DNA from: Sulfurimonas sp.
Lineage (GTDB): Bacteria; Campylobacterota; Campylobacteria; Campylobacterales; Sulfurimonadaceae
Direction of reading: 5' to 3'
Length of the DNA: 64,000 nt
Assembly (NCBI RefSeq): GCF_028714975.1
Contig: NZ_JAQTLH010000001.1
Span: forward strand, 1-64,000
The notes beneath the pieces are model-generated. The model made no database searches. It was not told the origin of the DNA and saw only the letters and a list, made by a program, of their open reading frames with translations. Position 1 is the first letter of the stretch. Each line of letters opens with the position of its first letter. Of the stretch, positions 1 through 64,000 are shown in pieces. Made by a program: the position numbers and the translations under genes.

Positions 1-232
1 TAGAGTAAACCTTCTGCTGGCTCTGCTCGTTTGTCTGCCAAAAAAGGTTATGAGAGTATTTTTTAGGGTTAAATACTACTACATCATCAATATCAACTGC
101 GTTTATTTTCTCTTTTGCTTCATCATACTTTAGAGATTCAAGCAGATTATAAAGCCTGTGACGATTTTTCTTCCAATCTCTTAGAGTTCTATCCGGTACA
201 TCCAATAATTTACTAATTTGTTGTTGCGTCAT
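1..232 (-). CDS. Partial helix-turn-helix protein, truncated by window edge
   Basis: Reading from an ATG at 232 toward position 1 gives 77 codons with no stop, so the gene continues outside the window. The first 25 residues contain ISKLLDVPDRTLRDWKK, which reads as a DNA-binding helix-turn-helix of the kind used by small element-borne regulators. The rest is charged and ends in a Q/E-rich stretch. Its promoter spacer is filled by a palindrome, so autorepression is likely. The protein family beyond the helix-turn-helix is not recognised. Confidence 0.6.
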   Translation of the reverse strand, partial: MTQQQISKLLDVPDRTLRDWKKNRHRLYNLLESLKYDEAKEKINAVDIDDVVVFNPKKYSHNLFWQTNEQSQQKVYS

Positions 233-257
233 GCTAGTACCTCTCTAATTTTTTATT

Positions 258-286
258 ATTATAGGCGAATATCGCCTAATAGTCAA
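258..286 (-). promoter_or_regulatory. Sigma-70 promoter with palindromic operator in its spacer
   Basis: On the minus strand TTGACT (286-281) and TATAAT (263-258) are separated by exactly 17 bp. The spacer and the edge of the -10 form a perfect 7-bp inverted repeat, TAGGCGA-TAT-TCGCCTA read on the minus strand (262-278). A protein bound there would block polymerase. The gene starting at 232 encodes a helix-turn-helix protein and is the obvious candidate repressor. Confidence 0.7.
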
Positions 287-394
287 TTAAATCTAAAAAG
301 TATTCTTGAAATATTACCTTTTCAAAAAACTAAATAAGCGCTTTGTTATTGATTTTAATACCCAATCTGACGCAGTTTCAAGCTTACATAGAAT

Positions 395-1438
395 TTAATT
401 GTCACTACTTTCTTGTGTAATAGTAGCTATTAATTTTTCAATAGTCGTATTGCCATTAATTGTTTTAGTCTTAATTGTAAGTGAGACAGCTGTTCTATTG
501 GCTAAATGCGACGATAAAATACTAAAATCAATATCTTCATCATCAGTATCAAACTCAACAATTCCACTAATCTCAGTAGAAGTACTAGCAATTTTAACTT
601 TATACTTGTTATTTTCCTCTAATGCTTCGATATATTTTACAAAAAAACTATCATTGATAATATCTGTCTCTGATGTACTTCTTTTTGTTTTTAATATCTT
701 TTTGGCTTTTTCTTCATCTATAATATATGGTGTTTTAATTGTCTTATTATCATCATCTAAATTATCAGATGGTTGTAGAGTATAACTGTTATTTTGTCTT
801 ACAGGTTTTAATACCGCTTTTTGACCATTTTTAATGGCTTCTTTATATAGAGGTCTTAACTGTATTTCACGGGTTACATCTGAAAATCCTTTGATAATAG
901 CTTGTGTTCTTTCAGTTTCTTGTTGACCTGCTTGTATTGTTTTATTATTCTCATCTTGTTGTTTTAAATAATCAAAATACTCACTACCAATATAACCTGC
1001 CGTTAATGCCATAGCTACAATAGCCACTACGATTACTTTTTCTTTTCCAGTCATATCTTCCACCATCTTTTCAAGTAGTTTTCTAATATTTTTTATTATC
1101 TCTTTTGTACTGCCATCTGCAATTTTTACATAGATTCTAAGAGCAGCCAATTCTTCATCAGACAAAGTATGCGGTATATCTTGATATTTTATTACTTTGT
1201 ATAGATTATTGATGAAATCTTGCAAATCAACTATTGCAGAAGCTAATGTAACATCTATCGTTCCATGTAACCGATCTAAACTGTCTTTATAGTCTAATAC
1301 AAACTCAAAATTTTCTAAAAAATCATCCATAGATATTGACAATACATCATCTGCAACTTCACCATCTTTTACTTTTGAATAATAAAAAAAGATATCATCT
1401 AAAGATTTTATTTCAACTGTATTTGTACTCATTTTCAT
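395..1438 (-). CDS. Single-pass membrane protein, last gene of the Type I R-M operon
   Basis: The product has 347 residues. Residues 1-130 are acidic and helical; one hydrophobic segment follows (VIVVAIVAMALTAGYIG, about residues 135-152); then comes a Q/E/N-rich linker and a C-terminal domain of alternating hydrophobic strands (about 260-347). There is no signal peptide, so the N-terminal part is probably cytoplasmic, but topology is inferred. It starts 3 bp after the hsdS stop and is clearly cotranscribed with hsdMRS. No known Type I subunit resembles it and no family is recognised. It could tether the R-M complex, act as an immunity or effector protein, or be a passenger. Confidence 0.75.
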   Translation of the reverse strand: MKMSTNTVEIKSLDDIFFYYSKVKDGEVADDVLSISMDDFLENFEFVLDYKDSLDRLHGTIDVTLASAIVDLQDFINNLYKVIKYQDIPHTLSDEELAALRIYVKIADGSTKEIIKNIRKLLEKMVEDMTGKEKVIVVAIVAMALTAGYIGSEYFDYLKQQDENNKTIQAGQQETERTQAIIKGFSDVTREIQLRPLYKEAIKNGQKAVLKPVRQNNSYTLQPSDNLDDDNKTIKTPYIIDEEKAKKILKTKRSTSETDIINDSFFVKYIEALEENNKYKVKIASTSTEISGIVEFDTDDEDIDFSILSSHLANRTAVSLTIKTKTINGNTTIEKLIATITQESSDN

Positions 1439-1441
1439 CCT

Positions 1442-2713
1442 TTATTTTATACTCACTTGCCCATTCATAAGCATTGGAAGAAGCCAATCTCTTAGTTTTG
1501 CTAGTTCTTGATTTTGTTGTTCGTTAACATACATTTTTTTCAAAATAGGTTTTATTTTTTTATCAAAAAGCTTAATGATTTCATTACCTGAGTATGCAAA
1601 TTTAAATGTTTTTAAATCAGTATGTCTAACACCTTTATGAATACTACCAGCTGAAACGTTATTTGTGTAAGCCTTCATAAAATCACTCGACAACAGCATA
1701 AACAAAAAGTCTGATGAAACCAAATTATAATCAGGTCTAACCGTAAACACAGATTCATTGATGTTCCAATTTTTTGGTTGCTCTTGGATTAAATATGTAA
1801 CTCCTACAGGTTGAATACTTGTAAATAAAATATCCCCAACTTTTAGATCAGATCGTTTATTGATTATTTTTAGTGCTTCATCATCAACCTTATCGCATTT
1901 GTCATCTAAAATCACTTTCCCTTGTTCAATATTTTTAATAGTTACATAATAATTATTACCAAAACCTAATTTAAAATTATCTCTAGGATTTAATCCTGTG
2001 CCAGTTTTTACAATAACATCATCAAGCTTCTTAACTTCCCACCCCTGTGGAATCTCCCTTTTTAATTCTTGATTACAAACCATCTTCCCACCTGATGATT
2101 TATAAGGTTTCCCATCTTCATCAGGAAAATCAAACTGCACAAACCAATAATCATAAAGAGTTTTTGCCATAGCTTCTAGTTCTTTATTTATCTTACCGTT
2201 TAGTTCTATTTTTACATCAAGGGAAGATAAGATTTTTACTAATAAATTTTGTTGTTCTTGTGATGGTAATAATATAGGACAATCAGCAAAAGTTTGAGCA
2301 TTGATATTGCCCCTTGTACTTCCTACAGACAAATTTGCAACCCAATTTTTATATTGTTTCGATACTGTAAAATACTTTAAATATTTTGGATTAACTTTTT
2401 TTGAATCAAGTCCATATTTAATTAAGAATCCAGCAAATGCCAATGTGCCATTTTTTAACTCATGATAATATGCTCTGCCTGTAGAATTTCCTGTTCTGGC
2501 AAAAACTAGATCACCTTCTTTTAGAATGTATTTATCAATATCTTTAGATGAAACAGATTTTTTATCGTTATCCATTAAATTTCCAAAATCATCAATATCA
2601 CTGATTCTTAAATATCTAGTCTTTTTTATTGAAAAATCTTCCGCAGAAGCAGGTATTCCATATTTGCCTATTTCACCTTCAATACATAGTTCTTTTAAAG
2701 GCTTACTGACCAT
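1442..2713 (-). CDS. hsdS: Type I restriction-modification specificity subunit HsdS
   Basis: This 423-residue protein has the two-repeat layout of HsdS: a first target recognition domain (residues 1-150), a central helical spacer (SSLDVKIELNGKINKELEAM and the YDYWFVQFDFP conserved patch, about 165-200), a second recognition domain beginning near GWEVKKLDDVI (about 225), and a terminal helical region ending in LAKLRDWLLPMLMNGQ. Each recognition domain reads one half of a bipartite DNA site for both methylation and cleavage. It overlaps the end of hsdM by 11 bp, as expected for translational coupling. The sequence recognised cannot be predicted by eye. Confidence 0.93.
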   Translation of the reverse strand: MVSKPLKELCIEGEIGKYGIPASAEDFSIKKTRYLRISDIDDFGNLMDNDKKSVSSKDIDKYILKEGDLVFARTGNSTGRAYYHELKNGTLAFAGFLIKYGLDSKKVNPKYLKYFTVSKQYKNWVANLSVGSTRGNINAQTFADCPILLPSQEQQNLLVKILSSLDVKIELNGKINKELEAMAKTLYDYWFVQFDFPDEDGKPYKSSGGKMVCNQELKREIPQGWEVKKLDDVIVKTGTGLNPRDNFKLGFGNNYYVTIKNIEQGKVILDDKCDKVDDEALKIINKRSDLKVGDILFTSIQPVGVTYLIQEQPKNWNINESVFTVRPDYNLVSSDFLFMLLSSDFMKAYTNNVSAGSIHKGVRHTDLKTFKFAYSGNEIIKLFDKKIKPILKKMYVNEQQNQELAKLRDWLLPMLMNGQVSIK

Positions 2714-4331
2714 AAACCAACCCTACCAACTGCTTCTTTATCTCATCCTCAAGCTCTTTTGATTCACTAAACATAGCTTCTAAATTATCACTAAAACTTT
2801 TCATCTTAGCATCAAACTCATCTTTTGTGATATCTACATACTCTATCTTCACATCAAAATATTGACCTGCACTAAAAGAGTAATTTTTGGTTTTTATATC
2901 ATCGTAGCTAACAACCACAGAGAAATCCTCTACTTGAACTTTGTTATTGAAAGTATCTATGATTTGTTGTTCTTCTTCTGGCTGTAAAACTGTTTTTTGA
3001 TTTTTACCATCTTTTACAGTACGACCAAGATTTGAAGCATCTATCAGCACTACATCTTCTTTGTTTGAAGCATCTATAAATACAATAGATACATTCGTAC
3101 CAGTTGTAGCAAAAATATTACTAGGCATTGATACTACACCACCTAACATTTTCTTTTCAATAAGATATTCTCGTATCGCTTTATCTATTCCACTTTGAGC
3201 TGTGATAAATCCAGTCGGTACAACAACCGCTGCTTTTCCATTTGCTTTGAGCGAGTAGATGATGTGCTGTAAAAATAGGCTATAAATAGACATAGATTCA
3301 AGTTTTTTAGCTGGAATTTTTGGAATGCCTGCAAAGAATCTCTCTTTATTTTCTTTTGTATCCAAATCATCTCTAAAGTCTGTAAAGTCCATCTTAAATG
3401 GTGGATTTGAAACGATATAGTCAAACTTTTTGAGGTTATTATTTTCTTTGTGAAATGGGTGTAACATCGTGTTACCCTGAATAATATTTGAAATTGAGTG
3501 TACAAGGTTATTTAAAATAAGATTGAGTCTTAGTAGATTTGATGATTTTTGAGAAATATCTTGGGAATAGATAGTACATCTATCTTCACCGATAGCATGA
3601 GCTATATTCATAAGGAGTGTTCCTGAACCTGCACTTGGGTCATAGCACGATACATTTTTAACATCACCAGTTACTAAAATCGCAGCCATAATCTTAGCTA
3701 CTGCATGAGGTGTGTAATACTCTGCATACTTTCCACCGCTGTCTTTATTGTAGTCTTTGATTAGGTATTCAAAAATCGTTGCGAAGAAATCGTACTTTTG
3801 GTTAAAAATACTTTCCAAACTAAAATCAGCAACTTTGTTTATGATGGCTTTACAAAAAGAATCTCTCTTTGATTCATCAGAGATAAAGTTACTTAGTCCA
3901 TTTTGTTCAAAGAGTGTGATTTTTGTACCACCATCTGTTTTTACTGCGAATATGTCATTGTTTTGTTTTGCTATCTCTCGCAAAGTATCATCAAACAGTT
4001 TGGCAAAATCTGCTTCATTTTGTCTATTGTAAAGATGGGAAATAAGATGCTCAGGTTTAAGTATCGCTGTATCAGCACCTAACTGTAAACTTAACATCTC
4101 TCTATCATCATCACTTAGAGCCTTAAATGCTTCTTCCCATTTTTGGGCATTTGCTATAGTTTTGTTTGCTTTTTTTAGCTCATGGGCAAATTTATCATTT
4201 AGAAATTTATATAAAAATGCTTGAGTGATAATCTTAAACTCATTTCCATCATTGCCAAGTCCATAACTTGCACATATCCCTTTTAGACTATCTATTAACT
4301 GTTTCGTTTTTATTTCAAATTCTGCTACCAA
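2703..4331 (-). CDS. hsdM: Type I restriction-modification DNA adenine methyltransferase HsdM
   Basis: A 542-residue N6-adenine methyltransferase. The N-terminal helical HsdM domain (1-150) is followed by the catalytic domain with an intact SAM-binding motif I DPSAGSGTLL (231-240), the preceding YAEYYTPHAVA signature and catalytic motif IV NPPF (309-312). Family length and motif order are normal, so the protein should be active. It overlaps hsdR upstream (7 bp) and hsdS downstream (11 bp). It contrasts with the methyltransferase-like gene at 7352-9100, in which these same two motifs are missing. Confidence 0.95.
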   Translation of the reverse strand: MVAEFEIKTKQLIDSLKGICASYGLGNDGNEFKIITQAFLYKFLNDKFAHELKKANKTIANAQKWEEAFKALSDDDREMLSLQLGADTAILKPEHLISHLYNRQNEADFAKLFDDTLREIAKQNNDIFAVKTDGGTKITLFEQNGLSNFISDESKRDSFCKAIINKVADFSLESIFNQKYDFFATIFEYLIKDYNKDSGGKYAEYYTPHAVAKIMAAILVTGDVKNVSCYDPSAGSGTLLMNIAHAIGEDRCTIYSQDISQKSSNLLRLNLILNNLVHSISNIIQGNTMLHPFHKENNNLKKFDYIVSNPPFKMDFTDFRDDLDTKENKERFFAGIPKIPAKKLESMSIYSLFLQHIIYSLKANGKAAVVVPTGFITAQSGIDKAIREYLIEKKMLGGVVSMPSNIFATTGTNVSIVFIDASNKEDVVLIDASNLGRTVKDGKNQKTVLQPEEEQQIIDTFNNKVQVEDFSVVVSYDDIKTKNYSFSAGQYFDVKIEYVDITKDEFDAKMKSFSDNLEAMFSESKELEDEIKKQLVGLVYGQ

Positions 4332-7300
4332 GCTGTCACTCCATTAAATTCGTTTATATATTCATTTATTACAAGTTTGTTTATATATTTTGTTACATCT
4401 GCATTAATATCAAATTTTTGCTCATTTTTAAATCTATTAATCACATTTGTTATCATCAATCTTTCAAAATAGCTTTCGTTATTTAGCATATCACTATTTG
4501 AAAGAACCTTATCATCTGCATCAATTTTTACACCTGTAAGTGCATCAAAGATTTGAGATTCTCTTTTTGAGATGTTACCTCGCTCTATTATCCTCTTATG
4601 AATTCTTGCATATTTTGGATCGTTGTTGTATTTGCTACTCAGTAGATTGTTTTGTCTATTGAGTTCTTTTATTTTTGCATCAATTTTTCTAAGTGCTTCA
4701 ATATTTTTAATCATCTCATCTTGTGTAACTTCACTTAGTTTCTTTTGTTTAAAAAGTCTTTCAAGCTCCTCTTTTAAAGAAATAAATTCTGGGTCTTTTT
4801 TGTCAAAATTACTAGCAAGTGCTTCTCTTGTTTTTCGTAAAGTATCTTTGAGTTTATCAGCTAAAATAAGCTCTTCTTCCCCAATTTTCTTAAACATAAA
4901 TATAATATCTTCAAGTGCTGCATTGAGTAGATTTGTAGTATCTGCTCCATCTTCTATTTTATTTTTGAGATTCAAAATATTAAGATGATTTTGAGCCTCT
5001 CTATATAGGAGAGTTAATTTAGCAAAATCTATTTTTTCTAGTAAATCATAATGTCCAAAAAGTCTTATAAGATTGTATAAGCTTTTTACATTATCAAGAA
5101 CTTTAACAATCCCTTGCATCTGTTTTATATCTTCTATTTGGCTTATTTGCTGTGAAAAGTTTTCAGCATTAAGAGTATCAAATCTAAAAAGCGTATCTTT
5201 AATCTCTGTGATTTCGTCCTCTATTTCCTCTTTTGATTTAAAAAGTTTTGAGTACGTTTCCATCTCATCGCCTAACTCACTTTGAAGTTCATCAAAATAA
5301 GCTTTGTTTGTAGCATCAAACTCTTTACTAATATCCGCAAAATCAACCACAAAACCGTATTTAAAATCTTTATAAGTCCGATTTACCCTAGTGAGAGCTT
5401 GTAGAAGATTGTGTTTTCTAATAATTCTTCCAAGATAGAGTTTTTTAAGTCTTTTAGCATCAAAGCCTGTCAGAAGCATATTATAAACAAACAAAAAATC
5501 AATTTTTCCATCTTTGAAATCTTCCACAAAATCTTTTCTCTCTTGTTTTGTCCCGATGTCGTGAAGTATCAAAGCAGCCGATGTAGCAAGTTTTTTATTG
5601 TCGGTTACTCTATTGGCATATTTTGAATTAAATATTTCAAACATCTCTTTGGCTTGTTCTGAACTTTCACAAATAACCATTCCACCAATAGTGTTATCGT
5701 TAAACCGAACTCTGCTATTTTCAAAATCAGTCACTATATACTCAAGCATTGGCTCTACAAAATTTTTATGAGCATAGATGAACTTCTTATCTACATCACC
5801 CTTTAAAATTTCAATATCTTTTAGTATCTGTTCTAGTTGCAGTTTATAGTTAGTTTCTATCTCTTCACGAATGAGCCTAAGTGTGTAACCATCAGCTATT
5901 GAAGCATTATAGTAATACTTATGAATATAACCCCCAAATAAAGCCTTAGAGTTATAGTCCTCTCCTAAGAGCGGTGTTCCTGTAAGTCCTATTTTAATAG
6001 AATTTGGGTCTGATTCATTTAGATTTGCTAAAAAACTCCCTTTTGGGTTGTAGCTTCTGTGGACTTCATCTAAAAAATACACCCTTTGAACTTCAAAGTT
6101 ATAATCTTTTGAAGTAACTACATCTGGGTCATCTTTGAATTTTTGGATATTTACGACAGTAATTTCAGCTTTTCCACTATGATTATGAATCGCTGTAGTT
6201 TTCTTTATATCTTTTACAAAATCATCTCTTGAACTTATGGTATGGACTACTAGACCACGACTTGTGAACTCCCTATGGGATTGTTGCAATAAGTCTATTC
6301 TATCAACGATAAAATAGAACTTAGGAATAACATTTTTAGCTTGAAAATAATCAGTCAAATGTTTTACATTGTAATATGCAAGTGCTGTTTTACCACTTCC
6401 TTGTGTATGCCAAATAATACCTTTTTTTATACCCTCATCAAGTTTTGAAGCTATAGCTTTGGTTGCAAAGATTTGAGGGTATCTCATAATATGTTTTTCA
6501 ATACCTTTTGTTTCATTTACATAAGCAATCCCATATTTTAAAATGAAAGCTAATCTTTCTTTACTAAAGAGTGATGTTGAAAGTTTATTAGTGGGAGTAT
6601 TTGGATCTTTATTTGTTAGAAATTCTGGACTGTTCTTTATGACATTTAAGTTGTTATCTTTTAAGATGAAATTTTCAGTATCTTCATCAAGGGGAGTAAG
6701 CATATCTTCTAAATCAAAATGCTCTTCCTCTCTAAAATAGTTAAATATTGGTTTATGATAAGAGGTTGTAGAATAAAAAGCACCTTGTATAGGCTCGCTT
6801 GATTCATTATCATATTCCATATTATTGGAAAAAACCATTAATTGAGTTAAATTTACAAATTTTTTAAATGCTTTGTTTTGGAATCTTGTTTCTATTCGTT
6901 TTCGTTCAGCTCTTACACCGTCAGTATTATTTGGTTTCTTAACCTCTATAAATACAAGCGGGATGCCGTTTATAAGTAAGATAATATCTGGTCGAAACTC
7001 ATCCTCATCTTTTTTGTATGTTAGTTCGGTAACTACATTAAAAGTATTGTTAGAAAAGTTATCAAAATCTATTATTTTAATCCCTGATTTTTCGGTTATT
7101 CTGTCGTAAAAAGCACGACCAAGATCATCGTTTTCAAGCAGAAGTAAAATATTCCCATAGAGTCTATTTATATCATCATCTTTAAGCTCTAAACTTTTAT
7201 TGATATTTTTGATGCTTTTAGCAAAAATATCTTTAAATATGTTTGTCTCTTCATCCCATAATGAATCTTTTATAGAGATATATTCATACCCTAAGCGTGT

Positions 7301-7351
7301 TAAGTGCAGTATAGATGGTATTTTTACTCTTGTGTCTTCGTTGAACTTCAT
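4325..7351 (-). CDS. hsdR: Type I restriction endonuclease/translocase subunit HsdR
   Basis: The 1008-residue product has the standard HsdR architecture. An N-terminal PD-(D/E)XK nuclease shows RPDIIL (120-125) and FIEVK (134-138). Two RecA-like helicase domains follow, with Walker A QGSGKT (317-322), a DEVH box (428-431), TGTP (457-460) and QALTRVNR in motif VI. The C-terminal 350 residues are helical and should bind HsdM/HsdS. It cleaves unmodified DNA after ATP-driven translocation. All key residues appear intact. It abuts the preceding methyltransferase-like gene directly (stop at 7352, start at 7351). Confidence 0.95.
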   Translation of the reverse strand: MKFNEDTRVKIPSILHLTRLGYEYISIKDSLWDEETNIFKDIFAKSIKNINKSLELKDDDINRLYGNILLLLENDDLGRAFYDRITEKSGIKIIDFDNFSNNTFNVVTELTYKKDEDEFRPDIILLINGIPLVFIEVKKPNNTDGVRAERKRIETRFQNKAFKKFVNLTQLMVFSNNMEYDNESSEPIQGAFYSTTSYHKPIFNYFREEEHFDLEDMLTPLDEDTENFILKDNNLNVIKNSPEFLTNKDPNTPTNKLSTSLFSKERLAFILKYGIAYVNETKGIEKHIMRYPQIFATKAIASKLDEGIKKGIIWHTQGSGKTALAYYNVKHLTDYFQAKNVIPKFYFIVDRIDLLQQSHREFTSRGLVVHTISSRDDFVKDIKKTTAIHNHSGKAEITVVNIQKFKDDPDVVTSKDYNFEVQRVYFLDEVHRSYNPKGSFLANLNESDPNSIKIGLTGTPLLGEDYNSKALFGGYIHKYYYNASIADGYTLRLIREEIETNYKLQLEQILKDIEILKGDVDKKFIYAHKNFVEPMLEYIVTDFENSRVRFNDNTIGGMVICESSEQAKEMFEIFNSKYANRVTDNKKLATSAALILHDIGTKQERKDFVEDFKDGKIDFLFVYNMLLTGFDAKRLKKLYLGRIIRKHNLLQALTRVNRTYKDFKYGFVVDFADISKEFDATNKAYFDELQSELGDEMETYSKLFKSKEEIEDEITEIKDTLFRFDTLNAENFSQQISQIEDIKQMQGIVKVLDNVKSLYNLIRLFGHYDLLEKIDFAKLTLLYREAQNHLNILNLKNKIEDGADTTNLLNAALEDIIFMFKKIGEEELILADKLKDTLRKTREALASNFDKKDPEFISLKEELERLFKQKKLSEVTQDEMIKNIEALRKIDAKIKELNRQNNLLSSKYNNDPKYARIHKRIIERGNISKRESQIFDALTGVKIDADDKVLSNSDMLNNESYFERLMITNVINRFKNEQKFDINADVTKYINKLVINEYINEFNGVTAW

Positions 7352-9100
7352 TTACTTTGCTCCTAAAAAACTGTCATGGATTGATTGAACATCTGTATAA
7401 ATTTTATTTATTTCATTATACATTTTTATCTCACTGTTGAAGTTTAAAACTGTTTGCTTTTCTTGCTCTTTTGTTAAAATGGGGATACTCAGCTTTTTTA
7501 TCTCTGCTGTTGCAATTTGTGGCATAGCTACACCCGATACCAAAGTCGAAAGTATGGTTTGTCCTAAATTTGATTTTAAAAACATATAGAGAGCTATTGC
7601 TTTTTCTTTTTTATCAGCAGCTTTTAGTCTTATAACCTGTACCGCTTGAGATGCAATGATTGTTTCACTTATTTCACCGACTATTGCTACTTTCCCAATA
7701 GTTCCTTTAGTGCTTAGTAGTACATCATAAGGCTCTAATTTGTAAGTTTGAAGTCTTTTATATTGTGAGCCGATTTGCTTGATTTTCCCGCACTCTAAAA
7801 GAAATCCAGCTTTATTAAAATCTGAAGGAGATACTTCATAAACTTCTTTTCCCTCTCCCTCATCTTTAAATAGTTGTGATCTTCTGATATCTGCTATGTC
7901 TTCTAAATTAATTAATTCAAAACTTTGTAGCTTTTTTTGTACCTCTGCAATCCCTCTGGAAATGATGTATCTATCAATTGCAAAAGAGTAGCTGTTATTG
8001 CTTATCTCATCAGAAGTAACAAACCTTGATATACTTTCTATCTCTTGTTTATTTTCATAAATTGATACAATGTTATCAACATCATTAAGCACAAGCTTTC
8101 TACCCTCTCTTTGTAAAAAGCTTTCATGCTTTAGATTTAAAAAGTAAATATCATTATTCTTTTTGTGTCTATCGATAATGATAAAGGTCGTTTCAATTGA
8201 AGTGGCGTTATGCAGGTTTGGTGGCAGCTGTATAACTGCTTCTAAGAGATTATTTTCAACTAGATATTTTCTAAATTCTTCATCTTGATTGCCTCTGTAG
8301 GTGAAACCAACAGGCATCAAAACAACGGCTTTACCACTAGTTTGAGATAAAATATGCTCAAAATGCGCAACTTCTCTATTTGATTTAACTTTATGGAATT
8401 TAAATCGATTGAATTTATCAGTATGTAAAAAGTCGTTGTTTGTCGATAATCCCATAGGTGGGAATGAAAGGATGCAATTAAACTGTTCTAATAAGTGTGG
8501 GGCGTTGGGGTTAATGTAAGTTGGATTTTCTAGTGGATCTGTAAAAGTAAACTCAATATCAATACCATCTATAATTTTCATTAGCTCTATAACATATTCA
8601 TTTGCAAATGATTCAGCAACTATTTTTTTATCTGTAGAATACGCAATGTTGTAGCCATTACTAAAAGGCGAATATATTGTATCGCAGTTGCCATCTAGCA
8701 ACTTCACTCCGAAATTAGCTATCTGATTAGCAACTGAAAAATCCATATAGCCATCAAGTATAGAATAAAAAATATCAAAAACATTTGGTACAGCCAACTC
8801 TTCGTTAGCTATACCACAAAGTTTGATAAGTTCATTACTTTCAATTTTATCTATTCTGATATTTTGATTTAAAAAAAGCTCAAATAGTTTTATAGATTTT
8901 GATAAATCTTTTACAACTGATTGAAATTTCTTTGTTTCTATCTTTTGATTATAAAAATATTCAAAAGTCAGTTCTTCTTTCTTTATTTGTGGTGATAGTT
9001 TTTTCCATGCGATTAAAAGATAGATAAATTTAGCAAAGTGCTCTACTTTTAAACCACCTTTTAATTCTCTAAGTAATACGGTAAATTGTTTTTCATTCAT
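7352..9100 (-). CDS. Catalytically degenerate N6-methyltransferase fused to a half specificity domain
   Basis: The first gene of the R-M operon, 582 residues. Residues 1-390 follow the HsdM fold: a helical N-terminus, a Rossmann-like region, then VVLMPVGFTYRG, FRKYLVENNLLEAVIQLP and TTFIIID, all typical of HsdM. Where motif I (DPxxGSG) should be, it has IYSPFSNGY (142-150); where NPPF should be, it has LSFPPM (211-216). SAM binding and catalysis are therefore doubtful. Residues 395-582 form one HsdS-type target recognition domain with the conserved SGVAMPQIATAEIKKLSIPI element. It could be a DNA-binding regulator, a decoy subunit or a controller of HsdR. The presence of both domains is clear; loss of activity is inferred from the motifs. 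Confidence 0.85.
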   Translation of the reverse strand: MNEKQFTVLLRELKGGLKVEHFAKFIYLLIAWKKLSPQIKKEELTFEYFYNQKIETKKFQSVVKDLSKSIKLFELFLNQNIRIDKIESNELIKLCGIANEELAVPNVFDIFYSILDGYMDFSVANQIANFGVKLLDGNCDTIYSPFSNGYNIAYSTDKKIVAESFANEYVIELMKIIDGIDIEFTFTDPLENPTYINPNAPHLLEQFNCILSFPPMGLSTNNDFLHTDKFNRFKFHKVKSNREVAHFEHILSQTSGKAVVLMPVGFTYRGNQDEEFRKYLVENNLLEAVIQLPPNLHNATSIETTFIIIDRHKKNNDIYFLNLKHESFLQREGRKLVLNDVDNIVSIYENKQEIESISRFVTSDEISNNSYSFAIDRYIISRGIAEVQKKLQSFELINLEDIADIRRSQLFKDEGEGKEVYEVSPSDFNKAGFLLECGKIKQIGSQYKRLQTYKLEPYDVLLSTKGTIGKVAIVGEISETIIASQAVQVIRLKAADKKEKAIALYMFLKSNLGQTILSTLVSGVAMPQIATAEIKKLSIPILTKEQEKQTVLNFNSEIKMYNEINKIYTDVQSIHDSFLGAK

Positions 9101-9139
9101 AACGTCACTCCAAAATAAAGTAAATAAAAACTAAATACT

Positions 9140-9212
9140 AGTCTTGTATTTACTGATTATATTGAAATGTTATCAGTTTTTTAAAAGTTTGTCAAGTAGT
9201 CTAGTATTTACT
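9140..9212 (-). promoter_or_regulatory. Promoter and paired operators of the hsd operon
   Basis: On the minus strand TTGACA (9195-9190) and TAACAT (9172-9167) are 17 bp apart. Two 15-bp direct repeats, AGTCTTGTATTTACT (9140-9154) and AGTCTAGTATTTACT (9198-9212) on the plus strand, differ at one base, begin 58 bp apart and flank the promoter. The 9140 copy is also part of a 7-bp inverted repeat (TAAATAC 9132-9138 / GTATTTA 9146-9152). The adjacent WYL regulator is the likely ligand. The 9198 copy touches the stop codon of that gene. Confidence 0.65.
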
Positions 9213-10093
9213 TATTTAAGCAAGTATCCCTTTAAAGAATCATTTAACTTCTCTTTTAAATACTGTGGCTTTACAATCTTGATATAGGGTATCCAATATT
9301 TTACAAGCTTTAGTATCTCATCATCGTAAGATATTTTTGTAGAGATGATAAAGTGATTCTCATTTTGTTCTAGTATCTTTTGATTTGCTAATATATCTTT
9401 TCTAGTAAAATACTCTTTTGCCTCATTGTCTATTTGAAGTGTTACTTCGATAAGTTCATTTGAAAACCAGTTGGTGTCGTTTTTTACTATTTGCACTAAA
9501 AACTCTTTTTTAGGAGTAAATATTTTTATGTCATCTTCCCATCTAAACTTTTGAATCTTTGAAAATGTAAATGTTTTTAGTTTGTCATTTTCATCTGCAA
9601 GTAAGTACCAGATAGAATTATTGTTTACAAGTTTGTAAGGGTTTACAGTTCTATTTTTTTCTTTATATTCAAAGTTTACAGGACTATTTTTAACTATAGC
9701 TGCACTTAACATTTCAAACCACTCTTTTTTTAAGCTAATATCTTCAAAGCCTTGATTTTTGATAAGGTAGGCACTATTTAGTTTTGCATTTAAAATATCA
9801 GTTATAAATTCATTTGATAATGATGGATAGAGTGACTTTATCCCGCTTAAAGTGGCAAAATTTTTAATATCTTCAAAGCTTAGTTTTCCTAGAGCATAAC
9901 TTTCCATACTGTAGTAATCACCATTTTTTTGTATAGGTATGTAAGAGAGTCTTTCTTTTATATCTCTTTGTATCGTTCTAATACTTACATTAAACTCATC
10001 AGATAATTCAATAGCAGTGAATCTTTCACCACTATTGAGTTTTGTAAGGATTAAAGAGAGTCTATAAGCTAGAGTGTCGTGTGATTTTGCCAT
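9212..10093 (-). CDS. WYL-domain transcriptional regulator with DeoR-type helix-turn-helix
   Basis: The 293-residue product begins with a winged helix-turn-helix (SDEFNVSIRTIQRDIK, about residues 26-42) and carries a central WYL domain with the SIWYLLADEND core (about 155-165). A C-terminal extension ends in IPYIKIVKPQYLKEKL. WYL proteins sense nucleic-acid or nucleotide ligands and commonly control phage-defence operons (BrxR and CapW are characterised examples). It lies 3 bp after the small membrane gene and immediately before the hsd promoter, so it is placed to link expression of the two modules. The ligand and the sign of regulation are unknown. Confidence 0.88.
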   Translation of the reverse strand: MAKSHDTLAYRLSLILTKLNSGERFTAIELSDEFNVSIRTIQRDIKERLSYIPIQKNGDYYSMESYALGKLSFEDIKNFATLSGIKSLYPSLSNEFITDILNAKLNSAYLIKNQGFEDISLKKEWFEMLSAAIVKNSPVNFEYKEKNRTVNPYKLVNNNSIWYLLADENDKLKTFTFSKIQKFRWEDDIKIFTPKKEFLVQIVKNDTNWFSNELIEVTLQIDNEAKEYFTRKDILANQKILEQNENHFIISTKISYDDEILKLVKYWIPYIKIVKPQYLKEKLNDSLKGYLLK

Positions 10094-10096
10094 TTG

Positions 10097-10291
10097 CTAA
10101 AAATATTTTCTAAGAAAAAGTAGATATTTTGATTGTACTTTACCGTACTCTATAAAAAATGATATAGACACAGCAATACCAAAAGCCAACACAAAATCTA
10201 AAAACTTGATAGTTGTAAATAGATTTGTGATGACTGCTAAAGATATAAACATTACAGTTAGTATAAATAGTACTTTGAAATATGTTAGCAT
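10097..10291 (-). CDS. Small two-helix membrane protein
   Basis: A 64-residue peptide made almost entirely of two hydrophobic helices (about residues 5-27 and 30-47), followed by a basic tail (KVQSKYLLFLRKYF). It sits 2 bp after the 527-residue membrane-associated gene and 3 bp before the WYL gene, which argues for a real translated gene in this operon. Small proteins of this type often serve as membrane effectors or anchors, but no family is recognised. Confidence 0.65.
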   Translation of the reverse strand: MLTYFKVLFILTVMFISLAVITNLFTTIKFLDFVLAFGIAVSISFFIEYGKVQSKYLLFLRKYF

Positions 10292-10293
10292 TA

Positions 10294-11877
10294 TTATTTT
10301 CCCTTTTTTATTTCTGCTTTTAACATTCTTTTTAAATCATTGGTAAGATATTCATCCATTGCCTCATCATCAATCTGTCCACTATTGTACCAAGCATAGA
10401 CTTCTTTTAATGATAAGTGACCAAACCTCACCCACGCAATTAAATTTGTTCTCAATAAAAATTTAACCATATCTCCGCCTGAACGAATAGCCGCATCTGC
10501 TCCATCCATAATACATAATGTTCCATGTCCTACTAGCAACATTCTTCTTACTTCTGGAATATTTTCCTTTGGAATGCAATCTTCCCATTTTTTTTGATGA
10601 TAAAATTTACCTTTCATTGTATACATAAATCTTATAAGTAATTCATTTATTAAAACTGGGATAGCCATAGCTACCCCATGCCTTGCTTCGTAACCTTCTT
10701 CAAAAACTTGTGTTGCAATTTTTGCAAATTTTTGTTTATCTTTACCAAACTCTCCAAAATCTAGTAGTAGAAATAGTTCAAAAAAAGGTATAGGTACGCC
10801 TTTCCCTCTATTTCCTAATTTTATTGAACTATTTGAACCTGATAAGTCTGACATTATATGTCCAAACCAATTTGCAAAACCACAAAATATTTTAGCAATA
10901 AAATTATGTCCTTGTAAATTTATTTCAGATTCATGAGTTTCAAATGTAATTACTTTCCCATCACTTACAAAAGTTGAAGTATTTGTAAATTGATTTAAAA
11001 TTGATACTATTAAACCTATAATATCGGTTGCATGCCCTAAGTTTTTCAAATGATGATTTGAAGGATATAAATTATTAATTTTCCCATTTGTTCCAGCTTT
11101 GCCTTTTTTGTTAGTATGGGTTTGATCATAATTTACTTTAAATTTATTTTCTAAACATTGAATTACTTTTTGTCTTGTACTAATATCTTTATTTTTTTCA
11201 CATACAAAAGTTGCAAATTTTTCTACAATTTTAAAAGCAAACTCATCAACTTTATCATTAAGTTTACCTTGTTTATGGACTTTTTTAGTTTTTATTTCAC
11301 CCTTTTTTTTCCCATTTTCGTAATACTTTAAATTACCTTTATCATCAAGCTTTGGTACAGTTTCTGCATCTACATAGACAAATAAAATATCAATTAATCC
11401 TGCTATAACACCACATGTTCCTGCTATCATATAGTCGTATTTGTCACATTGAGCATTTTTAAAAGTAAACTCATCTTCTATTCGATTTTGAAATTCTATT
11501 TTCTCTGATTCTGTCATCAAGTCTTTAAAAGGGTCATCTTTTAAATCAAGATTATTTCTAAAACCATAATCCTTAACTAAATCAGAATACTCCTTCCAAG
11601 TCATATTATTATGAGCTTCAATCTTATCAAGTTCATCAACCACTTTACATGTACTTAAAGTATGCTTTTTTTCATTTGATAATTGAATATCTCCGCCTTG
11701 TAGCAATGTATGCATATTGTTGAACATTTCATCCAAAGTTTCATTGTTGATCTCTTGTTCTTGTTTTATGTCCCTTAAAGACTGGTCTATCTCAGTAAGC
11801 TTATAAGTAGAACTATTTATTTGGTGTTTTTGTACTTTAAGTGCAGTTGCTTCATCTTTTAAATATTGCTCATCCAT
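10294..11877 (-). CDS. Membrane-associated protein of the TerB-type defence-like module
   Basis: 527 residues. An N-terminal helical region with predicted coiled coil (1-60) precedes a hydrophobic segment (YMIAGTCGVIAGLIDILFV, about 148-166). Further weakly hydrophobic helices follow around HATDIIGLIVSILNQF and AIPVLINELLIRFMY. A conserved-looking C-terminal patch contains LLVGHGTLCIMDGADAA and LRTNLIAWVRFGHLSLKEV. Its start overlaps the end of the 578-residue gene by 8 bp, so the two are coupled. I recall similar proteins beside TerB-domain genes in other bacteria, and the pair may correspond to a system such as Bunzi; this is a memory-based suggestion needing an HMM search. Confidence 0.75.
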   Translation of the reverse strand: MDEQYLKDEATALKVQKHQINSSTYKLTEIDQSLRDIKQEQEINNETLDEMFNNMHTLLQGGDIQLSNEKKHTLSTCKVVDELDKIEAHNNMTWKEYSDLVKDYGFRNNLDLKDDPFKDLMTESEKIEFQNRIEDEFTFKNAQCDKYDYMIAGTCGVIAGLIDILFVYVDAETVPKLDDKGNLKYYENGKKKGEIKTKKVHKQGKLNDKVDEFAFKIVEKFATFVCEKNKDISTRQKVIQCLENKFKVNYDQTHTNKKGKAGTNGKINNLYPSNHHLKNLGHATDIIGLIVSILNQFTNTSTFVSDGKVITFETHESEINLQGHNFIAKIFCGFANWFGHIMSDLSGSNSSIKLGNRGKGVPIPFFELFLLLDFGEFGKDKQKFAKIATQVFEEGYEARHGVAMAIPVLINELLIRFMYTMKGKFYHQKKWEDCIPKENIPEVRRMLLVGHGTLCIMDGADAAIRSGGDMVKFLLRTNLIAWVRFGHLSLKEVYAWYNSGQIDDEAMDEYLTNDLKRMLKAEIKKGK

Positions 11878-13606
11878 TGGGTAAACCTTTAATATTATTT
11901 AGCCCATTCAATGCAGCACCTCTTAAGACATTATCTGTTTCAAAATAGCCTAGATTTTCTAATATTCTTGATATTTCATCTAAAGTATCAGTATCAACAT
12001 ATTCATTTAAAAGCAAAGTCTCTTTATTGTAATTTTCAATTACTAATCTATATAAGTGTTCTTTAGCAACATCTGTAGTTAAAATTTTTAATCTTGATTC
12101 ATCTAAAATTTTAGGAACTTTTATTCTACTCATTGAGTTTTGAGATTGTTTTTGTTTATTATCTATGCATTTTAAGGTACTTGCCATTAAAAGTGTAAGT
12201 TCATTTATTTTTGAATTTTGTTTTTTTTGCTCTACTGTAGTGTCATTGAGTGCTCTTATTACATAATTTATGTCATCTATCAACATTGAAATTGTTTTTT
12301 GTGTTAATTTAATAACTTCATGTAACATAAATTCTCTTGTCTTATATTTGTCTAGCTTATCTACACCGCTTAAATGCTTGATGCCCTTGTATGTTACTGT
12401 TCCAATTAATATGGCAGTTGCTATTCCCGCAGTCATAGGATTTAAAAAACCTAATCCTCTCATACCCAAAAAAGCAAGTCCTGAAGATATACCTGAAGCT
12501 GATAGTCCAACTACACTTCCTGATAAATAAACTGCACCTAACGGCACTCCAATACTAGAAGCTGTCGCACCAAATTCAGTAAATATCTTCTTGATTGAAT
12601 TATCATCAAGATCTTTATGTATAATTTTGTAATCATTTGCAATTGCCAGATAAGCCAAGAATATATCTTCATCTGAAACATTAAATAATTTTCTATTTGT
12701 TTCTAAAAAATTAAAATTTATCGATGACATGACTTTTTTAGCTTGTTCTATATCAATTTCTTTATTATTTTTTACAGCTGAATCTATATCTTTTATTATG
12801 TGCTCTATACTTTCGTCTTTTTTTGTACTAAAATAAATATTTATCATATCTTTTAAAAGTGATATCATTATTGATTTATAATGTAGTAGATTAGAAGTGT
12901 TAATAACTTTATTGAGTAAATCTTCATTAGGTATGATATTCTCATTTGAAATATTGGCAATATATAATCTGATTTCAAATCTTGAATCTTGAGTTAACTC
13001 TAATCTGGTTATTAGTAAAAGTAACTCTGCTAATTCTTTTTCATCGATTTTATTATCGTCATCAAATGTCATATTGACAATAATTTTTAAATAAGCAATT
13101 TTAAATTCTTCAGGCATTTTATCAAAAGATTTTAGTTTATTTTCTTCTTCTTTATATGTATCAAATTCAGAAATGATTTTATCTATAAACTCTGCAAGTA
13201 AATTATAATTAAAGTTTTTAGAAGGCAACATACCGCATAGATTATCTATAATATAATCTTCACTATTCATGTTTATTTTTATATATTCATAAATATTTTG
13301 TTTACCTAAAATACCTTTTTTTATTTCAGATAAATATTCAACAGATTTAATATTTTTATAGTTAAATACTACAATTTCTTTACCATTATTATAAAGTATT
13401 TTTTCACCAGTAAAAAGTAAACCTTCTTTACCTGTGCCTAATTTTGTAGTATCGTATAAAGCAATCACATATTTATGTAAATTTTCATCACAGTCAAAAG
13501 CTTTTATTGCATTGGTTAATTTTTTATCAGAAATTTCTAATAATATAAGAATGTCATCATTTACCGCTTTTATATTATCTTTTATAAATAAATTCACATT
13601 TTTCAT
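11870..13606 (-). CDS. TerB/PH-like protein with a glycine-rich hydrophobic segment
   Basis: 578 residues. Residues 45-115 look like a bacterial PH-type beta domain (GLLFTGEKILYNNGKEIVVF). Residues 165-260 resemble TerB, with the acidic pattern DDDNKIDEKELAELLLLITR (182-201). Residues 345-405 are a long glycine/alanine-rich hydrophobic stretch (LGAVYLSGSVVGLSASGISS) that could insert in a membrane. The tail is helical. TerB domains occur in several anti-phage systems. It is the first gene of the minus-strand operon that continues into the 527-residue gene and the WYL regulator. Domain names are by pattern only. Confidence 0.75.
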   Translation of the reverse strand: MKNVNLFIKDNIKAVNDDILILLEISDKKLTNAIKAFDCDENLHKYVIALYDTTKLGTGKEGLLFTGEKILYNNGKEIVVFNYKNIKSVEYLSEIKKGILGKQNIYEYIKINMNSEDYIIDNLCGMLPSKNFNYNLLAEFIDKIISEFDTYKEEENKLKSFDKMPEEFKIAYLKIIVNMTFDDDNKIDEKELAELLLLITRLELTQDSRFEIRLYIANISNENIIPNEDLLNKVINTSNLLHYKSIMISLLKDMINIYFSTKKDESIEHIIKDIDSAVKNNKEIDIEQAKKVMSSINFNFLETNRKLFNVSDEDIFLAYLAIANDYKIIHKDLDDNSIKKIFTEFGATASSIGVPLGAVYLSGSVVGLSASGISSGLAFLGMRGLGFLNPMTAGIATAILIGTVTYKGIKHLSGVDKLDKYKTREFMLHEVIKLTQKTISMLIDDINYVIRALNDTTVEQKKQNSKINELTLLMASTLKCIDNKQKQSQNSMSRIKVPKILDESRLKILTTDVAKEHLYRLVIENYNKETLLLNEYVDTDTLDEISRILENLGYFETDNVLRGAALNGLNNIKGLPNG

Positions 13607-13666
13607 TACATACCTTTATTGTATTATCTACTACTATACACTGTATTAAAACAGATTGAGATTAGA

Positions 13667-13719
13667 TTGTACAACAGCTAGACTTATAAGAGAATAATCA
13701 CTATAAGTAGGTTGTACAC
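13667..13719. promoter_or_regulatory. Nested inverted repeats between divergent regulator and TerB-like operon
   Basis: An outer pair, TTGTACAAC (13667-13675) and GTTGTACAC (13711-13719), matches as an inverted repeat at 8 of 9 positions. An inner perfect pair, ACTTATA (13682-13688) and TATAAGT (13702-13708), lies between. The block ends one base before the XRE gene start at 13720 and lies about 60 bp upstream of the minus-strand operon, so a repressor bound here could control both directions. No clean -35/-10 pair was found. Confidence 0.5.
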
Positions 13720-13959
13720 ATGGAAAAACTAACTCCTGAACAGCTTTACCAAATCATTGGTAAAAATGTTGCCAAATATCGCAAAGCAAGGAATCTGTCT
13801 CAGCTTGATTTATCTTTACAAATGGGCTATAAGTCAGTTTCTGTCGTATCGGGTTCTGAAATTTGTTATAACAACAAACACTTCAATCTTGAACAACTTT
13901 TAAAAATATCACAGATACTTGAAATTGATTTATGTGATTTTTTTACTCCTAAATCTTAA
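13720..13959 (+). CDS. XRE-family helix-turn-helix regulator
   Basis: A 79-residue Cro/CI-type protein: VAKYRKARNLSQLDLSLQMGYKSVSVVSGSE is the helix-turn-helix, followed by LEQLLKISQILEIDLCDFF, the usual fourth and fifth helices. It is transcribed away from the TerB-like operon, and its start codon adjoins nested inverted repeats that are probably its operator. The stop overlaps the stop of the convergent 206-residue gene by 4 bp. It probably represses itself and perhaps the defence operon. Confidence 0.85.
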   Translation: MEKLTPEQLYQIIGKNVAKYRKARNLSQLDLSLQMGYKSVSVVSGSEICYNNKHFNLEQLLKISQILEIDLCDFFTPKS

Positions 13960-14576
13960 TCAATAATCGTTTCTACCTTTCCAAATCCTCTTTTAACTTC
14001 TCTTGATATAGTCATCTTGTCATAAGTCATTTTTGAATTATCAATTTTATCTATGGTTGTACAAAGATATGCAAAATTTTCAACAAACTTTTTATCTTCT
14101 TCACTGTATGTAGTAAAGTCATTTGAGCTTATGATAATTGTATCAAGGCTATCAAGATGTTTATCAATATAGTGTTTAGTTTTTTGAAGTATTTGTGTAA
14201 ATTTTTCAATATTTTTTAGAGTCTCATTATGAAAAAATTTAAAGTCATATTTTTCCACTAATTCAATATTTGTAATTACCAGCTCTTTATCTAAGTTTTT
14301 TATCTCAAGTAGAGCTGTTCTTAATTCTCTTAGACTACCGTTAAACAGTTTTACCTTAACATCTACATATTTATCTATAGCTTCTTTTAGTTCAGGCAAA
14401 ACATCTTTGTAATTTGACAAATCTACAAAAAAACTGTGTCCCTTATCTTCTTCATTACTGTTTTTATCTAAAGTATCGTTAATTAGACCATTGATAACAC
14501 AACAATCTTCAAAGTACCTTTTTACTCCATATCCAGTTGCTGCAAGTGCAACTCCTCCAATTAATTGTTTAACCAT
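13956..14576 (-). CDS. Hypothetical protein with N-terminal hydrophobic segment
   Basis: 206 residues. A short hydrophobic N-terminus (LIGGVALAATGYGVKRYF) could be a membrane anchor. The rest is charged and helical, with predicted coiled coil (about 60-160) and no recognised motif. It converges on the XRE gene with a 4-bp overlap of stop codons, an arrangement that can couple their mRNA levels by antisense pairing. The family is unknown; the acidic helical make-up is common among element-borne accessory proteins. Confidence 0.65.
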   Translation of the reverse strand: MVKQLIGGVALAATGYGVKRYFEDCCVINGLINDTLDKNSNEEDKGHSFFVDLSNYKDVLPELKEAIDKYVDVKVKLFNGSLRELRTALLEIKNLDKELVITNIELVEKYDFKFFHNETLKNIEKFTQILQKTKHYIDKHLDSLDTIIISSNDFTTYSEEDKKFVENFAYLCTTIDKIDNSKMTYDKMTISREVKRGFGKVETIID

Positions 14577-14740
14577 ATCACATGCTCCTCAATATTCATT
14601 TTAAGAAGTATTACATAGTTTACTGACAGGTGGTGTCGTTTTAAAAGTAAAAATTTGTATTTTAAAATTTTTTAACAATATATCATCAATATAGACAAAG
14701 TGGAGATTACTTTGAAAACTAAACATAAGGAGAAAACACA

Positions 14741-14845
14741 ATGTTTCAAAAATTAAAAGAGTTTTGTGTGTTCACTACAAAACCGTCATTTGATGATTTG
14801 ATGTGTGACGGTAAAAATTGGAATAGCTCAAGGGGTATGTTATGA
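14741..14845 (+). CDS. Micro-gene, 34 residues
   Basis: ATG at 14741 follows a strong ribosome-binding site (AAGGAGA, 14727-14733). The product begins MFQKLKEFCVFTTKP and includes CDGKNWNSSRG, with two cysteines and no recognised family. Its stop overlaps the start of the next small gene (ATGTTATGA), a sign of translational coupling. It opens the plus-strand operon that continues to DUF2958. Confidence 0.55.
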   Translation: MFQKLKEFCVFTTKPSFDDLMCDGKNWNSSRGML

Positions 14846-15015
14846 AAATGAAAAATCAACAAGAAAAAGATTTTGAATTAGGATTGTCATTTTCAGAGTG
14901 TCTTGATTACTTTTCAAAAGAGCCTACAAGCAAAGAGCTAGATGATATGGAAAAAGAATCTTTTAAAATCACTCCTATCAATAACAAACACTACCAGCCT
15001 TTAAAAGGAGCATAA
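14842..15015 (+). CDS. Small acidic protein, 57 residues
   Basis: The start codon overlaps the preceding stop by 4 bp. The product is charged (KMKNQQEKDFELGLSFSECL near the start, then ELDDMEKESFKIT) with no membrane segment and no recognised family. The end contains AAAAGGAG, which serves as the ribosome-binding site for the next micro-gene. Confidence 0.55.
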   Translation: MKMKNQQEKDFELGLSFSECLDYFSKEPTSKELDDMEKESFKITPINNKHYQPLKGA

Positions 15016-15017
15016 AA

Positions 15018-15101
15018 ATGATACCGCCGTCAGTTTTATTAGCAGTGATTATTGCAGGAGCAACCATTATCAAAGAGACTTTAGAGTCGCAACAGGATTA
15101 G
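15018..15101 (+). CDS. Hydrophobic micro-peptide, 27 residues
   Basis: The peptide reads MIPPSVLLAVIIAGATIIKE followed by seven more residues ending in QQD. It is one short hydrophobic helix with an acidic tail. AAAAGGAG 9-16 bases upstream is a good ribosome-binding site and the gene starts 3 bp after the previous stop, so translation is plausible. It could be a small membrane peptide of the element; no family is recognised. Confidence 0.45.
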   Translation: MIPPSVLLAVIIAGATIIKETLESQQD

Positions 15102-15156
15102 TCTCAAAGACTTTCAACCATAGAATAAACATAAAAACTAAAAAAAGGATACACCC

Positions 15157-15966
15157 ATGTCACAATTTCCACTAACCCACGCAGAACTAATGAACCAAGC
15201 CCCAGCACTCTTCACAGAGCAACCACACAGCGATGTAAGCGATAAATACCACTTTATCCCGACCATAGATGTCATAGATGAAATTAAGAAAAACAACTGG
15301 TATCCAGTCAGTGTATCAGAAGCAAAAGTCAGAGATGAAGACAAAGAGGGATACCAACAACACCTCGTTCGCTTCAGACACTTTGAAGATTTATTGTCTC
15401 CACCAGAAAACGCAGTTGAGCTACTTCTGTTTAACTCTCACGACAGAAGCAAAAGCTTTACCATATCAGCAGGCATCTTTCGTTTCGTATGCAGTAACGG
15501 TCTTGTCATAGCAGAGAGTGTATTTGAGAGCTATAAGATAAAACACATAGGCGATAGAGAAAACGATGTAGCCACTGCAGTTGCAAACATTACAGCCATC
15601 AAACCAAAACTGATGGCAAAGATTCAACTCTTAGAGTCCATAAAACTAAGCCAACATGAAAAAGAGTCATTTGCACGCAGTAGTATTCCTCTAAGATTTG
15701 AGAAACACTTACAAGTAGATTATCAAGATTTACTGGTTCCTCATAGAGAAGAAGATAGTCGTGATGATTTATACACTGTGCTCAATGTTATCCAAGAGAA
15801 TCTCCTTCGTGGCAACATCTCAGGAACCAACAAAGAGACAAAGAGACGTTTTACAAGCAGAAAAATAGTCTCCCTCTCAAAAGACGCAGAAGTCAATCAA
15901 AATTTATGGGATATGGCAGAACGCATAGCTTCCATTAAGGAGCCAACTTACCAAGTTGCAGCATAA
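15157..15966 (+). CDS. DUF932 phage/plasmid-like protein
   Basis: 269 residues with the DUF932 pattern: an N-terminal KYHFIPTIDVIDEIKKNNWYP, the central LLFNSHDRSKSFTISAGIFR and VCSNGLVIAESVFESYKIKH, and a C-terminal helical region. DUF932 proteins are common on plasmids, phages and ICEs near recombination genes; their biochemical role is not settled. It is followed by genes of the same type (Gp157-like and Rad52-like). Base use differs from the flanking AT-rich genes, with many A- and C-rich codons on the coding strand, suggesting a separate origin for this segment. Confidence 0.85.
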   Translation: MSQFPLTHAELMNQAPALFTEQPHSDVSDKYHFIPTIDVIDEIKKNNWYPVSVSEAKVRDEDKEGYQQHLVRFRHFEDLLSPPENAVELLLFNSHDRSKSFTISAGIFRFVCSNGLVIAESVFESYKIKHIGDRENDVATAVANITAIKPKLMAKIQLLESIKLSQHEKESFARSSIPLRFEKHLQVDYQDLLVPHREEDSRDDLYTVLNVIQENLLRGNISGTNKETKRRFTSRKIVSLSKDAEVNQNLWDMAERIASIKEPTYQVAA

Positions 15967-15984
15967 GCATAAAAAAGTGCATCT

Positions 15985-16224
15985 ATGAAAAACAGATTAC
16001 ATACACCAAACAGACCAACCACCCAAGAGATAATCCTACTAGAGATGAAGTTCATTCAACTTCAACTCTACCTAGCTAAAAAGAGTGCCAATGAGATATA
16101 TACACTCCCAATCACTCTACCTAAGCTAGAACTCTACCTCGAAAACGCACTCCGTAGTATTCATCATCTCATATCTAAAATGGATGATTATAAATCAAAC
16201 ACAGCAAATGAGCTGCAACAATAA
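15985..16224 (+). CDS. Hypothetical helical protein, 79 residues
   Basis: A short helical protein (EIILLEMKFIQLQLYLAKKS in the middle, then LPKLELYLENALRSIHHLIS). It lies 18 bp after DUF932 and 12 bp before the Gp157-like gene and shares their A/C-rich codon use, so it belongs to the same operon. No motif or family is recognised; a role in DNA metabolism is inferred only from its neighbours. Confidence 0.65.
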   Translation: MKNRLHTPNRPTTQEIILLEMKFIQLQLYLAKKSANEIYTLPITLPKLELYLENALRSIHHLISKMDDYKSNTANELQQ

Positions 16225-16236
16225 AGGAAACACTTT

Positions 16237-16824
16237 ATGAAAATGACAAACTACCGTCTCCAAAGCGAAATGGAGAACATTAACCCACAAAGCCAAGAGT
16301 GGTTCAAAAACTATGTACGACAAGTTTTAGAATCAAACAAACCTTACCATGCAAAAGCCGATTACTTAGGTTTAAGTATCCAAGAAATCCAAAACAAGAT
16401 AGACTATCTCACAGCAGACATCCAAGAGATGAGTGCTTTAAAGAAAAATCTATCACTTGCAAAAGCTACAGCCCTTGAAGCAACAGCAGCAGTTCTAGCG
16501 GAGTATGGCATAGATAGATTAGACGGAACCTCTATATCCTCAATCACAATCACACCTCAAAAGACAAAGCTTACAGAAACTTTTAAAATCATCAACCCAG
16601 ATGCTCTTATAAAACTTGGATATTACAATGTAGTCGTAGATGAGCAAAGCGTGAAAGATGCAATGCTTACAGTCGATGGTATGAATGAGATAGATTCGTT
16701 TGTAGAAGTTGGTGTTACTAAAGAAGAGATACCAGCAAAAATAAAAGTCAACGCTAGACGCTCTAGCTCTAACAATCAAGCTGCAGAACTACTGAATTTA
16801 GTAGATTCTCAGATAGCCGCATAA
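16237..16824 (+). CDS. Siphovirus Gp157-like protein
   Basis: 195 residues. An N-terminal helical half with coiled coil (KIDYLTADIQEMSALKKNLS) leads to a beta-strand region (ISSITITPQKTKLTETFKII) and the segment ALIKLGYYNVVVDEQSVKDA, which fits the C-terminal part of the Siphovirus Gp157 family. Gp157 proteins occur in phage and plasmid recombination cassettes next to single-strand annealing proteins, as here. Function is not firmly known. The match is by overall pattern, so the family assignment is moderate. Confidence 0.65.
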   Translation: MKMTNYRLQSEMENINPQSQEWFKNYVRQVLESNKPYHAKADYLGLSIQEIQNKIDYLTADIQEMSALKKNLSLAKATALEATAAVLAEYGIDRLDGTSISSITITPQKTKLTETFKIINPDALIKLGYYNVVVDEQSVKDAMLTVDGMNEIDSFVEVGVTKEEIPAKIKVNARRSSSNNQAAELLNLVDSQIAA

Positions 16825-16836
16825 GGAGATAGAATC

Positions 16837-17577
16837 ATGTTCAACGAAAAACAGACACAGGTTCTCTCGTATGAGCTAGACAGTAGTAGAATTAAAAGCC
16901 GCTCTAAAGGAAATATCAATCTCTCCTATCTTGAAGCGTTTGATGTTTTAGAAACAGCCAATAGAATATTCGGATACGGGAATTGGTCATATGCTATTAC
17001 CAGCTTAGCAGAAGTCTCACAAGAGACAAACTCTAATCAGAACATCATCATAGCCTATAGGGCAGTCGTTAATGTAACCGTAAACGACCTCTCACACAAC
17101 AAACATATCTCAAGAGAAGATGTAGGGTTTGGCACAGGTATTGCAAAAACACTCTCTGATGCACATGAGGGAGCAGCAAAAGAAGCTGTCACAGATGCCA
17201 TAAAAAGAGCCATGAGAACATTTGGAAACCAGTTTGGTAACAGTCTTTATGACAAAAACCGTAATCAGCAGAACCAACCGCAGCAGATGCAACAACAGCA
17301 ATATTCTCAGACAAAGCAGTTACAACAGCCACAACAATACAATCAACAGCATACACAGCAACCACAGGCTCAGCAACAGACACAACAATCTCATAATCCC
17401 TACGACTACACCTCTCTTTACAATCTTGGACTCACCATCATAGAACAAGGTCAAAACCTAATCCTTGCAGGAGAGGATATGTACAATAAAAGAGACTCTA
17501 TCAAAGCATGTGGATTTAGATTCGATGCACCTAGTAAAACTTGGTGGAAACCTATAGAACAACAGCAGGCAGCATAA
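16837..17577 (+). CDS. Rad52/Rad22-family single-strand annealing protein
   Basis: 246 residues. Residues 1-140 match the Rad52 annealing core (GNINLSYLEAFDVLETANRI, FGYGNWSYAI, REDVGFG, EGAAKEAVTDAIKRAMRTFG). A glutamine-rich low-complexity linker (about 143-186) follows, then a small C-terminal module (195-240: LILAGEDMYNKRDSIKACGF and TWWKPI) like those found in other phage/plasmid proteins. It should anneal complementary single strands during element recombination or replication. Flexible Q-rich tails are unusual for bacterial versions. It ends 1 bp before the next small gene. Confidence 0.88.
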   Translation: MFNEKQTQVLSYELDSSRIKSRSKGNINLSYLEAFDVLETANRIFGYGNWSYAITSLAEVSQETNSNQNIIIAYRAVVNVTVNDLSHNKHISREDVGFGTGIAKTLSDAHEGAAKEAVTDAIKRAMRTFGNQFGNSLYDKNRNQQNQPQQMQQQQYSQTKQLQQPQQYNQQHTQQPQAQQQTQQSHNPYDYTSLYNLGLTIIEQGQNLILAGEDMYNKRDSIKACGFRFDAPSKTWWKPIEQQQAA

Positions 17578-17578
17578 G

Positions 17579-17740
17579 ATGTCAAGTGAGTTCTATTTAA
17601 AACAAGAAGCTAAAAAACACTTTAGAGATTGGACGATAGGAGGATTAAAGTTTTTACTCCAAAAAGGTGAACTTCAAACAGATGTAGAAATAGAGTGTAA
17701 AAAGGCTATAACAAGGCTCCATTCTCAACAAGACTTATGA
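17579..17740 (+). CDS. Small protein, 53 residues
   Basis: ATG at 17579 begins 1 bp after the Rad52-like stop. The product is helical and charged (FYLKQEAKKHFRDWTIGGLK at the start, CKKAITRLHSQQDL at the end). No family is recognised. Close spacing and coding-like composition support translation as part of the recombination operon. Confidence 0.5.
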   Translation: MSSEFYLKQEAKKHFRDWTIGGLKFLLQKGELQTDVEIECKKAITRLHSQQDL

Positions 17741-17765
17741 TCCGAACAATAAAGAGATTATCAAT

Positions 17766-17905
17766 ATGCAAATATTAGGTTCAGAAGAAGGGGCGGATAT
17801 TTTAAAAACTTTTAAACAAGCCATTCCTATTTGAGAGAATTTGCATTTAAAGATATAAATGCCATTGAGTGTATCGGTGATTTTATACGAAATTTAGAAC
17901 TGTGA
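17766..17905 (+). pseudogene. Short gene apparently broken by a frameshift
   Basis: From ATG 17766 the frame reads MQILGSEEGADILKTFKQAI and stops after 22 residues (TGA ending 17834). Another frame then runs from TTG 17831 for 24 residues (LREFAFKDINAIECIGDFIR, ending NLEL) to 17905. Joined, they would give one continuous protein of about 46 residues. A sequencing error, real decay, or two micro-genes are all possible. Confidence 0.35.
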
Positions 17906-17919
17906 AAGGAGGTGATATT

Positions 17920-18216
17920 ATGGAATTAATACCAAAAGAAGTAAAAGCGATAGTCCCTAATCTTTACGCTACGGAGGAAGACAAAGACCCGATTGTTTAT
18001 GTAAAACTCTTTTTAGACGGCTGGACTTGGTACATTACGGAGCTTTCAATCGATAAAGATATTTGCTTTGGATATGTCGTTTCACCCTTTGGTAGTGAAC
18101 TGGGATACTTTTCGCTTCACGAGATACAAGAAGTAAAAGGAAGTCTTGGCTTGGGTGTTGAGAGAGATTTATACTTCAAATCTACGCCGCTATCTGCGAT
18201 TAAAAAGACTTTATAA
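17920..18216 (+). CDS. DUF2958 protein
   Basis: 98 residues from ATG 17920, which is preceded by the near-perfect ribosome-binding site AAAGGAGGTGAT (17905-17916); an upstream in-frame GTG at 17902 is less likely. The pattern VPNLYATEEDKDPIVYVKLF, WTWYITEL, ELGYFSLHEIQEVKGSLGLG and ERDLYF is characteristic of DUF2958, a small family carried by plasmids and ICEs. The function is unknown. It is the last gene before a strong terminator. Confidence 0.85.
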   Translation: MELIPKEVKAIVPNLYATEEDKDPIVYVKLFLDGWTWYITELSIDKDICFGYVVSPFGSELGYFSLHEIQEVKGSLGLGVERDLYFKSTPLSAIKKTL

Positions 18217-18225
18217 GTGAAAATT

Positions 18226-18263
18226 CTATAGCTACTTTTTGGTAGCTGTAGTTTTTATTTTTT
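18226..18263 (+). terminator. Rho-independent terminator
   Basis: A 10-bp stem (CTATAGCTAC, 18226-18235, against GTAGCTGTAG, 18242-18251, with one G-T pair) and a 6-base loop are followed by a long T-rich run. It ends the operon from 14741 to DUF2958. Confidence 0.85.
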
Positions 18264-18562
18264 TCTTTTCAAAATCTCTAACTCTGTATATTACAACAAA
18301 TTATAAATCATCGTAAAGCGAGAACTTTACAAATTTTGTATACATAGTTTACTCAGTATATTATGTAACACTCATTTTAGGTTATTAATATTATTAATAA
18401 TTATAGATATGCACTGTAACCATTATTCTCATAGATATACTATTTAAAATAATATATAAACGTAGATAGAAGTGTAGCTATAGAGTGTCTTCATCTATAA
18501 CACAAATAAAAAAAATAATTGTATACATACCTTTTATTGAAATAAAAATAAAAGGATATGAA
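18264..18562. other. AT-rich non-coding region upstream of the HUH-like gene
   Basis: About 300 bp without a convincing gene. It holds two copies of TTGTATACATA (18336-18346 and 18519-18529), a perfect odd palindrome ATTAATATTATTAAT, and CTATA/TATAG inverted repeats near 18480-18510. Extreme AT content beside a putative replication protein makes an origin or control region plausible, but nothing proves it. Confidence 0.4.
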
Positions 18563-19156
18563 ATGTTAAACAACAAAACAGTAAACAAAAGATTAGAGAG
18601 TACCAAAGAGTACATAGATGCATTACAAGACAAATACTCTAAATTATGTGTTGTAAGAGTAGACCTTGGATATAAGAAACCTCATAGTGATAATATTGTG
18701 CTAGATGATGCTAATGATGATTTTAACCGTATGCTAAACAATAGAAGAGGTAAGCCATCAGTCTTTAAAGACCAAGTAGGATATATGTGCTTAAAAGAGT
18801 ACACGGAAGATAAGGGAGTTCATTTACACACAATTTTTATATACGATGGTAACAAAGTGCAAAAAGATGCTCATATGGGAGATAAGATTGGTGAATACTG
18901 GAAAGAGCTAACAGATGGTAAAGGTAGCCATTTTAATTGTAATCGCAAGAAGTATAAACATAAAGGGGTAGGTATGCTTCATCATAGCGATACTGATAAG
19001 CGAGAAATTTTAGATGAATATGTAACCTCATATTTATGTAAAACTGATGAAGAGCAAGATTTAGCACCTGTTAAAAATAACAGTAAAGATAGAGCGTTTG
19101 TAAGGGGGATTATGCCAAAAAGTAAAAGTAAGATAGGAAGACCTAGAAATAAATAG
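18563..19156 (+). CDS. YagK/YfjJ (inovirus Gp2)-like protein with HUH-type motif
   Basis: 197 residues from ATG 18563, with AAAGGA at 18551-18556; an earlier in-frame start at 18485 lacks a ribosome-binding site. GYMCLKEYTEDKGVHLHTIF contains an H-x-H pair (87, 89), followed by GEYWKEL and YVTSYLCKTDE with tyrosines 153 and 157. This arrangement matches the YagK/YfjJ C-terminal family, related to inovirus Gp2 and to HUH rolling-circle replication proteins. It would nick and initiate replication or mobilisation of the element. The flanking region has a cluster of short repeats. Catalysis is inferred from motif layout only. Confidence 0.72.
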   Translation: MLNNKTVNKRLESTKEYIDALQDKYSKLCVVRVDLGYKKPHSDNIVLDDANDDFNRMLNNRRGKPSVFKDQVGYMCLKEYTEDKGVHLHTIFIYDGNKVQKDAHMGDKIGEYWKELTDGKGSHFNCNRKKYKHKGVGMLHHSDTDKREILDEYVTSYLCKTDEEQDLAPVKNNSKDRAFVRGIMPKSKSKIGRPRNK

Positions 19157-19218
19157 TATATTCTGAAATCATACCATTAAACGGGTCATTTTATAGAAAA
19201 TACATATTTACTGAAAAA

Positions 19219-19339
19219 TGGAATAAAGCCCTTATTTAAGGTATTCTATGGGCTATTCTAAGTGTATTCCAAAGGTATATAAAAATATCTGGAATAAAAA
19301 AAGAGCATCCCAGAATGGCTCTGGAATACTCTTGGAATA
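19219..19339. repeat. Cluster of five TGGAATA repeats (iteron-like)
   Basis: TGGAATA occurs at 19219-19225, 19290-19296, 19322-19328 and 19333-19339, with one inverted copy (TATTCCA) at 19265-19271. Five copies in 121 bp, directly after the HUH-like gene, recall iterons of a replication origin. Related GTATTCTA and TATTCTA variants at about 19240-19260 add to the pattern. Confidence 0.55.
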
Positions 19340-19347
19340 TAGATAAA

Positions 19348-22176
19348 CTACAGTAGCTTGTATCGAAATTTATCATTATATTTTTTGTGATCTTTTGGGT
19401 TTTGTTTAAACACTTCATATCTGTTTCGCAGTTCAGATAAAAATAGTTTGTTATCACTGACATGTGCTTCAGAGGATATGATATTGAAATAGAAACTCAT
19501 TTCAGGTTGAGCAACAAATCTACCATTTTCATCATCTACAAGATTATACAAAAATTCAGCATATTTTTCTGGATACTTTTGTAATTGCTCGAAATATTTT
19601 AAATCAATAACTTCTGATAGTAGTTTTCCGACAAATTTATCTACAGCCTCATCAAAATTAAACACTTTGGTACTTCGATAGTAGTTTGTAAGTTGATATT
19701 GTTTATGCTCTTGCCATTGAGCATCAGATATCTCTTCTTTGCCATCTAGTAGTTTATCAGTGTTGTTGATTTTAATAATGTCATTAGAACCAGCTGATAG
19801 ATAAAACTCTCCAGCTTTAAGAGTTTCAACATCCTCTAATTTTGTATTTAGAGTCTTGTTCATAGCTTCAAGGGTTTTATTACTATTTTTACCAATGATT
19901 TTAACATTAGTCATAGTCGTCATAATGTCTCTAAGATTTGAGTCTCTTATTTGGGTAATTGCTTGATGGGCAAAAGTAACAAAAAGCTTGTATTTTCTTG
20001 ACTCAGTAAGTATCTCACTAATAGTTGCTGTTGAAGAGATAAAGTTATGTGCCTCATCGATGTAAAGATGAGTATGTGTTCTCTCTTCTTCTGAAATATC
20101 AGCTCTTTTCAATGCCAAAATTTGGATATACTCAACTATAAATCTAATATAGTATTTGTAAGTATTTGTCATCTTACCCTTTGGGATATTAAAGATAATA
20201 ACCATGCCTTTAGTGTTCATCACTTTTTCTAAATCAATTACATTTTTACCATTCATCATATTTGAGAAAACATGATCATTTAGAAGTTTTTTAAGTCTTC
20301 TTCTAAGAGCATCTTTTGTTACTGATACCTTTGGATTTTTAAAATCATCGTCAAAAAATTCTGATTCTAAAGGATTAGGACTATTTATACCAAACTCAAT
20401 AAGGTCATCATTTCTATTGTCGTTGAGAAACCTATAAAGCTCTTGAAAGCTGCCATTACCTCTTCTAAGTAATACTCTAATACACATCTCTAAATGATCT
20501 TCCATTGCACCACTAAAAGATTCATCTGAGTTAATCCCTTTTAATACATTAAGGATAATCTGTGTAACTCTTGCGATGTTAGCTTCACTTTTATCTTCTA
20601 AATGAAATAGATTAATAGTTGGTGCTTGATTTTCACCTAGAAATGGATTTAGATAAACTAATCTTGTTTTATCATGAACCATTTTTGCAACTTGTTCACT
20701 AAGATCACCATGGGGTTCTAACAGTACAACTGAGCCATCAGCTCTTAAAATATCTCTTAATATCAATGTTTTTAAAAGCTCTGACTTACCACTGCCTGTT
20801 TGTCCTGTAATATAACAATGCTTGTACCTTTCAATTACTGGAATCAAATTCTCAAAGTTATCATCAAATGGATCCAACAGATTATTTTTTACAAGTTTGA
20901 CAATCTCTTCATCTATATCATCAAGTAGTTTGATAAACTCTTCATTTTGATTATGCTTTTGTTGTGAATTATCATAAGGCATACTTCCAAGTACTGAAAG
21001 TTCTTTTGAAAAAGCAGTGAGGCTATTTTGTAGTTTATGATGAAAGGATATTTTATCCTCTTCTTGTAGCTTTGTCATGATATTTTCCATAGAGTCTATA
21101 AAAAAAATATCACTTGAGCTTAAAAAATCTTTTAAGAAAGGGTGTGCTTTATCCATAGTGATAAAAACTTGTCCGTGAATTGGAACAAATTGATTTTCAA
21201 TTTGAATAAATTTATCTACTAAAATTGAAATCAATATCTCTCTTAGTTTTTCTCTATCTTGTTCAGATTCTGGGATATGGCTAATGTGATAAATCAGTTT
21301 ATGTTTTACAATATCTTCCATGCTCATGGTTCGCAACATTTCATCCGTAATAGTTGTACAAAATTGTGACCCAAATATTGGCTTTAGCACTCTGTTGAGT
21401 AAAATTCCTTCTGAAACATCTTTATTTCCAACTAGAACAATAGCATTGGATGAATTTAAATGTTTAAAATTTTTTCCTAGTCTACTAGTTAAGAATTTTA
21501 AATCTTTTAGATTTGTTATATTCTGGATAACATGTTTAGCATAGCTTTCTGGCTCATTTTTTAAATCAAAATCATAAAACCTATTAACCAAATATGATGA
21601 ATAAGATAGAGTATTTCTAGAGTGTGAACCTTGATGGTTGACAAATATCTCTTCCATTCGAGTTATATCAAAAACTTCTTCATCTACAACAGGTATAGAG
21701 TTTTTAGCAATATATGTTGTATCAATTCTTATATCCATCTTTTTGTAAGATAGGGCATCATTAAGATCACTGACAAAAACTACATTTATATTGTTATACC
21801 TACTACTAATTTCCTCAGCTATTTTCTTTTCGTCGCCAATAATTAATGAACTAAATAAACTAGGTCTATAATAAAATTTATCTTTAATCCTCCATAGAAG
21901 AATAGATTGGTTTGGTTTATTTATATCTCTAACAATTGCTTGCTCTTTATGTTTAAAGAAATCATATCTCATCTCTTCATTATTCACAATTCGACTATAA
22001 TCGATTTGAGCATCCCAGTATCTGTTATTAGAGATTTCAAGGTCTCTAACATTTTTGCCATAAAATCTAACTTGACGATACATATCGTCGTTAGCCATTG
22101 CTAACCTATTAGCGTCATCTTCATACTTTTGTAAAGCACTTTCTATTTGTATATTTTCATCTATTAAATATTTCAT
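19348..22176 (-). CDS. HerA/VirD4-like DNA-translocating ATPase with SF3-like N-terminal region
   Basis: 942 residues. The C-terminal half is a conjugation coupling or HerA-type ATPase: Walker A GQTGSGKS (458-465), VVLLEPHGDLSEQVAKMV, Walker B HLYIDEAHNF, and a motif near FVTFAHQAITQIRD. Residues about 243-360 resemble a D5/DUF5906 (SF3-type) helicase (NAIVLVGNKDVSEGILLNRV, KPIFG, then QVFITMDKAHPFLKD) but lack the Walker lysine, so that part looks decayed. It would pump element DNA during transfer or replication. No mating-pair formation genes are visible. It lies alone on the minus strand, with hairpins upstream. Confidence 0.82.
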   Translation of the reverse strand: MKYLIDENIQIESALQKYEDDANRLAMANDDMYRQVRFYGKNVRDLEISNNRYWDAQIDYSRIVNNEEMRYDFFKHKEQAIVRDINKPNQSILLWRIKDKFYYRPSLFSSLIIGDEKKIAEEISSRYNNINVVFVSDLNDALSYKKMDIRIDTTYIAKNSIPVVDEEVFDITRMEEIFVNHQGSHSRNTLSYSSYLVNRFYDFDLKNEPESYAKHVIQNITNLKDLKFLTSRLGKNFKHLNSSNAIVLVGNKDVSEGILLNRVLKPIFGSQFCTTITDEMLRTMSMEDIVKHKLIYHISHIPESEQDREKLREILISILVDKFIQIENQFVPIHGQVFITMDKAHPFLKDFLSSSDIFFIDSMENIMTKLQEEDKISFHHKLQNSLTAFSKELSVLGSMPYDNSQQKHNQNEEFIKLLDDIDEEIVKLVKNNLLDPFDDNFENLIPVIERYKHCYITGQTGSGKSELLKTLILRDILRADGSVVLLEPHGDLSEQVAKMVHDKTRLVYLNPFLGENQAPTINLFHLEDKSEANIARVTQIILNVLKGINSDESFSGAMEDHLEMCIRVLLRRGNGSFQELYRFLNDNRNDDLIEFGINSPNPLESEFFDDDFKNPKVSVTKDALRRRLKKLLNDHVFSNMMNGKNVIDLEKVMNTKGMVIIFNIPKGKMTNTYKYYIRFIVEYIQILALKRADISEEERTHTHLYIDEAHNFISSTATISEILTESRKYKLFVTFAHQAITQIRDSNLRDIMTTMTNVKIIGKNSNKTLEAMNKTLNTKLEDVETLKAGEFYLSAGSNDIIKINNTDKLLDGKEEISDAQWQEHKQYQLTNYYRSTKVFNFDEAVDKFVGKLLSEVIDLKYFEQLQKYPEKYAEFLYNLVDDENGRFVAQPEMSFYFNIISSEAHVSDNKLFLSELRNRYEVFKQNPKDHKKYNDKFRYKLL

Positions 22177-22266
22177 TAAATTTCCTTTTTTAAAATGGTT
22201 AAAATCCTTACAAATAATTCATAGTTACAACAACAGGCAATAGCCATGAATCTGAGGTAAGAGTTC

Positions 22267-22329
22267 TTAAGTAATTGATTTACTTAACACCTTTAGTTTA
22301 AAACACAAGCAAAGACATTGAATTTGCTT
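22267..22329. repeat. Two perfect inverted repeats upstream of the ATPase gene
   Basis: TTAAGTAA (22267-22274) pairs with TTACTTAA (22280-22287) across a 5-base loop, and AAGCAAA (22307-22313) pairs with TTTGCTT (22323-22329) across 9 bases. They lie in the 198-bp gap between the translocase gene and the 137-residue gene. They could be transcript structures, operators or part of a transfer origin. Confidence 0.4.
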
Positions 22330-22374
22330 TGATTAATATTAAACTTTGTAGCGTTTAATGGGCTAATAATCAAA

Positions 22375-22788
22375 CTAACAATTCATAGCTAGTTGAAGCT
22401 CTTCAAATGGATTTTTAACTCTCTCTTCATTTGTAAAACCCACAAATCCTTGGTATGTAGAGGAGCTGAAGTGTTCCCTCAAGTACCATTCAATACCGTA
22501 CGCTTTTATTCTAATTTGTTCAGCCCACTCATCTGCATCGATACCATCGAAACAAAAATTCAACTCTATTGATGCTGCACACGCTTCAAGCTCTTCAGGT
22601 ATAGTGGCATTTTCAATAGCTAATTCGTAAATGCATTTTTCTAAGCTCTGAAACTTTTCATGTTTTTCATCAACAGCCATACTATTGTTATAATAATGTT
22701 TCATGCATTCATACCTTGCAGTATCCATTAAATCTAACAACTTTTTAGTTGTTTTTGCTGTATTCACTTTTTCTATTATATTTTTCAT
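22375..22788 (-). CDS. Hypothetical protein, 137 residues
   Basis: An acidic, helical, cysteine-containing protein (KKLLDLMDTARYECMKHYYN, ELEACAASIELNFCFDGIDA, WYLREHF). It begins 4 bp after the AlpA-like gene, so the two form one minus-strand unit. No family is recognised. It may assist the excision or partition function suggested by its neighbour, but this is inferred from position alone. Confidence 0.6.
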   Translation of the reverse strand: MKNIIEKVNTAKTTKKLLDLMDTARYECMKHYYNNSMAVDEKHEKFQSLEKCIYELAIENATIPEELEACAASIELNFCFDGIDADEWAEQIRIKAYGIEWYLREHFSSSTYQGFVGFTNEERVKNPFEELQLAMNC

Positions 22789-22792
22789 AATC

Positions 22793-23017
22793 CTATCCTC
22801 TTACTTGGTGTTCTTCTAACCATTTATCTATAGAAGCCCTTGAATATCTAATATATTTACCACCAACCTTTGAAAAAGGTATTGTTGAATTTGAGCTTTG
22901 CATACGCATTTTGCTTTGTGTGCTTTTGCTAAAACCGTATTCATCTGCTAAATCATCCGGCGACAACCATCTTTTTGTTGATTTTAAATAACCAACTTCT
23001 TCTAAATTCATTGACAT
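22793..23017 (-). CDS. AlpA/excisionase-like helix-turn-helix protein
   Basis: 74 residues from the ATG at 23017, chosen because AAGGA lies just upstream; a longer frame begins at 23050. The pattern WLSPDDLADEYGFSKSTQSK, then GGKYIRYSRASIDKWLEEHQ, is a MerR/AlpA-type DNA-binding domain with the terminal hydrophobic strand and W typical of excisionases of P4-like islands. Such proteins direct excision or regulate the integrase of an island. It lies divergent to the 631-residue gene, with large inverted repeats between them. Confidence 0.78.
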   Translation of the reverse strand: MSMNLEEVGYLKSTKRWLSPDDLADEYGFSKSTQSKMRMQSSNSTIPFSKVGGKYIRYSRASIDKWLEEHQVRG

Positions 23018-23133
23018 ATTTAATCCTTGGTATAAATTTAGAAATTGCAATTCCTGTTATCTCAGAAGCAAGATGTTTGAGCTCTTTCTGCTTCCGATTA
23101 GTGAAAGTATTTATAAAAAGGCATAGTTTTGTG

Positions 23134-23197
23134 CTGGGAAAATTTTAAAAATTTCCCCAGTAACAATTTAATAGTTAAAAAGTATTAAATTGTTACT
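23134..23197. repeat. Two long overlapping inverted repeats in a divergent intergenic region
   Basis: CTGGGAAAATTT (23134-23145) pairs with AAATTTCCCCAG (23149-23160) at 11 of 12 positions. AGTAACAATTTAATA (23159-23173) pairs perfectly with TATTAAATTGTTACT (23183-23197) around a 9-base loop. The two structures overlap by two bases, about 70 bp upstream of the 631-residue gene. A 15-bp perfect arm is unusually long for an ordinary operator and suggests a recombinase, replication or partition site. Confidence 0.6.
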
Positions 23198-23266
23198 AAG
23201 AAAGAAAAAAACTAAGTATAAGTTGATTAATTAGGTAAAATCACTATTATGTTTTTAGGATCAATT

Positions 23267-25162
23267 ATGGAAAAAAATTCAAAAGACCCCTCTATTTTCG
23301 ATTCTTTATTGCGAAAATTTAAATGTGAACTCCCAAATAATTTAAAAACAAAAAAGATATATGAAGAAATTCAAAACTTCAAAGATGCGGAATATATATA
23401 CTGCATTGCATATGAAATGCTCATCAGAACATATGAATATAATAATCTCCTGAAAGAATATGACATTTTTTTAGATGAGTCATCGAAAGAAATCACCAAT
23501 GAAGAACTGGTTAGACTTAATAAACTGATTGACAGTATGAATAAACTAGGTCTTAAAAAAACTAGTTTTTTAGGGTTTGATTGTGAGGATGACTTTGATA
23601 ATGTATTTAAAAAAATAAAATACTATGATGAAATACGCAGTAGTTCTTGGAGTGTAAGGCTATTGCACAAGTTTAAATTGGATCATAAATTAGGGTTTAA
23701 GAGTATATTTCACTTGGTAATCGATTTTTATTATAAAAGAGAAAAGTTATATTTTCTTACAGACAATAATGATTGTGAAATAATAAAAAATGTTAATATA
23801 TCTGAGTTTTTGGATGCGAATGATAGTGTAACTTTAAATCAGCATTTGTATTTATTTTACATTCCATGTACCTTAACTGGAGATGTACAATATAAGTCAC
23901 TAAGTGATGATATTTATCTTAATGAATTAGATAAAGATTTTGTATCGATTTTAGAAGAGAAAAAAAAGCAAGATTTGCTAATATCAGTAAAATCAGAATA
24001 TTCAAAACATAATTTTGATTTTTGGTATAAATATTCTATAAATGACATTAAAGATGGCTTTGATAGATTAGTCAATTATCACATACATACTAAACATATA
24101 TATAATCAGGATTCTGAACATATGGATGTAGCTGTAGAAAAAGTTTTTAATAATCCATCAGAGTTTTATATTCCCTGTGTAAATCGCATAAATGAACCAG
24201 TACATAATAGCTGGGAAAAAGGCAATAGCAAAATATCAAAAAATGATTTTACGTTAAAGCTTGAACAAGACGGCTATAAATGTGTCTTTGGAGCAAAAGG
24301 ATATGTTACAACTCATAAAATCGAAAATATTTATTTAATTAAACTTCAAAAAGATATTCCTCTTATAATATTGGATAGTGAATTTTTAGAAACACTTGAG
24401 TATGAGGATTTAAAAAATAACTATATAAATACTGAACCTTTGTTTAGTAGACCAAGATTAATGTTTGATGAGGCAAGGCTTGTAAATATACCTATAAACT
24501 TGAACTTATCAAAAGAAGATCTTTTGTTATATGTTGCACAAATAAAAAATGATTATGATAAAAATAAAAATATCGTTAAAAATGATGTAGAGTATTTTTT
24601 TGACCTATCACTAGAAAGTGATAGGTCAAAGCTTCCTGAAAATGTGAAACACCCAGAAGAAAAAAAAGACACAAAGAAATTGTTGCCCAATGGAAGATTA
24701 CCATTTAAAAAAGCAATGGCAAGAGCATTTTACATATATGACCTGTATAAATTTCTTATACCAATAATTGAAAAAGAAAGAAAAGAAATAAAAGACAGTG
24801 AAAAGTCTAAGATAGCAATAGTGAAAGAAAAGCATACGTTCACAAGGGATCCTTCTGGTAGAAGAGATGAAATTAGATACATTAAGCAAAATACTAAAGG
24901 AAGATTAGATAATAATGATATTTATACAGTGATTGGTAATGTTTTGGAGGATTTGTCAAGAGAGCAAATTATATATTATCTAGATGCTATGAAAGAGTTT
25001 ATTCATGGAGTAAACATGAAAGATGAAAATAACGTGTTGAAAAAAGAATACACTGGCAATAAAGATGAAAAATATACACCAAAATATAAAGATTTAATTA
25101 TTGGAAATTCATATCTGCTTAAAAGTAAAATTCCAGATTTGATGAGAAGTTTATTTAACTAG
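23267..25162 (+). CDS. Unrecognised 631-residue protein at the tRNA-Ser end of the element
   Basis: The start at 23267 is preferred over 23249 because AGGA precedes it. The product is charged and lysine-rich. Visible segments are a helical N-terminus, an aromatic middle (FDFWYKYSINDIKDGFDRLV), the pattern INLNLSKEDLLLYVAQIKND (about 405-425), a basic helical region and an arginine/lysine-rich C-terminal part (RDPSGRRDEIRYIKQNTKGR, about 545-565). There is no signal peptide or membrane segment. It occupies the place normally taken by an integrase, but the R-HxxR-Y tyrosine-recombinase residues and serine-recombinase motifs were not found. It could be a recombination, replication or defence protein; the family is unknown. 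Confidence 0.75.
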   Translation: MEKNSKDPSIFDSLLRKFKCELPNNLKTKKIYEEIQNFKDAEYIYCIAYEMLIRTYEYNNLLKEYDIFLDESSKEITNEELVRLNKLIDSMNKLGLKKTSFLGFDCEDDFDNVFKKIKYYDEIRSSSWSVRLLHKFKLDHKLGFKSIFHLVIDFYYKREKLYFLTDNNDCEIIKNVNISEFLDANDSVTLNQHLYLFYIPCTLTGDVQYKSLSDDIYLNELDKDFVSILEEKKKQDLLISVKSEYSKHNFDFWYKYSINDIKDGFDRLVNYHIHTKHIYNQDSEHMDVAVEKVFNNPSEFYIPCVNRINEPVHNSWEKGNSKISKNDFTLKLEQDGYKCVFGAKGYVTTHKIENIYLIKLQKDIPLIILDSEFLETLEYEDLKNNYINTEPLFSRPRLMFDEARLVNIPINLNLSKEDLLLYVAQIKNDYDKNKNIVKNDVEYFFDLSLESDRSKLPENVKHPEEKKDTKKLLPNGRLPFKKAMARAFYIYDLYKFLIPIIEKERKEIKDSEKSKIAIVKEKHTFTRDPSGRRDEIRYIKQNTKGRLDNNDIYTVIGNVLEDLSREQIIYYLDAMKEFIHGVNMKDENNVLKKEYTGNKDEKYTPKYKDLIIGNSYLLKSKIPDLMRSLFN

Positions 25163-25184
25163 ATGTGAAAGGATTGTGTATAAA

Positions 25185-25208
25185 AGTCGGGAACCAAGTC
25201 GGGAACCA
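25185..25208. repeat. Tandem 12-bp repeat between the element and tRNA-Ser
   Basis: AGTCGGGAACCA occurs twice in perfect tandem (25185-25196, 25197-25208), 23 bp after the stop of the 631-residue gene and 69 bp from the 3' end of tRNA-Ser. It is G/C-rich against very AT-rich surroundings. Its location at a tRNA-linked junction suggests an arm-type recombinase site or a relic of one. Confidence 0.5.
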
Positions 25209-25277
25209 TATATTTCTTAAGTAAAAAATGTTTTTTTGATTTTTGATTTAAGGCTCTTATTTTATGGGGTTTTGAAG

Positions 25278-25366
25278 TGGTGGACCCTCAGAGATTCGAA
25301 CTCTGGGAGGTATAACCCTCGCCGGTTTTCAAGACCGGTGCTATCGACCAACTCAGCCAAAGATCC
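25278..25366 (-). tRNA. tRNA-Ser (anticodon UGA)
   Basis: 89 nt with the long variable arm of class II tRNAs. The anticodon loop is CTTGAAA and the T-stem/loop CAGAG-TTCGAAT-CTCTG. The acceptor strands GGATCTT and AGGGTCC pair with G-T wobbles, and CCA is encoded. Position 73 reads as A, whereas serine tRNAs usually carry G. The 3' end faces the mobile element, the usual insertion point for tRNA-targeting islands. Confidence 0.93.
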
Positions 25367-25394
25367 ACATTTGTAAAGAAGTTATTATAAAAAT

Positions 25395-25468
25395 TGGAGG
25401 TGCCACCCAGATTTGAACTGGGGATAGCAGCTTTGCAGGCTGCGGCCTTACCACTTGGCGATGGCACC
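25395..25468 (-). tRNA. tRNA-Cys (anticodon GCA)
   Basis: 74 nt. The anticodon loop is CTGCAAA within the stem GCAGC/GCTGC, the acceptor stem GGTGCCA/TGGCACC is perfect, the discriminator is U as expected for cysteine, and CCA is encoded. Confidence 0.95.
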
Positions 25469-25495
25469 AGTTTCAACAATAACTTATAATAATAA

Positions 25496-25582
25496 TGGTG
25501 CCCGAAGCCGGACTTGAACCGGCACACCCTTACGAGCGAGGGATTTTAAATCCCTTGTGTCTACCGATTTCACCACCCGGGC
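25496..25582 (-). tRNA. tRNA-Leu (anticodon UAA)
   Basis: 87 nt with a long variable arm. The anticodon loop is TTTAAAA within AGGGA/TCCCT. The acceptor stem pairs GCCCGGG with TTCGGGC (one G-T pair), the discriminator is A, and CCA is encoded. Confidence 0.95.
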
Positions 25583-25631
25583 TTCGAGTTTTTTTAAGAT
25601 ATCGGATATCTTTTTTTTATTTAATATTTTA

Positions 25632-25706
25632 TGGAGCGGGAAACGAGGTTCGAACTCGCGACCCCAACCTTGGCAAGGTTGTGCTCTACCACTGAGCTAT
25701 TCCCGC
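25632..25706 (-). tRNA. tRNA-Gly (anticodon GCC)
   Basis: 75 nt. The anticodon loop is TTGCCAA within CAACC/GGTTG, the acceptor stem GCGGGAA/TTCCCGC is perfect, the discriminator is U, and CCA is encoded. It is the first tRNA of the four-gene transcript. Confidence 0.96.
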
Positions 25707-25737
25707 AATTTTGTCACTTATTTTTTAAGTGGACGGA

Positions 25738-25766
25738 ATTATAGCCGTTTAATTTTCATTTGTAAA
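25738..25766 (-). promoter_or_regulatory. Promoter of the four-tRNA cluster
   Basis: On the minus strand TTTACA (25766-25761) and TATAAT (25743-25738) are separated by 17 bp, 32 bp upstream of tRNA-Gly. This is a near-consensus sigma-70 promoter and the only good one before the cluster. Confidence 0.8.
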
Positions 25767-25794
25767 GAGTTTTTACGAAAAAATTTGAAAAAAA

Positions 25795-25803
25795 TGCTAT
25801 AAT
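25795..25803 (+). promoter_or_regulatory. Extended -10 promoter of ilvD
   Basis: TGCTATAAT combines a consensus -10 with the TGn extension, 44 bp before the ilvD start. No good -35 was found; the extended -10 can compensate. Confidence 0.6.
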
Positions 25804-25846
25804 CTCGTAAATACTAAATATATAAGTTATAAATTAAAGGATTTTT

Positions 25847-27532
25847 ATGAGAAGTGATACTATAAAAAAAGGGTTTGACAGAGCTCCTCACCGCTCATTG
25901 CTTCGAGCAACAGGCTTAAAGGATGAAGATTTCGACAAACCTTTTATAGGTATAGCAAATAGCTATATAGATATCATTCCGGGGCATTTTTTCTTGCATG
26001 AGTATGGTGAAATTGTAAAAAAAGCTATTCGTGAAGCAGGAGGGGTGCCGTTTGTTTTTAATACTATAGGTGTTGATGATGGAATTGCAATGGGGCATGA
26101 CGGAATGCTTTACTCTCTCCCTTCTCGCGAAGTAATAGCAGACTCTATTGAAACGGTTATGAATGCGCATAAATTAGACGCTCTTATCTGTATCCCAAAT
26201 TGTGACAAAATTGTTCCCGGTATGATTATGGGGGCGCTTCGCGTAAATGTTCCTACTGTTTTCGTTTCAGGCGGTCCGATGCCGGCAGGGCATAAAAAAG
26301 ACGGTACGCCTATAGATCTAGCTACTGCATTTGAAGCAGTCGGTGTTCACGCTGAAGGAAAAATGACGGATGAGGAGTTGTACGACATAGAGTGCAACGC
26401 ATGTCCAAGCGGCGGAAGCTGTTCTGGTATGTTTACTGCAAACTCTATGAATACTCTTTGTGAGGCTATGGGTATTGCGCTTCCGGGAAACGGTACCATT
26501 TTAGCGATGACACCGGAGAGAATCGAGCTTGTTAAAAAAGCTGCTAAGAGAATCGTAGAGATGGCAAAAGCAGATGACAGCAAATACAACTTGCGAAATG
26601 TTTTAAATGAAAAAGCTGTTCATAATGCATTTGTTGTAGATATGGCGATGGGAGGAAGTTCAAATACCGTTCTTCACATGCTGGCAATCGCAAAAGAGGC
26701 GGGGGTTGATTTTCCAATTGAGAAAATTAACACGATAGCAGACAATGTTGCGCATATCGCTAAAATATCTCCATCATTAACAACTGTTCATATGGACGAT
26801 ATTAACCGCGCGGGTGGTGTAAATGCCGTTATGAAAGAGGTTAGCCGTAGAGGCGGGCTTCTTCATCTTGACAATCCGACGGTAACAGGTGAAACACTCG
26901 GTGAACGCATAGCAGATGCTAAAATTTTGGATGAGAGTATTATACATACAAATGAAAATGCTTACTCGCAAGTTGGCGGGTTATCAATTCTTTTTGGAAA
27001 CTTAGCCCTTGAAGGTGCCGTTGTAAAAACTGCCGGAATTGAACCGAATATGAGACAGTTTAAAGGCACGGCAATCTGTTTTAACTCCCAACCGGAGGCG
27101 ATAACAGGAATTATGTCGCATAAAGTTAAGCCAGGAAATGTCGTAGTTATTCGTTATGAGGGACCAAAAGGCGGACCGGGTATGCAAGAGATGTTGGCAC
27201 CTACCGCACTTATTCAAGGAATGGGGCTTGGAGATAGCGTAGCTCTCATTACCGACGGTCGTTTTTCCGGTGCTACAAAAGGTGCAAGTATCGGGCATGT
27301 ATCCCCGGAAGCTGCAGAGGGCGGTTTGATAGCTCTTGTAGAAGACGGTGACGAGATAGAGTTAGATACTGACAAGCATCTGCTAAGATTAAATGTTAGT
27401 GATGAAGAGATAGCAAAAAGAAGAGCTGTTTGGAAACCTTACAAAAATGAGGTTAAATCAAAGTGGCTTAAACGATACCAGCTTTTAGTTTCAAACGCTT
27501 CAAACGGCGCAGTTTTAAAAACAGAACTTTAA
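25847..27532 (+). CDS. ilvD: Dihydroxy-acid dehydratase
   Basis: 561 residues, full length. It converts 2,3-dihydroxy-3-methyl(pentano/butano)ate to the 2-keto acid, the penultimate step of isoleucine and valine synthesis. Cluster cysteines are seen in [11 protein letters not shown] (C119) and [12 protein letters not shown] (C186, C192), along with [26 protein letters not shown] and [26 protein letters not shown] precedes the ATG. It is monocistronic with its own extended -10 promoter. Nothing looks abnormal. Confidence 0.97.
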
Positions 27533-27543
27533 TAATTTGTACG

Positions 27544-27610
27544 CAAAATGAGCAAAGCCCATTTTGCTGCGCTAGCCGCTGAGGCACTAAAGCTTGCCTC
27601 TTTTGAGGCA
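27544..27610 (+). terminator. Two hairpins between ilvD and thrS
   Basis: CAAAATGAGC (27544-27553) pairs with GCCCATTTTG (27557-27566) at 9 of 10 positions. TGCCTC (27595-27600) pairs with GAGGCA (27605-27610) around TTTT. Neither has a T-run, so they may be weak terminators, thrS leader elements or a dispersed repeat. Confidence 0.4.
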
Positions 27611-27636
27611 GAAAATAATAAATAAGGGTAAAAATT

Positions 27637-29445
27637 TTGAACGCAATAGCAATAAAACACAACGGCGAAATAATTGATCTGCAAACTGCAAAAGAATCAG
27701 GTTTTGAGGGTGAGCAGATACTTTTAGATAATTCGGAAGAGTCTTTAAATATTCTTAGACACTCAACGGCACATTTGATGGCTCAAGCAATAAAATCACT
27801 TTATTCGGACGCAAAATTTTTCGTGGGTCCAAATGTAAAAGAGGGTTTTTACTATGACTTTAAAACAAGCCATGAGATAGGTGAGGCCGATCTTAAAGAG
27901 ATTGAAAAAGAGATGCTCTCGATAGCTAAAAAGAAGTATCCGATAGAGAAGTATGAGATTACTATGGATGAAGCAAAAGAGAAGTTCAAAGATGATCATC
28001 TCAAACTTTTTGTAATGCAAAGAATCCCAAGCGAAACAGTTTCTATCTATAAGCAAGGTGACTTTGAAGACCTTTGCCGCGGTCCACACTTGCCAAATGT
28101 AGGTCTTATAAGATATTTTAAACTTACTAAAATTGCGGGTGCTTACCTTGGCGGAGACTCTAACAATGAGATGCTAACTCGTATATACGGTATAGCGTTT
28201 GCAGACAAAGAGGCGTTAAAAGCTCATCTTGATATGATTGCAGAGGCTGAAAAAAGAGATCACCGCAAGCTTGGTGCAGAGATGAAAATGTTTACATTCC
28301 GCGAAGAGGTAGGAGCAGGTTTTCCTATTTGGCTTCCTGCAGGAGGACGACTTCGTGCGAGATTAGAGTCACTTCTTTTTAAAGCACACCGTAAACGAGG
28401 TTATGAGCCGGTAAGAGGACCTGAGATGCTTCGTTCAGACTTATGGAAAACATCGGGTCACTACCAAAACTACGGTGAAAATATGTATTTTACAAATATT
28501 GACGAGATAGAGTTTGGTGTAAAACCTATGAACTGTGTCGGTCATATTAAGATATATGAAGAAGATTTGCACTCATATAGAGATTTACCGCTTAAATATT
28601 TCGAGTACGGTGTAGTTCACCGTCATGAGATGACGGGTGCGCTTCACGGACTTTTCCGTGTTCGTGAATTTACTCAAGATGATGCACATATCTTTTGTAG
28701 AGCAGATCAGATTGAAGAGCAAATTATAGAAGTTGTTGATTTTGTCGATAAGATTATGTCGACTTTTGAATTTAACTATAAAATGATGCTCTCAACAAAA
28801 CCTCAAAAAGCAGTCGGAAGTGATGAAGTGTGGGAAGTTTCTACACAGGCGCTAAAAAATGCGATGGATAAAAATGGACTTGTTTACGAGGTAGATGAGG
28901 GCGGCGGAGCTTTTTACGGTCCAAAAATAGATATAAAAATTACAGATGCAATCGGGCGTGAGTGGCAATGTGGTACAATACAGCTAGACTTTAATCTGCC
29001 AAGCAGGTTTGAGCTTGAGTATAACGGTGAGAATAACGATAAAATTCAGCCGGTTATGATTCATAGAGCAATTTTAGGTTCGTTTGAGCGTTTTATTGGT
29101 ATATTAACAGAGCATTACGCTGGAGAGTTTCCAATGTTTATCGCTCCGACTCAAGTTGCAATCGTTCCGATTGCTTCTACGCATAACGATTATGCAAAAG
29201 AGTTGGCGGATAAATTGATAGATTTAGGCGCAGACAGCGAAATCTACTCAAAAAATGATTCTTTAAATAAAAGAGTAAGAACAGCGGAAAAAACAAGAGT
29301 TCCTATGTTAGTAATCATAGGAGATGAAGAGGTCGAGTCTCGTAGCGTTGCGATTCGTGACAGAAGAACGAGAGAACAATACAATCTAAGTGAGAGCGAA
29401 TTTCTCTCTCTTATACAAACTAAAATAAATGAGGTAAATTTTTGA
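27637..29445 (+). CDS. thrS: Threonyl-tRNA synthetase
   Basis: 602 residues, beginning at a TTG codon with AAGGG upstream; no nearby in-frame ATG fits. An N-terminal TGS-like part (about 1-40) is followed by the editing domain [16 protein letters not shown], then class II motifs [31 protein letters not shown] and [15 protein letters not shown], and the anticodon-binding C-terminus ([12 protein letters not shown]). It charges tRNA-Thr in the cytoplasm. Its stop overlaps the infC start (TTGA), so the two are translationally coupled. Confidence 0.97.
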
Positions 29446-29957
29446 ACAAAAAAGACCGTGTCATAATGAATGACGAAATCCGTGTGCCAGAAGTGCGTTG
29501 TAATGTAGATGGAGCAGAATCTTTAGGAATTATTTCCACGGATGAAGCTATGGAAAAAGCAAATGAGTTAGGTTTAGATTTAGTTCTAATTGCTCCTGAT
29601 GCAAAGCCTCCTGTTGCTAAGATTATGAATTACGGTAAGTATAAGTATCAAGAAGAGAAAAAACTTAAAGAGCAGAGAAAAAATCAAGTTAAGATTGATA
29701 TTAAAGAGATTAAGCTCTCTGTAAAAATTGCAGAAAACGATATCAATTATAAAGTAAAACATGCAAGAGAGTTCTTGGCTGAAGGCAAACATGTAAAATT
29801 TCGCGTATTTTTAAAAGGTCGTGAGATGTCAAACCCTGATTCGGCAAAAGATGTTCTTTTAAAAGTTTGGTCTATGATTGAAGATGTTGCGATTATGGAT
29901 AAAGAGCCTAAGTTTGAAGGGCGTTACTACAACTTGTATGTGCTTCCTAAAAAATAG
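29442..29957 (+). CDS. infC: Translation initiation factor IF-3
   Basis: 171 residues. The N-domain ([20 protein letters not shown]) and linker lead into the C-domain ([37 protein letters not shown]). It binds the 30S subunit and rejects non-standard start codons. It begins with TTG, overlapping the thrS stop by four bases. A weak start codon on infC is the known basis of IF-3 autoregulation in E. coli, where AUU is used, so similar control is possible here. A terminator follows directly. Confidence 0.95.
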
Positions 29958-29963
29958 ACTTTT

Positions 29964-29985
29964 ATAGGGACAAATTTGTCCCTAT
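29964..29985. terminator. Bidirectional terminator between infC and the MFS gene
   Basis: A perfect 22-bp palindrome (ATAGGGACAAA mirrored) is flanked by A/T-rich DNA on both sides and lies between convergent genes. Its right edge includes the MFS stop codon at 29982-29984. Confidence 0.8.
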
Positions 29986-31298
29986 TTAGATATTTTTTCT
30001 CTTAAAATTTCTTCTTCTATTGCATTTGCCACATATTTTACGATAACAAGATTTTCACTCTCATTGATATACCATTCTGCAATATGCTCATTTTCAAGAT
30101 TTTCAAGCTTTAAGATATCAACATCATCCTGTGAAATATAAAGATGAGAAAACTTTGTCGGATTTTGAAGTTTAAGCGTCCAGAGAAGCCAAAGAGTTGC
30201 CGTGATAGCAACGGACACACCGATAGTCTCTCTATCGCTAAATCCTAATAGCAATCCTGCCGATGTTCCTCCGATAAATGTAGAAAAATAAGCAACAGAG
30301 TTAGCGATTCCGAGTGCGGCACCTTTTTGGTGTACCTTGGCAAATTTTGTAATCATTGATTGAACCAACGGTTCCATCATATTAAACGCAATGAAAAACA
30401 TAACAACACCGATTATAAAGAGTGTGCTTGAAGTTGTAAGTCCCATAATTAAAAATGAGCCTATAAAAAGAGCTATAGAGAGTAAAAATATCTCTCTTGG
30501 TTTATTATATTTTTCACCAAATACGGCAGCAGGTCCCATCGCAGCCAAACCAAAAACCATAGCAGGCAGATATGCCATATAAAGATCTGATTTTTGCCAA
30601 GCAAAATCTTCACCGGTAAGAATAATAGGAATAAGAACAAATGCAACGGTCATAAGACCTTTTTGCATAGCATTTATAATAATCATATTTAAAAGGTTCG
30701 GATCTTTTAAGATATCGAAAGTTTTCGCTTTTTCATGGTAAGTATGTTTGATTTTTGGAGGTGTCGGCACTTTAGTAAAGAGAATAATAATTGCTAGAAG
30801 TGCAAAAATAGCCGTTAATATAAAAAGAAATCCAACACCGAATTTAGCACCCAAAACAGGACCCAGACCCATTGCTAGAGCAAAGCTTATCGCAATAGAA
30901 GCCCCCATAACCGCCATGGCTTTACCGCGAATCTCTTCTTCAACCAAATCTGATATCATTGCCGCAATAACCGAACCGATTGCACCGGCACCTTGGAGAA
31001 AACGACCGACCATAAGAGTATATATATCACTTGTAAAGGCACATATGATTGACCCGACTAAAAATATAATAAGACCGACAAGAAGCGTAGGTTTTCTGCC
31101 TATTTTATCGCTCATTGCACCAAATGGAACTTGAAAAAGCGCTTGAGTGAGCGCATATCCGCCGACGACGATACCTACTAGAAGCGGAGTTGAGCCCTCA
31201 AGCTCAAGTGCATAAACTGAAATAACAGGTAAAACTAAAAACAGACCCAAGAACCTAAGAGAGAGAATTGCCGAGAGAGGAAATACTTTTTTAAACAT
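29982..31298 (-). CDS. MFS transporter, YajR-like
   Basis: 438 residues with twelve predicted membrane helices. The MFS signature between helices 2 and 3 is GAMSDKIGRKPTLLVG, and FLQGAGAIGSVIAAMISDLV marks helix 4-5 drug-transporter features. After the membrane domain, residues 375-438 form a small soluble domain (YISQDDVDILKLENLENEHI), reminiscent of the YAM domain of YajR. It is probably an inner-membrane proton-driven efflux protein; the substrate is unknown. It is single, convergent to infC. Confidence 0.85.
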   Translation of the reverse strand: MFKKVFPLSAILSLRFLGLFLVLPVISVYALELEGSTPLLVGIVVGGYALTQALFQVPFGAMSDKIGRKPTLLVGLIIFLVGSIICAFTSDIYTLMVGRFLQGAGAIGSVIAAMISDLVEEEIRGKAMAVMGASIAISFALAMGLGPVLGAKFGVGFLFILTAIFALLAIIILFTKVPTPPKIKHTYHEKAKTFDILKDPNLLNMIIINAMQKGLMTVAFVLIPIILTGEDFAWQKSDLYMAYLPAMVFGLAAMGPAAVFGEKYNKPREIFLLSIALFIGSFLIMGLTTSSTLFIIGVVMFFIAFNMMEPLVQSMITKFAKVHQKGAALGIANSVAYFSTFIGGTSAGLLLGFSDRETIGVSVAITATLWLLWTLKLQNPTKFSHLYISQDDVDILKLENLENEHIAEWYINESENLVIVKYVANAIEEEILREKISK

Positions 31299-31406
31299 TG
31301 TGTACCTTAAATATTATATAATTCGCAATTATATTTAAAAGATTATTTACACAAACTTTGTGAGTCAAAATATTGCAAGTTTAAAGAAAATTATAAGGGT
31401 TATGAG

Positions 31407-31994
31407 ATGAAATTAGTATTGGCTACTTCCAATAAAGGGAAAGTTAAAGAGATAAAAGCACTTTGCGAAGATTTTGAAGTAATTCCCTATAGTGAACTGA
31501 TGGATGAATTTGAGATAGTCGAAGACGGAAGCAGTTTTAAGGAGAATGCCCTTATAAAAGCCAGAGCGGTTTTTAAAGCTTTAGATAGCGATGATGTAAT
31601 AGTGATGGCGGATGACAGCGGGATAAGTGTAGATGTTCTTGATGGAAAACCCGGAATTTATAGCGCAAGACATGCGGGTAAAAATGCAAACGATAAAGAT
31701 AATCTATATAAGCTGATTCAGGATATAAAAGATAAAAATGTACAATCTTCGCCGGCACACTATACGGCAGCAATAGCAATCGTTACAAAAAAAGGGGAGT
31801 ATACGGTTCACGGCTGGATGTATGGAACTGCAATAAGCGAAGCAGTCGGTGATGGCGGTTTTGGATATGACCCTATGTTTATTCCGCTAGGGTATGATAA
31901 AACTTTAGGTCAGTTAGATAATGAAATCAAAAAAAAGCTGTCTCATCGTGCAAAAGCACTTGAGTCGGCAAAAATAATTTTGCAGACTTTATAG
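31407..31994 (+). CDS. rdgB: Non-canonical purine NTP pyrophosphatase (RdgB/HAM1)
   Basis: 195 residues, typical length. [15 protein letters not shown] forms the nucleotide-binding start, [16 protein letters not shown] and [21 protein letters not shown] hold the metal and substrate residues, and [10 protein letters not shown] and LSHRAKAL complete the family signature. It hydrolyses ITP, dITP and XTP to monophosphates and so prevents mutagenic incorporation. It is divergent to the MFS gene; AAGGG precedes the ATG. Confidence 0.95.
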
Positions 31995-32015
31995 CATTTG
32001 CCTTTATTTTGTTAT

Positions 32016-32786
32016 CTACTGCCCAAACACGGTTAGAAATAAAATCCCGACAACTATCCTATAAATCCCAAAACTTATAAATGTATGTGTTGTAAGAAAT
32101 TTCATCATCGCCTTAACGGTTGCAAATGCAACAAGAAATGCTGTTATAAATCCTATTATCAAAAGAGAGTAGTCGTCTATAACAAGATCATTTCGGTTTT
32201 TAAATAAATCATAAGCAGTTGCAACAAACATAGTCGGAATTGCCAGTAAAAAAGAAAACTCGGCTGCGCTTTTGCGAGACAATCCGGCAAAAAGCCCTCC
32301 TATCATAGTGGCTCCCGAGCGGCTAGTGCCAGGTATCATTGAAAGAGTTTGAAATAACCCTATCATGAAGGATTCTTTTATGCTTAAATCATCTACGCTC
32401 TTATCGGAAGAGTCGTCATGGTCTCTTCTGAAATATTCGATAATCAAAAATATAACACCACCGACAATTAGCATTATCGCAACTGTTTCTATGCCAAAGA
32501 GTGATTTGATTGTTTTGTAAAATAAAAATCCAAAAAGAGCCGTCGGTAAAAATGCCGCTATTATCTTAAGCCACAAAGTTTTGTTTACAAGAAGCTTTTG
32601 TTTAAACAAAAACAAAACTGCCAAAATACTGCCAAGCTGAATAGATACCTCAAATGTTTTGTGAGCGTTTGTTTGTTCAAGTCCTAAGAAATGAGAGGCT
32701 AATATCAGATGACCCGTAGAAGAGATTGGTAAAAATTCCGTTAAGCCTTCAATTACTCCTAAAATTATCGAATCAAGTATAGTCAT
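32016..32786 (-). CDS. uppP: Undecaprenyl-diphosphatase
   Basis: 256 residues, integral membrane protein of the BacA/UppP family. Catalytic motifs EGLTEFLPISSTGHLILASH (near the N-terminus) and PGTSRSGATMIGG (about residues 150-162) are intact. It recycles undecaprenyl pyrophosphate for peptidoglycan and surface-glycan synthesis and is linked to bacitracin tolerance. It converges on rdgB with a 21-bp gap. Confidence 0.95.
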   Translation of the reverse strand: MTILDSIILGVIEGLTEFLPISSTGHLILASHFLGLEQTNAHKTFEVSIQLGSILAVLFLFKQKLLVNKTLWLKIIAAFLPTALFGFLFYKTIKSLFGIETVAIMLIVGGVIFLIIEYFRRDHDDSSDKSVDDLSIKESFMIGLFQTLSMIPGTSRSGATMIGGLFAGLSRKSAAEFSFLLAIPTMFVATAYDLFKNRNDLVIDDYSLLIIGFITAFLVAFATVKAMMKFLTTHTFISFGIYRIVVGILFLTVFGQ

Positions 32787-32905
32787 AAAAGCCCTTAAAG
32801 AAATTTTTATTGCAATTTTAGCATAAAGGCACCGCTAAAGAGTCAATTTAAGTTATTAGGATATAATACGGACTTTTAAATCATAATCAATTTAGGAATT
32901 TTTAT

Positions 32906-34021
32906 ATGTTACTTTTTACTCCCGGACCTACTCCAGTACCTCAAAATGTTCGTAATGCTATGTCAGATGAGACAATGCATCACCGTACACCCGAATTTGA
33001 AGCTATCTTTGAAAAAACCAGAAAACATCTTTTTAACCTTTTTGGGAGCGATGAAGTTATAATGCTTGCATCAAGCGGAACGGGAGCGATGGAGGCTGCG
33101 GTTGTAAACCTATGTCACAACACTCTTTTAAATGTAAACTCCGGAAAATTCGGTGAGAGATTTGGAAAAATCGCAATCGCCCATGGACTTAAAAATGTTG
33201 AGATAAAAAATGAGTGGGATACTCCCGTAAGCATTGATGAGGTTGTAGAGGCAGTTAAAAATAATCCTGATATAGATGCTATTGCCGTTCAGATAAGCGA
33301 ATCGGCAGGCGGACTTCGTCATCCTGTTGAAGCAATTGCAAAAGCTCTAAAAGAGATAAATCCGAATATTATGATTATAGCAGACGGTATTACCGCCGTG
33401 GGTGTTGAGAAGATTGATATAACAAATATCGATTGTTTGATTGCCGGAAGCCAAAAAGCGCTTATGCTTCCTCCGGGACTTGCAATTTTAGGACTAAGTA
33501 ACGCAGGAATTGAGAAAATCGGCAAAGGGAGAGGTTACTACTTTAACCTTGCTACCGAGATAAAATCTCAAAGAAAAAACACTACCGCTTGGACGGCTGC
33601 TACGACTTTGACTATCGGACTCTTAGAGATACTAGAAACTATCGAGAAAAACGGCGGATTGGACAAACTTTATGAAGAGACTGCTACTAGAGCAAATGCC
33701 GTTATCTCTGCACTTCAAGCAATCGGTTTGCATATATATCCAAAAACTCCGGCACTCTCTATGACTACGATTGACGATGAAAACGCATCTCAAATCAGAA
33801 AAATTTTAAAAACTGATTTTGGCGTAAATGTCGCAGGCGGGCAAGATCATTTAGAGGGCAAAATCTTTCGTATAAATCAGATGGGTTTAATCGCTCCGTA
33901 TGAGATTTCATGGGTTGTAAATTCTGTTGAGCTCGCCCTTGTTAAACTTGGAAGAAGAGCATATGACGGGACTGCAAACAAAGTTTTCAATGAAAAATAT
34001 TTTAAGTTGGCGAGTAAATGA
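32906..34021 (+). CDS. Class V pyridoxal-phosphate aminotransferase
   Basis: 371 residues. FTPGPTPVPQNVRNAM at the N-terminus, LASSGTGAMEAAV for phosphate binding, and IAGSQKALMLPPGLA with the PLP-binding lysine place it in the serine/alanine-glyoxylate aminotransferase group. Members make glycine or serine from glyoxylate, or act in related amino-acid pathways. TATAAT at 32862-32867 may be its -10. The stop overlaps the start of hisZ (ATGA). Confidence 0.9.
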   Translation: MLLFTPGPTPVPQNVRNAMSDETMHHRTPEFEAIFEKTRKHLFNLFGSDEVIMLASSGTGAMEAAVVNLCHNTLLNVNSGKFGERFGKIAIAHGLKNVEIKNEWDTPVSIDEVVEAVKNNPDIDAIAVQISESAGGLRHPVEAIAKALKEINPNIMIIADGITAVGVEKIDITNIDCLIAGSQKALMLPPGLAILGLSNAGIEKIGKGRGYYFNLATEIKSQRKNTTAWTAATTLTIGLLEILETIEKNGGLDKLYEETATRANAVISALQAIGLHIYPKTPALSMTTIDDENASQIRKILKTDFGVNVAGGQDHLEGKIFRINQMGLIAPYEISWVVNSVELALVKLGRRAYDGTANKVFNEKYFKLASK

Positions 34022-34866
34022 TACTAGAACACGAAATTCCTAGCGGTTCAAAACTCTACTTCGGCAAAAGTGCCAAGATAAAAAGAGAGATAGAAAAAGT
34101 CGCTAGCGATATTTTATACTCTAAGGGATTTGAGGAGATTGTTACTCCTATATTTTCATATCATCAGCATAAAAGCATTGCTGATGAGAGAGAGTTGATA
34201 AAAGTAAATGATGAAAACAACAACTCTATCTCCCTAAGAGCCGATTCAACAATAGATGTTGTTAGAATTATTGAAAAGAGACTTGGGCGAAATACCGAAC
34301 ATAAAAAATGGTTTTACATTCAGCCGGTTTTTCGTTATCCCACAGATGAGCAGTTTCAAATCGGCGTTGAATTTATGGATGAGAGTAAATTATCATCGGT
34401 TTTAAATATTGCAATAGATATTTTTGATAAACTAGAGGTTGAACCTCTTATTCAAATATCAAACATGATGATACCGAAGCTTTTGGTTGAAATGTTCGAT
34501 GAACTGACTCTTGATGATTTTAGACATATAAATATAGAAAAATTTTTAAATTTAAAAGTTGATTGGATAGAAAAGCTTGTTTATCTTCAACATGTAGAAC
34601 AAGTTGACGAACTGCTTGAGATTGTTCCCTTTGAAATAAAAACAGAATTAACAAAGATGAAAAATCTATGCGGTGCATTATCTTATAAAAAAAGCGTTTT
34701 AGCTCCGATGTATTATGCAAAAATGCTCTACTATGATGAACTGTTTTTTAGAGTTATAGACAAAAATGAAGTTTATGCTCGTGGCGGAAGATATAAAAAT
34801 TCAGAACTTAGTTCCGTAGGTTTTGCGATTTACACAGATGTATTGATAGAAACAAAAGCGAAGTAA
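34018..34866 (+). CDS. hisZ: ATP phosphoribosyltransferase regulatory subunit HisZ
   Basis: 282 residues with a class II aminoacyl-tRNA synthetase fold: YSKGFEEIVTPIFSYH, SISLRADSTIDVVRIIEKRL and WFYIQPVFRYPTDEQFQIGV. HisZ paralogues lack synthetase activity and form the regulatory subunit for short-form HisG in histidine synthesis. It is shorter than a true HisRS and has no anticodon-binding domain. ATGA overlap with the preceding gene and 12 bp to purA indicate one operon. Confidence 0.87.
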   Translation: MILEHEIPSGSKLYFGKSAKIKREIEKVASDILYSKGFEEIVTPIFSYHQHKSIADERELIKVNDENNNSISLRADSTIDVVRIIEKRLGRNTEHKKWFYIQPVFRYPTDEQFQIGVEFMDESKLSSVLNIAIDIFDKLEVEPLIQISNMMIPKLLVEMFDELTLDDFRHINIEKFLNLKVDWIEKLVYLQHVEQVDELLEIVPFEIKTELTKMKNLCGALSYKKSVLAPMYYAKMLYYDELFFRVIDKNEVYARGGRYKNSELSSVGFAIYTDVLIETKAK

Positions 34867-36129
<1,263 letters not shown>

Positions 36130-36141
36130 AAGGTTAAAGTT

Positions 36142-36561
36142 GTGAAAACCCGCTTTAGTTCATTGGTAAAACTTAAAAAAAACAGTATGCAAAAAAGCGA
36201 GGAGATGTTACAAAAGGCAAATATAAATTTAAATAGTGCTTCTACGGCATTAGAGTCGTCACATCTTTCTTTAAAAGAGTTAGAGTCTCCAAAGAGCGGT
36301 ACGGTAGGCGAGATGTTGGCTTCGAGAGTTTTGTTTCATTCTCAGATGGAGACCATAAATCATAATAAAGAGTGGGTCGGTTTTGCGACAAATCAAGTAG
36401 TTCAGGCAAAGAAGCAACTAAAACTTGATATGATGGAACATGAAAAATTTCAATATTTAGAGTTTGAAGAGATAAAAGAAGAGCTTAAAAAAAGAAAGCT
36501 TAAAGAGGCAAAAGATCTCGATGAAATTGCTTTAATGACATACACAAGGAAAAATAGATGA
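36142..36561 (+). CDS. fliJ: FliJ-like flagellar export chaperone
   Basis: 139 residues, starting with GTG. It is almost wholly coiled coil (KKNSMQKSEEMLQKANINLN, KRKLKEAKDLDEIALM), the expected form of FliJ, which is short, highly charged and poorly conserved. FliJ couples the export ATPase to the flagellar gate and escorts substrates. Its stop overlaps the start of the next gene, also flagellar. The identification relies on coiled-coil character and synteny. Confidence 0.7.
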   Translation: MKTRFSSLVKLKKNSMQKSEEMLQKANINLNSASTALESSHLSLKELESPKSGTVGEMLASRVLFHSQMETINHNKEWVGFATNQVVQAKKQLKLDMMEHEKFQYLEFEEIKEELKKRKLKEAKDLDEIALMTYTRKNR

Positions 36562-37067
36562 AAAAACTCGCTCTTGCTCTTTTTATATTAACATCTTTAA
36601 GTGCGTTGGAGACAAGTGATAAGCTATTTGAATGTACTGAAATTTTCAAAGCCAGAAAGAGCGAGCTTCTAATAGAGCTTGAGAGAATAGATGAGCAAAA
36701 ACAATCACTCAGCGCATTAAAGACGGCTACTGAAGAGTTGTTGAAAAAGAAAGAGGCAAAAATATCTCAAGATGAGAAGGTTATCGGGGGGAAATTATCT
36801 GAAATTTCATCTAAAGAAGAGTCCATAAAAAAAATGCTTCAAAAAAATGAAGAGGTTTTAAAAGAGATAAAAAATGCAAAAATGAATAAAACTACTGAAA
36901 CTTTTGCAAAGATGAAAGCAGCCAATGCGGCAAGCGTACTATCGGAAATGGAGCCTGAAGAAGCCGCTAAAATACTCTCATTGTTAAAGCCTGCGACGGT
37001 AGGAACCATTTTAAGCAAAATGGAAGCAAAAAAAGCTTCAAATTTGACTTTATTGTTGGCAAAATAA
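36558..37067 (+). CDS. MotE-like periplasmic motility protein
   Basis: 169 residues. A signal peptide (MKKLALALFILTSLSALE) leads into a long coiled coil (about 35-115) and a C-terminal MgtE-N-like repeat (SVLSEMEPEEAAKILSLLKP and AKKASNLTLLLAK). MotE-type proteins with this layout are periplasmic helpers that stabilise MotC or stator assembly in polarly flagellated bacteria. ATGA overlap with the FliJ-like gene supports a flagellar role. Confidence 0.75.
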   Translation: MKKLALALFILTSLSALETSDKLFECTEIFKARKSELLIELERIDEQKQSLSALKTATEELLKKKEAKISQDEKVIGGKLSEISSKEESIKKMLQKNEEVLKEIKNAKMNKTTETFAKMKAANAASVLSEMEPEEAAKILSLLKPATVGTILSKMEAKKASNLTLLLAK

Positions 37068-37143
37068 CTCTTTTTCTAATCGTAAACTAACCTTACTTAT
37101 TGTAAAATTACAAAATTTATTTTAATGTAACTAAGGTCTATCG

Positions 37144-37695
37144 ATGAAAATATCACTAAAAACTGTACCTCACATATCAAACAAAATCGCAATAGACTTA
37201 AATAAAAGTGGTGTTGTTACAATGACAAAGGGTCTTGAGCCGGTTATGCAAGAGGCGCAAAAAATATTGTTACATAACATTAAGCAAGAGATTGCACTTG
37301 AAGAAAAAGCTCATGAAATCTGTGAAGCTAATGAGCAAGAGATAGAATTCAACCTTGTTGACGAGAGACAACTTTTCTATATGATAAAGAAAAAACTAGC
37401 TCCCGAGTTTGGTATTATATTGAACTATGAAGAGCGATATTCTGATATTTCACATAAGATTCTTGATGAACTTTATGAAGAAGATTTGATCCATTTTGAT
37501 GTTACGGAAAACCGTATAAAAAACATCATCTATAATGCGATTACATCGTTTGTCAGCGAGTCTTCGGAGCTGGACAATGCGATAATGGATAAGATTAAAA
37601 CATACAAAAAGAGATATATTCCCGGAACGGACGAGTTTGATATTTTATATGAAAAGTTATACAGAGAAGAGATGATAAAGAGAGGAATGGAGTAA
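37144..37695 (+). CDS. DUF507 family protein
   Basis: 183 residues. It consists of two related halves (about 1-90 and 91-183) typical of the DUF507 domain: MKISLKTVPHISNKIAIDLN and the KKKLAPEFGI and YEEDLIHFDV regions. No catalytic motif is apparent and the function is unknown. It abuts carA directly, the same neighbour I recall in Campylobacter. Confidence 0.85.
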   Translation: MKISLKTVPHISNKIAIDLNKSGVVTMTKGLEPVMQEAQKILLHNIKQEIALEEKAHEICEANEQEIEFNLVDERQLFYMIKKKLAPEFGIILNYEERYSDISHKILDELYEEDLIHFDVTENRIKNIIYNAITSFVSESSELDNAIMDKIKTYKKRYIPGTDEFDILYEKLYREEMIKRGME

Positions 37696-38829
37696 ATGAG
37701 TATGAAAAAAGTTTGGATTTATCTTGAAAACGGAACATTTTTAGAAGCGAACAGCTTCGGTGCATCTAATACCGTAGTCGGTGAGATAGTTTTTAATGTC
37801 TCTATGAGCGGTTATCAAGAGATAATGTCCGATCCCTCTTATGCAGGTCAATTTGTAACATTTACAATGCCTGAGATAGGAAATGTCGGTGTTAACTCTC
37901 AAGATATGGAAAGTTGTGCGGCTCATGCAAAAGGTATGCTGGTAAGAAAATATCAAGATAGATACTCAAATTTTAGAGCAGAAGACTCACTTGCTAACTT
38001 TTTAATAGAGCAAAATGTCATGGGAATTTGCGACATAGATACAAGATATATAACAAAGATGCTAAGAAGCGAGGGTGCTATGATGATGATAGCATCTACC
38101 GAGATTAGCGACAGAGATGAGCTAAAAAAGATTTTAGAAAACTCTCCGAGAATTGAAGATATAAACTATATAGAGCAAGTCAGTACAAAAGTTTCTTACA
38201 AGCACACTCAATCAACATATAACGATAGAGATTTTAAATATGACGAAGCACCGACTCCCCAAGCAAATGTAGTAGTTTTAGATTTTGGCGTAAAAACAAA
38301 TATTTTAAATGAGTTAGTAAGTGCAAATATCGGTGTAGAGGTTATTCCTAACAATTTTAACGGCGATGATCTTATAAAAAGATATAACGCTAAAGAGATT
38401 GACGGTGTATTTTTATCAAACGGACCGGGAGATCCGCTTGTTCTGAAAAATGAACAGCGTGAAATTAAAAAGCTAATAGCTGCAAAAGTTCCGATGTTTG
38501 GAATTTGCTTGGGGCATCAACTTCTCTCTATCGCTCACGGGTACGACACATATAAACTAAAATTCGGTCACCACGGCGGAAATCAACCTGTTAAAAATAT
38601 GAAAACAGGCTTGGTTGAGATTACTGCTCAAAACCATAACTACAATGTTCCTGATAATATCGTAGAGATTGCAGAGGTTACGCACACCAATCTTTTTGAT
38701 AATACAATCGAGGGATTAAGATATAACAACTCTCCAATCTTTTCAGTCCAACATCATCCGGAATCAAGTCCCGGTCCAAAAGAGAGCAGATATATATTCA
38801 GTGAGTTTTTATCTTTGATAAGAAGATAA
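37696..38829 (+). CDS. carA: Carbamoyl-phosphate synthase small subunit
   Basis: 377 residues. The N-terminal small-subunit domain (LENGTFLEANSFGA, GEIVFNVSMSGYQEIMSDPS) is followed by a class I glutamine amidotransferase with nucleophile FGICLGHQLLS and VQHHPESSPGP; the Cys-His-Glu triad is intact. It supplies ammonia to CarB for carbamoyl phosphate, feeding pyrimidine and arginine synthesis. carB is not in the window. A second ATG two codons on is an alternative start. Confidence 0.96.
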   Translation: MSMKKVWIYLENGTFLEANSFGASNTVVGEIVFNVSMSGYQEIMSDPSYAGQFVTFTMPEIGNVGVNSQDMESCAAHAKGMLVRKYQDRYSNFRAEDSLANFLIEQNVMGICDIDTRYITKMLRSEGAMMMIASTEISDRDELKKILENSPRIEDINYIEQVSTKVSYKHTQSTYNDRDFKYDEAPTPQANVVVLDFGVKTNILNELVSANIGVEVIPNNFNGDDLIKRYNAKEIDGVFLSNGPGDPLVLKNEQREIKKLIAAKVPMFGICLGHQLLSIAHGYDTYKLKFGHHGGNQPVKNMKTGLVEITAQNHNYNVPDNIVEIAEVTHTNLFDNTIEGLRYNNSPIFSVQHHPESSPGPKESRYIFSEFLSLIRR

Positions 38830-38967
38830 AAACTTATCCCTCTTTACTTCTTTTTTCCTCTTCTTTTATCACTTAATATACTTTTTAACCACTATTATAT
38901 TTGTTAAATTTTAGAACATCTTATTGTTAATTTAGCGTTAAAAGTAAATAAAAAATTAACAGAATTG

Positions 38968-39008
38968 TAAAAATGTCATAAAAATGTCACCGTTTAAGAA
39001 TTCTTAAA
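38968..39008 (+). promoter_or_regulatory. Regulatory region upstream of the cbb3 oxidase operon
   Basis: The 263-bp gap before ccoN holds a tandem 11-bp repeat TAAAAATGTCA (38968-38978, 38979-38989) and a perfect 16-bp palindrome TTTAAGAATTCTTAAA (38993-39008). TATACT sequences about 20 bp later could be -10 elements. The layout suggests a transcription factor site controlling oxidase expression, perhaps in response to oxygen or redox; the regulator is unidentified. Confidence 0.5.
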
Positions 39009-39092
39009 TATTTATACTGTTACTATACTAATGTTAATATGTTTAATAAATTTAATTAAACATAATTGCTTTGAATTTTAAGGAGTCCATAT

Positions 39093-40586
39093 ATGGTTAA
39101 TCGTCCATTAGAGTATGACTACACTATTACAAAGATGTTTATGCTTACGACAATCGTTTTAGGGATTGTCGGTATGCTCATCGGTGTAATCTTGGCATTT
39201 CAACTTGCTTTTCCAAATGTTAATTTAATTTTCGGAGAAGGTTTGGCTGAATATACTAACTTTAGTCGTCTTCGCCCGCTGCATACGGATGCGGTAATAT
39301 TTGGTTTCACGCTGAGCGGTATTTTTGCCACTTGGTATTATGTCGGTCAAAGAGTACTAAAGGTATCAATGGCTGAATCAGCTATATTGATGTTTTTAGG
39401 TAAATTGCATTTTTGGCTCTATTTAGTAGTTGTAGCAGCTGTTGTTGTTTCGCTTTTAGCAGGTGTTACAACTTCAAAAGAGTATGCTGAATTTGAATGG
39501 CCGATAGATATTGCCGTTGTTCTTGTTTGGGTTATTTTTGGCGCAAGTATATTCGGTCTTATCGGTATTCGTCGCGAGAAATCTCTATATATTTCAGTAT
39601 GGTACTATATCGCTACTTTCATAGGTATAGCAATGCTTTATCTATTTAACAATATGGAAATACCTACAATGTTCGCAACATCTGCGGCAGGCGAGAGCGG
39701 GATTGGCTCATGGTATCACTCCGTTTCTATGTATTCGGGTACGAATGATGCGCTTGTTCAGTGGTGGTACGGTCATAATGCTGTTGCATTTGGTTTTACT
39801 GTTCCAATTGTTGCGATGATTTACTACTTTTTACCAAAAGAGTCTGGTCAGGCAATCTACTCATATAAACTCTCACTTCTTTCTTTTTGGGGATTGATGT
39901 TTGTTTATTTATGGGCCGGTGGGCATCACCTTCTATACTCGACTGTTCCTGACTGGATGCAGACGATGGGTTCTATTTTCTCAGTAATCTTAATTTTACC
40001 GTCATGGGGATCGGCTATAAATATGCTTCTTACCATGAAGGGTGAGTGGCAGCAAGTTGCGGCTTCTCCGCTTATTAAGTTTATGATTTTAGCTTCAACA
40101 TTCTATATGTTCTCAACATTAGAGGGTCCTATTCAAGCTATAAAATCTGTTAATGCGATTGCTCACTTTACAGACTGGATTATTGGGCATGTTCATGACG
40201 GTGTTCTTGGATGGGTCGGATTTATGATTATGGCGGCTCTATATCATATGGCTCCTCGCGTATTTAAGAGAGAGATATACTCTAAGTCACTTATGGCGGC
40301 ACAGTTCTGGATTCAAACTCTCGGTGTTGTTCTGTACTTTACATCTATGTGGATTGCAGGTATTACTCAAGGTATGATGTGGCGTGCGCATGATGAGTTC
40401 GGTAATTTGGCTTACTCATTTATCGATACGGTTACGGTTCTTCACCCTTACTACACTATTCGCGGTGTCGGCGGTCTTTTATATCTAGTCGGTTTTTTAA
40501 TGTTCGCATATAACATCTATAAAACTATGTCTGCTCGCCCTGTTGAAGAGCACGAGCTACAAAATGCATCGCCTATGGGCGCTTAA
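39093..40586 (+). CDS. ccoN: cbb3-type cytochrome c oxidase subunit I
   Basis: 497 residues, about twelve membrane helices. It carries the haem b and haem-copper centre; conserved histidine-containing segments include RLRPLHTDAVIFGF, QWWYGHNAVAF, WAGGHHLLYS and IIGHVHDGVLGW. It reduces oxygen at low concentrations and pumps protons in the inner membrane. AAGGAG precedes the ATG. It is the first gene of ccoNOQP. Confidence 0.97.
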   Translation: MVNRPLEYDYTITKMFMLTTIVLGIVGMLIGVILAFQLAFPNVNLIFGEGLAEYTNFSRLRPLHTDAVIFGFTLSGIFATWYYVGQRVLKVSMAESAILMFLGKLHFWLYLVVVAAVVVSLLAGVTTSKEYAEFEWPIDIAVVLVWVIFGASIFGLIGIRREKSLYISVWYYIATFIGIAMLYLFNNMEIPTMFATSAAGESGIGSWYHSVSMYSGTNDALVQWWYGHNAVAFGFTVPIVAMIYYFLPKESGQAIYSYKLSLLSFWGLMFVYLWAGGHHLLYSTVPDWMQTMGSIFSVILILPSWGSAINMLLTMKGEWQQVAASPLIKFMILASTFYMFSTLEGPIQAIKSVNAIAHFTDWIIGHVHDGVLGWVGFMIMAALYHMAPRVFKREIYSKSLMAAQFWIQTLGVVLYFTSMWIAGITQGMMWRAHDEFGNLAYSFIDTVTVLHPYYTIRGVGGLLYLVGFLMFAYNIYKTMSARPVEEHELQNASPMGA

Positions 40587-40601
40587 TAGAAAGGATAAAA
40601 T

Positions 40602-41294
40602 ATGTTTCATTGGTTAGAAAAACATCCGTTCTTTTTTGCGGTAGGTGTGTTTTTAGTAATTTCGTTTGCAGGTTTGATAGAGATTCTTCCAAACTTTGCT
40701 CAAGCTTCTCGTCCTGTTATCGGAACTGCTCCATACTCTACTTTAGAGTTGGCGGGTCGTCATGTTTACATAAAAAACAGTTGTAATGCGTGCCATTCAC
40801 AGCTTATTCGCCCGTTTAAATCAGAGACTGACCGTTACGGTCACTACTCATTAAGCGGTGAGTATGCATACGATAGACCGTTTTTATGGGGTTCTAAAAG
40901 AACCGGACCGGATTTGATGCGTGTGGGTAATTATAGAACTACCGATTGGCATGAAAATCATATGAAAAATCCGGCTTCGGTTGTTCCGGGCTCTGTTATG
41001 CCGGCATATAGATGGCTATTTACAAACAACACTGATATAAATACTGCATTTGCAGAGCAGTTGACGGTTGCGCAGCATTTCTCAGTTCCTTATAACCAAC
41101 CGGTGCCGATGAAAGACGGAACTACTAAAGTTGTAAAAATGGGAAGCAGCGTTGCAAATGCGAATGCTATCGCAATAGAAGAGGCAAAAGTAATCGCAGC
41201 GGATATGAGAGATCAGGATGTTAAAGATGCAGTTGCTCGCGGTGAGATTCCTGAAATAGTTGCATTGATTGCATATTTGAATAGTCTTAAGTAA
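40602..41294 (+). CDS. ccoO: cbb3-type cytochrome c oxidase subunit II (monohaem)
   Basis: 230 residues. An N-terminal membrane anchor (FFFAVGVFLVISFAGLIEI) is followed by a periplasmic c-type cytochrome domain with one haem site, NSCNACHSQLIRP, and a likely methionine ligand near PGSVMPAYRWLF. It transfers electrons from CcoP to CcoN. Spaced 15 bp after ccoN. Confidence 0.96.
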   Translation: MFHWLEKHPFFFAVGVFLVISFAGLIEILPNFAQASRPVIGTAPYSTLELAGRHVYIKNSCNACHSQLIRPFKSETDRYGHYSLSGEYAYDRPFLWGSKRTGPDLMRVGNYRTTDWHENHMKNPASVVPGSVMPAYRWLFTNNTDINTAFAEQLTVAQHFSVPYNQPVPMKDGTTKVVKMGSSVANANAIAIEEAKVIAADMRDQDVKDAVARGEIPEIVALIAYLNSLK

Positions 41295-41305
41295 AGAGGT
41301 TTATA

Positions 41306-41512
41306 GTGGATATTGCACAACTTCAGGCTTACGGATACTTTATATTAACTACACTTCTCGTGATTGCACTCTATGGTTATATATACCATCTGTACAGTAA
41401 AAAGAGAGATGTTGATGGAGTTGACTATGAAAATTATAGCAATATGGCACTAAAAGATGATATTTCCGATGCTCCGGTATCGGCAAAATCTCATGATGAC
41501 AAAGAGAAATAG
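41306..41512 (+). CDS. ccoQ: cbb3 oxidase small subunit CcoQ
   Basis: 68 residues, starting with GTG. One membrane helix (YFILTTLLVIALYGYIYHLY) is followed by a charged cytoplasmic tail, as in CcoQ, which stabilises the complex. Position between ccoO and ccoP is diagnostic. Confidence 0.88.
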   Translation: MDIAQLQAYGYFILTTLLVIALYGYIYHLYSKKRDVDGVDYENYSNMALKDDISDAPVSAKSHDDKEK

Positions 41513-41521
41513 GAGAGATAT

Positions 41522-42445
41522 ATGAATAAGCTTTATCTTTGGGGAATTATAATAATAGCCGTAATGCTTGGTGCTACTTACTTATCGGTAGGCGGTTCAA
41601 AAGGCGGACTAAACGGCGATATCGTCAATATACTTGCGGTTACGGGAGCTGTTTCGCTTGTAACTATTACGGTATTTGTCGTAGTTAAGTATGTTCGCCA
41701 AATGCAGGTTGACAGCGCGAGCGGTGAACTTGCCGATGAAAATTGGGATGGAATAGGCGAGTATAAAAATGAGCTGCCTACAGGTTGGGCAGTTATGTTT
41801 TTGCTGCTTATGGTATGGGGTATGTGGTATTTCACAATAGGATATCCCGTAAATGCGTACTCACAAATCGGTGAATACAATGAAGATGTTGCAGTGCATA
41901 ATTCAAAATTTGAAGCAAAGCATAAAAATATCACCGGCGATAAGTTAGTTGAAATGGGTGAATCCGTTTTTCTTGCCGAGTGTAAAGTTTGTCATGGAAT
42001 TAACGCAGACGGTATTAATGGAGCAGCAGCAAATTTAAATAAAAGAATTGATGAAAAATCTGTTAAACATGTAATTGAACATGGTTCGAACAACAAGCTT
42101 TTAGGTATGGAGATGCCGATGCCAGATCGTAACGGTCTCTTTAATGCAAGCACAGGTGCTTTGATTACTGATGCAGAGATTGCTACCGTTTCTAAATATG
42201 TAGCTAACGGTATGAAGGGCGATGGTGCTGAAATTTTTGCAGGAACTTGTGTAAGTTGTCATGGTGAGGGTGGAATTGGTATGGATAGTGTTGCGCCAAA
42301 TATAGCTAAATTTTCACCGGCACTTGTAAGCACTGTTTTAACAAACGGTAAAAAAGGTGTTATCGGTATTATGCCGAAATTTGATAGACTTAATGATAAA
42401 CAAAAAGAAGCTGTTGGTGCTTATATCACTAGCTTAAGCAAATAA
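41522..42445 (+). CDS. ccoP: cbb3-type cytochrome c oxidase dihaem subunit III
   Basis: 307 residues. Two membrane helices in the first 130 residues (LYLWGIIIIAVMLGATYLS and PTGWAVMFLLLMVWGMWYFT), then two cytochrome c domains with haem sites AECKVCHG and GTCVSCHG. It accepts electrons from soluble cytochrome c. Two N-terminal helices instead of one match the epsilonproteobacterial form. Confidence 0.95.
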   Translation: MNKLYLWGIIIIAVMLGATYLSVGGSKGGLNGDIVNILAVTGAVSLVTITVFVVVKYVRQMQVDSASGELADENWDGIGEYKNELPTGWAVMFLLLMVWGMWYFTIGYPVNAYSQIGEYNEDVAVHNSKFEAKHKNITGDKLVEMGESVFLAECKVCHGINADGINGAAANLNKRIDEKSVKHVIEHGSNNKLLGMEMPMPDRNGLFNASTGALITDAEIATVSKYVANGMKGDGAEIFAGTCVSCHGEGGIGMDSVAPNIAKFSPALVSTVLTNGKKGVIGIMPKFDRLNDKQKEAVGAYITSLSK

Positions 42446-42455
42446 GGGGTCTGGT

Positions 42456-42665
42456 ATGAATGAAAATAGAAGCATATTTGCTCTTGATGGAATAACCGGC
42501 ATGCTAATTGCAACCGTACTGCTACTGTGCATTTTAGTTGGATTGACAATTTGGGGTATAAATGTTCAAAATGGAAGTGCAAATAATTTTTATGATATTA
42601 AAGATGAAGCATCTATTAAAATGTTTGGCTCAAAACAAGCCGACCATGTTGTTAATGCGAAGTAA
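42456..42665 (+). CDS. DUF4006 small membrane protein
   Basis: 69 residues with one helix (GMLIATVLLLCILVGLTIWG) and a hydrophilic tail. DUF4006 follows ccoP in Campylobacterota and is presumed to help assemble or stabilise the oxidase; the precise function is unknown. It lies 10 bp after ccoP. Confidence 0.83.
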   Translation: MNENRSIFALDGITGMLIATVLLLCILVGLTIWGINVQNGSANNFYDIKDEASIKMFGSKQADHVVNAK

Positions 42666-42675
42666 AGGATAGATT

Positions 42676-42765
42676 ATGGAAAAAATTATTTCTTGGGGGC
42701 TTGTAGTTATGGCTCTTTACACACTTTACGCAGTTCTTACTCCAAATCATCTATTTATCGGTTAG
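42676..42765 (+). CDS. 29-residue membrane peptide of the cco operon
   Basis: MEKIISWGLVVMALYTLYAV followed by LTPNHLFIG. AAAGGA precedes the ATG, and the gene sits 10 bp after DUF4006 and 9 bp before the next gene. One membrane helix and tight packing suggest a tiny oxidase-associated subunit, comparable in concept to CcoM or CcoH-type peptides, but no family is recognised. Confidence 0.65.
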   Translation: MEKIISWGLVVMALYTLYAVLTPNHLFIG

Positions 42766-42774
42766 GAAATTTCA

Positions 42775-43473
42775 TTGAAGATTTCAAGAGGGCTTATCGC
42801 CCTCATCCTCACACTTTTTTTTAACGCCTCACTTAGCGCACAATATTTATATAAAGATGAAGTTATTTTCAATCCTGCATTTAATGCGGAAATTGAAAAA
42901 TTGGGCTTAGAGCTCTATGAAAAAACAGGAATATCTTTAAGGCTTATAATGCTTAAAGAGTTGCCTCAAGGCATGAGTATAGTAGATTATGAAAAAGAGC
43001 TTATGAAAGAGTTTAGCGAACCTACGATACTGCTTACATTTTCAGAAATGAACTCTAAAGTAGATATTTTGGCACAACCTGCATCTTTATATGAGTATTT
43101 TGACAAAAAACAGATACTTAGTCCGGTCGCTTCAGCCGTACAGGCATTTGTAATGGCGGTTTTTTATAGTGACGGTTTTTCATCATTTAAAGAGATTGCA
43201 TCTAGTTACGGCGGGACTATCATTCCCCTTTTGGCTCAAAAAGCAAAAGATGGTGAACTGCTCGGCAAGTACTCAGGGTCTATGTTTAACGGTTATGCCG
43301 ATATTGCAGAGCAGGTTGCAAAGAGTAAAGGTGTAGTGCTTGTAAATGCGGTAGGAAGCGCAAATCAAAACAGTATACTGGTTGTAAAAGTATTATTTTA
43401 CGGTTTTATTCTTTACGGTATATTTATGTACATCAAAAGAAAATTATTTATAAGAGGGCAAAAAATTGAATAA
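42775..43473 (+). CDS. Periplasmic TPM-like protein with C-terminal membrane helix
   Basis: 232 residues, starting with TTG. A signal peptide (LIALILTLFFNASLSA) leads into a domain with YEKTGISLRLIMLKEL and EPTILLTFSEMNSKVDIL that resembles TPM/YgcG-type domains. A C-terminal helix (VLFYGFILYGIFMYI) is followed by positive residues. Its place in the cco operon before the FixH-like gene implies a role in oxidase biogenesis. The domain call is tentative. Confidence 0.65.
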   Translation: MKISRGLIALILTLFFNASLSAQYLYKDEVIFNPAFNAEIEKLGLELYEKTGISLRLIMLKELPQGMSIVDYEKELMKEFSEPTILLTFSEMNSKVDILAQPASLYEYFDKKQILSPVASAVQAFVMAVFYSDGFSSFKEIASSYGGTIIPLLAQKAKDGELLGKYSGSMFNGYADIAEQVAKSKGVVLVNAVGSANQNSILVVKVLFYGFILYGIFMYIKRKLFIRGQKIE

Positions 43474-43972
43474 AAGTAGCGGCAGAATTTGGCCATACGC
43501 AATCGGCGCGTCAATTATATTTGTATTTAGTGCATGTGTAGCGACTATTGTTATCACAAATAAAATGCCTGTAGAGAAGAGCGATACCTATATGATGGGC
43601 TATCATGAAGCAGATGAAAAAGTAAACGACATATTAAAAGCTGCAATCGATTTTAACAAAAGGTATAAAGTCGAGTATATTACGGATGCGTTTGAAGCGC
43701 AAAATTATGTTATAAAATATAGAGTCAGCGACATAAATTCCAATCCCGTGAATAATGCAAACATAAAAGTCGTTGTAACAAGACCCGATAATCATAAACA
43801 TGATCAAGAACTAAACAAGCATAGTATTGAGAACGGTATTTACACTTTTGACGCAATCAAGCTTCCGCAAGAGGGTAGATGGGACATTATGGCAAAGGTA
43901 AGCGTGGAAGATGCTCAGAAGTTTTATAACATTAAAACAGATACAAGAAGCAAGGAAGTGGTAGAATATTAG
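43466..43972 (+). CDS. fixH: FixH-like protein
   Basis: 168 residues, starting with TTG and overlapping the previous gene by 8 bp. One N-terminal helix (WPYAIGASIIFVFSACVATIV) is followed by a periplasmic beta domain (YVIKYRVSDINSNPVNNANI, GRWDIMAKV). FixH/CcoH proteins assist maturation of cbb3 oxidases. Length and arrangement agree with the family. Confidence 0.78.
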   Translation: MNKSSGRIWPYAIGASIIFVFSACVATIVITNKMPVEKSDTYMMGYHEADEKVNDILKAAIDFNKRYKVEYITDAFEAQNYVIKYRVSDINSNPVNNANIKVVVTRPDNHKHDQELNKHSIENGIYTFDAIKLPQEGRWDIMAKVSVEDAQKFYNIKTDTRSKEVVEY

Positions 43973-43986
43973 GTTATAATTAACCT

Positions 43987-46332
43987 ATGAATAATTCTAT
44001 TATAGTCCTGCCATCAGCCCGTGCAATCCGACATAAGCAATTGAGTATTGAGGGAGATACCCTCTTTTTACCAAACTACATCACTATGAGTGACTTTATA
44101 TCTAAGCTCTGCATAGTAAAAGATTTTAAAACATTAGATAGCGACGGCAGAGTTTTACTCCTTTTAGAGGCATCCGACTTTAAATCATTTTCAAAGTTAC
44201 AAATCCAGAGAAACTTTTTTACTTTTACCAAAAATTCGTCATATATATTCAAATTTTTTGAAGAGTTAAGTGCAGAGCTGTATGACATAAAAAAGTTAAG
44301 CACCTCTGATATTTACGGCGAGTATGAGGAGCATATAGCCATACTTCAAGAGTTGTATGCAAGATATGAACTTCTATGCAGTCAAAGAAAGCTTCTTGAT
44401 AAAATATTTTTGCCAAAACTTTATACTTTTAATGAGAATTTTGCAAAAACCCATAAAAATATTGAGCTTCATATAGAGGGGCATTTGACTAACTTTGAGT
44501 TGGAGCTTTTAGATAGATGTACGCAATTTTGCACCGTAGATATTATCTTTAACGCAACAAGGTTCAATACCAAAATGCAGAGCAAGTTTTTGGAGCTAGG
44601 CGTGGAGTTGGAGCAGGGTTTTAGATATAAAATCTCACTAAATGCAAAAGAGACACTCCAAAAAGATAGATTGATGCAAAACAAAAAAGTTACATGTGAA
44701 TCTTTTAGCGAGCCGATTTTACAAGCGGCATTTGTACAAAAGAAACTGTATGATTTTGTAAAAATGGGCTACAAACCTGAAAATATTGCAGTTATTTTGC
44801 CCGATGAGAAATTTTCGCAAATATTAAAGAGTTTTGATGAGAAGTCAAACTTTAACTTTGCGATGGGCGAGCCGTTTAGCTCAACAGATATTTATGAGAA
44901 ACTAGACGCTACTTGTATGTTTATAGAACAGGACTCTAAAGAGAATGAAGCAAGGCTGGCGCGAGTCGGAGATGAATTTTATGCAGAGCTTTTAAAAATT
45001 TACTATAAAAGCAGCCAAGAGGCGGATATTTTAGAGTTTTTAAAAAAGTATAAAGAGAGTTTTGCAGACAAAAGAGAGCTAAAAATCTACGAAGAGGAGC
45101 TTTACGGTTTTAAAAATATTTTGCCCTTTATGAAAGAGATGAGTATAAAATCGCTACTTAGCGTTTTTCTGCAAAGATTGTGCGCCAGAACCCTTGATGA
45201 TGTGCGGGGCGGAAAAGTAACCGTAATGGGAGTTTTAGAGACTCGCACGGTAGAGTTTGACGCGGTTGTGATAGTTGATTTTGATGATTCAAATGTTCCA
45301 AAAAAGAGCCAAAAGGATATGTTTTTAAATACCGCCATCAGAGAGGCTGCAAACCTACCGACGATGAGCGATAGAGAGAGTCTTCAGAAGCACTACTACG
45401 AAATGTTGATAAACAAAAGCAAAGAAGTCGCTATCTCTTTTGTAAAATCTAAAGAGAGCAGCGGTTCTAGATTTTTAAAACAGCTTGGCATAAAAGAGAA
45501 AAATATTTACTCTGAAACAAATTACGCAGAGATACTTTTTGACAAAGCAGTGCCGAATTTATATGAAGAACAAGAGATAGTTTTAGAGTATAGTTTTAAA
45601 GATAAAAAACTCTCCGCAACAAAACTCAAAACATTTCTTACATGCAAGAGAAAATATTACTACAGATACATAAAACAGATAGAAAATCACGAGATACCAA
45701 AAGATATGCCGCAGGAGTATGAGATAGGTTTGGATGTTCACGAGGCGCTTAAAAATCTCTACACAAAAAAAAGTTTTTATAGGGATGCGAGTGAGCTGAA
45801 AAAAGATCTGCATGCAGAGTTGGACAACGCTTGCGGAAAAAGTGAGCTTGAGAAGTATCTTATCGCTATGCAAAAAAGAAGAATGGATATCTTTTGCCAA
45901 AATGAAGTTAAAAGATTTAATGAGGGCTACAAAGTAGAGCAGTGCGAGGCAAGCTTAGAGACCGAGTTTGCAGGAATGAGATTAGTCGGGCAGATAGACA
46001 GGGTTGATAAGATAGACAATGAGATATATGTCCTTGACTATAAAACAGGTTCATATCCTCTTTACACGGAGAAAAATTTTACGGATGCGACAGATTTTCA
46101 GCTAGAGTTTTACTATCTTCTAGCCCAAAATTTCGGCAATGTTATCGGTTGCGGATATTATGACCTCAAAGAGTCCAAAATAGTAGATGAGCCATTTTTA
46201 AGAGAAAAACTGGCACTTTTAGAGTCGCATGTGAAAGATTTGTTAAACATTGAGGATGTAAATTTTAGTAAGTGCGAAGATTTGAAGAGCTGCACTTTTT
46301 GCGAATATAAAGTTATGTGCGGTAGAGAGTGA
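43987..46332 (+). CDS. addB: AddB-type helicase-nuclease subunit
   Basis: 781 residues. The N-terminal half is a divergent UvrD-like helicase without a good Walker A. The C-terminal half (from about 545) has a PD-(D/E)XK nuclease core IYVLDYKTG and four cysteines for a 4Fe-4S cluster (TCKRKYYYRY, then CTFCEYKVMCGRE). With AddA it processes double-strand breaks for RecA. A small gene separates it from addA. Confidence 0.9.
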   Translation: MNNSIIVLPSARAIRHKQLSIEGDTLFLPNYITMSDFISKLCIVKDFKTLDSDGRVLLLLEASDFKSFSKLQIQRNFFTFTKNSSYIFKFFEELSAELYDIKKLSTSDIYGEYEEHIAILQELYARYELLCSQRKLLDKIFLPKLYTFNENFAKTHKNIELHIEGHLTNFELELLDRCTQFCTVDIIFNATRFNTKMQSKFLELGVELEQGFRYKISLNAKETLQKDRLMQNKKVTCESFSEPILQAAFVQKKLYDFVKMGYKPENIAVILPDEKFSQILKSFDEKSNFNFAMGEPFSSTDIYEKLDATCMFIEQDSKENEARLARVGDEFYAELLKIYYKSSQEADILEFLKKYKESFADKRELKIYEEELYGFKNILPFMKEMSIKSLLSVFLQRLCARTLDDVRGGKVTVMGVLETRTVEFDAVVIVDFDDSNVPKKSQKDMFLNTAIREAANLPTMSDRESLQKHYYEMLINKSKEVAISFVKSKESSGSRFLKQLGIKEKNIYSETNYAEILFDKAVPNLYEEQEIVLEYSFKDKKLSATKLKTFLTCKRKYYYRYIKQIENHEIPKDMPQEYEIGLDVHEALKNLYTKKSFYRDASELKKDLHAELDNACGKSELEKYLIAMQKRRMDIFCQNEVKRFNEGYKVEQCEASLETEFAGMRLVGQIDRVDKIDNEIYVLDYKTGSYPLYTEKNFTDATDFQLEFYYLLAQNFGNVIGCGYYDLKESKIVDEPFLREKLALLESHVKDLLNIEDVNFSKCEDLKSCTFCEYKVMCGRE

Positions 46333-46375
46333 TGTTTATAGATGAGAAATTAAGAAAATATAGCGAAGGAAAAAA

Positions 46376-46606
46376 ATGAGTGAAGAAGAAAAAAACAAAA
46401 ATAATCCGTTGCATGGTGTCACACTGCAGCATATTTTGGAGACTTTAGTTGAGCGTTACGGGTTTAAAGAGTTGGGCAACAGGGTTGACATTAGATGTTT
46501 TTTGATAAACCCGACTATAAGTTCATGTTTGAAGTTTCTTAGAAAAACACCGTGGGCGAGAACAAAAGTTGAAGAGCTGTATATCAGAGAGTGTAAAAAC
46601 AAGTAG
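46376..46606 (+). CDS. VF530 family (DUF2132) DNA-binding-like protein
   Basis: 76 residues. NPLHGVTLQHILETLVERYG, FLINPTISSCLKFLRKTPWA and RTKVEELYIRE match the VF530 family, a small helical fold proposed to bind DNA. It sits 43 bp after addB and 21 bp before addA, an unusual position that invites a link to recombination, although it may be an insertion of convenience. Confidence 0.87.
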   Translation: MSEEEKNKNNPLHGVTLQHILETLVERYGFKELGNRVDIRCFLINPTISSCLKFLRKTPWARTKVEELYIRECKNK

Positions 46607-46627
46607 GCTAAAATAAATGGAGATACG

Positions 46628-49363
46628 GTGTTCATAAATAACCTAGCCTATGAGGCGAGTGCGGGGAGCGGTAAGACTTTTATGCTTGTCGTGCGTTATC
46701 TTAGTCTGCTTTTTAAAGGTGCGCAGCCTTCTAAAATTTTGGCTCTTACTTTTACCAACAAAGCTGCAAATGAGATGCAGGAGAGGATTGTTCAAACTCT
46801 TGAGGAGTTACAGAGCAGAGGTGAGTTGGATGAGATAGTAAAAGTTACTGAACTCTCATCTGAGTATCTGCTTGCTAATCGTCAAAGAGTTTTAAATGAG
46901 TTTTTAAATTCGCATACGAAGATAATGACGATAGATAGTTTTTTTACTCAGATTTTACGCAAATTTTCGCTCTATGCCTCTTTGATGCCAGATTTTTCAA
47001 CTTTTTCTTCTCAGCATGAGTTAAAACTTCTTTCGCGGTTTTTAAAAGAGGTAAGTGTTGCAGGCAAAAAAGATACTCTCATCACACTTTGGCTTGCTTC
47101 AAACAAAAGGCTTACTGATATATTTGAGCTTTTAGACGAGTTTTACATCAAGTTTGGGGAGCTAAAAGATATAGAGTTTAAAAAACAAGATGTTGTGCAG
47201 TTTGAGACTCTTGCTCTTGCTTACATGTCGGAGTTAAAAAAAATAGTGACTTCTTGCAAGGCGGCTTCAAGTACGGCTATAAAATCTGTTCAAGCAGAGA
47301 GTTTTGATGAGCTTTGCGCTAAAGCTTGGATAGAGAGAGACAGCCTAAACTATAGTACATTTTCTAAGTGCTTTACTCATGTTATGGATGATTTGCTGCT
47401 TAAAATAAGAGAGGCTATAAAAGAGCAAAATAGAGCCAAAGAGCAAAACTTCTTCTTTGCCGTAAAAGAGCTTGTAGATATCTATGTAAAGAGCAAAAAA
47501 GCACTCTATATGGATGATAGCGAGCTTAGTTTTAACGATGTTACATATCTTGTTTATGAGATTTTAAATCTTATCGACGACAGCGAATTTTTATATTTTA
47601 GGCTTGATTCACAGATTGAACATATGCTCCTTGATGAGTTTCAAGATACGAGCATATTGCAGTATGAGATTTTAAAACCGCTTATAAGCGAGATAACGGC
47701 GGGTAAAGGTATCTTTGATAACGGAAGTTTTTTCTTTGTCGGAGATGTGAAGCAGTCTATTTACAGATTTCGCGGCGGAGTGAGTGCACTTTTTGATACG
47801 GTACGGGAGCAAAACGGCACACGGGTAGAAAAACTTCTTACAAATTATCGCTCGCAAAGGGAGATTGTAGAGTTTGTAAATAGCGTATTTGAACAAAAGA
47901 TAAAAAACTACACACCGCAGTTGGCAAGAGAAGAAGCAAGCGGCGGTTTTGTAGAGGTCGTGCAAAACGATGAGGTGCTTCAAGAAGTTATAGCTCAGGT
48001 TCAAAAATTTTTAGAACTGGGTGCCGATATAAACGAGATAGCCGTTCTTTGTGCAACAAATAAAGACGGTGAAGAGATTAAAGAGGCACTTCATGCCCAA
48101 AATATAGATGTAGTAACCGAGACGACCACAAAACTCATAAATCAAAAAAGCGTAAAAGCCATTTTGGAGTATCTGAAATATCTATATTTTGCGCAAGATA
48201 TCTACGCGCACAACTTTTTTGCTATTATCTCGCAGGAAGTCCGCCCTATAAAAAAGGTTGATTTTAACAAAGCAAAAATTTTAGATGTCGTTAAAAATGT
48301 TATAGATGAGTTTGGACTATTTAGCGATGATTTTAATCAAATAAGATTTTTAAACGAGGTGTCAAGGTACAGTGACATTGAAGCGCTTCTCTTTGAGTAT
48401 GAGAGACTAGAAGCCGGTGCGGCAGCAAGCGAGTTAATCGGTGTCAGGGTGCTTACGATTCATAAGTCAAAAGGTTTGGAGTTTGAACATGTCATAGTTA
48501 CGGACAGACTCAAAAAAGTCCCTGCTGCTCGTGATGCCGTTATCTACGAGTATGACGGTATAACTCTAAAAAATATCTATCTTCGCATAAAAGGACGGGA
48601 TGCGGTAGATAGGGAGTATGCAAATGCTTTAGCCAAAGAGAAATATTTAGTTCGTGAAGATAGTTTAAATGCTCTTTATGTTGCATTTACAAGAGCCAGA
48701 GAAAATCTTGTCGTAGTTTTAAAATCAAAAGACTCTTCGTTTGATATTTTAGATTTAAGTCCTAAGAGCAGCGGAAGCTTAAAGTGTAAAAACGAGTCTG
48801 ACACCTTAGCCTCCCGGATACAATCCCAAACTTTAGAGTATAAAGCGCTTTACTACGGAACGCAAAGCGATATTTTAGAGGTTGAAAAAGTTCAAGAAGA
48901 GGATTTAAAGTCCATAAACTTCGGACTTGCAATGCACTATATGTTAGAGATGTTAGGTGAGTTTACCTCGGTCGTGCCTGACGCGAAAGAGCAAAACATA
49001 TCCTATGCAAAAGATATGATGATAAATAAATACGGCACTCTTTTAGAAGATGAAGAGATAGAAGATATAGAAAATAGAGTAGGACTGCTTTTAAAAAATG
49101 AAGAGTTTATCTTTTTGACTAGTGGTGAGTTCTACAGAGAAAAGGCTATTAGATACAAAAACAACCTCAGATATATAGATCTTTTAGTAAAAAATGATTC
49201 CGTATGGAGTGTAATTGACTATAAAAGCGCTACCTCTTATTCAGAACATCACATAAAGCAGGTTGAGTATTATGTAAAAGCGATAAAAGAGATAACGGGA
49301 GATAGTGTGGAGGGTTATATCTGTTACTTACTGGAAAATAATATAAAAATTGTTAAGATATAA
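46628..49363 (+). CDS. addA: AddA-type helicase-nuclease subunit
   Basis: 911 residues, starting with GTG. Walker A EASAGSGKTFMLVVRYLS, LALTFTNKAANEMQER, LLDEFQDTSILQYE, FFVGDVKQSIYRFRGG and VRVLTIHKSKGLEFEHVIV are the UvrD/RecB helicase motifs. A C-terminal PD-(D/E)XK nuclease shows YIDLLVKNDSVWSVIDYKSA. It unwinds and trims broken DNA ends with AddB. All main motifs look functional. Confidence 0.93.
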   Translation: MFINNLAYEASAGSGKTFMLVVRYLSLLFKGAQPSKILALTFTNKAANEMQERIVQTLEELQSRGELDEIVKVTELSSEYLLANRQRVLNEFLNSHTKIMTIDSFFTQILRKFSLYASLMPDFSTFSSQHELKLLSRFLKEVSVAGKKDTLITLWLASNKRLTDIFELLDEFYIKFGELKDIEFKKQDVVQFETLALAYMSELKKIVTSCKAASSTAIKSVQAESFDELCAKAWIERDSLNYSTFSKCFTHVMDDLLLKIREAIKEQNRAKEQNFFFAVKELVDIYVKSKKALYMDDSELSFNDVTYLVYEILNLIDDSEFLYFRLDSQIEHMLLDEFQDTSILQYEILKPLISEITAGKGIFDNGSFFFVGDVKQSIYRFRGGVSALFDTVREQNGTRVEKLLTNYRSQREIVEFVNSVFEQKIKNYTPQLAREEASGGFVEVVQNDEVLQEVIAQVQKFLELGADINEIAVLCATNKDGEEIKEALHAQNIDVVTETTTKLINQKSVKAILEYLKYLYFAQDIYAHNFFAIISQEVRPIKKVDFNKAKILDVVKNVIDEFGLFSDDFNQIRFLNEVSRYSDIEALLFEYERLEAGAAASELIGVRVLTIHKSKGLEFEHVIVTDRLKKVPAARDAVIYEYDGITLKNIYLRIKGRDAVDREYANALAKEKYLVREDSLNALYVAFTRARENLVVVLKSKDSSFDILDLSPKSSGSLKCKNESDTLASRIQSQTLEYKALYYGTQSDILEVEKVQEEDLKSINFGLAMHYMLEMLGEFTSVVPDAKEQNISYAKDMMINKYGTLLEDEEIEDIENRVGLLLKNEEFIFLTSGEFYREKAIRYKNNLRYIDLLVKNDSVWSVIDYKSATSYSEHHIKQVEYYVKAIKEITGDSVEGYICYLLENNIKIVKI

Positions 49364-49427
49364 TCTAAATTAAAGTTTTGTAAGTTTATAATGGTTAAAG
49401 CAACTTTAAAAAATAAGAGGAGACCGA

Positions 49428-49952
49428 ATGATTAAAAAATGTTTATTTATTGCTTTTTTTCTTCTTTTCGGAAACCATTTATATGCAAAAAGTCATCAGG
49501 TAAAGCAAGTTAGCTCTCCATATCTGCTTGTTGATAAAACAGAAGAGTCTTCATCAAAAAATAAAATCATAACAAAAGCGGAAGAGTATCTCGGCAAATC
49601 TTACGGATTTGGAAATAGAAATGATTTCAAAACAGATTGTTCAGGATTTACTCAAGAAATTTTTGAACAATTCGGTTTATCTCTACCAAGATCTGCGGCA
49701 TTGCAGTCTAAATACGGTTCAAGAGTCGATATTAAAGATTTGCAAGTCGGTGATTTGCTCTTTTACCGCACATACAAAAAAGAGCCTTCTCATGTTGCTA
49801 TTTATGCAGGAAACGGGCAAATGATTCATGCATCTTTTAGAAGCAGACAAGTTCAGTATGATGATATAGGCAAGAGTTATTATAAGCAGCGATTTATGTA
49901 TGCAAAAAGACTTGCCCTGGTTGATCAAGATTTGTCTACTCAAACAAACTAG
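49428..49952 (+). CDS. NlpC/P60 peptidoglycan endopeptidase
   Basis: 174 residues. A signal peptide (CLFIAFFLLFGNHLYA) precedes the catalytic domain: TDCSGFTQEIFEQFG holds the nucleophile cysteine, SHVAIYAGNGQMIHAS holds the histidine, and the usual LQVGDLLFY lies between. It cuts peptide bonds in peptidoglycan during growth or separation. AGGAGA provides the ribosome-binding site. Confidence 0.92.
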   Translation: MIKKCLFIAFFLLFGNHLYAKSHQVKQVSSPYLLVDKTEESSSKNKIITKAEEYLGKSYGFGNRNDFKTDCSGFTQEIFEQFGLSLPRSAALQSKYGSRVDIKDLQVGDLLFYRTYKKEPSHVAIYAGNGQMIHASFRSRQVQYDDIGKSYYKQRFMYAKRLALVDQDLSTQTN

Positions 49953-50029
49953 CCTCACTTTTAACAAACCTTAAAAAAACCATAAATTAAGTTATTTATA
50001 AGTATATTAAGATATACTTTCGCCAATTA

Positions 50030-50054
50030 AACAAACCATTATAAATGATTTGTT
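50030..50054 (+). promoter_or_regulatory. Inverted repeat in the rplM leader
   Basis: AACAAACCATT (50030-50040) pairs with AATGATTTGTT (50044-50054) at 10 of 11 positions, 26 bp before the rplM start. A promoter-like TATACT lies about 15 bp upstream. L13 represses its own mRNA in E. coli, so an RNA regulatory element is possible. Confidence 0.4.
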
Positions 50055-50080
50055 AAGAAAATTACTTGAAAGGTTCAAGA

Positions 50081-50503
50081 ATGAAATTTACGAAAATTGC
50101 AACTCCTGAACAAATCGATCAAAAATGGGTTTTGATTGATGCTGAAGGTAAAACTTTTGGTCGTATTATTACTGAAGTAGCAACAATACTTCGTGGTAAA
50201 AACAAACCGTGTTTTACTCCAAATATCGACTGTGGTGACTATGTAGTCATAGTTAATGCTTCAAAAGCGAAATTTAACGGTCTTGGAAAAGTAGCTAACA
50301 AAGAGTACTTCTCTCATTCAGGTTACTTCGGTAGTACAAAAAGCGTTAAAATGACTGAACTTTTAGAGAAAAATCCTGAGAAGTTGTATAAACTAGCTGC
50401 TCGCGGTATGCTTCCTAAAACTAAACTTGGCGCTAAAATGATTAAAAAATTAAAAATATATGCAGGTGCTGAGCATCCTCACACTGCACAATTAGCTAAG
50501 TAA
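50081..50503 (+). CDS. rplM: 50S ribosomal protein L13
   Basis: 140 residues from ATG 50081, preceded by AAAGG; the in-frame TTG at 50066 would add residues not seen in L13. KWVLIDAEGKTFGRIITEVA, GDYVVIVNASKAKFNGLG and RGMLPKTKLGAKMIKKLKIY are characteristic. It is an early-assembling 23S rRNA-binding protein, cotranscribed with rpsI. Confidence 0.96.
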   Translation: MKFTKIATPEQIDQKWVLIDAEGKTFGRIITEVATILRGKNKPCFTPNIDCGDYVVIVNASKAKFNGLGKVANKEYFSHSGYFGSTKSVKMTELLEKNPEKLYKLAARGMLPKTKLGAKMIKKLKIYAGAEHPHTAQLAK

Positions 50504-50512
50504 GGATACCGG

Positions 50513-50902
50513 ATGGCAAAAGTATATGCAACAGGTCGTCGTAAGGCGTCAATAGCAAAAGTATGGTTAACTCCAGGCAGCGGAAATATGACTATAAACG
50601 GTCTTTCATTAGATGCGTGGTTAGGTGGATTAGAGGCTAAAAAACTTCGTGTTAAGCAACCTCTTGCTCTAACTAAACAAGATACGTCGGTTGATATCGT
50701 AGCTACTGTTTTAGGTGGTGGTTTCGGTGGTCAAGCTGACGCTCTTCGTCATGGTATTTCTCGTGCATTAGTAAGATTTAACCCTTCACTAAAAGCGATT
50801 TTAAAACCTGAAGGTATGATGACTCGTGACTCTCGTACGGTTGAGAGAAAAAAACCGGGCAAGCGCAAAGCTCGTCGTTCTCGCCAGTTCTCAAAGCGTT
50901 AA
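50513..50902 (+). CDS. rpsI: 30S ribosomal protein S9
   Basis: 129 residues. [40 protein letters not shown] and the basic C-terminus [17 protein letters not shown], which reaches the P site, are all present. It starts 9 bp after rplM. Confidence 0.97.
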
Positions 50903-50922
50903 TCGTTTTAAGAACTTCTTTG

Positions 50923-50941
50923 TCAGTGCTTTTTGCACTGA
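50923..50941 (+). terminator. Probable terminator after rpsI
   Basis: TCAGTGC (50923-50929) pairs with GCACTGA (50935-50941) around TTTTT, a 7-bp perfect stem. The trailing T-run is short, so efficiency is uncertain. Confidence 0.6.
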
Positions 50942-51005
50942 TAAAATCTCCTTTAAAATCTTCCTATTAATAACTTTGGTATAATCACTCAAAAAAAGAG
51001 TAATT

Positions 51006-52502
51006 TTGCGCTATATTTTCCTTCTATTTTTATCTATAAACCTTTTTTCATCAACACTCAATCTTGCGATATCTGCCAATCCATCAAGATTAAACCCTAT
51101 TTTAGCCACAGATTCAAGCTCATCGGAGATAACAGGCTTTTTGTTTAACGGACTTGTAAAGTACGATAAAGATTTGTCGACAATTATCGGTGATTTGGCA
51201 AAAGAGTTCTATTTTGAAGATGAGACGACCCTGCTTTTTAAACTTCACGAAAATATAAAGTGGCATGACGGCAAGAAATTTAGTGCAAAAGATGTTGTTT
51301 TTACTTATGAGGTACTTGTATCGTCAAAAATAAGCTCACCATATAGTGCAAATTTTAGGTTTGTAAAAAGTGTTGAAGCGGTTGATGAGCTTACCGTGAG
51401 GGTGAAGTATAAAGAGCCTTATTTTAAGGCGCTTGAGACTTGGATGATGGGAATTTTGCCTCGGCATATACTTAAAGATGAGCAAAATTTAATGAACTCG
51501 TCGTTTAACACAAATCCCATAGGAACGGGTGCATATAAGCTTCATCAGTTGGAACACTCTAAAAATATTATACTAGTTGCATTTGATGACTATTTTGAAG
51601 GTCGTGCAAAGATTGATAAAATATCTTTTCATGTCATAGCAGACCCGATGACACGCTTTTTAATGTTAAAATCATCGGCTTTAGATGTAGGAAGCATAGA
51701 GCCTATGCAGTATGAGAAACAGCTTGATAAAGGGTTTTTTAACAAATTTAACATATATGAAAATATTTCGCAGTCATATACATATCTCGGTTTTAATTTG
51801 CGGCTTGAGAAGTTTAAAAACCCCAAAATCAGGGAGGCTCTCTCTTTAGCCATTAATAGAGAAGAGTTGGTAAAAATCCTATTTTTTAATCATGCAAAAG
51901 TTTGCACGGGACCTTTTCTTCCCGGAACAAAAGCGTTTAACGAAGATGTAAAAGTACCTCTTCAAAATATAAAAAAAGCAAAAGAGCTTTTAAAAGAAGC
52001 CGGCTATGATGAAAATAATCCTTTTACTTTTGAGATTGCAACATCAAATTCAAGCGAAATCAGACCATACGCAGCTCAAATTTTACAGCATCAGCTTAAA
52101 GAGGCGGGTATAATCGTCACTTTGCGGGTTATGGAGTGGCAGGCATTTTTAAATATGGTTGTTTTTCCTAGAAAATTTGACAGCGTGCTGCTTGGATGGG
52201 GACTCTCTCCTACACCCGATCCGTATATGTTTTGGCATAGCCAAAGCGATAAAAAGGGCGGGTTTAATCTGGTAGGTTATTATAATCCGAAGATAGATAA
52301 GATGATTGAAGAGTCGCAAAGCATGATAGATAACGAAAAATTGTCTAAGAGCTGGAGAGAGATGTTTCAGGTAATAACCGATGAAAATCCGTATCTGTTT
52401 TTATACATCCCAAACTCCATAACGACTGTAAGTAAAGAGATAAAAAATGTAGAACCGAGTAAGGGCGGTATCTGGCATAATTACATAAAATGGGAGAAAT
52501 AA
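51006..52502 (+). CDS. Peptide-type ABC transporter substrate-binding protein
   Basis: 498 residues, starting with TTG. A signal peptide (YIFLLFLSINLFSS) is followed by the SBP_bac_5 fold: NPSRLNPILATDSSSSEITG, HENIKWHDGKKFSAKDVVFT, NPIGTGAYKLH and KARAL-type helices near NPKIREALSLAINREELVKI. It delivers peptides or similar solutes to a permease that is not encoded nearby. TGGTATAAT at 50977-50985 is an extended -10 for it. Confidence 0.88.
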   Translation: MRYIFLLFLSINLFSSTLNLAISANPSRLNPILATDSSSSEITGFLFNGLVKYDKDLSTIIGDLAKEFYFEDETTLLFKLHENIKWHDGKKFSAKDVVFTYEVLVSSKISSPYSANFRFVKSVEAVDELTVRVKYKEPYFKALETWMMGILPRHILKDEQNLMNSSFNTNPIGTGAYKLHQLEHSKNIILVAFDDYFEGRAKIDKISFHVIADPMTRFLMLKSSALDVGSIEPMQYEKQLDKGFFNKFNIYENISQSYTYLGFNLRLEKFKNPKIREALSLAINREELVKILFFNHAKVCTGPFLPGTKAFNEDVKVPLQNIKKAKELLKEAGYDENNPFTFEIATSNSSEIRPYAAQILQHQLKEAGIIVTLRVMEWQAFLNMVVFPRKFDSVLLGWGLSPTPDPYMFWHSQSDKKGGFNLVGYYNPKIDKMIEESQSMIDNEKLSKSWREMFQVITDENPYLFLYIPNSITTVSKEIKNVEPSKGGIWHNYIKWEK

Positions 52503-52503
52503 A

Positions 52504-53142
52504 TTGATAATACTTTTTGATTTAGACGGTACGCTTATCGACTCTACCGAGGCAATTTTGGAGTCGTTTCACCACTCTTTTGATTTTCATAAAGCTCTCA
52601 AGCAAAAAGATGAGGATATAAAAGCTCTTATAGGCTACCCGCTTGACACAATGTATGAAAAACTTGGGGTAGAGAGCGATAAAGTTTGGGATTATGTTGC
52701 AACTTATAAAGAGCATTACAGAAAAATTGCGACTCAAAAAACCGAGCTTTTACAAAATGCCAAAGAGGCGGTTTTGTTAGCCAAAGAGTTTGCTACGCTT
52801 GGGATAGTGACGACAAAAACGGCACTTTATTCTAGGGAGTTGATGGAGCATTTTGAACTTATGAGCTATTTTGAAGTTCTTATCGGCAGAGAAGATGTAG
52901 AACATCCAAAACCTCATTCAGAGCCTATACTAAGAGCCTTAGAGAAATTAGAGACTAAAAATAGAGAAATATGGATGATTGGAGATACAAAATTGGATCT
53001 AATCTCTGCAAAAAATGCAAATATAAATTCAATAGGTGTTTTGAGCGGTTATGATACGTATGAGAGTTTAAAAGAACATACAAATATTATATTTAATGAT
53101 GCACTTGAAGCTATGATTTATCTGCAAAATAGGAAAAAATAA
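52504..53142 (+). CDS. HAD-family phosphatase (phosphoglycolate phosphatase-like)
   Basis: 212 residues, starting with TTG. FDLDGTLIDSTEAI carries the nucleophile and acid aspartates, TTKTALYSRELM motif II, and IGDTKLDLISAKNA motif IV. The cap domain is of the helical type. Substrate unproven; phosphoglycolate is a common one in autotrophs. It starts 1 bp after the binding-protein stop. Confidence 0.87.
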   Translation: MIILFDLDGTLIDSTEAILESFHHSFDFHKALKQKDEDIKALIGYPLDTMYEKLGVESDKVWDYVATYKEHYRKIATQKTELLQNAKEAVLLAKEFATLGIVTTKTALYSRELMEHFELMSYFEVLIGREDVEHPKPHSEPILRALEKLETKNREIWMIGDTKLDLISAKNANINSIGVLSGYDTYESLKEHTNIIFNDALEAMIYLQNRKK

Positions 53143-53199
53143 CACACTTTTTTTTCTTCTTAAAAAAGAGCCCGCTTTCAAGCTATATTTAAGAGCAAC

Positions 53200-53228
53200 T
53201 TGTCTAAAATAAGCGGTTAAAATAGAAT
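53200..53228 (+). promoter_or_regulatory. Promoter of the por operon
   Basis: TTGTCT (53200-53205) and TAGAAT (53223-53228) are 17 bp apart, 37 bp before porC, with AAGGAGAG as ribosome-binding site. Confidence 0.65.
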
Positions 53229-53265
53229 TGATGGTTCTTATATTTATTAAAAAGAAGGAGAGTTT

Positions 53266-53823
53266 ATGCTAGAAATTAGATGGCATAGTCGTGCTGGACA
53301 AGGCGCTGTTACGGGCGCTAAAGGTTTAGCGGATGTTATTTCTACAACTGGTAAGCATGTACAAGCGTTTGCATTTTATGGATCTGCAAAACGCGGAGCT
53401 GCGATGACAGCTTATAACCGTGTAGATGATAAAGTGATTATGAATCATGAAAAATATATGAGACCTGATTATGTTTTTGTTATTGACCCTGCGTTAGCAA
53501 TTACGACTGATATTACAATAAACCATAAAGATAGCACTAAGTATATAATAACAACTCATATGAGTACACAAGAGTTGATTAAGGCTCAGCCTAAGCTTGA
53601 GGGGAAAGATGTTTATACTGTTGACTGTATAACAATTGCAAATGAGACTATCGGTCGCGCAATTCCTAATACGCCGATGCTCGGTGCATTTATGAAAGTT
53701 TCCGGAATGTATGACATCGAATTTTTTAAAGATAGTATGAAGAGAGTTCTTGGAAAATTACCACAAAAGATAATTGATGCAAATATGCTTGCAATTCAAC
53801 GCGCTTTTGATGAAGTGAAATAA
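53266..53823 (+). CDS. porC: Pyruvate:ferredoxin oxidoreductase gamma subunit
   Basis: 185 residues. EIRWHSRAGQGAVTGAKGLA is the signature of the gamma subunit, followed by FYGSAKRGAAMTAYNRV and AIPNTPMLGAFMKVSG. It is one of four subunits that reversibly convert pyruvate and CoA to acetyl-CoA; in chemolithoautotrophic relatives the enzyme runs in the carboxylating direction with the reductive TCA cycle. Confidence 0.93.
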   Translation: MLEIRWHSRAGQGAVTGAKGLADVISTTGKHVQAFAFYGSAKRGAAMTAYNRVDDKVIMNHEKYMRPDYVFVIDPALAITTDITINHKDSTKYIITTHMSTQELIKAQPKLEGKDVYTVDCITIANETIGRAIPNTPMLGAFMKVSGMYDIEFFKDSMKRVLGKLPQKIIDANMLAIQRAFDEVK

Positions 53824-53830
53824 GGGATTT

Positions 53831-54229
53831 ATGATGGCGAAAAAAGGGTGGGATGAGTTTGAAATCGGGGCTATGCTTCGTACTTTCAACGGAAAAATAG
53901 AAAATATTGCAGCAACTCAGCAGCAAGACCGTGATTATTCAGAAAATAGTTCATATACTGCTAGTGTAGCTGACTGGAGGCTGATTAAGCCGATATTTAA
54001 CAAAGATTACTGTATTGACTGTCAATTTTGTTGGGTATATTGTCCGGATGTATCAATCATATCAAGAGATAAAAAATTGATTGGCGTAGATATGGATCAC
54101 TGTAAAGGCTGTGGTATTTGTGTTGAGGTTTGTCCTACAAACCCAAAATCACTGCTAATGTTCCCTGAACAAGCAGACGAAGAGTCAGAAATTGCAAACT
54201 GGCCGAAAAAAGATGAGAAGGAAGCGTAA
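53831..54229 (+). CDS. porD: Pyruvate:ferredoxin oxidoreductase delta subunit
   Basis: 132 residues. Two 4Fe-4S cluster motifs, CIDCQFCWVYCPD and CKGCGICVEVCPTNP, mark it as the ferredoxin-like delta subunit. An N-terminal extension of about 50 residues precedes them. It starts 7 bp after porC and overlaps porA by one base. Confidence 0.94.
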   Translation: MMAKKGWDEFEIGAMLRTFNGKIENIAATQQQDRDYSENSSYTASVADWRLIKPIFNKDYCIDCQFCWVYCPDVSIISRDKKLIGVDMDHCKGCGICVEVCPTNPKSLLMFPEQADEESEIANWPKKDEKEA

Positions 54230-55452
54230 TGGCATTTGATAAAATGGAATTAAGAGAAGTAGAAGTATGGGACGGTAATTATGCCGCTGCTCATGCAATG
54301 AGACAAGCTCAAATTGATGTTGTTGCTGCTTATCCTATTACACCCTCAACTCCTATCGTTGAGAGTTATGCACAGTTTTTAGCAGACGGTTACATCGAGG
54401 GCGAGTTTGTAATGGTTGAATCGGAACATGCTGCAATGTCAGGATGTATAGGCGCTGCTGCGGCAGGTGGGCGTGTTGCAACAGCTACATCTTCTCAAGG
54501 TCTTGCTCTTATGTCTGAAACACTTTATCAAGCATCGGGAATGAGACTTCCAATCGTTTTAAATCTTGTAAACCGTGCGCTTGCATCACCGCTGAATGTT
54601 AACGGCGACCATTCTGATATGTATATGATTCGCGACAGCGGTTGGATTCAGTTTGATGCATTTTGTCCTCAAGAAACTTATGATTTAAATCTTATGGCAT
54701 TTAAAGTAGCCGAAGATCACGATATAAGACTTCCTGCTATCGTAAATCAAGACGGTTTTATGACATCTCATACTGCTCAAGGCGTTCATACTCTAAACGA
54801 TGATGTTGCTTACGGATTTGTCGGTGAGTATAAACCGATGAATGATATGCTTGACTTTGAACATCCCGTAACTCACGGTGTTCAGACTGAAGAGGATTGG
54901 CATTTTGAGCATAAAGCTCGTCAACATAGCGACTTAATGACGAAAGTTATGCCGAAAATTCAAGAAGTATTTGCTGATTTTGAAAAGCTGACAGGCCGCA
55001 AATATAATCCTGTAGAAAAGTATGATATGGATGATGCGGATGTATGCGTTGTTTGTATGGGTAGTTCGGTTGAAACTGCTCGTGAAGTTGCAACGGAAAT
55101 GAGAACAAAAGGTATTAAAGCCGGCGTTGTCGGTTTACGCGTAGTTCGTCCGTTACCGTTTTTTGAAATTGCAGAGGCTCTAAAAGGCGTAAAAGCAATC
55201 GCTGCACTTGACCGTTCATCACCAAACGGTGCCGCAGGAATGTTGTTTAACGAGATTGCAGGAGCGCTGTTCAATACGGATACAAAAGCACTTCTTTCAG
55301 GTTATGTATACGGTCTAGGCGGTCGTGACTTAACGAAAGCACATTTAGTTGCATTATATAATGAGTTGCAAGCAAATGCTGATGCAGGTAAAGTGACTAC
55401 ACAATTACAACAATTTATCGGTGTTCGTGGACCGAAATTAGCATTTTTATAG
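54229..55452 (+). CDS. porA: Pyruvate:ferredoxin oxidoreductase alpha subunit
   Basis: 407 residues. AAYPITPSTPIVESYAQFLA, FVMVESEHAAMSGCIGAAAA and TATSSQGLALMSETLYQASG belong to the pyrimidine-binding domain, and VVCMGSSVETAREVATEM to the middle domain. The sequence fits pyruvate rather than 2-oxoglutarate oxidoreductase, as does the gamma-delta-alpha-beta gene order. Confidence 0.94.
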   Translation: MAFDKMELREVEVWDGNYAAAHAMRQAQIDVVAAYPITPSTPIVESYAQFLADGYIEGEFVMVESEHAAMSGCIGAAAAGGRVATATSSQGLALMSETLYQASGMRLPIVLNLVNRALASPLNVNGDHSDMYMIRDSGWIQFDAFCPQETYDLNLMAFKVAEDHDIRLPAIVNQDGFMTSHTAQGVHTLNDDVAYGFVGEYKPMNDMLDFEHPVTHGVQTEEDWHFEHKARQHSDLMTKVMPKIQEVFADFEKLTGRKYNPVEKYDMDDADVCVVCMGSSVETAREVATEMRTKGIKAGVVGLRVVRPLPFFEIAEALKGVKAIAALDRSSPNGAAGMLFNEIAGALFNTDTKALLSGYVYGLGGRDLTKAHLVALYNELQANADAGKVTTQLQQFIGVRGPKLAFL

Positions 55453-55461
55453 GAGAAAACT

Positions 55462-56418
55462 GTGAGCGAAGTAAAAAATATTAAAAACTTAAAAGAGTTT
55501 TCGACATCGGCTGACCGTTTTGAAGGTGCAAACCTTTTATGTCCCGGTTGTGCACACTCAATTATTGTTCGTGAAGTATTAAATGCAACAAATGATGACT
55601 TGGTTTTAGCAGCATCTACAGGATGTTTAGAAGTATGTACGGCAGTTTATCCATACACTTCATGGGATGCTTCTTGGATTCATATCGGTTTTGAAAACAG
55701 TTCAACTGCTATTGCAGGTGCAGAGACAATGCATAAAGCGTTGAAGAAAAAAGGTCGCTTAAAACAACCGGATAGAAACCCTAAATTTATCTCTTTTGCA
55801 GGAGATGGTGCATCTTATGATATCGGTTTTCAGTGGATTTCCGGATGTATGGAACGCGGTCATAATATGATGCATATCGTACTTGATAACGAAGTTTATG
55901 CAAATACGGGAGGACAAAGATCTTCATCTACTCCTATAGGTTCTTCTGCTACGACTGCTCCTGCGGGAAAAATCAGTTATGGCGAGAAGAGAAACAAAAA
56001 AGATATGATGGCTATTATGGCAGCGCATGGTATCCCTTATGCTGCGCAAGTTTCTCCAAATAAGTGGAAAGATATGGTTAAAAAGATTCAACATGGTATG
56101 GCGGTTGAAGGACCTGTATTTATCAATGCTGTTTCACCGTGTACTACAGAGTGGAAGTTTGATCCAAAAGACACTATGAACATAGCTGATTTGGCGACTG
56201 ACTCTTTAGTGTTTCCACTTTATGAGATAATTGACGGTCGTGAATTAAATATCACTTATAGACCTAAAAATGTTGTTCCTGTTGAGGAGTATTTAGCTGC
56301 TCAGGGGCGTTTTAAACACCTTTTTAAAGATGAGTACAAGTACTTAATCAAAGAGTGGCAAGATAGAGTAGATGAGAAGTGGGCGTACTTACAACGCCGT
56401 GAAGAAGCTAGAATCTAA
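55462..56418 (+). CDS. porB: Pyruvate:ferredoxin oxidoreductase beta subunit
   Basis: 318 residues. CPGCAHSIIVREV and STGCLEVCTAVYP supply cysteines for the proximal cluster, and AGDGASYDIGFQWISG with VLDNEVYANTGGQRSSSTP binds thiamine pyrophosphate. It completes the operon; strong inverted repeats follow. Confidence 0.95.
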   Translation: MSEVKNIKNLKEFSTSADRFEGANLLCPGCAHSIIVREVLNATNDDLVLAASTGCLEVCTAVYPYTSWDASWIHIGFENSSTAIAGAETMHKALKKKGRLKQPDRNPKFISFAGDGASYDIGFQWISGCMERGHNMMHIVLDNEVYANTGGQRSSSTPIGSSATTAPAGKISYGEKRNKKDMMAIMAAHGIPYAAQVSPNKWKDMVKKIQHGMAVEGPVFINAVSPCTTEWKFDPKDTMNIADLATDSLVFPLYEIIDGRELNITYRPKNVVPVEEYLAAQGRFKHLFKDEYKYLIKEWQDRVDEKWAYLQRREEARI

Positions 56419-56433
56419 AAAAGCTTTATCTTC

Positions 56434-56491
56434 GGCGCGCTTTGCGCCTAACTCAGACACGGCATACTGCAGTATAGCCTTAGTCTGAGTT
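56434..56491. terminator. Two inverted repeats after porB
   Basis: GGCGC (56434-56438) pairs with GCGCC (56444-56448). AACTCAGAC (56450-56458) pairs with GTCTGAGTT (56483-56491), enclosing GGC/GCC and a 12-bp palindrome ATACTGCAGTAT. The long stem could terminate por transcription, though no T-run follows. Confidence 0.5.
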
Positions 56492-56540
56492 AAACACAAA
56501 TCACACCAAATCTAAAACTTTCTTCCGTTATTTTATACTT

Positions 56541-56567
56541 GTCATTGCGAGCGAAGCGCGGCAATCT
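56541..56567 (+). repeat. GC-rich dispersed palindromic repeat, copy 1
   Basis: A 27-bp element beginning GTCATTGCGAGCGAAGCG and ending GCGGCAATCT. The same element recurs inverted at 60579-60605 and, extended, at 60628-60660. The GC content stands out from the surroundings. Such elements behave as REP-like repeats. Confidence 0.8.
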
Positions 56568-56577
56568 ATTTAAAATC

Positions 56578-57363
56578 TTAAAACAAATCCGCATGTCCAA
56601 AAAATATCTCTTGATTTGGGTCTTTTCTCAAACTCTCCAGTATATTTTTAGCTTTTAATTTTGTCTCTTTATCGAAGTATATAAGCATATTTCTTGAAAA
56701 TATAAAATCAAACTTCCCTATTGCGGCAAATGACGGATCAAATAGATTTAGCGTCCTAAAAGCCACAAGCGATTTAACGCTATCTTTTAAAACATAGAGA
56801 TTCTCTTTTTTTGTAAAATATCGCTCAATTATTTGCGCAGATAAATTTCTTACATTTCTCTCTTTGTATATAGCTTCTTTTGCTCTATTTATGGCATCCG
56901 AGTTGATATCAATTGCCGTTATGCAAAAACTGCTTTGAGCCACGCCGGCTTCAAGCAGAGCTATGGCGATTCCGTAAGGCTCTTCGCCGGTAGCAGAGGG
57001 TGCGCATAAAATATCTACTTTTTTATGCGCAATTTTTACAAGTTTTACAAGCTCTTCTATCTGTTTAAACTCTCTATAAAAAAATGTCTCGTTTGTTGTA
57101 AGTGCGTCGATAAGCTCTTGTTTAAGCTCACTGTTATATTTTATTTTCTCAAGAAGTTTTATAAATGAGCCGATTTTTCTATGTTTACAAAAAGTTGTTA
57201 CTTTGTTTTTTAAGATAGACTCTTGTTTGTCAAATGTCACGCCCGTCTCATCTTTAAAATATACGGCAACTGCTCTTACATCATTATAGTCTTGTGCCAA
57301 ATCCTCTTTCGCTTCGTTAGCAAATGCCTCTTTTTTTCTAAAAAAACTAAACATTAGCTGCAA
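56578..57363 (-). CDS. cheR: Chemotaxis protein methyltransferase CheR
   Basis: 261 residues. ALTTNETFFYREFKQIEEL, ILCAPSATGEEPYGIAIALL (SAM-binding) and FIFSRNMLIYFDKETK are the CheR signatures. It methylates chemoreceptor glutamates. The segment between the cysteine and the GEEPY motif (APSAT) differs slightly from the common CSSGEEPY form. It overlaps cheB by 10 bp; Met-4 (MFSFF) is an alternative start. Confidence 0.93.
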   Translation of the reverse strand: MQLMFSFFRKKEAFANEAKEDLAQDYNDVRAVAVYFKDETGVTFDKQESILKNKVTTFCKHRKIGSFIKLLEKIKYNSELKQELIDALTTNETFFYREFKQIEELVKLVKIAHKKVDILCAPSATGEEPYGIAIALLEAGVAQSSFCITAIDINSDAINRAKEAIYKERNVRNLSAQIIERYFTKKENLYVLKDSVKSLVAFRTLNLFDPSFAAIGKFDFIFSRNMLIYFDKETKLKAKNILESLRKDPNQEIFFGHADLF

Positions 57364-57926
57364 AACCCCTTTATTTTTTCTCTAATTCCCTCTATATCCG
57401 ATACTTCAATGTCTAAAATCTCTTTTCTTGCCCTGCACGGCATACCGTCAACTATGGCGCTTTGAGCATCTTGGGTTATGGTTGAAGCACCCATAAGCGA
57501 TAGCTCCTTGCATCCCTCCACCCCGTCGTCGCCGATGCCTGTTAGAATAACTCCTAATATTTTTATCTCTTTTGCAAAAGGAGCGATGGATTTAAAGATA
57601 GAGTTTATATCGGGATTATATCTATGCTCTTTTGAGGGTTCAACGCTAAAATTTAATTCATAACCATGTTTTTTTATACAAGTCATACCTGAACAGATAT
57701 ATATATTTCCGGCTTCAACTACACTGTTATTGCTAGCAAGAGTAACGGGGTTGATGCCGTGTTCTTGAAGCCTTTTGATAAAACTCGGTATAAAATCCGC
57801 TGCCATATGCTGGGCGATAATTACGGTTGTATCATAAAGCTTGTAGAGTGATTTAATGATATTTTCTATCTGCTTGGGTCCTCCGGTAGAAGCGCCTATA
57901 ATAACTATTTTGCTAGGCATTTTCAT
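57354..57926 (-). CDS. cheB: Chemotaxis methylesterase CheB, catalytic domain only
   Basis: 190 residues. The catalytic triad is visible in IGASTGGPKQ (S13), IIAQHMAADF (H40) and TGIGDDGVEGC (D133/D134). It removes receptor methyl groups and deamidates glutamines. The N-terminal response-regulator domain normally present is absent, so phosphorylation by CheA cannot control it directly; C. jejuni CheB has the same form. It overlaps its neighbours on both sides. Confidence 0.94.
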   Translation of the reverse strand: MKMPSKIVIIGASTGGPKQIENIIKSLYKLYDTTVIIAQHMAADFIPSFIKRLQEHGINPVTLASNNSVVEAGNIYICSGMTCIKKHGYELNFSVEPSKEHRYNPDINSIFKSIAPFAKEIKILGVILTGIGDDGVEGCKELSLMGASTITQDAQSAIVDGMPCRARKEILDIEVSDIEGIREKIKGFCS

Positions 57927-60505
57927 GCCAAACTCTCTTTCGCTGCAGAAAAGTAATACCCTTGGGAGTAGTCGATTCCCATCTCTCTTACTATCTTAAA
58001 TATCTCTTCATTTTCTACAAACTCTGCTATTGTCTTCATGCCAAGTTTTTTTGAAAATTCAACTATTGTTGAGACGACTATAAAAGCATTTTTATCCTTA
58101 TCAAGATTTTTGATAAGCGAGCCGTCTATTTTTAGGTAGTCGGCTTTGAGTTTTATGAGGTACTCAAAGTTGCTGTATCCCGTACCGAAATCATCTATCG
58201 CTATTTTGCAGTTATATTTTTTTACTTGATTTATAAAGTTTATGACACCCTCAAAGTTTTCGATTGATTCCGATTCTACTATCTCAAAAACTACTTTTTG
58301 TCCGATGTTATACTCTTGAAGCATCGTTAAAATATAGTTAAATATTTGAACTTCTAATATGTCTTTGATGGATAGATTTATGGAGAACTCTATATCTTTA
58401 TCTTTAAACATCTCAAATGATTGGCGAATTACAGCTTTTGTGATGTCAAAGTATTGTCTGGTCTGTTTAGCAACTTCTAAAAAGAAAATCGGAGCTATAA
58501 TCTTATCTTCATCTCTCATTCGTACTAATGATTCATACTTTTCATGCACTAAGTTTGAGTTGTTTACGATTGGCTGATAATAGGTGATGATGTTCTCTTT
58601 TTTTATAGCATCGGAGAGTTTTTTAGCCCAGTGTAAGTTATTTTTATACTCATTATTGAGAGAGATATCTTCGTTGTACACTAATAAATTTGAGTTGCTT
58701 CTTTTTGCAATCTTTAGTGCCATATTTGCACTTGATAAAATATGCTCTTTGTCCTCAAAAGAGATGCCGCAGCTGCAAGAAGTCAGTATCTGCTCTTCAT
58801 CTATGTTTATACTCTCATTTATGCTTATTAAAACACTCTTTGCTACCGATTCAAACGCATATTTGGAGTAAGAGGTAGATAAAATTACAAATTCATCTCC
58901 CTGAAGCCTATAAAATCTTAAATTTTCATCATCAAAAATCAAGCTGTGTATCTTATTTGCGATTGAGATGATGATTTTATTTCCGAACTCATGCCCGTAA
59001 AAATCATTGATTTGTCTAAAATTATCAAGATTAAAAATTGCTAAAGAGATATTTTGCAGTTTGCTTATATCGTTGTTTAACTTTGTTCTGTTTCCGTAAC
59101 CCGTCATAAAATCAATATTTGATGCCTCTTTTATCTCCGTTATGTTTGATCTGATGCAGATATGCTCTACTACTTTGCCGTTGCTGTTCATAATGGGATT
59201 TATAATAGCTTTTACCCAGTATGAAGTGCCATTTTTATTGCGATTTTGTATCTCGCCAGACCACGGCTCTTTTAGCTCTTTTATCGTATGCCACATAGAT
59301 TTGAATATCTCTTTTGGCGTATCCGGATGCCTGACTATATTGTGCGGTTTTCCTAATAGTTCCTCTTTTGAATATCCGCTTATCTTGCAAAACTCACCGT
59401 TTACATAAGTGATAATACCTTTTGCATCTGTTTTTGTGACGATAAAGCTTTTTTCAACAGTTGTTTTATACTGCTCTAAGAGCAAAAGAGAGTTGCCGTA
59501 TTCTTTCTCCAGCATGCTTGTTGATGAGAGTATTTTTCTTATAACAAATACCATTAAAATAGTAATTAAAACGGCGGTAACGGTTAAAGAGAAGATAAGA
59601 AGGGCTATTTTATAAAAAATTGAATCCAGCCTTTCGTTTATCGATTTGGTTACATGTTTAAAAAGTTCATCTTCGGTTTTTTTAAGCAGGTTGATAGACT
59701 CGGTCGCTTTTTCAAACCAAAGAGATGCCGAAGTATTAAAGTTTCGGCTACCTCTATTTTTTACGGCATCGCGAATCATTTGAAATGTCTCTTCGATGGC
59801 AGGGTGATTGAAGTTATTATTATGAAAAGTAAGCAGTTCCGCAGGCAAAATAAGTTTAAAATCGTCACTGTTTGATTTGTATATTTCTAAATTACCGGCA
59901 AAAGATAAAAAAAGATTATCTGAAAATTTGTTGGTAGTAAAGACTTCATTTAGAGTTGCCCTGATTTGTCCTAATGCCTCTTTAGCCGTTGATAAGTCGT
60001 TATAAGCGGCTATAAGTGTTCTGTTTTCTTTAGTATTCATAGTTGTCGGTATGGTTTTGATAAAATTAAGAAGAGTTGTTATATTTTTGGTGTAATAATC
60101 TTTAGCATCGGAAATCGACATATTTAGAAGATAGATACTTTTTCTGTTTGTTCTAATACTTTCAAGTACATCTAAAATATGACTACTGCTGTTTTGTGAA
60201 ATATGTAAAAATATGAATTTTGCTTCATCTATGGCTTTGTCCAAATCATCCATCGCCGATAAAAGTTTGTCATCTTTGCTATTTAAATATTCGCTTGCGA
60301 TAAATCCTGCCGTCATCCCTCTTTCTATCTGCATATAGTGGATAACTTTAGATATCGCTTCTGCTTCAAGGATTCTATACTTTGTAAGTTCAAGATTTTT
60401 TTTGTTATCAAAAAGCTCAAATAAAATTATAGATGATAAAACTATAACAAAAAGCAGAGGTATGATTGATAAAAAGAGCAGTTTTGATTTTAGATTTAAG
60501 TTCAT
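57923..60505 (-). CDS. NIT-sensor, PAS, GGDEF and EAL protein
   Basis: 860 residues from ATG 60505. An upstream in-frame ATG at 60616 would translate the dispersed repeat and is rejected. Order: membrane helix (LLFLSIIPLLFVIVLSSIIL), NIT-type periplasmic domain (YMQIERGMTAGF), second helix (about 330-355), PAS (about 390-500, GIITYVNGEFCKISGYSKEE), GGDEF (signature changed to LQGDEFVIL), EAL (signature YESLVRM, with NLSIKDI, VESESIE and DDFGTGYS intact). The cyclase half is likely inactive while the phosphodiesterase half may work. It probably lowers c-di-GMP in response to nitrate/nitrite or another small anion. Confidence 0.9.
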   Translation of the reverse strand: MNLNLKSKLLFLSIIPLLFVIVLSSIILFELFDNKKNLELTKYRILEAEAISKVIHYMQIERGMTAGFIASEYLNSKDDKLLSAMDDLDKAIDEAKFIFLHISQNSSSHILDVLESIRTNRKSIYLLNMSISDAKDYYTKNITTLLNFIKTIPTTMNTKENRTLIAAYNDLSTAKEALGQIRATLNEVFTTNKFSDNLFLSFAGNLEIYKSNSDDFKLILPAELLTFHNNNFNHPAIEETFQMIRDAVKNRGSRNFNTSASLWFEKATESINLLKKTEDELFKHVTKSINERLDSIFYKIALLIFSLTVTAVLITILMVFVIRKILSSTSMLEKEYGNSLLLLEQYKTTVEKSFIVTKTDAKGIITYVNGEFCKISGYSKEELLGKPHNIVRHPDTPKEIFKSMWHTIKELKEPWSGEIQNRNKNGTSYWVKAIINPIMNSNGKVVEHICIRSNITEIKEASNIDFMTGYGNRTKLNNDISKLQNISLAIFNLDNFRQINDFYGHEFGNKIIISIANKIHSLIFDDENLRFYRLQGDEFVILSTSYSKYAFESVAKSVLISINESINIDEEQILTSCSCGISFEDKEHILSSANMALKIAKRSNSNLLVYNEDISLNNEYKNNLHWAKKLSDAIKKENIITYYQPIVNNSNLVHEKYESLVRMRDEDKIIAPIFFLEVAKQTRQYFDITKAVIRQSFEMFKDKDIEFSINLSIKDILEVQIFNYILTMLQEYNIGQKVVFEIVESESIENFEGVINFINQVKKYNCKIAIDDFGTGYSNFEYLIKLKADYLKIDGSLIKNLDKDKNAFIVVSTIVEFSKKLGMKTIAEFVENEEIFKIVREMGIDYSQGYYFSAAKESLA

Positions 60506-60578
60506 TATTGAAAAATTCTTTGACTGTACATTAGTTAATCTTTCTGTTTTAGTTGCATGGAGTTTTTGAAGCAAATAG

Positions 60579-60660
60579 AGATTGCCGCGCTTCGCTCGCA
60601 ATGACAAGTGTGGCAATCTCCAAGACCGTCATCGCGAGAAGCGAAGCGACGCGGCAATCT
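60579..60660. repeat. GC-rich dispersed repeat, copies 2 and 3 in inverted orientation
   Basis: Copy 2 (60579-60605, minus sense) and copy 3 (60628-60660, plus sense, with insertions giving AGAAGCGAAGCGACGCGG) face each other across 22 bp that include another partial GGCAATCTCC. Together they form a long hairpin between the chemoreceptor and GGDEF/EAL genes, and could also serve as a terminator. Confidence 0.8.
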
Positions 60661-60662
60661 CT

Positions 60663-62621
60663 TTATGTCCTAAAAATCTCAAGCTTTGCATGCAGTTCAT
60701 CAGTCATAGAGTTTAGATGATCGGCTGCCGCTGCAATTTCTTCAACATTTCTTGCATTTTTTGAAGATATTTCATTGATTTGAGAAACCTGAGATACTAT
60801 GGACTCTACATTTCTTCCCGTCTTTTCAAAGTCGCTTACCGTTCTATCGCTTGCACGAACTGCTTCATTTACTATCGATACGCTCTCGTTTATCTTCTCT
60901 TCAACATCTGCGGCACTATCTGCCAGCTCTTGAATATCATCTGAGTTAGAACTCATCTGTCCGCTTACATCTACGATAGATTGGACTATTACATTTATGG
61001 TTGCGTTTATCTCCGTAAGACTTCTTTGAGTTCTCTCCGCAAGTTTACGCACTTCATCTGCAACAACTGCAAATCCTCTTCCGTGTTCGCCTGCTCTTGC
61101 TGCTTCGATTGCGGCGTTAAGTGCAAGCAGGTTTGTCTGGTCTGCGATGTCTGAGATAATTTCAAGAACACTCTTAACCTCATTTGCATCATGTGAGAGT
61201 GTTTGCATTCTTTGTGAAAGCTCCACTTCAAGCTGTGCGCTGCTTTGAACTTTAGCAGCAAGATTAACTATTTCGTCTCTAGCACGATTTAGATTTTCAT
61301 TTGCTCTGATGATATCTTTTTTACTGTTTTGCGCCTCATAAATTGCTCTTTGAATCTCATCTTTAATCTCGCTTGCTTTTTTGGTAGCTTCATCTATCAC
61401 CACAACAGACTTCTCGACATTCTCTCCTACTCCCATAGCCGTTGTAGAGAGTTCATGTGAGATGGAAGCATTTTCGCTTGAACTCTGCTTTGAAGTCTCT
61501 ATAAGCTCTTTTAATGTTTTTATAAGAGCATTAAAACCGTTTGCCATTTGAGAGAGTTCCAGCGGAGCGTTTTCGTCTGCTTTTATGGTTAAATCATGGT
61601 TTGTGCTGATTGTTAATAAAGTATTTTTAAAGTTCTCTATAGGTTGAGAGATAGATACTTTTGTAAGATACCATATAAAAGATGCAAAAAGAGTTATGCC
61701 GATAATCAATCCTGCCATCAAAAGCATAATATTGAGAGAAGACTCTTCTATCTTTTTATCCACCGACTTATAGACGGTTTTATACAACTCAAGCTCTACA
61801 TTTCTAAGCAAGTCAATCGAAGTGGTAACATTTGTAAACCAAACAGACGGTTCAACACCGAATCCGCCGGCAGCGCCTTTTGCTTGTGCGATACCAATCA
61901 TGGCAAAAGTTTTATCAACAGCGTCTCCTTTAAATGTGCTTTCGTAAAATTTGCTTAACTCTGTCGGAGCCAAAGTAGCAAACTTTCTTGAATTTACATT
62001 ATAAGCACCTACGCTTCCGCCAAAGCTAAGTAGGGTATTTCCGGCAAAACCGTCTTTTGTAAAAGCGCCGTTTAGATTTGCCCTGATTTGTCCAAGCTGC
62101 TCTTTTGCCGAAGCTAAGTGCGTGTATGCCTGAATGGTATTTCTGCCCTCTTTGTCATCCATAAGAGATGGTATTATCGTAGCACTGTCTATAATAGAGA
62201 CGATAATTTTGGAGTAGTAAGCTCCGACATCCGGTGCACTCATGGAGAGGCTGTCTATGGCAGATCTTTTTTGAGTAAGTTCGCTTAAGTTGTTTAAAAC
62301 GGAACTATCACCTTTTGTTTTTGCGTAAATTTCTCTTATTTCGCCGACTGCACTATCTACTTTTTGTCTTATCTCAGGCAGCATATCTTTGTTTTTTGTA
62401 CCGTTGCTTGCGCTAAATCCGACACTCAGTCCTCGCTCTATCTGCATAAAGTGAATGGCTTTTGCTAAAGATTCGACTTCCAAAATACGGTTTTTTGTGA
62501 TTGTAAGGTTCTCTTTTATGCCGATGTCATAAAATATTCTGCCGACGGACAGCGCTAAAATAACTATAATAGGAACTATTGCTAGAACCGACAATCTCGC
62601 TTTTATGCTTAAGTTTTTCAT
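60663..62621 (-). CDS. NIT-domain methyl-accepting chemotaxis protein
   Basis: 652 residues. N-terminal membrane helix, NIT-type sensor ([38 protein letters not shown]), second helix (about 300-325), HAMP (326-380), and a signalling domain with [20 protein letters not shown] at the hairpin tip. No C-terminal CheR-binding pentapeptide is seen. The sensor half is clearly paralogous to that of the adjacent GGDEF/EAL protein, so both may sense the same ligand, with one controlling movement and the other c-di-GMP. Confidence 0.92.
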
Positions 62622-62797
62622 TAACTTCTCTTTCTTTAATTTCTTTTTCTAAGCAATTCTAACATAAAAGTTTTTATTTATAATTAATATTACTTAAAAT
62701 AATTTAGTTTAGCTAAAGAAATGATTTTTATATACACCTTTTTATTTTTTATGCGATAAAAAAACGATACAATAACTAAAAAATAGAGGTAATACAT

Positions 62798-63301
62798 ATG
62801 CCGTTACTAGATAGTTTTAAAGTAGACCATACGATTATGCCCGCACCCGCAGTTCGCCGTGCAAAGGGTATGAAGACGCCAAGGGGCGATGATATAACGG
62901 TGTTTGATTTGAGATTTGTTCGACCTAACAAAGAGATTTTATCTTCAGAGGGGATTCACACACTGGAGCATCTTTTTGCAGGATTTATGAGAGATCATCT
63001 AAATAGCGATAAAGTGGAGATTATCGATATCTCTCCGATGGGATGTCGCACCGGTTTTTATATGAGCCTAATCGGCACTCCGGGTGAGGCAGCCGTAGCG
63101 GACGCTTGGAGAGCTTCTATGGAAGATATACTCAAAGTAAAAGAACAAAAAGATATTCCCGAGTTAAATGCTTATCAGTGCGGAACTTATAAGATGCACT
63201 CGCTAAAAGACGCAAAAGAGATAGCTTCGGAAGTTTTAAGCAGAGGTATCGGCGTGATGGACAACGATGCGTTGGCACTTGATGAATCAAAGGTAGGATG
63301 A
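62798..63301 (+). CDS. luxS: S-ribosylhomocysteine lyase (autoinducer-2 synthesis)
   Basis: 167 residues. The metal-binding HTLEH (residues 54-58), the third ligand in [13 protein letters not shown], and [15 protein letters not shown] with the catalytic cysteine are present. It recycles S-ribosylhomocysteine in the methyl cycle and yields the AI-2 precursor. TACAAT at 62768-62773 may be the -10. It overlaps the next gene at ATGA. Confidence 0.97.
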
Positions 63302-63606
63302 GTATGTATATTTTAATTCCGATGGATACTCAAGATAGCGATGAGGGAACTATCTCAAAAATAAATGATGTAAAAAGCTGGGCTCAGATTCTTTTAGAAG
63401 AGGGCGAAGTCGTCGAGGTCGCGTTTAATGAAGATAAAGACGCATTTTCTAATTTTAGCGAAGTGCTTATCGTGATGGATGACACTGAATATGTCTGGCC
63501 TTTTATTGAACTTGGTATGATGGTTCTTGTAGCACATACGCAAAGAAGCATTGATGATATTATGGAAGCGTTTTTATTTAGAGAGCTTAATGAATTGGCG
63601 TATTAA
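63298..63606 (+). CDS. Hypothetical protein downstream of luxS
   Basis: 102 residues. Alternating strands and helices ([50 protein letters not shown]) suggest a small alpha/beta fold, acidic overall. It starts within the luxS stop (ATGA) and is followed 3 bp later by the mnmC-like gene. The family is not recognised. A link to methyl-group or tRNA modification is only positional. Confidence 0.7.
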
Positions 63607-63609
63607 CCG

Positions 63610-64000
63610 ATGTTTGATAGTCAATTGCATGAGATGGTTTTAAGCGGGGACGGGAGCTATACCGCATACTCGAAAGAGTACGGTGAACATTACCACTCCA
63701 CGAAAGACGGTGCGCTTTATGAATCGCTTATAAAACATGTAGAACCTGCCTTTAAAATCAAAAAGGACTCTAAAGAGCTAAATATTTTAGATATCTGTTT
63801 TGGTCTTGGTTTTAATACTCTAGCAACTATTTATTACCATAAAAAGAACTCTTTTACTTCAAAACTAAATATTTTCTCACCCGAACTTGATGGCGCTCTA
63901 GTAAAATTTTTGGCGAATTTTAACTATCCAAAAGAGTTTGACGAGCTTAGGCATATTATTATAGAACTCGTAAATAATGGAGTTTACAGCGATGAAAATC
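63610..64000 (+). CDS. MnmC-like tRNA-modification methyltransferase, truncated by window edge
   Basis: 130 codons are visible from ATG 63610. GDGSYTAYSKEYGEHYHSTK and LNILDICFGLGFNTLATIYY, with a SAM-binding LGFNT motif, match the DUF752/MnmC N-terminal methyltransferase that acts on U34 of tRNA. The end lies outside the window, so whether the C-terminal oxidoreductase domain is present cannot be told. Confidence 0.8.
   Translation, partial: MFDSQLHEMVLSGDGSYTAYSKEYGEHYHSTKDGALYESLIKHVEPAFKIKKDSKELNILDICFGLGFNTLATIYYHKKNSFTSKLNIFSPELDGALVKFLANFNYPKEFDELRHIIIELVNNGVYSDEN

Follow-up and report, generated by a model that had tools for sequence, protein, structure and literature searches.

The question raised by this locus is why a Type I restriction-modification (R-M) operon should open with a methyltransferase-like gene whose catalytic motifs are missing. 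The locus lies in Sulfurimonas sp. (RefSeq assembly GCF_028714975.1, contig NZ_JAQTLH010000001.1, positions 1 to 64,000 of the forward strand), and the whole of this 64,000-nucleotide stretch is referred to below as the window. A first-pass annotation had described the first gene, here called M/S, as an HsdM fold with one target recognition domain (TRD) heading a Type I R-M operon, and the open reading frame at 7352..9100(-), Pfam and Foldseek all agree with this description. The gene order is M/S, hsdR, hsdM, hsdS and then a 347-aa ORF, for which no convincing family match was obtained in Pfam, NCBIfam or PADLOC. The operon is tight, as M/S stops at 7352 and hsdR starts at 7351, and hsdR/hsdM as well as hsdM/hsdS overlap. 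The operon and the parts of M/S are as follows:

7352..9100, minus strand: M/S gene, first of the operon; 582 aa, a predicted dead HsdM-like domain plus one TRD
8654..8674, minus strand: motif I position, residues 143-149, YSPFSNG versus DPxxGSG, aligned with 25 homologues
8453..8467, minus strand: motif IV position, residues 212-216, SFPPM versus NPPF, aligned with 25 homologues
7457..7954, minus strand: TRD, residues 383-548, the best-conserved region of the family in Campylobacterota
7355..7456, minus strand: C-terminal helix, residues 549-582 (helix 544-579 in the AlphaFold model), presumed dimerisation helix
4325..7351, minus strand: hsdR, 1008 aa
2703..4331, minus strand: hsdM, 542 aa, motifs DPSAGSG and NPPF intact
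1442..2713, minus strand: hsdS, 423 aa, two Methylase_S matches
395..1438, minus strand: ORF of 347 aa, function not assigned, last in the apparent operon

In the 582-aa M/S protein, Pfam places N6_Mtase at residues 179-381 (E 1.3e-32). The match covers profile positions 104-305 of 311, and because it starts at position 104 the motif I part is left unmatched. A single Methylase_S stretch (residues 394-547, E 3.6e-12) corresponds to one TRD, so that M/S does not have the two TRDs per chain of an HsdS, and neither Pfam nor NCBIfam gave a match to a helix-turn-helix (HTH) family. The NCBIfam hsdM score is 87.7 bits, below the cut-off of 242.75, and M/S likewise falls short of the NCBIfam cut-off for MAD5 of the MADS defence system, with 55.1 bits versus 400. 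Read from the sequence, motif I is IYSPFSNGYNIA (residues 142-153) and motif IV is LSFPPM (residues 211-216). The HsdM signatures DPxxGxG and NPP[FYW] are thus replaced by YSPFSNG and SFPPM; the first-pass annotation had rightly noted the loss of both, and the intactness of the true hsdM in the same operon. A structure prediction, which it had proposed as a check, gave a confident AlphaFold model (pLDDT 88.3). In Foldseek this model resembles the Type I M subunits of PacII (M1/M2), S. thermophilus (3lkd), StySJI and EcoR124I, with a best E of 5.9e-21 to PacII M, and it also matches related adenine methyltransferases. Because of these matches we regard the HsdM fold of M/S as intact; to judge from the model, the fold is kept and the chemistry alone is gone.

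Homologues were collected from whole genomes of the phylum, from GTDB contigs (searched with a profile from a 6-row alignment) and from plasmids. After de-duplication, 17 Campylobacterota loci and 9 distant homologues remained (Aliivibrio, Aromatoleum, one Geobacteraceae genome, five cyanobacterial plasmids and one Lactobacillus plasmid), 26 in all. A standard motif IV ([NDS]PP[FYW]) is found in 0/26; most read [SA]FPP, and that of L034 is readable as SPPG after a one-residue shift. The motif I aspartate is absent from 25 of the 26 and kept in the Lactobacillus protein only. The loss, whose conservation the first-pass annotation had wanted checked against homologues, is therefore shared, and none of the 26 has intact motifs that differ from the window copy by recent mutations only. 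A tree built on the methyltransferase part joins the 25 proteins without the aspartate in one group (support 99/98) that is separate from all HsdM and from the M/S fusions of Helicobacteraceae; the Synechococcus row (L040), with its long branch, is placed with less certainty. Between the window M/S and its closest relative (L041), dN is 0.13, dS is ~1.2 and dN/dS is 0.11, and four further pairs give dN/dS values of 0.10-0.15. At such a ratio and such a dS the gene is not decaying, and a recent pseudogene is ruled out by dN/dS ~0.11 together with a loss common to the family. As far as these alignments can tell, M/S is a maintained, catalytically dead family, and the catalytic loss is ancient, not recent. 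Viral contigs held no M/S relatives, and phage records gave partial matches only, to the methyltransferase part. In the Helicobacteraceae loci (L012, L013, L014, L018, L020) the M/S fusions are a family of their own, in which motif I reads NPC.G.G and motif IV reads NPPF, NPPL or HPPL, mostly of NPP type. On two of the cyanobacterial plasmids (L034, L038), an ORF for an N-terminal part, which has an ATG of its own, lies upstream of the annotated M/S start and ends just past a T9 run; a frame shift there would join it to M/S, and conserved slippage at this run is a possibility.

A potential role for such a protein is suggested by its promoter, which lies between M/S and a regulator gene:

9212..10093, minus strand: WYL-domain HTH regulator, immediately upstream of the M/S promoter
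9197..9213, minus strand: putative operator site 1, AAGTAAATACTAGACTA, immediately ahead of the -35 box and sharing 2 bp with the stop codon of the WYL gene
9190..9195, minus strand: -35 box TTGACA, a consensus match, identically placed in 15/17 loci
9168..9173, minus strand: candidate -10 box TAACAT, spacer 16, by consensus match only
9139..9155, minus strand: putative operator site 2, CAGTAAATACAAGACTA, 58 bp after the start of site 1

Farther upstream, the window contains the Bunzi genes BnzB (10294-11877(-)) and BnzA (11870-13606(-)), with PADLOC E-values of 1.7e-175 and 1.3e-134 respectively, and a 64-aa ORF (10097-10291(-)) sits between BnzB and the WYL regulator.

The window promoter therefore reads AAGTAAATACTAGACTA-c-TTGACA-16-TAACAT, followed by CAGTAAATACAAGACTA. 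We compared the 200 bp before M/S, or before a preceding DUF4258-like gene, in the 17 Campylobacterota loci. With at most one mismatch, the dyad TAGT-N9-ACTA occurs upstream in 17/17 loci (shuffles: mean 3.9, largest 9); it is exact in 12/17 (shuffle mean 0.2) and present in two copies in 13/17 (shuffle mean 0.4). It outnumbers every other 4+4 dyad with a gap of 3-15, being found in 12 loci versus 7 for the best shuffle dyad, and its inner positions show some preference too. In 15/17 loci, TTGAC[AT] comes immediately after site 1; site 2 follows the -10 box, mostly 58-60 bp from site 1 (range 48-62 bp). L042 and L048 are without a clear site 2, and L066 and L075 without the arrangement of site 1 and -35 box. 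The 3.7 kb of M/S promoters contain 13 paired sites, as against 1 in the remaining ~286 kb of these loci and none in 88 kb surrounding plain hsdM genes. A held-out profile was built on 25 sites from 14 loci, leaving aside the window, L041 and L053 because these three have promoter sequence in common; this profile ranks 9197-9213 first and 9139-9155 second of ~64,000 window positions. Single sites with one mismatch are no commoner in the window than by chance (36 vs 35.1 in shuffles). A pattern count over the whole genome (G000) gave 32 exact TAGT-N9-ACTA versus 89 for the reversed control pattern, a difference that may stem from avoidance or from composition. It is the paired arrangement and its conservation that carry the evidential weight; the dyad is repeated at the gene's own promoter, as would be expected of a controller. 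TAGT-N9-ACTA was not found at the nine distant homologues. Aromatoleum has a repeated palindrome of its own, GTACGSCGTACC, twice around its -35 box, and the other distant homologues have weak or no palindrome candidates.

The TRD is conserved in a corresponding manner. Among the 17 proteins, mean pairwise identity is highest for the TRD (54.9%), followed by the methyltransferase part (47.6%) and the N-terminal part (28.6%); identity among the HsdS proteins encoded in these operons is 22-47%. In this respect the M/S TRD looks like one that is held to a constant target. In the group with TAGT sites, a small number of TRD and C-terminal residues, Q409 and Y453 among them, are near-invariant; they mostly differ in the distant homologues, which lack TAGT-N9-ACTA. 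A TRD copied from the HsdS of its own operon is not supported, as the similarity is weak and partial (23-35%), with best E-values of ~6e-9 (L053) and 2e-7 (L043) and weaker ones elsewhere. Single TRDs that pair on a symmetric bipartite site are known: the S protein EcoR124INT dimerises and recognises GAAN7TTC (PMC3320862), and single TRDs of NgoAV pair likewise (PMC3874165).

We consider it probable that M/S works as a catalytically dead dimer, which recognises an operator at its own promoter and so autoregulates the restriction operon. It would descend from a Type I-like methyltransferase whose SAM and catalytic motifs disappeared in the ancestor of a deep family while the TRD was retained. 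Two chains would pair via the C-terminal helix, a role that is assigned by analogy with Type I S subunits, and each TRD would read one TAGT half-site. The dimer would sit on both sites flanking the promoter, leave the DNA unmodified and control its own promoter, and would in this way govern how strongly the co-transcribed hsdR, hsdM and hsdS are expressed. Since one site abuts the -35 box and the other follows the -10 box, repression is likelier than activation. The first-pass annotation had proposed binding to a specific DNA site without modification, for operon regulation, site protection or steering of HsdR. A DNA site does travel with M/S, and binding by M/S itself is what we infer from this; among the proposed roles operon regulation is now strongly favoured, and steering and protection are disfavoured because nearly the same M/S heads unrelated Type I systems. 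Several points count against this reading. The main misfit is the gap, as characterised Type I sites have N5-N8 (PMC3874165), shorter than the N9 found here, and a 17-bp dyad could equally suit an HTH protein. Four M/S genes (L042, L051, L052, L066) have no adjoining restriction genes. The preference at inner positions of the dyad, the loci that depart from the paired layout (L042, L048, L066, L075) and the chance-level number of single one-mismatch sites in the window weigh against it as well. In addition, the loci were chosen by M/S, so that an unlinked common factor may be compatible with the co-occurrence alone.

Which protein owns the sites can be approached through the neighbouring genes. 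L041, whose M/S is 77% identical to that of the window, has a near-identical promoter in different surroundings without a WYL gene, and its HsdM and HsdS are only 25% and 23% identical to those of the window. Conversely, the HsdM of L043 is 89% identical to that of the window and its M/S 51%. Judged by these comparisons, the sites go with M/S and not with the restriction genes. Behind M/S, the order is R-M-S in the window, L043 and L044; a 782-784-aa M plus S in L041, L053 and L064; M-S and then R in L045 and L048; and M in L065. In L075, hsdR lies upstream, and contig ends truncate L047, L049 and L050. The distant Aliivibrio M/S is followed by hsdM and hsdS as well. In L052, one of the loci without restriction genes, a GNAT acetyltransferase gene (2968-3489) lies directly behind M/S and is possibly other cargo under its promoter. 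M/S is the one gene common to the site-bearing loci, which were chosen by it. It is unlikely that the paired sites serve a different regulator, be it the WYL protein, an unlinked host factor or the DUF4258-like protein, and that M/S has another role, but this has to be considered in view of this sampling and of BrxR, a WYL regulator of a defence system that binds repeats upstream of its own gene (PMC12707154). A WYL gene adjoins M/S in the window and, 74% identical, in L049 (705-1592), and a DUF4258-like gene precedes M/S in 6/17 loci. However, these are the only two of the 17 site-bearing loci with a WYL gene upstream, and the DUF4258-like gene is absent from 10/17, the window included. The near-identical promoter of L041 rules out WYL as the common owner, as does absence from most loci for the DUF4258-like protein. 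Moreover, in several families the unit of promoter plus M/S stands beside unrelated restriction genes, which makes the co-travelling factor the simplest owner. L049 has a decayed DUF4258-like reading frame between the operator pair and M/S, suggesting that the small gene can be lost.

The same comparisons bear on the remaining explanations. A two-gene module in which M/S would be the antitoxin-like, DNA-binding partner of a putative toxin, the DUF4258-like protein (distantly of RelE/BrnT type), with the restriction genes as cargo, is very unlikely. Six of the Campylobacterota loci do have the small gene directly before M/S, as do Aromatoleum, Synechococcus and Geobacteraceae, 7/7 aligned small proteins match Pfam DUF4258, mostly below the cut-off, and this family is listed among RelE/ParE-type toxin families, although its activity is not known (PMC11980606). 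Yet the toxin-like gene does not adjoin M/S in the window and most relatives, where M/S and operator persist, and the structure predicted for the small protein is of low quality (pLDDT 58). We also regard it as highly improbable that M/S is an accessory restriction subunit that targets HsdR to sites, or shields them, without methylating. Co-transcription with hsdR in the window and the kept HsdM-like fold would fit, but the same type of M/S precedes unrelated HsdM and HsdS, similar HsdM proteins stand behind diverged M/S (89% and 51% for window and L043, as above), some M/S have no restriction genes alongside, and an accessory subunit gives no reason for paired promoter sites. Least of all do we expect a decaying pseudo-subunit or an active methyltransferase with unusual motifs. 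The aspartate retained in Lactobacillus and the NPP-type motif IV in Helicobacteraceae indicate that active fusions may exist elsewhere; against this, the loss is common to the whole family, the gene is under strong purifying selection, and motif IV makes up the catalytic site in gamma-class methyltransferases (PMC3874165).

If M/S is a self-regulating dead dimer, it would be related in its working to several autogenous controllers of R-M systems. Like the Type II C proteins and the Type I HsdC of Mollicutes (PMC5282649, PMC12707154), it is encoded at the operon head with repeated sites at its own promoter, and the autogenous control of restriction genes exerted by these proteins is what we propose for M/S. 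C proteins and HsdC are small HTH proteins, however, whereas M/S has 582 aa, a methyltransferase fold and a TRD, and no HTH match. M.EcoRII, M.Ecl18kI and M.SsoII (PMC12707154) are methyltransferase polypeptides that control their own R-M operon, as M/S may do. These dual-function repressors keep catalysis and bind the operator with a fused HTH, in contrast to M/S, which is predicted to be dead and in which the TRD is the sole DNA-reading domain found. RptR (PMC12255303) likewise heads a Type I operon, has several palindromic sites at its own promoter and occurs beside many Type I systems, but it is a small alpha-helical repressor with a 6-bp palindrome, to which M/S is unrelated in sequence and size. 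By analogy with the 'Type 1 1/2' enzyme M.AhdI and the half-S Type I enzymes NgoAV and EcoR124INT, the single TRDs of M/S might pair on symmetric bipartite sites; those enzymes are active with M and S on separate chains, and M/S is one, apparently dead, chain. With no HTH match, no active site and one TRD, M/S seems to belong to none of the classes compared, despite its likeness to autogenous R-M controllers in its proposed working. NCBI's 'type I restriction-modification system subunit M/S' proteins, WP_013450026 and WP_015211643 among them, are homologues of the window M/S. This name implies an active subunit, which the motifs contradict, and among the open-access papers searched we found no functional study of these homologues.

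Our open-access literature search also found no report of an inactive M-S regulator, and we lean towards regarding M/S as a new class of transcription factor. It would be a dead methyltransferase-TRD dimer whose operator is read by TRDs and not by an HTH, which autoregulates diverse Type I operons, has been exchanged among them as a cassette of promoter plus regulator and has relatives in at least four phyla. If this is true, the control of restriction genes would have found a recurrent answer built from the systems' own parts, here a methyltransferase turned into a TRD-reading transcription factor. A family of pseudo-methyltransferases now has a predicted DNA site, and genes annotated as 'subunit M/S' or 'N-6 DNA methylase' do not necessarily encode methyltransferases.
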